The translations under genes were made by a program, and so were the position numbers. Below the pieces are notes generated by a model that was not told the DNA's origin, ran no database searches, and saw only the letters and a list, made by a program, of their open reading frames with translations. DNA of 31,417 nt, from the IMG/VR virus record IMGVR_UViG_3300005613_000271, positions 1 to 31,417 of that record. One strand, given 5' to 3'. Below, in pieces: positions 1 to 31,417 of the stretch; positions within the stretch are counted from its first letter, which is position 1, and the number at the start of each line of letters is the position of its first letter. Origin of the DNA: a virus.

Positions 1-1700
1 TTGAGTAAGGATCCTGCTGCCCTAAGTGACTCTGCAGGGCGTGACGCAAGGGCTCCTACAAGACCGGCGGTAATACTTATACCCAGAGTTCCTGCACCTG
101 CTGCACTGGCAGCGAGAGCACCTGCTCCACCTGTAGGAAGAGAAGCAGCCATCAAAGCTAAAGTCATAGGAGAGGTCCTGACAACTTTTTGTTTCCACCA
201 CTGCTCGTCAAGCAAGTCCTTAGCAGAGAAGTCCCCAACAGTCCCTTCCTCAGTAAGCCTGCCAATCTCTTCATCGGTAAAGCCCATCTTCTTTGCCTGG
301 TCTAAAGGCATTTTTGAAAAAGCAGGATACTCATCATATTTAAGATCAGCTAAAAGGTTGAGCTTCGCTGCAGCCTCCGGTAGTCCTAGCATAAGTGCAC
401 CGCCACCAAAAGACTCGTACATATCAGCAACTCCTGATTGCCAGGCGTGAACAAACTGTTCATATCCATCAAGGTTATCCCATTCCTTTTTTGACTCCAG
501 TAACTTTGACTGTTGGTAGGCAGTCATTGCATCTTTAACAATAGCCTGATACTGATCAATATATTTTTTAGTAAACTTTAATTTACCTTCCTCACCCTCT
601 TCTTTATCTTTGTCTATCTCTATATTGTTTTTCTTAAGTAATTTGACAAATAGCTCCTCAAAATCCTTCTCGAACTTTTTTGAAGCACTACGTACCATTT
701 GACCTACCTGCTCATTAGCCCTTCGGTTAAACGAATTGGTTATAAAATCAGCTTGCTTTGCAAATTCAGCTAATTCACCATTAGCAATACTAGCGATGAT
801 TTCACCGCTTTGGACTTTTTGATCAAGTTGTTTATATAGTTCCTTGTATGCCTCATGGAAGGTGTCCAGTTCTTTCTCATAGTCCCTCTGAATAGACTCC
901 TGCACAAACTTTATATCCTGCTCAATAACCTCTCGGTTTTTCTGAGCTGCAGCATAAACAGATTTCATATCCTGCTGCATCTGCTCCATATTTGCTTCAG
1001 GGGCTTTAATGCCACGCTTATCAAGCTCATTGGTTATGAAGGGAAGTATTTCCTTTTGAGCTTTCTCCATCTTATCCTTTTGATCCAAATAGGATACAAT
1101 AGCACTGCGATCTGATCCGGATAATTCTTCATATCCACCTTCATCCAATATTTTATTTATAGCCTTTGCCTTATTGCTCTTTTCCTTAAGTTGAGCATCG
1201 ATCTCACGAATTTCATCTCTGACCTCATACTTAAGCATACCTTTTGCATCAAAAGAATATATATCTGGCTTTTCTCTATTTGCAGGATCGGAAAGTATTT
1301 CTTTTCTGCGGTTGGTTAATGTTTGGATTTCTTCATAACTCAGGAGATCACCGGCCTGTTTCATCTTCTCATATTCTGGTGTGATCTTCTTTGCTATACT
1401 CTGAAGCTTCTTTATGTCAGCCTCCTTTTGGGCCCATTCCTTTCTTGCCTCAAGGACGTATTCTGGAACCTGCCCATCAGGTGTATTGCCCCATCCCATG
1501 ACCTGCCTTACGAAATCAGGCGATACCGTAGTAGGACCTGTCCCGGTAAGACCTGTTGCACCTGTATTTCCGACATAACCAGGATCGGTTTTTTTTGACG
1601 GTGGTGCTGGTAATGTATAACCGCTTACAGCCTCCTTTTTTTTCGGCGGTGGACCGGGTAAGGTATACTGACTTACTGCTTTTGAATTACTGTCTGGCAT
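1..1700 (-). CDS. Large ejection/cargo-type virion protein, 3' part missing
   Basis: An uninterrupted reading frame runs leftward from an ATG at 1700 to the window edge, giving 566 codons with no stop. It overlaps the end of the preceding gene by 14 bases. The N-terminus carries a tandem repeat, VSxYTLPxPPxKK, at residues 9-22 and 25-37, then a Thr-Gly collagen-like stretch at about 45-56. Residues about 60-480 are charged, helical and coiled-coil-like (many Lys, Glu, Gln). A Gly/Ala-rich hydrophobic segment at about 515-555 could span or insert into a membrane. Helical bodies with late membrane segments are typical of podovirus proteins ejected with the DNA, and the gene follows two other cargo-like genes downstream of the tail block. 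In crAss-like phages this position holds cargo proteins and the giant virion RNA polymerase. No polymerase motif is visible in the part present. The function is inferred. Confidence 0.8.
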   Translation of the reverse strand, partial: MPDSNSKAVSQYTLPGPPPKKKEAVSGYTLPAPPSKKTDPGYVGNTGATGLTGTGPTTVSPDFVRQVMGWGNTPDGQVPEYVLEARKEWAQKEADIKKLQSIAKKITPEYEKMKQAGDLLSYEEIQTLTNRRKEILSDPANREKPDIYSFDAKGMLKYEVRDEIREIDAQLKEKSNKAKAINKILDEGGYEELSGSDRSAIVSYLDQKDKMEKAQKEILPFITNELDKRGIKAPEANMEQMQQDMKSVYAAAQKNREVIEQDIKFVQESIQRDYEKELDTFHEAYKELYKQLDQKVQSGEIIASIANGELAEFAKQADFITNSFNRRANEQVGQMVRSASKKFEKDFEELFVKLLKKNNIEIDKDKEEGEEGKLKFTKKYIDQYQAIVKDAMTAYQQSKLLESKKEWDNLDGYEQFVHAWQSGVADMYESFGGGALMLGLPEAAAKLNLLADLKYDEYPAFSKMPLDQAKKMGFTDEEIGRLTEEGTVGDFSAKDLLDEQWWKQKVVRTSPMTLALMAASLPTGGAGALAASAAGAGTLGISITAGLVGALASRPAESLRAAGSLL

Positions 1701-3345
1701 TGGCTTTAATTATTTCTTCTACAGCTTCATCCTGGGTATATCCTGCATCCAGCCATTGTTGAATATGCTGATCGTATATTTCTTTAGTCAGCTCAGGATT
1801 GGCTTGCTTTGCTTTTTCAAATCCTGATTCCTGACCAGGATTTGGAACAAATGGCTGTTTAGACTCATCATATGAAAAAGAGCTTTTTGCTTTATTAGCT
1901 CCTGATTGACCAAGAACTGCTTTATTGTATAAACGAGCATTTGCCTGCACCAAGGGATAGCTTGCATCAAAAAATATTTTATTTTTATGGGCTATTATCG
2001 ATTTTGCCCCAGTGGATGATTTCGGTCCAAGCTTGAACATCTCATCATAAGCACCTGCGTCTTTTAAGGCATTAAGAACCTCTGGTGTAAAAGACTCATT
2101 AATCATTTGCTTTATACTTTGTTCTTCTGTATAACTACTTTCACCCAATGCACCACCTACATTAAAGGTAGTACTTACACCAAAGTCTACCATCTGTATA
2201 TTCATATCCTGATCAGTCTGATTTCCATAACGGACACCATAGCCCCTGTCAAGATGCAAGCCAAGGTTATTCGGTACATTCATTTTTATATGTCCGGTTT
2301 TCATTATTTTCTCAGCATTAAGATTGTCACCTATGGCTTCTAGTTCTGCCGCTACCTTTTCTTTAAACTTGGGTGGTATTTTTACAAATATATGATCAGC
2401 ATTAAACATCATATTTTCTGTATGGGGCACCAGGTAGGATACATATGTGTTTGGTGCTGTAGACGTACCACGTTTCTTCCCAAGAAAGACATCATTGTAA
2501 AATGGATCGAATTCAGGCTGGCCACTTCCACTGCCATCACCGTCACTTTTCTTTCCAGTATATTTATCATCTGGTGAATAGTTTTTTCCTAAGTGTTTAA
2601 TCATTTCTATTGGACTGTCAAACTGCTGACCCAATGTTGAATTACCGTATAACCTATCCCATTCTTCTTCGTTACTTTCATATACAATATAAGCTGCTTC
2701 CTTGAAACTACTTTCAGGAACTTTCTGTACAAAATCATAACCAAATGCTGCACCTGACATTGTAAGAGACCTTCTTAATCCACTAAAACCATTATCTATT
2801 GCCTTGATGTAATCAAACTTTTGTCCCTCACTAAAATACGGCAATGGCACAGATCCGTCAGGGCCCTGTTCGCGATAAGCTTTTGCTTTTAGTGCCCAGT
2901 CCTGGTACTGCGTATCTGTGATCTTTCCTGTATTCCAGGCCTCCACAGCTGCGTCGTGCTGTTCCTGAAATGCCTTACTATCTCTGAGTATCTGGTTCTC
3001 ACCAACATTTTTGGCAAGCTTGTTAAACTCCATAAGCTCAAATGGGTTATACCTAAAATTGGGATGCTGTACCATAAAGCTATGTATCTTCGGAAGTACA
3101 TCGCTGCGAAGATATTCATTATATCTTGACTCATTGTATGGGTCAAAAGTACTCCCTCGTTTTGTTGCCTTAGCTACATATTCCGCATCCTCTTTTGCTG
3201 CCTGGGCCTTGCGCATGTCAATTTGCTCTTGTCTCTGCTTGAGGTACTCTTGACGCTGGCGAAGCCTCTCCATCCGGGTAAGCTCTTGTCCCCAGTTGTG
3301 CCTGTATGCCAGACCAGACGCTAGTCCAAATTTAGTAAATGCCAT
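1687..3345 (-). CDS. Putative internal virion (cargo) protein, 552 aa
   Basis: I do not recognise a named family. The first ~60 residues are very rich in Arg, Gln, Glu and Lys (an MERLRQRQEYLKQRQ-type stretch) and should form a basic coiled coil. The middle has many Tyr, Asn and Phe residues, and a Ser/Gly/Asp linker lies at about residues 265-275. There is no signal peptide or convincing membrane segment. It starts 11 bases after the preceding gene and overlaps the next by 14, so all three cargo-type genes appear co-transcribed and translationally linked. The context, between the large tail protein and the partial ejection protein, suggests a protein packaged in the tail or head and delivered with the genome. 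The gene call is firm and the role is inferred from position. Confidence 0.8.
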   Translation of the reverse strand: MAFTKFGLASGLAYRHNWGQELTRMERLRQRQEYLKQRQEQIDMRKAQAAKEDAEYVAKATKRGSTFDPYNESRYNEYLRSDVLPKIHSFMVQHPNFRYNPFELMEFNKLAKNVGENQILRDSKAFQEQHDAAVEAWNTGKITDTQYQDWALKAKAYREQGPDGSVPLPYFSEGQKFDYIKAIDNGFSGLRRSLTMSGAAFGYDFVQKVPESSFKEAAYIVYESNEEEWDRLYGNSTLGQQFDSPIEMIKHLGKNYSPDDKYTGKKSDGDGSGSGQPEFDPFYNDVFLGKKRGTSTAPNTYVSYLVPHTENMMFNADHIFVKIPPKFKEKVAAELEAIGDNLNAEKIMKTGHIKMNVPNNLGLHLDRGYGVRYGNQTDQDMNIQMVDFGVSTTFNVGGALGESSYTEEQSIKQMINESFTPEVLNALKDAGAYDEMFKLGPKSSTGAKSIIAHKNKIFFDASYPLVQANARLYNKAVLGQSGANKAKSSFSYDESKQPFVPNPGQESGFEKAKQANPELTKEIYDQHIQQWLDAGYTQDEAVEEIIKANARQ

Positions 3346-3356
3346 TGTTCAATTGT

Positions 3357-4106
3357 TTATAATAAGTGTCGATCTCTTCTCATCTGATCATACATAGCAT
3401 CCTTGGAATTATAAATCCGATGTATCAAATCTTTAAACTCACCAGGATCTGAACCAAATTGCATTGAGCCCGCACCTGTCAGAGCTCCAAAAATCTTGTT
3501 TGTATCCTTGGTAGTCTTATCCTCTCCATCGCTGTACATGTCAGATAATGTGTCCAGGTAGTCACTATATGTAATAGCACCCATTGCATTGCCGATTCCT
3601 GCATTCAAAAGATCTGCATAGGCTGCTGATTCCTTTTCATAAAACGCTTGCTCTGCCATCGTCTTATTAAAGTTCAGCACATCGACCTCCCTTTGAGCAT
3701 TGCCAAGTGTAGTGCCTTTCTCATCTGCATAACGCCGTAGCTCTTCCTGCTCCCTCCGGAATGCAAGAGCCGCCTGAATTGCACTTTCATCACTTTGTTT
3801 TGCAGCTCTTGCCGCACCGAATATGCCGGCCGAAGGATTTGTCCTTGATGCTTCTTGGATGACGTCTTTGGTGTTTGCCCTGGTCTGTGCAAGATTTGCA
3901 CCTACCAGCGCCTTTTCTTTTTGGGATACACCTCTAGCTGCCCGACCTTTTGCCTGTGCGTATGTTTCGCTGAGTTGAGGTGGGACCTTAAAGTCCTCAG
4001 CTTCTTCTATTGGTGCCTTACCCTGAGTTCCTAGGCCAATTAGACCCATTCCTTCCTGCAAAACACTTATGCCAATGCCTATTCCTGCTAATGCTCCTAT
4101 TGCCAT
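3357..4106 (-). CDS. Putative small ejection/cargo protein with hydrophobic N-terminus, 249 aa
   Basis: The N-terminus (about residues 1-28) is a Gly/Ile/Leu-rich hydrophobic segment without a basic head, followed by an Ala/Gln/Arg-rich helical body (about 45-165) and an Asp/Gly-rich C-terminal part. Short ejection proteins of this composition (hydrophobic start, Ala-rich helices) are common next to podovirus tail genes, for example P22 gp7-like proteins, but I see no specific motif proving homology. The gene starts 2 bases after the 1,342-residue tail gene stops and is followed 11 bases later by the 552-residue cargo-type gene. It is likely a virion protein, and its function is unproven. Confidence 0.78.
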   Translation of the reverse strand: MAIGALAGIGIGISVLQEGMGLIGLGTQGKAPIEEAEDFKVPPQLSETYAQAKGRAARGVSQKEKALVGANLAQTRANTKDVIQEASRTNPSAGIFGAARAAKQSDESAIQAALAFRREQEELRRYADEKGTTLGNAQREVDVLNFNKTMAEQAFYEKESAAYADLLNAGIGNAMGAITYSDYLDTLSDMYSDGEDKTTKDTNKIFGALTGAGSMQFGSDPGEFKDLIHRIYNSKDAMYDQMRRDRHLL

Positions 4107-4108
4107 GA

Positions 4109-7100
4109 TTAAAACATTTTAGTGTAATAAGTTAATAATTCATAAAGCCTTACCTTCCCCTCTTCTGTGGAGCCAGAAAGCTTTATTCTCAACATCAAAT
4201 CTTCTATCCTACTACCATCTGTATCTTCTGGTATCCCGAACCACCATTCACCATTCCTGTATAAATAATGAGTATCATTTACAGCCTCTGATATTATCTT
4301 GTCAAAAGATCCGGTATTTATGTTATACAAAGCACTATACTGTACATTGGTAAAGAAATTATTTACTCCCCTGGCAATGCATTTGTAAAACTTCTTTGAT
4401 ATATCCAGCTCTCCACGAATTATCATATCTACATAATATTCAACATCCTCACCAAAAAGTTGCGTCCTGGATTTGTCATCTGCATATATATTTAATCCTT
4501 CATAGCTCCAATAACGCATCAATGCATTACCCAGCACTGCGTAAAATTCAGGATAATAGGAATACTTACCGTGATACAACATACGAGTAGTATCTATGCC
4601 TATACAATAGTTGCCCTCTCTTGTACTCCTAAAAGTAAAGTAAGTGATTTCGGTTACCGGATCATAGCCGGTTGCAATACCAAGGCCATTATGGACAGCA
4701 TCTGCAGTACCATAGATATAGCTAAGGTTATTGACAAATATATTTAGCCCGAGTTTTTCTGTAAGGTCTTGCAGAGATCCACCAGGATTAAAGTACATAA
4801 ACTTTCTTTTACTGAAATCTATCCATACGAAACCAGATGGAGTTAAACTAAGTCCCGTCCTGTGCTGCAAACCATAGTAATCAGATGCCTCATCATATTT
4901 ATCCAATGTACTTCCCATACCCAACTGGACCGGCTGTCCAAGCTCAAGAGACTGCAAGGCTCTTTCTTCAACGGGTATATAACCAAATGCTGTATCCTGC
5001 CAAAAGAACAATCTCCCTGTCTTCTTGGCAATTCTTACTAATCTGTTCCCAAGTCCGACGATGTCCAGATAATCAAGTGCCCTGTAGGTTCTGAAAGAAT
5101 CCTGAGACTCTCCGGGAACTTTTTTGGGACTATACCTGACCCTGTTTCGATATACTGTTTCATTAAGAAAGCCGACAGGAACACCAATGTTCTTTTTAAG
5201 CGACTCAGGATTTGAATACGCCGTATTAACAACCTGGCTCGGTATTAACTCCGGATCCGGACCATCAATACCATCCAACCTGCTCCATGATACTCCGTTA
5301 TTATAATGCCTCAAAGAGCTGGTGCTCTTGGGCCAGTTTAATGCTACGTTCTTTCCTATCCTGGTATCAGTGTTAAGCGTACTCTGTATTGGTATTAAAG
5401 CTGTGTATGAATAATTATTGTAACCCGTAACGCCTGATGATGTAACAAGATTCTTTTGATCCTGTTGTATGCGAAGCCAGTTGAACACATTGATGTAACA
5501 GTCACCACCAAATACCTGAATGTCTTTTGCTATATATTTTCCGCCAATAGCTATGGCTGCCTTAAAATCATCTGTTACCTGCTGGTAATGTCCAGTAAAT
5601 ACATATTCAGTGTTGGCTAAACCGTAATCAGACTGTCCATTATATAATGTTGTTTTAGCTCTAAATTGTTGGGCAATATAAAACTTTTCATGAGCAAATT
5701 CAGTTTCCGGACCATAATTGTAAGTACCATATGGCCAATCCTGATCTAGTGCAATAATCATTCCTTTTGAGCCAATGTCCCATCTACGAGGATCGGCAGA
5801 GGAATTATATTCTGCTTTGTTTATAACAGTACGATTAGCTGAGGTTCTGCTTATGATCTCACTTTGTTCTCCTGGAGCCATTGGTAAATAGGATACAACA
5901 CCAGGCTCATAAATAGGGCTTAATATACCATTATTGTAATACTTTGCCGCAGCATTATGTGAACTACTTATTTCAAGGCTTCTGCTGCTCGGACCGCCAT
6001 GCTTGACAGTATTTACCCTTACAACCTGAAGCTTATCATTAATGCCCCATGAAGGTGTTTCGTCATTGACAACGTGTTCTGGATTGGTGTACCACAGAAA
6101 ATCCCAATTAGGCACAATGGCACCGTTAAGTCCACCTGCATTTGTAGCCTGATAAATTTGAGGATGTGAAGGCCTTCTTATATGTCTTATAGTACCTTCT
6201 GATGCATTGTCGAACACAGCAAATTCAACAACACCCTCTCCTATCAGTTGCTTATCCCTGGGAGCACGTACTATACAAAAACCTGATATCTGGTCAATAA
6301 TATCTGTAAGGTCTACAGATATTAATGGATACAATACATTAGCATAAAGATATGTTTCGTATCCCTCTGGATTAATGGAAGTGTAGTCGTATAGTGACGT
6401 AATATTATTATGAATCACTCCACCTACTGTTCCATTTGGTTGCAGGCAAGGTAAAAAGTTGCCATTTCTTTTCTCAAAAGAATGATCTCCTATCCACCTC
6501 ACGTACATTGGCTTACCAGTTTTACTTATAGGTAAAATACCAAATCTATAGGTTTCCCTCTCCCAGTAACCGGCCATAATATTTTGCATCACACCCTTGG
6601 TACCAATCACGTCTGGTACATCATGTGTCTCATATACATTTTCACCACTGCGATAATCATGATATTTGGATATCCTCATTACAGGAGTAACTGTATTGCC
6701 GGCACCACCGGTCCATCCAGGATAAGGATAAAGACCTAGAATATAAGGCCTTGTTGCAGGAGTAGAAGATAATGAGCTGCCGTCATAATTAGGATAACCA
6801 TATACATCAGAACCCTCAACCTTATACCAGCAAAAAGGCATTATAGTGCCATTGACGACACCATCAGGTCCCTGTGCATACAAACCCATCATAGCTCTGT
6901 CATCATCAGCATATGGAAGATTTTGTACATCCAGAGGTACAGGCTGAACTGCAGTTTCTATTGTACAGCCCCCTAGCTGCTGCTCAGTACCTATTTGCCC
7001 TTCCTCTGTAATATCAACAAGTGTATTATATCCACGAATATCAATCATGTCACTACACTTACTGATCGTTACAGTAGTGGCAGCATATTCATCAAAACTT

Positions 7101-8137
7101 ATCTCCCGACCGGAGTATTGGTCAACATTTATTGTTACTGTTTCGCTTATAATCTGAGTCTTGGCTACAATTCTGCCAGTATCGATAGTATCCAGTGAAA
7201 GGCCCCTAAAAGCTAAAAGCTCAACATATTTAAACTTTGTATCAAGACCAGATATCTGGATTTGCAATCCATATTCTGACTGAGTTTCTATGTCTTCTAT
7301 AATATGCCTCTGCCAGTTTGTAACAAGAACCTCACGACTTGTTCCGGTTTGTTGATCTACAGGCTTAAATATGCTGAACATATATGAAGGGGGACTCCAT
7401 GCAGTATAGTATCCATCATTAGTTATCATCCTGAATGCAAAGTAATATCCAGAAAACGGAAGAGTTCCAGTAATTCGTCCCCTACATAAAATGTTTCCAA
7501 AAGAAACATTAGGGTCAAAATTAAGGTTATCAGGAATACGGTACAGAATAATATTAGTACCGATACCGCCGCTGACAAAGTCCGAAGCACGGTCTTCAGT
7601 ATAAAAAGCCTCATATAGCCCGTAATTGGTTCCGGTACCTGTATCAGTAACATAATTTCCAATTACATAATACCAGGTGTAGTTTTGTGGTTGATATATA
7701 TAATTTGTTGTATCTGCGACATTCATGGACCTTGGGGGATTTATACCGTCTGTCCAGTATATCCTTTTGATCGATGTAGTTTCCTCAAGATAAAAACCAG
7801 TAATAGATCCTGATAAGCTAAATCCCAGATCTTCCTGTAATAGTATTCTTGTTGTGCCGGTATTTGATATAGCGATTATCTGTCCTTCACCGTCATCGTC
7901 TTCATGTGCCGTAAACAAGTACAATATATTATTGCCTTCAATGGCCCCTATGGGAACATATCCTGTAGTAAGAGTAAAGTATACATAGTTACCACTAACG
8001 CATTCCCAGGCGTAGTTGCCTTCAGTAATACTTATAATCCTGCCATTCAATGAATCTCTTAAGGATCCCTGTGGCTGGAAAGCAGGTTCGTAACCTTCAT
8101 GTACACCTTTTTCAAATGTATTCCTTACTATAGTCAT
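4109..8137 (-). CDS. Giant tail protein, muzzle/tail-tip-like, 1,342 aa
   Basis: This is the largest complete gene in the window. The protein is rich in Tyr, Asn, Gly, Thr and Ile, with evenly spread beta-type patterns and no membrane segment, as expected of a large beta-rich tail structural protein. In crAss-like phages the gene after the last small ring protein encodes a muzzle protein of comparable size that closes the short tail, and the preceding and following genes here fit that order. Its start overlaps the preceding stop by one base (TAATG), which suggests coupled translation. It could alternatively be called a tail-stabilisation or tubular protein. I see no enzymatic motif. The structural role is inferred from size, composition and synteny, while the reading frame itself is beyond doubt. 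Confidence 0.85.
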   Translation of the reverse strand: MTIVRNTFEKGVHEGYEPAFQPQGSLRDSLNGRIISITEGNYAWECVSGNYVYFTLTTGYVPIGAIEGNNILYLFTAHEDDDGEGQIIAISNTGTTRILLQEDLGFSLSGSITGFYLEETTSIKRIYWTDGINPPRSMNVADTTNYIYQPQNYTWYYVIGNYVTDTGTGTNYGLYEAFYTEDRASDFVSGGIGTNIILYRIPDNLNFDPNVSFGNILCRGRITGTLPFSGYYFAFRMITNDGYYTAWSPPSYMFSIFKPVDQQTGTSREVLVTNWQRHIIEDIETQSEYGLQIQISGLDTKFKYVELLAFRGLSLDTIDTGRIVAKTQIISETVTINVDQYSGREISFDEYAATTVTISKCSDMIDIRGYNTLVDITEEGQIGTEQQLGGCTIETAVQPVPLDVQNLPYADDDRAMMGLYAQGPDGVVNGTIMPFCWYKVEGSDVYGYPNYDGSSLSSTPATRPYILGLYPYPGWTGGAGNTVTPVMRISKYHDYRSGENVYETHDVPDVIGTKGVMQNIMAGYWERETYRFGILPISKTGKPMYVRWIGDHSFEKRNGNFLPCLQPNGTVGGVIHNNITSLYDYTSINPEGYETYLYANVLYPLISVDLTDIIDQISGFCIVRAPRDKQLIGEGVVEFAVFDNASEGTIRHIRRPSHPQIYQATNAGGLNGAIVPNWDFLWYTNPEHVVNDETPSWGINDKLQVVRVNTVKHGGPSSRSLEISSSHNAAAKYYNNGILSPIYEPGVVSYLPMAPGEQSEIISRTSANRTVINKAEYNSSADPRRWDIGSKGMIIALDQDWPYGTYNYGPETEFAHEKFYIAQQFRAKTTLYNGQSDYGLANTEYVFTGHYQQVTDDFKAAIAIGGKYIAKDIQVFGGDCYINVFNWLRIQQDQKNLVTSSGVTGYNNYSYTALIPIQSTLNTDTRIGKNVALNWPKSTSSLRHYNNGVSWSRLDGIDGPDPELIPSQVVNTAYSNPESLKKNIGVPVGFLNETVYRNRVRYSPKKVPGESQDSFRTYRALDYLDIVGLGNRLVRIAKKTGRLFFWQDTAFGYIPVEERALQSLELGQPVQLGMGSTLDKYDEASDYYGLQHRTGLSLTPSGFVWIDFSKRKFMYFNPGGSLQDLTEKLGLNIFVNNLSYIYGTADAVHNGLGIATGYDPVTEITYFTFRSTREGNYCIGIDTTRMLYHGKYSYYPEFYAVLGNALMRYWSYEGLNIYADDKSRTQLFGEDVEYYVDMIIRGELDISKKFYKCIARGVNNFFTNVQYSALYNINTGSFDKIISEAVNDTHYLYRNGEWWFGIPEDTDGSRIEDLMLRIKLSGSTEEGKVRLYELLTYYTKMF

Positions 8138-8871
8138 TATAACGGTACTAAATTAAGATATCCTCTTCCTGTTAATGGATGATAGATCATTTGACTTATT
8201 GCTTCCTTATCCATCTCCGAAGTGTGCTGTCCTTTACTTTTCGCTATTTTTCTTTCTCTCTCAAATCTCATTCCCAGTCCATCAATAAAGTCAATATCTA
8301 TTCTTTGCATCTTCCCCTTTCTATACCTGGTCCATTGCTCCTTCTCCGCTAATTTCATCTTCAGATATGCCACTACCATATCTGTATGTTCCTGGAGCAT
8401 CAGCGGAAGACCATCAGCATCTGTAGGATGAACCAAAAGGTCGAGTGTTACCTCATCGCCATTCACATCACAATCAATAACTATTTTATTGTTACGTATA
8501 CTCCATGGATACGGCGTCTGATAACAAGTCCCACCCTCTAAATTGTCCCACCTGAATATAGTATCAACACCATCGTATTGTATAGTCGTTTCCCTATAGT
8601 ACTTGCAGTCATTAAGTATTGGACAATCGGTCCCTTGGTCTCCATATATTAATGCATTGACATGAACCGCATAGGTAGGCAATTCAACAATGCAGTCTGT
8701 AACAGTTCTTACAAAAGCCTTTCTTTCATAATTAGCCAGGCTATTTAGTCTACCAATAGCATTAACAGCCCAACGGACCATGATGAATTTCATAGGTGCA
8801 TGCTCTTCAGATGTGTCCTCCATCACATACTGAATGGGAACTTCTATAGGTATAAACTTTCCGATACTCAT
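8137..8871 (-). CDS. Putative tail ring/adaptor protein, 244 aa
   Basis: This mixed alpha/beta soluble protein has several Cys residues in its middle third (a CPILNDCKYY-type segment around residue 83 and another Cys near 115) and a Lys/Arg-rich C-terminal third. No signal peptide or membrane segment is seen. It lies immediately upstream of the giant tail gene and one base after the 142-residue basic protein. The crAss-like gene just upstream of the muzzle gene encodes a dodecameric ring protein that joins portal and tail, and the order here matches. The gene call is secure, and the product is assigned by synteny only. Confidence 0.75.
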   Translation of the reverse strand: MSIGKFIPIEVPIQYVMEDTSEEHAPMKFIMVRWAVNAIGRLNSLANYERKAFVRTVTDCIVELPTYAVHVNALIYGDQGTDCPILNDCKYYRETTIQYDGVDTIFRWDNLEGGTCYQTPYPWSIRNNKIVIDCDVNGDEVTLDLLVHPTDADGLPLMLQEHTDMVVAYLKMKLAEKEQWTRYRKGKMQRIDIDFIDGLGMRFERERKIAKSKGQHTSEMDKEAISQMIYHPLTGRGYLNLVPL

Positions 8872-8872
8872 T

Positions 8873-9301
8873 TTAACCAGGGTTTAGGTTTAGTTCATAG
8901 TTGTTGATCATTACTCTTAACCTGCTGCGAATGCTTTTCGCTGCCCTGAACCGCATTTTGTACTTTGTAAAAAATTTCCCATCAATAACTATTTTATACA
9001 CAATCCCGGGCGTTCTTGTGTTTTGAACATATTCTGTTTTTACATACGGTTTTAGGTATCCAGGCACTTTTCTGCTTTTTGTTTGCAGCCTTTCATCAAT
9101 ATATAACTTACCGAACCTTACAGGTAACGTCCACTTGTGTCCATTTAAAACAGCATTCCACATAAACATAAAGTATAATGATAAAAACCTTCTTGCAAGT
9201 TTTATATCATACTGATTTTTTATAGGATACTTTTTGAAATGATGCCGATTATCTGCAACATTATTCCATATATCCGTCCGGGTAATGTTATTATCCGACA
9301 T
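8873..9301 (-). CDS. Small basic IHF-like ring/tail protein, 142 aa
   Basis: A strongly basic protein (many Arg, Lys, Tyr) with an aromatic helical centre and a C-terminal half reading like a beta-arm plus helix (FFTKYKMRFRAAKSIRSRL). CrAss-like phages carry one or more small basic proteins in the same tail block that were first described as IHF-like and later assigned to tail rings, and this gene fits in size, charge and position. The start at 9301 is the first ATG. Extending upstream would need a TTG codon inside the previous gene. It overlaps the preceding gene by 11 bases. Homology is suggested, not proven. Confidence 0.7.
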   Translation of the reverse strand: MSDNNITRTDIWNNVADNRHHFKKYPIKNQYDIKLARRFLSLYFMFMWNAVLNGHKWTLPVRFGKLYIDERLQTKSRKVPGYLKPYVKTEYVQNTRTPGIVYKIVIDGKFFTKYKMRFRAAKSIRSRLRVMINNYELNLNPG

Positions 9302-10130
9302 TTTTTGCAATTACTTTTAATTGATCCATAGCATCGTTAAACGTATCAAATATCTGTTGACGTTCAATCTGATAATCCCTTGTTAATATTTGTATGACGA
9401 TCTCCTGGGCCATTTCTCTGGATATAGGATAGTCATCAGACATTGACACTGCAGAATATTGTGTTGTAAGCTTAACTTTACCGTCACCGCTATACGTACC
9501 ATTTGCATCTGTAGTAAAGGTATCTCCTTTTACATATATGTTTTGTGTGGAAGCAATGTTTTCCCTTACACTTCCAGATAGAACAGTATACTGATTATTC
9601 GATGTAAGTGCTGCAAGGTTTCCATATTCTGTTTTAAATTTATATCCATCCCTGGGATCACTCAATGCTGCACTTACAGCCACTTTCTTAATGGTTGGAT
9701 ATATATTTATTGCATCATCTTCCCTAAAATAAAGGTGCCAGATTTTTAATCTATAATCTTTGTTTTTTATGACTTCGAGAAGATAGGGTAACGACACCTC
9801 TGTTAGTATTTTAAGCCTGGAAACCTCTGAGACTTGTACCGTCATTGCGTCCGGTATTGACATAAGCTTAGGCAATGACACCTTCGAGAACCTTACTGAA
9901 CCATATCCTATTGCCGGATGATCAGAACTAAGAACATCCGTGGTATCCAGCACACCCAGCCTTTGAAATAATGCAGGATCAAGTACCTTGTACTGTTGAT
10001 AGTAAGCATTGGCAAGAATTTCTCTGTAGTTGTTGATCTTGTGAACAAGAAAAACGTCACTTACGGACGTGTCATCAGTAACCTGACGAAGCAGCGTCTT
10101 TATGTCATATACAATATCTTTCAGTGTCAT
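9291..10130 (-). CDS. Putative portal-proximal ring/adaptor protein, 279 aa
   Basis: The N-terminal ~60 residues are helical (TLKDIVYDIKTLLRQ, then VFLVHKINNYREILANAYYQQ), the middle is beta-rich, and the C-terminus returns to long helices ending near the stop. Helix-beta-helix architecture of this length is typical of adaptor proteins that dock on a dodecameric portal. A similar layout appears in the 286-residue product at 13,205-14,065, so the two may be distant paralogues within the connector. The start overlaps the amidase stop by four bases (ATGA). No enzymatic motif is visible. The role is inferred from architecture and from position between lysis and tail genes. Confidence 0.72.
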   Translation of the reverse strand: MTLKDIVYDIKTLLRQVTDDTSVSDVFLVHKINNYREILANAYYQQYKVLDPALFQRLGVLDTTDVLSSDHPAIGYGSVRFSKVSLPKLMSIPDAMTVQVSEVSRLKILTEVSLPYLLEVIKNKDYRLKIWHLYFREDDAINIYPTIKKVAVSAALSDPRDGYKFKTEYGNLAALTSNNQYTVLSGSVRENIASTQNIYVKGDTFTTDANGTYSGDGKVKLTTQYSAVSMSDDYPISREMAQEIVIQILTRDYQIERQQIFDTFNDAMDQLKVIAKNVG

Positions 10131-10783
10131 TTTCTACCTATATTTTTTTCAGGCACCCCCAATAGTTCAAGGTAAGCCGGTACATCAAAGTTAGGACAAC
10201 TTTTTGCATTTGTAAAGTAATTGTGACCTACAATTTTTATATTGGGATGATACCTAACGGTTCTCAAAATAATATTAGCTATACTAAACGCTTGTGCCGC
10301 AGTAAGTGTATCAGCATCCTTTTTGTTTTTATCCAGTCCACCAACTATACATATATGTCTTGTATTTTTGTTATGGCCGGAAACACCCCAGGTCATTTCA
10401 TCATTGGTTACGTACTGATCTTCATTGTATGGCGTGATATTTTCAATATAACCATTGGACCAGATCAGGTCAGAATAGCCCATTCTCGACCATCCTCTTT
10501 CAACAATATGCCATTGATAAATGTGCTTCTTCGTTACCTTCATATCCATCGGAGTAGCCGTGCAATGTATTACAAGGTACTCAAGCTTTCCTACATAATC
10601 TGAAGGAATCATAGCTGTTTTGTCATAAACTACCTCCAGTGACTCTGGCTTAAATTTAGAGCCATTAACGATTATGACGCGTTGTTTAAGTTTACCTGAC
10701 ATCTTTCCTGGTGTTGGTTTATTTTTCTTAAGCCAATCAAATGCTTTTGATAGAATTCGTTTCCATTTGGTAACTTTTCCCAT
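10127..10783 (-). CDS. N-acetylmuramoyl-L-alanine amidase (Amidase_2-type endolysin), 218 aa
   Basis: This enzyme cuts the bond between MurNAc and L-Ala in peptidoglycan to release progeny. The Amidase_2 zinc-site pattern is visible: His73 in LVIHCTATP, His187 in VGHNYF, and Cys196 in AKSCPNFDV, with supporting elements QWHIVERGW (~90-98) and ICIVGGLD (~144-151). The first ~50 residues are basic and linker-like and lack a signal peptide, so access to the cell wall would need the adjacent holin. It sits directly after the holin gene and before a ring-protein gene, with a four-base ATGA overlap to the latter. Length and motif order agree with phage amidases from Bacteroidetes. Confidence 0.92.
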   Translation of the reverse strand: MGKVTKWKRILSKAFDWLKKNKPTPGKMSGKLKQRVIIVNGSKFKPESLEVVYDKTAMIPSDYVGKLEYLVIHCTATPMDMKVTKKHIYQWHIVERGWSRMGYSDLIWSNGYIENITPYNEDQYVTNDEMTWGVSGHNKNTRHICIVGGLDKNKKDADTLTAAQAFSIANIILRTVRYHPNIKIVGHNYFTNAKSCPNFDVPAYLELLGVPEKNIGRK

Positions 10784-10805
10784 ATCCTGGTTTATTAAAA
10801 TTTTT

Positions 10806-11393
10806 TCACTTATCCGGTTTAACTAATCTGTCAAAAATACCCCTGAGTAATTTGAAATCACTACCGTTTTTGCTTAATGCTATTATATTTTCCAGTACCG
10901 AAATTAAATATATGCCAACTATGTATGATATAAATAATACATGAATGCTGTAAAATATAGCAGAAAGTACCTCAGAGTTCTCAAAATGAGCAAATTGCCA
11001 AAGGATATAAATTATAATTAACCAAAATCCCATTACGGCCCCGGCCCTGGAAAACCTTCTGGAAGAGAAAGAATATTGCCTAACTCTGCACATACAATTA
11101 AGTCTTTCACCTTCGGCCAGGTCTGGATTTTTTAGCATATCCTTATATGCACGGAGTTTAACCCGGGATGCCCATACGCCAGATATAAGCTCCAGGATAA
11201 AAAGTGTTAATAGTGCATAAAACAAAGGACCTGTAAGACCAAATACTTCATGAAGAGTTTCGCTAACCAATGTAATAAACATAGCTATAGGTATTGTTAT
11301 CTTTAAATGAGTATACCTGAGTGATGTATTTAGAAATTCGCAAATGCTGTTAAAGCCAAACGAATTTACTACTAGTATTAATATTTTTGGCAT
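10806..11393 (-). CDS. Holin, multi-TM membrane protein, 195 aa
   Basis: Four hydrophobic segments are visible: one early (about residues 30-50), a second ending LTLFILELISGVWASR, a third around AGAVMGFWLIIIYILWQF, and a fourth around FYSIHVLFISYIVGIYLI. The E-L-I-S/T-G-x-x-A-S-R motif after the second segment and the following basic loop are typical of the holins common in Bacteroidetes phages. The gene lies just before the amidase gene, forming a holin-endolysin pair. The ATG at 11,393 is chosen over an upstream TTG at 11,423; it overlaps the preceding gene by 44 bases and follows an A/T-rich leader, as usual in this group. Confidence 0.85.
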   Translation of the reverse strand: MPKILILVVNSFGFNSICEFLNTSLRYTHLKITIPIAMFITLVSETLHEVFGLTGPLFYALLTLFILELISGVWASRVKLRAYKDMLKNPDLAEGERLNCMCRVRQYSFSSRRFSRAGAVMGFWLIIIYILWQFAHFENSEVLSAIFYSIHVLFISYIVGIYLISVLENIIALSKNGSDFKLLRGIFDRLVKPDK

Positions 11394-11916
11394 CGTTATA
11401 TTTACTTTTATTATAAATGCCAAGCAGGATAGTCATATCATGCGGAGCTGTATTATTGCCTCCAAAGTATGGATATAGATAAAATCCCCAACATGGATCC
11501 TGTTCACAATTATAAATTTCTACTGATTTATTATTTACTGTTAAAAGGTAATCGTCGCATCTTAATTTGATTATTAAAAGAAATTGGTCATCGCATAATA
11601 CACTATTAATATATTTACTAATATGCTCATCTGATGATTTATCATACACGTAAGCATAAATATCAATTTTGCCTTTCTCTCTGAAATTTGGCCTCCAGCC
11701 AAAACGGACGGAATTTTTATGATGGCTCAGCCCGAAACCGAGCCCGAAGAGTTTGTTAAGGTCGGTTTTGTCATCATTGTTTCTTGGTTCATACCAGCAG
11801 CTTTCATCAAATTTACCATCTATATATATAGACTCAAGATTACAATGAATATTAAGTAGCCTTCCCAGCCATCCTGAGGCGTAATGCCTCCCTTGTTTGA
11901 TTATGTAGGGCTTCAT
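11350..11916 (-). CDS. Beta-rich conserved-type protein before holin (PYFGGN motif), 188 aa
   Basis: The protein is dominated by alternating beta patterns and aromatic residues: a VRFGWRPNF segment near residue 70, IDIYAYVY near 84, and a late YLYPYFGGNNTAP motif near 148. From memory this kind of sequence recurs as an unnamed hypothetical protein in Bacteroidetes phages and prophages near lysis genes, with a beta-sandwich (lectin-like) appearance. I cannot name its function. It has no signal peptide. It is the first gene after a strong terminator and leads the lysis insert, overlapping the holin gene. A carbohydrate-contacting or lysis-associated role is possible but unproven. Confidence 0.75.
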   Translation of the reverse strand: MKPYIIKQGRHYASGWLGRLLNIHCNLESIYIDGKFDESCWYEPRNNDDKTDLNKLFGLGFGLSHHKNSVRFGWRPNFREKGKIDIYAYVYDKSSDEHISKYINSVLCDDQFLLIIKLRCDDYLLTVNNKSVEIYNCEQDPCWGFYLYPYFGGNNTAPHDMTILLGIYNKSKYNDAKNINTSSKFVWL

Positions 11917-11933
11917 ATTGCATTTGAAAAAAA

Positions 11934-11960
11934 AGGGCGAGACGCTGGGCGACTCGCCCT
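11934..11960 (-). terminator. Intrinsic terminator after the 388-residue virion gene
   Basis: Read leftward, an 8-bp GC-rich stem (AGGGCGAG with CTCGCCCT, 11-base loop) runs directly into a run of eight T residues (11,934-11,927). It lies between the 388-residue gene and the lysis insert. It should end most transcripts from upstream and let a fraction continue to lysis and tail genes. Confidence 0.88.
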
Positions 11961-11984
11961 AGATTAACGTTAGCATATATTACC

Positions 11985-13151
11985 CTACGGAATGGTGATT
12001 CCTAAGGCTGTTTCAATTGCAGTTTCCAAAGCCGAGAGATATGTGCTATTGCTTTCATCAGCATACAGGACATGAATTGCCTGTCCAGTCTTGCTGTATC
12101 CAGTTAGTACATTATCTGACGGTGCAGGATTTGTTTCCAGGATAAACGTAGTGTACGTTTTGGCTGCATCTGGAGCAGCATTGAGCACAAAGTCAGCTTC
12201 ACCAGCTACAACATTAAACCCTTCCGGGGTAAATGTCGGAACATCCTGAGCCATCCTTGAACCAATACCCCTTGAATACAAGCCGACACGGCCTATGTTT
12301 TCACCTGTTGCCCCTGCAGTAAGAGTGGCAATGCCAATCTCTACAATAGCAGTGGTAAAACCTGCAGTTAGCAGAACCTGACTTACACCCCTGCGCTGGT
12401 AAGGCCTTGGAGCATAATAGTTGGCATCGTCAACGATAACCAGTCCGGTTCCTTGTGTAAGGGCTGCGTTAGTTGTGACAGTACCGGATGATGTACCTCC
12501 AGTTGATACCAGAGAACTTGCAGACCAGCTACCTGATACGTCATAGACGAACAGAGTACCGGCAGCATTACCTGTGGTAATATCACCAGAAGCAACCAGC
12601 TGTGCAGCAACTTTAGCTGTTGCACCTGATGTTGCCTGGGTGATGGTTTCACCTATTGTCAGCATGGCTGTTGCACCGGTGGTGAAAGCAACCTTATGCA
12701 TCAGATAGGCTGTAACCTTTGTTTGCACATCAGCGTTTATTTTACCCATTAAGGCATAATAAACATTGTACCTGTCAGTAGCTGCAGTACCACTAAGTGT
12801 GGCGGGTGCAGTATGAGAATACTTGCCAATAAGTTTGTGTCTTGACTCATATTTCTCCAGTGCATTACCGACCTGAACCTGGTACCTTGTTGAAGCAACA
12901 ATGGTTTCTTCGTCAGTACCGATAATAGCTATCTGTGTCTGCTCAGCTTGCGACGCAAGCTTCTTGCCTGACACAATTTTATCCTTGAGAATTGGAGGTA
13001 GAACCTCCACGGGTGGAGACGTAGCATTGTTCAATACAACAATACAAGCCCCTGGGTATGCTCCACTTGCAGCGTCATTGACTACATTGCCACCTGTAGC
13101 TACCAGCGTATTGATTATACCCTTTCTTACGATGATGTTTTCAGCATCCAT
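11985..13151 (-). CDS. Abundant virion-type protein (head auxiliary, fibre or tail), 388 aa
   Basis: The sequence is rich in Ala, Thr, Gly, Ser and Val with few charges. A low-complexity beta-rich insert at about residues 160-240 (runs such as TGATAM, ATSGAT, STGGTSSGTV) looks like a surface-exposed Ig-like or fibre domain inside a larger fold. The N-terminal part has a helical Q-A-E-Q-T-rich segment. There is no signal peptide. The gene is isolated by a hairpin before it and a strong terminator after it, as is the capsid gene, which points to high expression. Candidates are a capsid decoration or auxiliary protein, or a head fibre. I cannot choose between them from sequence alone. Confidence 0.78.
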   Translation of the reverse strand: MDAENIIVRKGIINTLVATGGNVVNDAASGAYPGACIVVLNNATSPPVEVLPPILKDKIVSGKKLASQAEQTQIAIIGTDEETIVASTRYQVQVGNALEKYESRHKLIGKYSHTAPATLSGTAATDRYNVYYALMGKINADVQTKVTAYLMHKVAFTTGATAMLTIGETITQATSGATAKVAAQLVASGDITTGNAAGTLFVYDVSGSWSASSLVSTGGTSSGTVTTNAALTQGTGLVIVDDANYYAPRPYQRRGVSQVLLTAGFTTAIVEIGIATLTAGATGENIGRVGLYSRGIGSRMAQDVPTFTPEGFNVVAGEADFVLNAAPDAAKTYTTFILETNPAPSDNVLTGYSKTGQAIHVLYADESNSTYLSALETAIETALGITIP

Positions 13152-13183
13152 TTTATAAAGTATTAATAGTTAATTACCGCACT

Positions 13184-13202
13184 GTTTGGGATTTTCCCAA
13201 AC
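13184..13202. repeat. Perfect inverted repeat (hairpin) upstream of the 388-residue gene
   Basis: GTTTGGGA and TCCCAAAC form a perfect 8-bp stem around a 3-base TTT loop, 33-51 bases before the leftward start codon at 13,151. No T-run follows on either strand, so it is not a standard terminator. It may be a 5' mRNA stabiliser, a processing site or an operator. Confidence 0.75.
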
Positions 13203-13204
13203 GT

Positions 13205-14065
13205 TTACTCGGTATTTTTAATGTCTTCTTCAAGCGACCTCTTCATGTCGTAATTCGACGTGCTACCGCTTAGGATCTTAGCAGCCTGCCTGCAAAGCTC
13301 TTCATGCAATAACGTAGGTAAATCTGTCTCTGTATAGCCTTTATATAGGATACCAGAGGACAGTCTTATCCTGTTTTCACTTCCAGTGCCAATCGTATAA
13401 AGTTCCCCTCTTGAAAGATTAACAGTGTTCAAAACCTGACCTCTAGCGGATCCCATTTGACTTATAACAGACGGAACATATGCAATAACAGTAGCATAAT
13501 TAGTAGCATATATTTCATCAGCTTCTGTCGTTCCGGTGTGTTGTGTACCAATGTTTACAGTAGCAGGAGTTGCTATGTAATCAAATGAAGCACTGTTTAA
13601 GACTCCCAGGTCACCAAAAATGATCTCAACACCATTTTGTGACTCTATTCTATATACCCTTTCGGGTTCAACAATAGAAGGTCGTAAGAACGGATTAAGA
13701 TCGAGAATGTTGATCTCGTCATATGTTGCAGGTATAGTATTAACTATCTGTCCTGATATATTAGCTTTCATTGAGAGCATTAACATATAATCAGACGGGA
13801 AATTTGTTCTTGGAATAACATTCCCTGACGCGGCTACCGTACCTGATTGGTTGACAAGGGTTGATAATTCATCACGAAGTCTCTGACTTGTTTGAAAACC
13901 ATAATTTTTCTCACGTTGGTTTTTTCTGATATTATCATACCTGTCAAGAATGATATCATTAATGGCAGCATTTATTGCATCGTCTATCTTATCAGGATTG
14001 AACCTTGGGGATTGAACGCTGTCAAGATAGAATTGGACTTTGTAATGCAGTTGTACTATATTCAT
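13205..14065 (-). CDS. Putative connector/adaptor protein, 286 aa
   Basis: The N-terminal ~70 residues form helices (a DKIDDAINAAINDIILDRYDNI-type segment), the middle is beta-rich, and the C-terminal ~35 residues are a helix rich in Leu, Glu and Lys. This resembles portal adaptor proteins and the 279-residue product at 9,291-10,130. The start overlaps the preceding stop by four bases (ATGA). No enzymatic motif is visible. The context, two genes downstream of the capsid gene, suggests a head-completion or portal-ring protein, an assignment by architecture and position. Confidence 0.72.
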   Translation of the reverse strand: MNIVQLHYKVQFYLDSVQSPRFNPDKIDDAINAAINDIILDRYDNIRKNQREKNYGFQTSQRLRDELSTLVNQSGTVAASGNVIPRTNFPSDYMLMLSMKANISGQIVNTIPATYDEINILDLNPFLRPSIVEPERVYRIESQNGVEIIFGDLGVLNSASFDYIATPATVNIGTQHTGTTEADEIYATNYATVIAYVPSVISQMGSARGQVLNTVNLSRGELYTIGTGSENRIRLSSGILYKGYTETDLPTLLHEELCRQAAKILSGSTSNYDMKRSLEEDIKNTE

Positions 14066-15051
14066 TTTTCTTCTTTGTTAACGGGATCTTTCTCTTCCGA
14101 TTGTTCTTCTTCTTTTGGTGGTATTTTAGCCTGGGCCTGTTCTTCCTTATAATTATTTTTAAAGACTTCTTTTATTTCTTTCTCCACTTCCTTTTTTTCT
14201 TCTTCTTCGTCCTCCAGCTCTATAAGTTTTTTAGGCACATTTTTCAATTCAGATTGTATTCTTGCAGCAAGAGTAAGATCTTGCTCTAAAGTTCTTACAA
14301 CCTCTGGAACTGAATAACCAAGTGGAAGGCTTCCCAGGTAATGGCCACGTTCAACATCGTAAGTAACAACCTTTGTTGCCTTTGCTGTTGCCAAAAGTTC
14401 ATAAGTCTTCCTTAGTGGCTCATTATACTTTCTGTCAAATTCCAGTGGGTTATCGATGGCCATATCCATGATGCTTCCCTTAAGTATTTTGACAGTAGGA
14501 TTAGTAGGAATAGGTAACCCGAGATACCTGGCAAAAGGCAGAACATCTGTCCCGCGCATTGCAACAATAATATCAAGGGCTTTCTTTAGATCAATACCTT
14601 TACGCATTTTTTCCTTAGCGATTTTGTCCTGATCTACAACTTCGAAGGTTGGTTCAAGGCCCCCTACAGGATTCCCAAGTACACATGGATGCATTCTTAG
14701 AACTGCATACATTTTCGCTTCATTATCATTGCTTAGATCAAGGGTATTATGATCTGTCAAAAGAATACCTCTGAATTTTGGGTTGCCATCATCATACTTA
14801 CCAACGACAATGCCGTAGTAAATACCGGTCAATGGATCCTTCGCAAACTTTACGACCTTACTGATCTCTTTCTCTCTACGAGTTTTGATTGCCTTAATCT
14901 CAATTTGCATGGACTGCCCATCCTTCATCCGTTCCTTCCTTATTGATTCAACAATTTTGTCAAGGTCCGCTATTTTTAACTTAACCATATCCCCAAACAT
15001 ATCGAATGGGGCATTTTCTCTTTCTTTTTGTGACACTAACACGTATGACAT
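14062..15051 (-). CDS. Head-associated protein with charged C-terminal tail, 329 aa
   Basis: The protein has a soluble alpha/beta body (about residues 1-265) followed by a highly charged Glu/Lys tail of about 65 residues (an LEDEEEEKKEVEKE-type region) that should be disordered or coiled. It follows the capsid gene after a terminator and runs into the connector gene with a four-base overlap. I do not recognise the family. A head-completion, capsid-assembly or packaged auxiliary role fits the location. The coding call is secure from length, composition and spacing. Confidence 0.75.
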   Translation of the reverse strand: MSYVLVSQKERENAPFDMFGDMVKLKIADLDKIVESIRKERMKDGQSMQIEIKAIKTRREKEISKVVKFAKDPLTGIYYGIVVGKYDDGNPKFRGILLTDHNTLDLSNDNEAKMYAVLRMHPCVLGNPVGGLEPTFEVVDQDKIAKEKMRKGIDLKKALDIIVAMRGTDVLPFARYLGLPIPTNPTVKILKGSIMDMAIDNPLEFDRKYNEPLRKTYELLATAKATKVVTYDVERGHYLGSLPLGYSVPEVVRTLEQDLTLAARIQSELKNVPKKLIELEDEEEEKKEVEKEIKEVFKNNYKEEQAQAKIPPKEEEQSEEKDPVNKEEK

Positions 15052-15084
15052 GATATTTATTTTTTATACACGTTTATGAAAAGT

Positions 15085-15114
15085 AAAAAACTGCCCGGTA
15101 TCGTGCCGGGCAGT
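15085..15114 (-). terminator. Intrinsic terminator directly after the capsid gene
   Basis: Read leftward, a perfect 9-bp stem (ACTGCCCGG with CCGGGCAGT, 7-base loop) ends in a six-base T run, starting five bases after the capsid stop codon. It should produce a short, abundant capsid transcript and limit read-through into the downstream head genes. Confidence 0.92.
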
Positions 15115-15118
15115 ACTG

Positions 15119-16636
15119 TTATGCATTGTAGTTCGGTTCAATTTGACCGTTTGACTTGGTGTTGTAAACAACAAGCATGTTTTCCTTCAGCATCTGGAAT
15201 TCCTTACCGTCAACTGATGTCATGGGCTTGCCTTCACCTGTCATACCATTAATATAATAATATACCAGGTTACGGTTTACGCCTTCGCGGCCACGGGTAC
15301 GAATTTCAACATTCGGCTTGCCGGTATCACTGGTGGAGTTATCCATGCAGTAATATGTGCAGCTCATTGCAAGTTTACCGTTTGAAAGCTTCCTGGGAAA
15401 CTTAAGCTCGTCGTCCATCATAGGATTGTGTACAAACACAATCTGACTTCCGGCGACATTAAGTGTATTGAACTGATATCCGACAGCAGGACTTCCGCCG
15501 CCAACACCTGAAGGAGCAGGCAGGTTTTGTGTGAAATTATAAGTTGCCAGCCCGTGAGCGGCAATAACATCATGTGCGTTTTGCATACCTTCAGTACCAG
15601 TTACAAAGTAATACAGTTTACCACCACTCATTTCTGCCTTCTTGTCCATGGCAATGACCATGTCTTTGAAGTCATCATAAGTAGCAAGTCCGTCTGCACC
15701 ACTTGCTTCCAGGTCGTTTGAACCTTTTATTTGTTCCAGCCAGCCGTCACCGGCGGTGATGGGCATTCCAGTTTCCGGGTCAGTCATTGATGGTGAACCC
15801 AACAGATTTCCGTCGGAATCCTTCATTGTTGATTTTCCCCACCATTTTTGGAACTCATCTTCCATCAGGAACTGAGCTCTTGATTGTGACTCGATCCAGA
15901 AAATCCAACCCTTGGATGATCCGCCGTTTTTGTTGGTGACAACATACCACAGAACCCTTTCAGCGTTGGCGTCACCGGTAATGGCAGCACCTTTCCTCTG
16001 AATGGTCATGTGGTTGATGTACTGGTCAGGATAGTGTACACGTCCATACCCTTTCAGTGATCTCTCACCGTGAGTGGTATAGCCACCGAAACAGGTCTTT
16101 TCTCCTGTTTGAGGTGCAATCCAGGTTGTCCAGGAGAAAGTATCTCCGGGGAAACACTGGAAGGTGTAGTGATACGTTCCATCAGGATTCTTTGCATGGT
16201 TCATCACCCTGGCCATTTTGCCATTGTAAAAAATAGCATTCATGTCCGGCTGAAGATATGCATCTCTAAGTTGGAGCGTAAAGAAGCCGCCATACGAAGT
16301 AGTGCCGGCAGTAGGAGTACCTACGGCAGCAGTTCCAAGTATAACGGACGCGGCCTGGATACGTCCCATGATGTGGTAACGCCAGGCTTTGTTTGATGTA
16401 AGTTCCCCTTCAGGAACCTTTGGGATCCTCGTTTTATATGTGTTGGTGGTCCTTGGCACAGTAAAAGCACCGTTGGTAGCACCAGCAGTGAGGAAGGTCA
16501 TCAGATAACGCTTTTCAGCGTACATGATAACCTTATCATATCCAGAGGCAGGGTCCAGTGCATTTGCATTGGTGAGGTTAAGCTCAGTGATACAATCTCT
16601 GTTCCACTTGCCCTCTGTAATTTGTATTTTAGCCAT
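15119..16636 (-). CDS. Major capsid protein (putative), 505 aa
   Basis: Position is the main evidence: the gene follows TerL, portal and an acidic scaffold-like gene, and is bracketed by a 5' hairpin and a strong 3' terminator, as expected for the most abundant virion protein. Its composition is that of a structural protein (Gly, Thr, Asn and aromatics, few low-complexity stretches, no signal peptide). About 500 residues is normal for capsid proteins of large podoviruses. I do not see motifs that let me match it to the crAss-like capsid sequences I can recall, so it may represent a divergent HK97-fold capsid lineage. The gene is certain and the product very likely. Confidence 0.82.
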   Translation of the reverse strand: MAKIQITEGKWNRDCITELNLTNANALDPASGYDKVIMYAEKRYLMTFLTAGATNGAFTVPRTTNTYKTRIPKVPEGELTSNKAWRYHIMGRIQAASVILGTAAVGTPTAGTTSYGGFFTLQLRDAYLQPDMNAIFYNGKMARVMNHAKNPDGTYHYTFQCFPGDTFSWTTWIAPQTGEKTCFGGYTTHGERSLKGYGRVHYPDQYINHMTIQRKGAAITGDANAERVLWYVVTNKNGGSSKGWIFWIESQSRAQFLMEDEFQKWWGKSTMKDSDGNLLGSPSMTDPETGMPITAGDGWLEQIKGSNDLEASGADGLATYDDFKDMVIAMDKKAEMSGGKLYYFVTGTEGMQNAHDVIAAHGLATYNFTQNLPAPSGVGGGSPAVGYQFNTLNVAGSQIVFVHNPMMDDELKFPRKLSNGKLAMSCTYYCMDNSTSDTGKPNVEIRTRGREGVNRNLVYYYINGMTGEGKPMTSVDGKEFQMLKENMLVVYNTKSNGQIEPNYNA

Positions 16637-16653
16637 TTTGTTAAGGTTTTAGA

Positions 16654-16670
16654 ATTAAACTTCGTTTAAT
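16654..16670. repeat. Perfect inverted repeat (hairpin) upstream of the capsid gene
   Basis: ATTAAAC and GTTTAAT form a perfect 7-bp stem with a 3-base loop, 18-34 bases before the capsid start codon and inside the 49-base gap after the scaffold-like gene. There is no T run, so a terminator is unlikely. An mRNA-stabilising 5' hairpin, a processing site or an operator are the options. Confidence 0.75.
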
Positions 16671-16685
16671 ACTATCCCCCTAATC

Positions 16686-17936
16686 CTATTTCTCCTCTTT
16701 TGTCTCGATGCCTACCTCATCATCAATGTTTCGCATTGCACCCAACGGGCTGTCATCATCGGACCTCTGGTTCGTTTTTCCTGCGGGCACTCCACTACCA
16801 GGCTTAGCTGGTTTGGTATTATGTAGGTCATCTTTAATTCTTTGTTGGCCGTCATTATAACTCTTTCTCGAATCTACCTTTTGTTGCTCTCTGAGCTTTT
16901 TGAGGATTTTATCACCAAACATGTCGAATAATCTGGCCTTGACCTGTACTGAAGCTGAATTATTTGCTTCCTGAAACACACCTGCCAATATCTGGCTTTT
17001 TAATATTGATTTAGTTTCCTGAGGCAATGGATAACCCATGAAGTTATCCAATTTGTCAAGATAATCTACCATCTCTGCTGCCTCTTTCTGAGCGGTAGCT
17101 TTGTCTTCATCCTGTAATGCTTTGAGCTTTTCATCGTGTTTCGACAGTGACTCCTTCCATGCAGCAACTTTAGCATTATTGACAATACTCTTCACTTCAG
17201 ATACAATACTATCAAAGTTACCATCAGCCACTGCTTCGTCAACAAGGCCTTTGGCTTTTTCTCTGTCAACCTTTTTGGTTTCCATGAAATAGTCTTCAGC
17301 CATTTGTTGTTCTGTTGTCTTTACCAGGTAATCATCAAACCTTTTCGTTGGAAGCATAATATCATATAATGATACTCCCTTCTCGAGTAAGTCAAATACT
17401 TGCTTTCCTTCATCTCCATACTTTTCAAGGTTTGGCTCTACTACCTTTTTAGCTGAATCGATTTTTTCTTTTACACCAGCCAAATAGGCCTCTTCAGTAT
17501 TTTCCTTTACATCGATATCAAGCTTCTTACCTGCCTCAACCCAATTATAAGTGCCTTCCTGCGTACCGGTAACTCCAGTCACCTCCAGCCTTAATATATC
17601 ATCGTCAGAAGAATCGGTTCCTGTAGGTCCAGTCTCTGCCGTCGCTGCAGTCTTCTCTTTTTCTTCAGATGATGTTGGGCCAGTTGTTTCTGTAGCCCCG
17701 GTTGCTTCTTCATCAGTACCAGTGGGACCAGTAGGTTCCGCTACATCGGTTTGCGCATCACCGGTAGGACCTGTTGGCTCCACTATTGCTGTATCTTCTG
17801 AAGAAGTGCCGGTGGCACCTGTCTCATCGGATAAATTATCAAAAAGTTTAAGATCTTCTTCTTCGGCACTCATGAATTCATCTTGCTCATCAGTACCTTC
17901 GAAACCCGTAGGTTCCGGATTTGTTTGTTTAGCCAT
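16686..17936 (-). CDS. Acidic scaffold-like protein with Thr-Gly repeats, 416 aa
   Basis: It lies between portal and capsid genes, the usual site of a scaffolding protein or prohead protease. The N-terminal ~135 residues are highly acidic and carry repeated Thr-Gly units (many PTGPTG, TGATG and TGPTG variants) that should be disordered. Residues ~135-370 are Lys/Glu/Ala/Leu-rich and coiled-coil-like, and the C-terminus is polar and partly basic. No serine-protease catalytic pattern is visible, so scaffold is preferred over protease. It ends in a TAG codon, evidence that TAG is a true stop here. The start codon is six bases after the portal stop. Confidence 0.75.
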   Translation of the reverse strand: MAKQTNPEPTGFEGTDEQDEFMSAEEEDLKLFDNLSDETGATGTSSEDTAIVEPTGPTGDAQTDVAEPTGPTGTDEEATGATETTGPTSSEEKEKTAATAETGPTGTDSSDDDILRLEVTGVTGTQEGTYNWVEAGKKLDIDVKENTEEAYLAGVKEKIDSAKKVVEPNLEKYGDEGKQVFDLLEKGVSLYDIMLPTKRFDDYLVKTTEQQMAEDYFMETKKVDREKAKGLVDEAVADGNFDSIVSEVKSIVNNAKVAAWKESLSKHDEKLKALQDEDKATAQKEAAEMVDYLDKLDNFMGYPLPQETKSILKSQILAGVFQEANNSASVQVKARLFDMFGDKILKKLREQQKVDSRKSYNDGQQRIKDDLHNTKPAKPGSGVPAGKTNQRSDDDSPLGAMRNIDDEVGIETKEEK

Positions 17937-17942
17937 GACACA

Positions 17943-20135
17943 CTAATTTTTATTATCGTTACTTTTCTCTTTATTTTTATCCTTCTGCAAATTAACACGG
18001 TTTTTTGCAGATTCCATAAGTCCTTTAGCGCCTAACTTCATTGCTTCAGTTTTGCGTTTTTCCTCTTCCATCACTATATCATGAGCTTGCTTGTCTTCCC
18101 TGTCTTCCCTTGCTATTTGGATACCCTGTGCAATTTTCGCCTCATCTGATTTAGCCTTTTGCTGGATAGACATTGTTTGCATTTGCTGTACTTGTTCCCA
18201 GGCATCATCCAGTACCTTAAGACCCATATTAAGATCTTTGGCCATTTCGAAACGAATAACATCTTTTGTTCTAAGAGCACCTGAGTTGATTTCAACAGGA
18301 AAGTATTGTCTTATCCTTTCCTTTATTTCCTGGATCTTCTTTCCGTCAGATAAATATACCCCAAACTCACTAAAGTACAGCTCATCAATTAAATTGCCAA
18401 GATCGATAAGATTATCACCATACTTAATATATGTGGAAGTTCTTGATATGTATTCTTTATTTAGCTTGACCTTTTCACAAAGTTTTGTCAAGATCTTTTC
18501 CATGAACTCATTAATAAAAAAGAAGGCGTCTTTAGTAATGTTTCGTGAAGCTTCAATATTCTGCATAGCACCTGTAGCTGTGATCGACGCCTTCCCTTGT
18601 CCTTCTCTGTCCTCGTTTATTCCTGTAATCCTGTCCACGGTTTGCTCAATGGCAAGCTTCATGTTGATTAACTCTTTTAAGCTATCGCTCACACCTAAGT
18701 TTAGCTCTTTAATGACATTGGCTGCATTTTCGACTTCCCTGCCATATAAATTACCTTCCTCTGCTGAATTTATTTTCAAAACGCCATGCTCTACAACATC
18801 ATAAAGTACACCGCTCATGTCCATGCCACTCGGTACCAATGATTCATCATAGACAAATACCTGACCTTTTATCTTTTTAAGTTCACGAAGTATTTGCCAC
18901 ATTATGATGTCATATACTTCATCCAGGTTATAAATTAGCTCCTGGATGCTTACCCTGGTATTACCTATGGTCCCAAAAAGCAGGTGAGTATAGTCACTCT
19001 TTGCAAAATATTTCTTACCGCTGCCTTTGGTTTGTATAACATTTTGCTTTCGGCCAAGTTCAAGATATATTGGATCGCCGCCATCACCTATCCTATAGCC
19101 TTTATGTATTTGCTCACCCCATTGCACTGAAACAGTATATAGCATTTTATTAACATCCTTTTGAATTTTCTTTTCATTCTTTTCGTAATACTCAGCATCT
19201 ATATTTGTTTCATATGGAACGTCACTATCTTTAGGATAACTTGTTTTTGTATAAAATGGCCGCGGAGACGTAAATTCAACGTAATAAACCGGATATAGTG
19301 GCTGTCCACCTATTGTCTGTATGCCAGAATTTTCCAAAGATACCATATCCTTCAGCTTCTCTTTATCGGTAGCAGATATCTTAGGAAATTTTGCAAGTAT
19401 TTGGTGTTCATACATGAACATACGTTCACCGTTGAAAGGACTTTCTTCTGCATAAGGATCTCCCTCGACTTCCATATAGATTGCATTTTCCGGTGGGATT
19501 ACTCTAATGCGATCTACTTCAGCTTTGTCAGTATCTACTACTGCATGACATTGACTTACAAGTATCAGGAAGGTAAAAAACTCATAAGCTTTTCTAACAA
19601 GCTCATCTTCTTCAAGTTTTTCATCAAGGATTGCCTGCATAAATGATTCTGCCTGTTGTTTTGGACTTAACTTATTAAACAAGTCTGGATCGTTTGCTTC
19701 TGGTATCTCAAGCCCGTCCAGAATATTAAACCCAAAGGCTTTGCCAACAGCTTGAAGGTCCTCTTTAACCTGCATGGCTCCCAGTAGGACAGGAATATGA
19801 GCTAACTTTTTCGTTACTGCCTCTGGATTTGTAGCTTCAACATCCCGGTCAAATTTAAAGTCCAACATCTCACCAAGCAATAACTTAATTTTTGTACGGC
19901 CAAGACGGTATCGTATGATTGGTGTTGACGTTGATTTTCCGTAAGCTTTTTCTATATAGTTCTTGGCGATACTTGGTGAGACACCATTGTAAGAATTATA
20001 TATCTTTTGAAACTTACTACGGTTTTCAGATAAGGTGTTTTTATAATAATCGACTACCGCATCAATGTAATCTTTTATAAATTCATCCTTCTTCTTAGAT
20101 TCCGGGATATTTATATCTGGAAAGTTATTAATCAA
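17943..20135 (-). CDS. Portal protein, 730 aa
   Basis: The portal forms the dodecameric gate through which DNA enters and leaves the capsid. It follows TerL and is typical in length for large podoviruses. A conserved-looking portal core is visible around residues 500-535 (VDRITGINEDREGQG, then ASITATGAMQNIEAS), followed by a long amphipathic helical region, and the C-terminal ~90 residues are Gln/Lys/Glu-rich helices. The reading frame has no ATG near its N-terminus: the only plausible initiator is TTG at 20,135, since an in-frame stop lies 18 bases upstream of it and the next Met is about 90 residues inside. Use of TTG may limit portal expression relative to the capsid protein. Confidence 0.9.
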   Translation of the reverse strand: MINNFPDINIPESKKKDEFIKDYIDAVVDYYKNTLSENRSKFQKIYNSYNGVSPSIAKNYIEKAYGKSTSTPIIRYRLGRTKIKLLLGEMLDFKFDRDVEATNPEAVTKKLAHIPVLLGAMQVKEDLQAVGKAFGFNILDGLEIPEANDPDLFNKLSPKQQAESFMQAILDEKLEEDELVRKAYEFFTFLILVSQCHAVVDTDKAEVDRIRVIPPENAIYMEVEGDPYAEESPFNGERMFMYEHQILAKFPKISATDKEKLKDMVSLENSGIQTIGGQPLYPVYYVEFTSPRPFYTKTSYPKDSDVPYETNIDAEYYEKNEKKIQKDVNKMLYTVSVQWGEQIHKGYRIGDGGDPIYLELGRKQNVIQTKGSGKKYFAKSDYTHLLFGTIGNTRVSIQELIYNLDEVYDIIMWQILRELKKIKGQVFVYDESLVPSGMDMSGVLYDVVEHGVLKINSAEEGNLYGREVENAANVIKELNLGVSDSLKELINMKLAIEQTVDRITGINEDREGQGKASITATGAMQNIEASRNITKDAFFFINEFMEKILTKLCEKVKLNKEYISRTSTYIKYGDNLIDLGNLIDELYFSEFGVYLSDGKKIQEIKERIRQYFPVEINSGALRTKDVIRFEMAKDLNMGLKVLDDAWEQVQQMQTMSIQQKAKSDEAKIAQGIQIAREDREDKQAHDIVMEEEKRKTEAMKLGAKGLMESAKNRVNLQKDKNKEKSNDNKN

Positions 20136-20153
20136 TGTGCACAGATTTTACAA

Positions 20154-20184
20154 CAAAGAAACTAAAAAAAAAGACATTTGTCAA
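20154..20184 (-). promoter_or_regulatory. Candidate internal promoter between TerL and portal genes
   Basis: Read leftward, TTG at 20,184-20,182 is followed after exactly 20 bases by TTTCTTTG at 20,161-20,154, one mismatch from the Bacteroidetes -7 box TAnnTTTG. Initiation would fall near 20,147, about 12 bases before the portal TTG start. The 62-base gap is one of the larger ones in this compact array. Suggestive only. Confidence 0.35.
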
Positions 20185-20197
20185 GCAAGTACCTATA

Positions 20198-22243
20198 TTA
20201 AATAACAGATTTGTGCTCTTCAAGTTCATTTAACATATCCGTGCTCGTTTTCATTGGTTCGGTTAATTCTTTCTCAGTCTGATCTATAGGACGGATAGGA
20301 TTGTGGTTTTTATCGAAAGAAGTTAAGTTTAATTTTTTTCTCATATCATCTTCCCTCTCTTTTTCTTGTGGCCTTTTCTTCATATCAATAAATCTCATCA
20401 ATGCATAACCTAATGCATCAGCACTATCCCAGTCAGTGCCAATGTTTTCCTCATCATAAGCAACCAGGTCATAAAGTATTTCCCTGAATGGACACTTCAT
20501 GGCATGATCATCAACCCAGGTCTGCAGGATAGATAAAAGCCTTGGTTTACTATAGGAAGTCATCTTGACACCATAGTCATGCATCATTTTTCCGTCCGGG
20601 GCATCAAAACTTCTCGGTCTCGGAGACAAGTATCTCTTACCGCCATTTTCCTTAAAGAACTGAATTACCATATCGCTTTCAGCAGAAAGCATTGAATTTT
20701 TAATGGTATCCCAATAAACTGCCATTTGAAGGCATATTTCCCAAAAAAATTCTTTCCTAGGCGGGCGCTTGTAATAGATTGCTATTGGTATCTTTCCAAC
20801 CAGATCATCTTCATCTGGTATGCCTTCATAATTACGAACTACAATAGCACCGCCAAGAGAGTCACTGGTCAGTGTATCGTCTTCGTTATATCCATCGATA
20901 CCAAGAACATCAGCATTTTTCCATTTTATCGGGTGTTTGTATATCTTAACAATACGCCAGTCCTTTTCGTTTCGTTTTGGTGGATCTGCTGTAACCTGTA
21001 ATGGCATCTTAATATTGCCGCTCTCGTCCTTAACCCAGTTTAAAACAAATTCGCCGTATGGCTCATGATCCAAAGAATCAAGCCTAAAGAGCGATCCGTA
21101 TAGAATATCGTTATTAAAATTATTGCTACCCGAACTGTTGAAGACGTCTTCTATGCTCCTGGGATACTTTTGCTTCCATTGTATCAGCGCCTTTTTGTCA
21201 GGATTTTTTGCACGCTTGGCAATACCCTGGACGATTTTTTCGTCAGCAAACATAACATCCTCACAACCAAGTAGTTGCTCGGACCTCATACCTTTGTATT
21301 CCCGGTCAAGGTTAGGTGTTTCATGAATAACTTTTCCATCCTTATCCCTGGCACCTCTATAGTGTGGATAATAATATCTTGCACCATGTATAAACTTGAA
21401 CTTCAACCCATAGCTTTCTGCCTGTGAATAAAATTTCTTGAAAGCCTTAGAACCGGCAAGCATATTGCCGCCCGTGCCATAAATTAAAAATAAACCAATG
21501 AGCATATCACCAAGCATCATGTTGGGCTTCAGTGAGTTATACGCTTCATCAGCTTTAGGGAAATGACCTGTCTCCTCAAATATAACATGATGGAAGTATT
21601 CGCCTTCAAGCTTCTCTGCCTGATCATGCAATGTCTTAAAGTTAAGGACACCATTAACGACCTTCTCTTTATTATTTCCCTTGTCTTCTTCATAGCCCAG
21701 AATAAGCTCTTCATCATTTTCTCTTAAGAAGTTCATGTGCAGCTCCGGTGGCACATCGTTGTAGAATTTAAACAGCTTCCTTCGGAACCCGGCTACATAT
21801 GTATCCAGACCCGAGACAACACCCATTCTGTAATCATCTACAAACCGGATACCGTGCCCGGCCAGAGTTACACCAACGAAACTTATACCCTTACGGCGTG
21901 CTTTAGGCATCAGAATACCACAGTAGGTCGGATCATTCTGGACCTCATCAATAGTTCTGAAGATCTCATATTGTAAGTCTACATAGTCCGGAAATACAGT
22001 CCCTAATAAACCGTCAAGGTGCTGAAAGTTCAAAAAATAGTAGTACGGTCCAGGCAACCATATCCCACCGGTTTTATATCCGTTCATACAGCGGTCCACC
22101 TGCTCTTCCCACCATTCTCGCCAGGACGAGGTTCCATAGCAGTCGGGATTGCTTCTGGAATCGGCATAAAAAGGAATATTCCCGGCTACGGGACTGGGAT
22201 CAAAACCTCTTTTTTTAATTATAATGTTATAGTCGACACTCAT
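20198..22243 (-). CDS. terL: Terminase large subunit (TerL), 681 aa
   Basis: TerL is the ATPase and nuclease that packages DNA through the portal. The ATPase Walker A-type motif is at about residues 113-121 (PKARRKGIS), Walker B at 218-224 (HHVIFEE), and a GTGG coupling motif at 256-259. The C-terminal RNase H-like nuclease shows acidic residues at about 450 (VLGID), 520-523 (AESD) and 605-608 (TDWDSAD). The N-terminal segment with GYKTGG...YYYFLNF is shared with TerLs of Bacteroidetes phages. The start overlaps the preceding stop by one base. Its length is complete for the family. Confidence 0.95.
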   Translation of the reverse strand: MSVDYNIIIKKRGFDPSPVAGNIPFYADSRSNPDCYGTSSWREWWEEQVDRCMNGYKTGGIWLPGPYYYFLNFQHLDGLLGTVFPDYVDLQYEIFRTIDEVQNDPTYCGILMPKARRKGISFVGVTLAGHGIRFVDDYRMGVVSGLDTYVAGFRRKLFKFYNDVPPELHMNFLRENDEELILGYEEDKGNNKEKVVNGVLNFKTLHDQAEKLEGEYFHHVIFEETGHFPKADEAYNSLKPNMMLGDMLIGLFLIYGTGGNMLAGSKAFKKFYSQAESYGLKFKFIHGARYYYPHYRGARDKDGKVIHETPNLDREYKGMRSEQLLGCEDVMFADEKIVQGIAKRAKNPDKKALIQWKQKYPRSIEDVFNSSGSNNFNNDILYGSLFRLDSLDHEPYGEFVLNWVKDESGNIKMPLQVTADPPKRNEKDWRIVKIYKHPIKWKNADVLGIDGYNEDDTLTSDSLGGAIVVRNYEGIPDEDDLVGKIPIAIYYKRPPRKEFFWEICLQMAVYWDTIKNSMLSAESDMVIQFFKENGGKRYLSPRPRSFDAPDGKMMHDYGVKMTSYSKPRLLSILQTWVDDHAMKCPFREILYDLVAYDEENIGTDWDSADALGYALMRFIDMKKRPQEKEREDDMRKKLNLTSFDKNHNPIRPIDQTEKELTEPMKTSTDMLNELEEHKSVI

Positions 22244-22803
22244 TATTTTTCCTCATTTTCCTCTCCATCATAGCCTACCTTTACATGTGTGGCCTTATAG
22301 TTCTTGCGATTTGAAATAAGTATTTCTATCAGCGAAGCTCTTTTACCTCCGGTAAGTTTAATAACCTCTTCTTCGCTTTCTATAGCCCTATCAATATCAC
22401 TGACCTTATTTTCAATGATAGATAAAGAGCTTAGGATTTCCTTAATCCTGGTTGGGTTGTCTTCCTCTATCAGGCGGTTGTTAAGTACATGTTGCTTCTG
22501 CAGGTAGACGTCACGCTGGGTACGCTTTATATCAAAAATAAGACCATTGTATTCTTCAATGGCCTTACTCAGCTTTTTATCTATCTCTTCTGCATTTTTG
22601 CGGTTCTTGTAAGTCCTACGCAAAGCTATCGACCTGCGTTCATGCAGGGGGAGACGATGATATGGCCCATAACAGTAGTCATAAGCCATAATAATATAAA
22701 GCAATTCGTTGGATGAAACCTTAGACAGGTACTGACATAAAGAAACTGCCTCCTTCTTAAGGACAGCAGTACCTTCATCATTAACTAAAAAAACGCTAGG
22801 CAT
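22243..22803 (-). CDS. Coiled-coil protein upstream of TerL, possible small terminase, 186 aa
   Basis: The product has a compact N-terminal helical part (about 1-70), then a long Lys/Glu/Ile/Leu-rich coiled coil (about 75-150) and a Lys/Gly-rich end. Small terminase subunits combine a DNA-binding N-terminal domain with an oligomerising coiled coil and are usually encoded immediately before TerL, which is the case here, with a one-base overlap. I see no clear helix-turn-helix signature, so TerS remains a positional guess. The start ATG at 22,803 follows a 33-base A/T-rich gap. Confidence 0.65.
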   Translation of the reverse strand: MPSVFLVNDEGTAVLKKEAVSLCQYLSKVSSNELLYIIMAYDYCYGPYHRLPLHERRSIALRRTYKNRKNAEEIDKKLSKAIEEYNGLIFDIKRTQRDVYLQKQHVLNNRLIEEDNPTRIKEILSSLSIIENKVSDIDRAIESEEEVIKLTGGKRASLIEILISNRKNYKATHVKVGYDGEENEEK

Positions 22804-22836
22804 ATTACACTTATTTTAATACACCTAGCGAAATTA

Positions 22837-23043
22837 CTAAAATAAACTCGGCGAGTCAATATCTTTGATAATTAAATCTACCCTTTGCTCTAAAACCTTG
22901 GCCTCGCCTAATACGCTTTTATCATGAGTTCTGAAAAACACCAACTGTTTATTTCTCATGCGTTTGACGAGATTAAAGAACGTTTCAGCCTGGTTTTTGC
23001 TTTTAAAAGGACCAAAGGATGACTCGCCGTTATTTTTTTCCAT
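22837..23043 (-). CDS. Small hypothetical protein, 68 aa
   Basis: A short soluble protein, helical and basic in the centre (NLVKRMRNKQLVFFRTHDKS) and ending in an acidic/hydrophobic tail. No family is recognised. It overlaps the preceding 69-residue gene by 14 bases and precedes the TerS candidate. Tight overlap and shared direction support a real gene. Confidence 0.6.
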   Translation of the reverse strand: MEKNNGESSFGPFKSKNQAETFFNLVKRMRNKQLVFFRTHDKSVLGEAKVLEQRVDLIIKDIDSPSLF

Positions 23044-23239
23044 GGAATATTTGATCTAAAATAATATTAAGAAGCTTGGTGATGGATCGTGTATAGGATT
23101 CGTGATGCATCTTCAGGTTAGCCTCTGATAGTTCATCAGCAAACTTTAACCAATCCCTGGTCCTCATCTCTGAAACTTTAAGGCCTTCCTGCTGGTTCTT
23201 ATCAGCCAGGAAAGTCCTTGCACCAATCTTGTCGAACAT
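23030..23239 (-). CDS. Small hypothetical protein, 69 aa
   Basis: A short helical protein (a WLKFADELSEANLKMHHESY-like centre) with no signal peptide or membrane segment. No family is recognised. It begins two bases after the stop of the exported repeat protein and overlaps the next gene by 14 bases, consistent with one operon. It could be a small regulatory or assembly factor, but nothing in the sequence decides this. Confidence 0.6.
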   Translation of the reverse strand: MFDKIGARTFLADKNQQEGLKVSEMRTRDWLKFADELSEANLKMHHESYTRSITKLLNIILDQIFHGKK

Positions 23240-23241
23240 AA

Positions 23242-24192
23242 CTATTCTTCGGTTGTTAATAATTCACCCCAGCGTAGTTCTTCATATGTGGCCGGGTGAA
23301 CATTGGTCTTAGTTGTGCTTACCCAGGTGAAGAAATTTGAGAAATCCCTGAAATCCGGCATGAAGTACATTGTGTCTGAATTTTCAATTAATATCATGCA
23401 GGCATATTCGGGCGGAGTCAGAACATAATTGGTATCCATTCTCCAACCGTCATGTACACTGTAAGCCTGGCCGCTAATACAATAATCAGCATAGTCAGCA
23501 AGATCAGTCCACCTGAGATACTTGGTAGAGTCCAGTTGTGCCATCGGTATATTGTTTGCCAGACTGTCAAGCTGTGCCCCTGTAGCATAGTCAAGAAGGA
23601 CATTGTCAAGCTGCGCTAATGTTACATACGGGGCTATCTGTGTTTGTACATAAGCAATTGTTGCATAATCTGCAAGAGTTGCAATTTCTACATAATTATC
23701 CAAGTCAGTAAGCTGTGCATACCCATTCAGATCAGAAAGTAAAGCATAGTTACCGAGTGTTCCGGTCTGGACGTATCCATCAAGGTCTATTAAGGTTGCA
23801 TAATCATTGAGCTCTGAATCCTCGACGTATCCGTCCAATGTTGTGTTTAACACATAATCATTTAACGTGGTGAACAGACTGGTTGAGGTTACGTATCCTG
23901 CAAGTGTACTATTAAACTGGTGTTGTGGTACATATCCGGTTAACGTGTCCCCTTTTCGTACATAATTTGCCAAAGTGTCCTGGAGCTGTTGCAGAGTCAC
24001 AAAGTCCCCAAAAGTTCCACCAGCAAATACAGAATCGAGGTAATCTTCCATATAGGCCTTAACATATGGTTCAATATCTATTGAGTCCACTCCTTGAGTG
24101 ATATTTGCCACTGGCAACTCAATATATAATTGCGACCGGGCCGTAAACCCAATAGTCACGATCAGCATCAATAGTAAAATTGTTTTTTTCAT
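23242..24192 (-). CDS. Exported protein with fibre-like nonapeptide repeats, 316 aa
   Basis: The N-terminus is a clear Sec signal peptide: two Lys, a Leu/Ile/Val core, then a TARS|Q-type cleavage site near residue 20; Gln after the cut is frequent in Bacteroidetes. Residues about 60-215 are built from repeats of about 9-13 residues with the pattern G/D/N-Y-V/A-x(4-5)-L-x, at least six being exactly nine long (for example GYVEDSELN, DYATLIDLD, NYALLSDLN). Such repeats resemble the shafts of trimeric tail fibres. The C-terminal ~100 residues are a distinct, aromatic-rich domain. The combination of fibre-like repeats and export to the periplasm is unusual. The adjacent lipoprotein and single-TM genes suggest an envelope-directed role such as receptor masking or superinfection exclusion, but that is inference. 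Confidence 0.8.
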   Translation of the reverse strand: MKKTILLLMLIVTIGFTARSQLYIELPVANITQGVDSIDIEPYVKAYMEDYLDSVFAGGTFGDFVTLQQLQDTLANYVRKGDTLTGYVPQHQFNSTLAGYVTSTSLFTTLNDYVLNTTLDGYVEDSELNDYATLIDLDGYVQTGTLGNYALLSDLNGYAQLTDLDNYVEIATLADYATIAYVQTQIAPYVTLAQLDNVLLDYATGAQLDSLANNIPMAQLDSTKYLRWTDLADYADYCISGQAYSVHDGWRMDTNYVLTPPEYACMILIENSDTMYFMPDFRDFSNFFTWVSTTKTNVHPATYEELRWGELLTTEE

Positions 24193-24209
24193 TTGCTTTG
24201 TTTTATTGA

Positions 24210-24542
24210 TTAATCAAATACTGTTTTATATGATGTGGTCACATCTCCCGGCTTGGGAAAGCGCACTTTTAACATCTCCATGTAAATTGTTGAGTCCTCC
24301 CGCCACTTTGCCTTGCGAAATCCCTCATATTCCAGGAAATGCATTTTGCACTCGTGATAACCTGTAGCATAAGCATCCCACAACAAGGGCTGCATGAGGT
24401 TTTTAAGATCTTCATGTTCAACCTTTAACTCATCATACCATAACTTATAAGTCTTCTCCTGCTGGTCTGTGCAAGCAGAGAAGGTAAAGCCGATTGCTGA
24501 TAGCAATAAAGCTAATAGTGTTAATAATAAAATGTTCTTCAT
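24210..24542 (-). CDS. Phage-encoded lipoprotein, 110 aa
   Basis: The first ~24 residues form a lipoprotein signal peptide: Lys near the start, a long Leu/Ala core and a lipobox ending FSAC with Cys at residue 24. The mature part is a short charged helical domain (about 86 residues) with a second Cys. It would be lipid-anchored in the envelope. Start overlaps the 41-residue TM gene stop by four bases (ATGA), and the exported repeat gene follows 17 bases downstream, so the three should be co-expressed. An o-spanin, a superinfection-exclusion lipoprotein or a host-surface modifier are all possible. No motif decides. Confidence 0.78.
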   Translation of the reverse strand: MKNILLLTLLALLLSAIGFTFSACTDQQEKTYKLWYDELKVEHEDLKNLMQPLLWDAYATGYHECKMHFLEYEGFRKAKWREDSTIYMEMLKVRFPKPGDVTTSYKTVFD

Positions 24543-24664
24543 TTGCTTGTTTTGTTTTTGTTACCATATTGTTTTTTCATGGACATGTAAGTACCGTATG
24601 CTGTACCCAGCCCTACTGCCACCACGACCATGATTGCAAGAACCCATTGTATGAACTCACTCAT
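24539..24664 (-). CDS. Single-TM small membrane protein, 41 aa
   Basis: A short frame beginning at ATG 24,664 encodes a peptide with one strong hydrophobic helix (FIQWVLAIMVVVAVGLGTAYG) followed by a Lys-rich tail. It overlaps the preceding gene by 8 bases and the lipoprotein start by 4 (ATGA), which strongly supports translation. An N-out, C-in topology is expected from the basic tail. Together with the adjacent lipoprotein it could form an envelope pair, but the part outside the membrane is too short for a classic i-spanin. Confidence 0.7.
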   Translation of the reverse strand: MSEFIQWVLAIMVVVAVGLGTAYGTYMSMKKQYGNKNKTSK

Positions 24665-24848
24665 CTTTACCTTCTCTTTTGGCAATTGTCTTCTTCAGGA
24701 AATACTCATCCTCGAAGCCGCGGGCCGTCACGCCGTGATCGCCAACATCAGGAAGCCTGTTTTTAATCAGGATCCTTTCCTTTAGTTCCATGATGTCATC
24801 GATGTCGAGACTGTCGTCAACGGTTATTCTAAGCACTAGATCTTTCAT
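24657..24848 (-). CDS. Small hypothetical protein, 63 aa
   Basis: An acidic/basic mixed soluble protein, with beta- and helix-type elements in the first half (DLVLRITVDDSLDIDDIMELKERI) and a Lys-rich end. No family is recognised. It is the first gene after a 70-base non-coding gap following the nuclease gene, and overlaps the 41-residue gene by 8 bases. Confidence 0.6.
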   Translation of the reverse strand: MKDLVLRITVDDSLDIDDIMELKERILIKNRLPDVGDHGVTARGFEDEYFLKKTIAKREGKDE

Positions 24849-24918
24849 GATAATTGTTTTTTTGTTTTATTTAAACTTTTCTTAGCTTCTCTTATGTCAT
24901 CGTACTGTTTAACTTATT

Positions 24919-25791
24919 TTACCACACATCATCCCATATATCAGCTTTGGTCATCATCATATTCTGTACCTCTGCCTTCATATAATTTAAAGGTATCGTC
25001 TCTACAGATATGCTGTCTTCAAACTCATCAAAGCTCAACTGTTTCTCATCAGCCTTCCCTGGCATCCTGACAAAAATGATAAACAACCGTCCTATCTTTA
25101 CTTTAAAAAACATTTCTATCATATATGCATATATAGACTGCTGCAAGGCATACCTGTTGTAATTACAGTCTTCCAGGTGACTTATCGGCGGAAGGAAAAA
25201 CTTGTTGTAATGACGCTTGACACCTTCAGGTCCGCGCCAGATGCTGTCATAGACAATACCTTTTTCGAGATTGGTCTTAATATCAGAGATGTCAAAGACA
25301 CTCTTCTCCACATCCTTCTGACGCTGCAGGATAATATCTACTGTCCCGGCAACAAGCGGGTTTTTATGATATATCCTCTTTTCATTATATACGGCATAAT
25401 AGCCCATGGTGATCTTACTGATCTGTCTGATGATAGGAAGATATTTGTTTTCCGGCATAACACCTTTGCCGTAGTCTTCAATCATCTTGTGGATAAAGTT
25501 ACCGTGGACAATGCTGTCATCACGCTTCTTGTCCCAGCTGGACAGTATACGCTGCTGCTCCTGGATTATCTCTTTTTCATTAGGTTCATAGCCAAGCTGA
25601 TCACGAGCCTGGTACCGTGCCTTACGGTAAGAAATTCCCTCGCGGTCAAAAGGGACCGCGAAGGAATCTATAAACCGGGTAACGGGAGTAAAATCGCTAC
25701 CGTCTTTGATGCTGACATAGCTGTGACTTTCATCATCGAATTTCAGCACCTTTTCAACCAATCCAAAATCTAGAGCTGTTTGGATAGACAT
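24919..25791 (-). CDS. PD-(D/E)XK nuclease, RecB/Cas4-like, 290 aa
   Basis: Motifs of the RecB/AddB/Cas4-type PD-(D/E)XK nuclease branch occur in order: HGNFIHKMIEDY (96-107), AGTVDII with Asp152, DISDIKT with Asp170 and Lys172, and QQSIYAYMIE (217-226), matching the Q-x3-Y element. These residues form a metal-dependent DNA exonuclease centre. There are no Cys residues arranged as an iron-sulphur cluster, unlike Cas4. The protein is stand-alone, without a helicase domain. The context suggests roles in phage recombination, replication-end processing or host DNA breakdown. Crass-like phages commonly carry such a nuclease. Confidence 0.85.
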   Translation of the reverse strand: MSIQTALDFGLVEKVLKFDDESHSYVSIKDGSDFTPVTRFIDSFAVPFDREGISYRKARYQARDQLGYEPNEKEIIQEQQRILSSWDKKRDDSIVHGNFIHKMIEDYGKGVMPENKYLPIIRQISKITMGYYAVYNEKRIYHKNPLVAGTVDIILQRQKDVEKSVFDISDIKTNLEKGIVYDSIWRGPEGVKRHYNKFFLPPISHLEDCNYNRYALQQSIYAYMIEMFFKVKIGRLFIIFVRMPGKADEKQLSFDEFEDSISVETIPLNYMKAEVQNMMMTKADIWDDVW

Positions 25792-25830
25792 TTAATTATA
25801 TTTTAGGAATAAGATAATTTTAACCATCAT

Positions 25831-26625
25831 TTACGGCAGAGACATTTCGCCATCTTTATTTACCTGGTCCGGTACCTCTTCTTCTTCTTCTTCTTCTGCT
25901 GCTTTTCCTTCTTCTCTCTCGTCCAGCTCATCCAGCTGGTCCGTCACATCCTCGTGCTCGTCAAGCATGTTCTCTGGCGGAATGCATATCACGCCCTGTC
26001 CTTCCAGGTGTTCCAAAGCCATCTTGTTTACCGTATCATTGTCCAGCTCCTCGATCTCCCTCTCCCTGTTCTTGTCATCAGCAAACAAAGCAAGCATCAA
26101 CTGCTTGGGCTCCATCATGCGAAGCTTGTTTTCATTTATGAACTCTTCCACGGCAGCCATCACGTCAATAGCTACGGTCTGAAAAGCATACCAGTCCGGA
26201 TAGGTAGACTCGTAAGAGAGCTTAGGCGTACTCAGACCTATGACAGAGCCAAAATGATTTGTCATATGGCCTGTAATAATATAAGCCTCCTGGTTTTTTA
26301 CCAGTCCGGTAATCTTTACATTGTCCAACAGGTCCATAGCCTTATGCCTTATGCCCAGCTCAAGAGAACCAATCTCCCAGGACTCACCGCTTTCCAGCAA
26401 CTTGTCCATCTCCGGAAGCCAGTAACCCATAGCATCAAGCATGAACTTCTTTAACTTGTTAATCTCTTTTATGATATCCTCAGGAATAGGTATCTTAATC
26501 TTCAGCTCATTGATATCAATCTGAACCTTATACTCACCCTTGTTGCGCAGGTCCGTACCAGCCGCGCTGATACCACCTATACCTCCATCAATTAATTTAA
26601 ACTTACTTAGCTTCATAATACACAT
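25831..26625 (-). CDS. Hypothetical protein with acidic C-terminal tail, 264 aa
   Basis: A soluble alpha/beta body (about 1-200) is followed by a strongly acidic C-terminal tail (about 215-264) containing a run of seven Glu residues encoded by a GAA/GAG-type trinucleotide tract at 25,877-25,896. No family is recognised. Acidic tails occur on ssDNA-binding and DNA-mimic proteins, but the body shows no motif that proves this. Two ATG codons (26,625 and 26,616) are possible starts, and both overlap the preceding gene. It lies next to the nuclease, so a role in DNA metabolism is possible. Confidence 0.7.
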   Translation of the reverse strand: MCIMKLSKFKLIDGGIGGISAAGTDLRNKGEYKVQIDINELKIKIPIPEDIIKEINKLKKFMLDAMGYWLPEMDKLLESGESWEIGSLELGIRHKAMDLLDNVKITGLVKNQEAYIITGHMTNHFGSVIGLSTPKLSYESTYPDWYAFQTVAIDVMAAVEEFINENKLRMMEPKQLMLALFADDKNREREIEELDNDTVNKMALEHLEGQGVICIPPENMLDEHEDVTDQLDELDEREEGKAAEEEEEEEVPDQVNKDGEMSLP

Positions 26626-27169
26626 TCTTTTTAATTACACCATCTACGAAATTTTCATTTTCACGCCAGAAGCGCATTCGCTGGTATTGGTCCTGAAAAA
26701 TATAAACATCAATACAGTAACGCGTCCCAATAATCTTTTCAATAAAAAGATATGGCGCACCCTCACCATAGTTCTCAGCCATCTTCTGTGCTATCTTCGG
26801 AATTTCTCTGTCATCAGTGCTTCCGACAACACTGAGTATCCCACATTTGTACCTGGCAGCATCCATCTTACTGTCATTACTCATCAATGTAAGAGTCCTT
26901 GGGAATTTTTCTTTTATATCCATAACCTCATCATCGTTATTAATATTAAAGCTTTGGGAAAAAAGATAATCTACGCTCTTGCTTACCCGTAGCTTGTAAT
27001 CATGTTGTATCCTTTGCTCATCTCGAATTATATACCTGTCCAAACGAGACTGGACAGATTCGTGCATAAAGAGGCGATGAAGGTACCCCATAGAGGATAC
27101 CTTCACATTGAAATTCGCAATCCTTAAATGCTTGCGAACCTTCCTTGCTAACCTCTTTAGCAGTCCCAT
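26603..27169 (-). CDS. Hypothetical basic protein, 188 aa
   Basis: The N-terminal ~40 residues are strongly basic (MGLLKRLARKVRKHLRIAN), followed by a mixed alpha/beta body with no recognised motif. The ATG at 27,169 lies one base after the TAA of the preceding gene and is preferred over an upstream start at 27,226, which would overlap that gene by 56 bases. The 3' end overlaps the next gene. The basic head may bind nucleic acid or membrane, which cannot be decided here. Confidence 0.7.
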   Translation of the reverse strand: MGLLKRLARKVRKHLRIANFNVKVSSMGYLHRLFMHESVQSRLDRYIIRDEQRIQHDYKLRVSKSVDYLFSQSFNINNDDEVMDIKEKFPRTLTLMSNDSKMDAARYKCGILSVVGSTDDREIPKIAQKMAENYGEGAPYLFIEKIIGTRYCIDVYIFQDQYQRMRFWRENENFVDGVIKKNVYYEAK

Positions 27170-27170
27170 A

Positions 27171-27563
27171 TTACATGGGCGGTGGCGGCTGAGTAGCCAA
27201 ATTCTTGCGGTAAATAGCCTCGTCAATACCAGCAGCTACAAGACCAATGAGCCCCTGGAAAAATTTGGAACTCGCCGTAGGACTCTTGAAAAAACCCAGC
27301 TTGGGAATCTGATTGCTCAACACGTTGAGCTCGGCCTGAGCCGCCTCAAGATCCTCGTTCTCACAAGCAATGACAAAACGATCTACCTCGTCATGATAAC
27401 CCTGCTCAATATAACGGGCCAACAACTGTGAATCGATTGCCTTGATTACAAAAGGACCGGCAATGTCAGCCCCTACCTCCAGCAACCCCTTGAACGGAGT
27501 TGCCTTGTCTAACAAATCCTTTAGAAAATCAAAGGACTGGTCACTTAAAACCATTAAACTCAT
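27171..27563 (-). CDS. Hypothetical protein with Pro-rich end, 130 aa
   Basis: A mostly helical protein with a central acidic amphipathic helix (ACENEDLEAAQAELNVL) and moderately hydrophobic segments on each side, ending in a short Pro-rich tail. No family is recognised. It follows a small gene after 22 bases and is followed without gap by the 188-residue gene. The hydrophobic segments may associate with membrane. Confidence 0.68.
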   Translation of the reverse strand: MSLMVLSDQSFDFLKDLLDKATPFKGLLEVGADIAGPFVIKAIDSQLLARYIEQGYHDEVDRFVIACENEDLEAAQAELNVLSNQIPKLGFFKSPTASSKFFQGLIGLVAAGIDEAIYRKNLATQPPPPM

Positions 27564-27585
27564 AACACAAAATTTTAAATTAGTA

Positions 27586-27756
27586 CTAATATAATTGCCG
27601 AATGCCGAAGTCCCGACACCCGTCGATCTTTATCTTCTTCTTGTCCTCTATCATCGCACAAACACGCGAAAGACGACTGGACTTGGTCACTATGTGACTG
27701 TGAAACTTCTTACCATCAGGACCTATGCCCCAATACTCAAATGTATTCTTGCTCAT
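27586..27756 (-). CDS. Small hypothetical protein, 56 aa
   Basis: A short basic soluble protein with a possible beta-hairpin (EYWGIGPDGKKFHSHIV) and a Lys-rich end. The ATG at 27,756 is preferred because it follows the preceding TAG stop by four bases; starts further upstream would lie inside the preceding gene. No family is recognised. Confidence 0.6.
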   Translation of the reverse strand: MSKNTFEYWGIGPDGKKFHSHIVTKSSRLSRVCAMIEDKKKIKIDGCRDFGIRQLY

Positions 27757-27760
27757 AATG

Positions 27761-28237
27761 CTAAAATCTTTTCTCATAATACCCACGCTGGGCAATCTGA
27801 CTGGCTATCTGCTCACAATTACCACATGTGCACCCCGTAGGACAATTAACGTAAACCCTAAGACTTGTACTAACAGGCTGATAAGGCACAGTAGTTTTAG
27901 CACCCTGCATAGCCAGATTACGATCAGTCTTCATCATAGCCTTCCTGCTCTCCCGATCATAACCACCGTCAACAGCAAACTTGCCCACAGTCAACGCCGT
28001 CCCCATCATCGCATCCAACGCCCCCAAAACAACCAACACCCCAGCAGGCGCACCAAAACCACTCGCCACAGCTAAACCACCACTTACCAATATTAACCCC
28101 AAACCACACCAGCGAGCCAATACCTTGAAAAACCTCGGACTGGGAGCACGTAACCGATCATATGCCTCACTCTCATAACGCAACCTGCGGTCAAGATCCT
28201 TTAAACCCTTTCCCCCTTTTATTATTATCTCTCTCAT
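27761..28237 (-). CDS. Two-TM membrane protein with Cys cluster, 158 aa
   Basis: A basic N-terminal region (about 1-35) precedes two adjacent Gly/Ala/Val-rich hydrophobic helices (about 40-60 and 63-86). The C-terminal part contains four closely spaced Cys residues at 132, 136, 138 and 141 (CPTGCTCGNC), which could bind zinc or a metal cluster. The start overlaps the preceding stop by four bases (ATGA). Small membrane proteins with a metal-binding tail may anchor DNA or replication factors, or act in host takeover. The function is unknown. Codon usage is markedly G/T-rich on the coding strand. Confidence 0.7.
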   Translation of the reverse strand: MREIIIKGGKGLKDLDRRLRYESEAYDRLRAPSPRFFKVLARWCGLGLILVSGGLAVASGFGAPAGVLVVLGALDAMMGTALTVGKFAVDGGYDRESRKAMMKTDRNLAMQGAKTTVPYQPVSTSLRVYVNCPTGCTCGNCEQIASQIAQRGYYEKRF

Positions 28238-28692
28238 TGTTTGTAAAAATTATCCTTAGTCATGAAATTAATGTCCGAATATACCTCAATAACAGGCATA
28301 CCAAAAGACGCCACAACCCGCGTATTGAAATAAAACCTGTCAGTGAACAATACTATCCCATCATTACCAGTAGGCATCCTCCCCTCACGCTCCAGAAAAC
28401 CCGATAACGTAAATATAGAACCGCCATTAACCGAATCAATCAAACAAACCCCACCCCTGCTGTAAACAATAACCATCAACATCTCCTCTATATGACGATG
28501 AATAACATTAGACATTAAACCATCATCACCAATAGGAGTACTCGTCAGAATAGACTGAGAGCAACCTAACCCATATAAAAAAACATTTAACGGATGCACT
28601 AAAGCATCATAGAAATTCTTTACAAAACCATCATCTATAGCAGCACGTAACTCACCAGGAGCCCTATCTGCCCCCAACTTCGTGTTCTCCAT
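28234..28692 (-). CDS. Hypothetical protein, 152 aa
   Basis: A soluble alpha/beta protein with no recognised motif, with several Gly-rich turns and hydrophobic strands (MLMVIVYS, GIVLFTDRFYF). The ATG at 28,692 overlaps the preceding gene by 29 bases and is preferred. An earlier ATG at 28,755 would add a strongly hydrophobic leader (VLLWLLLVLL) but would overlap the preceding gene by 92 bases. If the longer form is made, the protein would be membrane-anchored. Confidence 0.68.
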   Translation of the reverse strand: MENTKLGADRAPGELRAAIDDGFVKNFYDALVHPLNVFLYGLGCSQSILTSTPIGDDGLMSNVIHRHIEEMLMVIVYSRGGVCLIDSVNGGSIFTLSGFLEREGRMPTGNDGIVLFTDRFYFNTRVVASFGMPVIEVYSDINFMTKDNFYKQ

Positions 28693-28885
28693 ATATCTGC
28701 CTCTTGTAATCCTCCTCAGCAACACCAAAAGCAACCACAACAGCACGCAAGTCATCTATCAAAATGTCATGCGCACTATCATCAGTCAATAACGTCACAT
28801 ATAAAGGATTGTTTAAATTCTCATTAGTGAATACCAACGAATCCCTACCATCATCAGTATCCACGTCTACCTCTATTCGCATCAT
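28664..28885 (-). CDS. First gene of the leftward array, hypothetical, 73 aa
   Basis: A short acidic protein (many Asp, Glu, Val). The start is set by the promoter: its -7 box at 28,910-28,903 places transcription initiation near 28,896, so an ATG at 28,918 would be upstream of the RNA, leaving tandem ATGs at 28,885 and 28,882. The leader would be only about 11-14 bases. The product is small and unrecognised. As the first gene it may be expressed early. Confidence 0.65.
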   Translation of the reverse strand: MMRIEVDVDTDDGRDSLVFTNENLNNPLYVTLLTDDSAHDILIDDLRAVVVAFGVAEEDYKRQIYGEHEVGGR

Positions 28886-28902
28886 ACCCAATTTTAATAC
28901 CC

Positions 28903-28934
28903 CAAATATACAACACACTCAACACATATCCAAA
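28903..28934 (-). promoter_or_regulatory. Strong Bacteroidetes-type promoter for the leftward array
   Basis: Read leftward, TTTG at 28,934-28,931 is followed after 20 bases by TATATTTG at 28,910-28,903, matching the Bacteroidetes -33 TTTG / -7 TAnnTTTG consensus exactly. It precedes 32 same-direction genes and is the only strong match found in front of that array, so it is likely used by host RNA polymerase. Confidence 0.8.
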
Positions 28935-28956
28935 TACTATTTCCATTATTTGTTAA

Positions 28957-29134
28957 CTTTTACGGAATTTCTCGCTTTTAAGACCGAAATATGGACGGAT
29001 GAGGTCAGTAGGCACTTTTGAGGGGTAGGGTACCTGGAATTGGGTGGGGGGGGTCTTTTTTTTGTGGAGCTGAAGAGACTCCTTTATTATCTTTTTTATA
29101 GACGATATTGTCACAGTATTTAATCTGTATAGTT
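28957..29134. other. Non-coding hub between divergent arms, candidate origin region
   Basis: No gene is visible between the leftward promoter and the rightward zinc-ribbon gene. Strand composition changes sharply here: A/C-rich on the + strand to the left and G/T-rich to the right. It also holds a G-rich tract (29,022-29,053, with a run of eight G) followed by eight T. Replication-origin function is inferred from the composition switch and the flanking replication-type genes. No iterons were found, and no convincing rightward promoter for the first + gene (the closest is TATCTTTT near 29,088). Confidence 0.45.
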
Positions 29135-29278
29135 ATGAGAGAGTTTTGTATCAAATGCGGTGAGTACATCGGTGAGGGTACGACACCGTACTGCGAGGAC
29201 TGTTATGATTACGCTGTCAGTGATAGCTATTCTAAGCTAAAAGAAAGAGAAAGGCTATGGTTCGGTCATTGGCAGTAG
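29135..29278 (+). CDS. Zinc-ribbon peptide, 47 aa
   Basis: An ATG at 29,135 opens a short frame with two CxxC knuckles, FCIKCGEY (Cys5, Cys8) and YCEDCYDY (Cys20, Cys23), followed by an acidic/aromatic linker and a Lys/Glu/Arg helix with a Trp-rich end. The spacing is typical of a single zinc ribbon, often found in small nucleic-acid-binding or transcription-associated phage proteins. An intrinsic terminator follows six bases after the stop. It is the first rightward gene beside the hub. Its target is unknown. Confidence 0.72.
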   Translation: MREFCIKCGEYIGEGTTPYCEDCYDYAVSDSYSKLKERERLWFGHWQ

Positions 29279-29283
29279 GTGAT

Positions 29284-29305
29284 AAGGCGCATGGTGCGCC
29301 TTTTT
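29284..29305 (+). terminator. Intrinsic terminator after the zinc-ribbon gene
   Basis: An 8-bp stem (AAGGCGCA with TGCGCCTT, 3-base loop) ends in five T residues. As it lies between two same-direction genes without a visible promoter in the 29-base gap that follows, it may be leaky and set a low level for the next gene. Confidence 0.85.
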
Positions 29306-29334
29306 GTTTATCCTTATTCTTAAAACAAACTATC

Positions 29335-29598
29335 ATGGATATAAAAGAGTTCTTCAAAGGCCTTGAACAGGACAAAACAGCAGACAGCATCAAGTCAAAT
29401 GCAGAGGTACGCATTAGAATTGCTGAGGATAAGTATATGGATGTGTATGTACTAAGTCCTCTGGATATGGAAAAGTTTTGCAAGTTGTACAAAGATGAAA
29501 TAAAGGGTGAGATTGGCAGGGAGTTGTATGACTTGTTTATGCAAATAGACGACGATAAAATACACAGATACCTATTAAAGTATTTCTATCAAGACTAA
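29335..29598 (+). CDS. Hypothetical protein, 87 aa
   Basis: A short acidic, Lys/Asp/Glu-rich protein with a central beta-type strand (EVRIRIAEDKYMDVYVL) and a C-terminal helix (LYDLFMQIDDDKIHRYLLKY). The ATG at 29,335 is preferred; an upstream start would read through the terminator hairpin. No family is recognised. It lies between two intrinsic terminators, so it forms its own expression unit. Confidence 0.72.
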   Translation: MDIKEFFKGLEQDKTADSIKSNAEVRIRIAEDKYMDVYVLSPLDMEKFCKLYKDEIKGEIGRELYDLFMQIDDDKIHRYLLKYFYQD

Positions 29599-29611
29599 TG
29601 CCTGTTCTCTT

Positions 29612-29637
29612 AACACTCCTCGCGGAGTGTTTTTTTT
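29612..29637 (+). terminator. Intrinsic terminator after the 87-residue gene
   Basis: An 8-bp stem (AACACTCC with GGAGTGTT, 4-base TCGC loop) runs into seven or eight T residues. It is a strong, classic hairpin, 13 bases after the stop codon. Confidence 0.92.
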
Positions 29638-29775
29638 CTCCTTTCCCATGCATGCCCGTGCCCGTGCATATCCGCCGGCTGCAGGAGGCATAGCAGGCGT
29701 AAATTATCCTTTTTATAAAGCCAAACAGATAGGCTTGGTATATCTGTAATTGTTTAATCCATTAATCTAGAGCAT
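29638..29775. other. Non-coding region before the SSB-like gene
   Basis: The left part (29,647-29,700) is GC-rich with short direct repeats (CCCGTG twice in a row) and palindromes (CATGCATG, GCCGGC). The right part is A/T-rich and includes TATATCTG at 29,739-29,746, one mismatch from the -7 box TAnnTTTG but without a good -33 element at 19-21 bases. A promoter for the SSB-like gene is expected here, since a strong terminator lies just upstream. Confidence 0.4.
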
Positions 29776-30363
29776 ATGGATTTATTGAAATTCAAATCTG
29801 GTGCGGTTGACAGGACTGCCAATCTGTTACCAGTCGGTAGGCACGACGTGCGTATCGCCAGGGCGATTATCGTAACTGATCGCATGAAAGACCTTCAGGG
29901 TACTCTTAAGACAGAGGCCGAACTGAAGGCCAAGGGCGTAGACTACAAGGATGTGGTTCAGCAGCTCGCCATCACATTCACCCGCAAGGGCGGAGGAGTG
30001 CTAACGCACAGGTATAACACCGCGGGCTTTGAGCGTTACGCAGAGCTTGAAGATACCACTGGATACTTCTGCTCCGCTCACCCCGAGGGATACGCCATCG
30101 ACGAAGAGTCATTCGAACGCGTTGTCGATCCTGAAAGGGAAAAGCAGTGTGAGAACATCCTGAACGAGCTCTTCGAGGCTGCTGGTCTTGAGCACGGCTC
30201 GAGCTACCAGGACCTGGAGGGATGCGAGCTCTCCATCGAGGTGTACCACGACATTTGGGAGGGTCGCGAGATCCCCAAGGTCAGGGCACCAAGAAAGGCC
30301 GGATACTCTTCCGTTGGCGTCGTAGAGACAGCCACCATCGAAGAGGAAGAGGCAGACTTCTAA
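29776..30363 (+). CDS. SSB-like single-stranded DNA-binding protein, 195 aa
   Basis: The protein has a beta-rich body (about 15-165) and an acidic C-terminal tip that ends EEEEADF, like the acidic-plus-Phe tail used by SSB proteins to recruit replication partners. The body lacks a motif that I can match to a named SSB family, so the call rests mainly on the tip and context (next to a RepL-like gene and the compositional switch). Its codon use is distinctly richer in G and C at third positions than that of its neighbours, consistent with high expression or a separate origin. Its own terminator follows the gene. Confidence 0.6.
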   Translation: MDLLKFKSGAVDRTANLLPVGRHDVRIARAIIVTDRMKDLQGTLKTEAELKAKGVDYKDVVQQLAITFTRKGGGVLTHRYNTAGFERYAELEDTTGYFCSAHPEGYAIDEESFERVVDPEREKQCENILNELFEAAGLEHGSSYQDLEGCELSIEVYHDIWEGREIPKVRAPRKAGYSSVGVVETATIEEEEADF

Positions 30364-30381
30364 CAGCCCAGTGCTGATACT

Positions 30382-30409
30382 AAAAACCCCCACTAAGGGG
30401 GTTTTTTTT
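30382..30409 (+). terminator. Intrinsic terminator after the SSB-like gene
   Basis: A 10-bp stem (AAAAACCCCC with GGGGGTTTTT, 5-base loop) is followed by more T residues to 30,409. The stem also has an A-run on its left side, so it may act in both directions and block leftward transcription from the RepL-like unit. Confidence 0.92.
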
Positions 30410-30593
30410 GCCAAGATTGCCAATACGAGTGAAATAGATGATAAGAGGAATGATGTGACAAATATACAATAAAATTATTCCCTTTCCAAATGCATGTTAC
30501 CCTTTTTTTATTTTAGGCAGTTGTTAATAACTTTTAATAACTCATGTATCCTACTAAAAACCCATACTAGCGAATATATGCATATTTTGAACA

Positions 30594-30625
30594 TTTGACT
30601 TTCTCATTTATTTTCGCTAACTTTG
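30594..30625 (+). promoter_or_regulatory. Strong Bacteroidetes-type promoter in the non-coding region
   Basis: TTTG at 30,594-30,597 is followed after 20 bases by TAACTTTG at 30,618-30,625, a perfect -33/-7 match with the same spacing as the main leftward promoter. Initiation is predicted near 30,632. No convincing + strand gene follows, so the transcript is probably non-coding and antisense to the 3' end of the RepL-like gene. Confidence 0.75.
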
Positions 30626-30631
30626 CTGTGC

Positions 30632-30760
30632 GTGGGAGCGCTAGCGTCGGGGGATACGCGGCACATGGGAGCTGTTCTTGGCCCCGCCTCCCGGGTTGTG
30701 AGCCTTTCTGCTTTTCGGGTGCTATGCTATTTTGTTCGCATTTCATTTTTCCACGGTATT
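30632..30760 (+). ncRNA. Candidate structured non-coding RNA
   Basis: It begins at the predicted start of the promoter at 30,594-30,625. The first ~90 bases are GC-rich against an A/T-rich surround. GCGT (30,630-30,633) can pair with ACGC (30,656-30,659), and two GGGAG blocks (30,634-30,638 and 30,667-30,671) compete for one CTCCC (30,688-30,692), giving two alternative folds. The 3' end is uncertain: weak stems and T-rich runs lie at 30,740-30,785. The overlap with the 3' end of the convergent RepL-like gene suggests antisense control. It is not a tRNA. Confidence 0.45.
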
Positions 30761-31141
30761 TCTTTTTTCTTGTCCGTCTTTTTTGAGGGTAACGATCATT
30801 TGTATGGTGTTGTTGCTTGTGAGCAGTTTATCCTGGATGAAGAATGTCATTGGTTGTGTTGAGCGGGCGATGAGGTTATGGTGTATGAGTTCGCTAAGGG
30901 CTTTGTATGTGGTATCGGGGGATTTGAATGGCAGGTTATTTTTGTCCAGGGTGATGGTGTGGGTATTGTGGTTAGTGGTTATATGCAGGAGCATGTGGGA
31001 TGCTTTAGGGGAGAGGTTGAACCATGCTGTGAGCAGGCGGGTTATGTCCCTGGGTGTTTTGGGGTATTGTTGGTGGAATTCGGTTATTTGTTTAGTGAGT
31101 GGTGATTCCTGGTACTTGGTATGTTCTTTAAATGATTTCAT
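30743..31141 (-). CDS. RepL-like winged-helix replication protein, 132 aa
   Basis: The C-terminal half reads as a winged helix: a helix TTYKALSELIHHNLIARS, then a wing with TFFIQDKLLTSNNTIQMIV. The L-x2-L-x3-N/G-L-I-A-R-S-T-x-P-x-x-F-F-I pattern recalls plasmid RepL initiator proteins, which occur in some crAss-like phages. The N-terminal half is Thr/His/Asn/Pro-rich, reflecting an A/C-rich coding strand that runs against the local strand bias. The gene is 11 bases downstream of the 72-residue gene. A wHTH regulator of another family is the alternative. Confidence 0.6.
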   Translation of the reverse strand: MKSFKEHTKYQESPLTKQITEFHQQYPKTPRDITRLLTAWFNLSPKASHMLLHITTNHNTHTITLDKNNLPFKSPDTTYKALSELIHHNLIARSTQPMTFFIQDKLLTSNNTIQMIVTLKKDGQEKRNTVEK

Positions 31142-31152
31142 AGTTATGCATG

Positions 31153-31371
31153 TTATTGTGAATATTTCTGTCGTGTTGTTGGTGTGACTGGTTTTTTGTA
31201 TATTAGGATTACTTCATTGAGGGGATTTCCGTTGGCAGCTTTTTCGAGGTATATTATGTTGATCATTTCCCACCGGGTTGGTTTTTCTTCTTGCTCCAGT
31301 TTTTTGAGGTGATCTATCAGCCTGGTGATATGCACCATCTCGTGTTTATATATCCAGTATTGTTTTTCCAT
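31153..31371 (-). CDS. Small hypothetical protein, 72 aa
   Basis: A short helical, charged protein (RLIDHLKKLEQEEKPTRWEMI) without a recognised family. It follows the promoter at the right edge almost without a leader (about 4 bases) and is followed after 11 bases by the RepL-like gene. It may be a small regulator of replication, but no motif shows this. Confidence 0.62.
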   Translation of the reverse strand: MEKQYWIYKHEMVHITRLIDHLKKLEQEEKPTRWEMINIIYLEKAANGNPLNEVILIYKKPVTPTTRQKYSQ

Positions 31372-31381
31372 TTTATGCTTG

Positions 31382-31412
31382 CAAATATAGAAAAAATATC
31401 CTACATTTGCCA
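31382..31412 (-). promoter_or_regulatory. Promoter of the RepL-like unit
   Basis: Read leftward, TATATTTG at 31,389-31,382 is an exact -7 box; the -33 region (TGGC, 19 bases upstream) is weak. Initiation near 31,375 gives an almost leaderless mRNA. On the other strand TACATTTG at 31,392-31,399 is also a perfect -7 box, pointing out of the window. Confidence 0.6.
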
Positions 31413-31417
31413 GGTTT

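Follow-up and report, generated by a model that had tools for sequence, protein, structure and literature searches.

Does the sharp change in strand composition near position 29,000 of this viral DNA mark a replication origin, or does it follow from the direction in which the genes are read? We analysed the whole of record IMGVR_UViG_3300005613_000271, positions 1–31,417 (31,417 bases; the window, hereafter W). An earlier note had described a + strand rich in A and C to the left and in G and T to the right, and its hand counts are exact: 52 of 60 bases are A or C at 28,021–28,080 (29 C, 6 G), and 44 of 60 are G or T at 31,021–31,080 (23 G, 8 C). The switch is real and far beyond chance when its change points are set against an arm null, and it divides a leftward structural arm from a rightward side that carries an SSB-like gene.

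A crAss-like fragment and its relatives

Crassvirales belong to the most common phages in the human gut. Judged from its sequence, W is part of the genome of a distant crAss-like phage. In the PHROG families that its terminase, portal and capsid match (PHROG 6681, 6547, 11589), the nearest members with an annotation come from crAss-like phages. The homologous terminase, portal and major capsid proteins are all present, and the arms are oppositely oriented with the structural genes on one, both in the W fragment and in the whole relatives G007 and G014. Because the terminase is only 22–24% identical to those of Crassvirales, W is a distant relative, and because end repeats are absent from the 31,417-base record, it is probably a genome fragment. 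The genes of W are:

1–24,192, minus strand: structural (late) arm, all genes leftward, tail genes among them (PHROG 6681, 6547, 11589, 28748; homologues in G001, G002, G007)
15,119–16,636, minus strand: major capsid, structural arm
17,943–20,135, minus strand: portal, structural arm
20,198–22,243, minus strand: terminase, structural arm
24,919–25,791, minus strand: PD-(D/E)XK-type exonuclease (phrog_298, E 1e-17; crAss-like homologues annotated as PD-(D/E)XK nuclease)
27,761–28,755, minus strand: two small genes with no assigned function, coding strand strongly G/T-rich (keto bias at fourfold sites +0.67 and +0.80)
29,135–29,278, plus strand: 47-aa zinc-ribbon-like ORF (CxxC...CxxC, read from the sequence), first gene of the rightward side
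29,335–29,598, plus strand: 87-aa gene with no assigned function, composition neutral
29,776–30,363, plus strand: SSB-like protein, 195 aa (homologues in three relatives; structure model)
30,743–31,141, minus strand: RepL-like winged-helix protein, A/C-rich coding strand
31,153–31,371, minus strand: 72-aa gene with no assigned function, A/C-rich coding strand

A terminator-like hairpin with a T-run lies near 29,611–29,637, after the 87-aa gene.

Relatives were retrieved by a capsid protein search and terminase alignment. The seven-genome set consists of W, G001 (57 kb; capsid 77% against W), G002 (89 kb; capsid 71%), G007 (94 kb; terminase 41%) and the shorter relatives G006 (L007), G008 and G010. 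G007 has a 4,953-base terminal repeat and thus measures ~89,191 bases once closed; both G007 and G014 are terminally redundant and apparently complete. Structural gene order is the same in W and its relatives. Single-protein queries (SSB-like, RepL-like, terminase) found no close relatives, no DNA-level match to W was present among phage records, and no contig overlapping its right end was found. W contains no tRNA, and an Rfam search of it gave no match.

A giant virion RNA polymerase was sought in the structural arm, where open frames reach 4720 aa in G007 and 4144 aa in G002; a 2816-aa part of the G007 frame had no match in Pfam or PHROG. Separately, the cr131_1 terminase gene (L004, 7998–10493) carries an apparent intein-like insertion when aligned with other terminases. 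Upstream of the terminase, G006 has a 526-aa ORF (L007, 1939–3519) that looks GroEL-chaperonin-like by eye, and an annotated GroEL lies on the same arm of phi14:2.

The labels SSB-like and RepL-like, given earlier, are reasonable. Three relatives have homologues of the SSB-like protein (34–38% identical). As a possible OB-fold match, Foldseek pairs its low-confidence model (pLDDT 53) with PrgE of plasmid pCF10 (E 1e-4). G007 has two diverged SSB-like genes (L103, 5134–5784 and 2318–2896), one of them directly at the boundary. The RepL-like protein, whose predicted model is winged-helix-like, has a counterpart in G001 (34% across 99 aa; E 3e-13), and alignment extends the family to G002 and G007. 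The aligned G007 homologue matches PF05732 (27 bits, cut-off 20.3); the W protein itself has no Pfam match and so does not reach the PF05732 cut-off. A PF05732 search over 14 contigs returned zero matches, even in G007, where hmmscan detects the family, and is therefore no evidence of absence.

Composition steps and predicted promoters

The GC change point lies at 28,986 (support 28,930–29,003) with a log-likelihood ratio of 75 nats, and a keto change point lies at 28,938 (28,926–28,958; 38 nats). The strongest keto step is a second one, at 30,594 (30,565–30,629). Random stretches of the arm 1–26,000 give at most 7.5 nats, against 38–81 observed. Cumulative GC skew across W has its minimum at 28,985, near 29,000 as the earlier note anticipated. 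The single switch that it described is thus correct for the step at ~29,000 but incomplete, since 29,300–30,590 is nearly neutral and the stronger keto step follows it. Under a synonymous-codon null, the two genes at 27,761–28,755 have z = +7.5 and +7.9, the RepL-like gene −8.8 and the 72-aa gene −5.3, which shows that the switch does not come from amino-acid content.

The statement that position and not coding strand determines the bias does not hold. To the right of the switch, neither the rightward 87-aa gene nor the SSB-like gene is G/T-rich, and the RepL-like coding strand varies at fourfold sites, with keto values of −0.60 in W, 0.0 in G002 and +0.40 in G001, the nearest homologue, where A/C-richness is therefore absent. 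This variation would suit a gene-specific origin of the spikes, in which the A/C-rich RepL-like and 72-aa genes were recently acquired or are under unusual codon selection, and marine relatives also have A/C-rich coding strands adjoining the boundary. We consider this explanation improbable: it accounts neither for the structural-side gradient common to seven genomes nor for the position of the steps at promoters.

Perfect promoter sites were searched across the 31.4 kb as TTTG-N19–21-TAnnTTTG, a consensus which, from general knowledge of Bacteroidetes promoters, we take to be Bacteroidetes-type. Only three sites occur in W, where 0.69 are expected and at least three appeared in 3 of 100 shuffles, and two of the three coincide with the two keto steps. 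The sites and the features around them are:

28,903–28,934, minus strand: predicted perfect promoter TTTG-N20-TATATTTG for the leftward operon, keto change point 28,938 at the site
28,939–29,134, no strand: divergent boundary region with GC change point 28,986, G-runs and a T-run
29,022–29,053, plus strand: G-run element GGGGTAGGGTACCTGGAATTGGGTGGGGGGGG, with T8 after it at 29,056–29,063
30,382–30,409, no strand: bidirectional terminator-like hairpin AAAAACCCCC/GGGGGTTTTT
30,459–30,490, minus strand: predicted perfect promoter, reading left into the terminator-like hairpin
30,490–30,594, no strand: gap between divergent promoters, 72% A+T, with repeated TTAATAACT and palindrome ATATATGCATAT
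30,594–30,625, plus strand: predicted perfect promoter TTTG...TAACTTTG, strongest keto change point 30,594 on the site

The boundaries of G001 and G006 each have a perfect site reading to the structural side. Just upstream of the G-quadruplex motif at 29,022–29,053 there is no rightward perfect promoter. Further right, the promoter at 30,459–30,490 reaches the terminator ~50–80 bases on (30,382–30,490), and a short RNA from it, between the SSB-like and RepL-like genes, is a possible candidate. The gap 30,490–30,594 is possibly a second origin candidate or an operator. A structured RNA starting at 30,632 was dropped (folding z +0.9).

Gene orientation and the silent-site gradient

Cumulative GC skew correlates with cumulative gene orientation at 0.997 in G007 and G014, and the arm-wide skew is gene orientation; in crAss001 and phi14:2, the GC-skew maximum falls at the convergent gene boundary. 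Silent sites behave differently near the switch. Pooled over structural-arm genes, fourfold-site GC skew climbs towards the switch: the bins more than 6 kb away give −0.13, −0.12 and −0.11 (−0.13 beyond 20 kb), and the nearer ones ~0 at 3–6 kb, +0.06 at 2–3 kb, +0.34 at 1–2 kb and +0.61 in the last kilobase. Beside the switch it is positive on the structural side in all seven genomes, and the G excess is restricted to ~2 kb on that side. None of 5000 random placements reached the pooled value or made all seven genomes positive, although G001-like extremes vary and G002 and G008 are individually unexceptional.

Distant structural genes have no silent-site G excess; their slight C excess is the opposite of the leading-strand expectation. 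On the other side, genes pointing away from the boundary lack a G excess (−0.13, −0.29), and genes pointing toward it at +1 to +2 kb, in W and G007 only, have A/C-rich coding strands. The bias is thus neither independent of gene orientation along both arms, as the 0.997 correlation and the far silent sites indicate, nor symmetric and diverging, as the co-oriented genes of the other side indicate, and bidirectionality of the origin proposed earlier is not supported.

Marine relatives (G012 24–28 kb, which is L138, and L043, L047, L057, L081) show a further pattern: over several kilobases of the early side adjoining the boundary, the plus strand is strongly G/T-rich although the minus strand carries the called genes, the reverse of the sign seen in the W clade.

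We favour, with about even confidence, a divergent control region that sends the late structural arm leftward and the early SSB side rightward, with a local asymmetry anchored at promoters. The observations that it joins are steps placed on promoter-consensus sites and a one-sided silent-site gradient conserved in seven genomes. The broad structural-side skew is the ordinary purine-rich coding-strand bias of same-direction genes. The local silent-site bias starts at the predicted host-type promoters (28,934 leftward, 30,594 rightward) and, towards the structural side, has faded within 2–3 kb. As the most likely cause, the non-template strand immediately past each promoter would be single-stranded for long periods, in open complexes or R-loops, and would lose C, in this genome also A, through deamination. 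Promoter activity, R-loops and deamination are what we infer here.

Several observations count against this control-region reading. Late genes such as the capsid gene, for which strong transcription is expected, sit in bins that lack a silent G excess; the level of transcription is therefore insufficient by itself. A transcript from the 30,594 promoter would run antisense to the RepL-like gene, in a place with no evident rightward gene, and the perfect spelling reading structural-ward at the boundary occurs in only three of the seven genomes (W, G001, G006). A D-loop at an origin would expose the same strand, and an RNA-primed origin would join the promoter and origin readings. G007 also encodes a uracil-DNA glycosylase (PF03167; L106, 8718–9581), which is relevant should cytosine deamination be the source of the local bias.

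The conserved boundary element and the origin question

Conservation was examined by anchoring each genome on the G-run of the gap between divergent genes. The step lies at the same position in W and the six relatives, each of which has G-runs in the gap, and GC skew changes sign within 500 bases of the G-run in 7/7 genomes. Averaged over the set, structural-side GC skew is strongest adjoining the G-run, and the most extreme structural-side kilobase of the record lies ~2 kb or less from the boundary in W, G001, G002 and G007. The outward strand of the gap carries a G6+ run in W, G001, G002, G006, G007, G008 and also phi14:2, where 0.002–0.012 are expected each from the record's own density; G010 has two G5 runs. 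A single global GC-skew minimum falls at the site in W and in G007 (5,898, on its G-runs), and lies 0.7 kb away in G014.

Within W, no G6+/C6+ run was found outside GGGGTAGGGTACCTGGAATTGGGTGGGGGGGG, which also contains the sole G-quadruplex-type motif found (loops up to 12), and this four-run motif is unique to W among the switch regions. Apart from G002, a scan for the exact G-run motif hit only contigs that do not match these phages; by itself, the short motif is therefore not diagnostic. Folding of the boundary gave z 0, and the idea of a stable single-strand hairpin there was abandoned.

At the same boundary, marine relatives have an element composed of an A/T tract, a TTTGAG-like box, a C-run and often a G-run. 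The profile built from it picks out a single strong copy in each of the records G012, G013 and G014, and none in W, G001, G002 or G007; the correspondence with the W clade is one of position and G-runs, without significant alignment, and the resemblance by eye is a lead only. By eye, the crAss001 and cr4_1 boundaries also hold A/T tracts and G/C runs. The local spike is absent in crAss001, phi14:2 and Azobacteroides phage ProJPt-Bp1.

In several relatives the element lies ~60–100 bp before the first SSB-side ATG, as would a first early promoter, for host or virion RNA polymerase, with its leader and no relation to replication. The genes expressed at 0–10 min in crAss001 are on that side (PMC8375218), and virion RNA polymerase transcribes the early genes of phi14:2 (PMC10136315). 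However, each genome has only one strong copy although early and middle genes are many, and the sequence differs strongly between the W clade and marine phages; the marine model misses W. We find this reading doubtful.

A replication origin within 28,939–29,134, whose local silent-site bias would be the scar of repeatedly displaced single strands, is a tentative reading with somewhat better prospects than the early promoter. Replication might possibly start from an RNA primer kept by the G-run as an R-loop. The constant position in seven genomes, the outward G-runs, the G007 global minimum, the single-copy element in distant kin and the nearby SSB-like and RepL-like genes are consistent with an origin, as is the published view that in Crassvirales two replichores are likely separated where the GC skew inverts between the arms (PMC10136315, PMC6235969). 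Against it, the arms lack silent-site G excess, the bias is one-sided, a stronger second step lies at 30,594 beyond neutral sequence, the recognisable primase and helicase genes of G007 are far from the boundary, and the spike is missing from the three phages above. Gene direction and promoters account for most of the skew, and these data therefore do not demonstrate an origin. It is unlikely, and less probable than either of these two readings, that crAss-like phages in general replicate from the boundary element, made up of an A/T tract, G- or C-runs and the first early gene, with an RNA primer at the G-run and repeated D-loops that leave the one-sided gradient.

Human mitochondrial DNA is primed from a G-quadruplex R-loop at CSBII (PMC6317783). 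A candidate parallel in W is its G-run followed by a T-run, in a presumed transcription-start region and with a G-quadruplex-type motif. RepL initiators (PF05732) offer a second comparison through the RepL-like family, and p-crAssphage has two repL copies (PMC10136315). P1 oriL is the functional comparison for RepL, with its origin postulated inside the gene (PMC9948254), but P1 RepL may belong to a different family from the PF05732-type proteins.

The replication mode of Crassvirales is stated as unknown (PMC10136315). Like crAss001 and p-crAssphage, the W clade has arms of opposite orientation and inverted GC skew, one structural and one for replication and early genes. Unlike published Crassvirales, it has a steep one-sided silent-site spike beside the boundary, plus a G-run, and its arms, which differ in length (~62 and 27 kb in G007), lack silent-site G excess. 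The silent-site gradient and the single-copy boundary element appear to be new. Arm-wide GC skew in these phages, which follows gene orientation almost perfectly, does not by itself indicate replichores. The present data weaken skew as replichore evidence, yet they single out one precise element in which origins, promoters and R-loops can be mapped: a boundary that is conserved and shows a local gradient of mutation.
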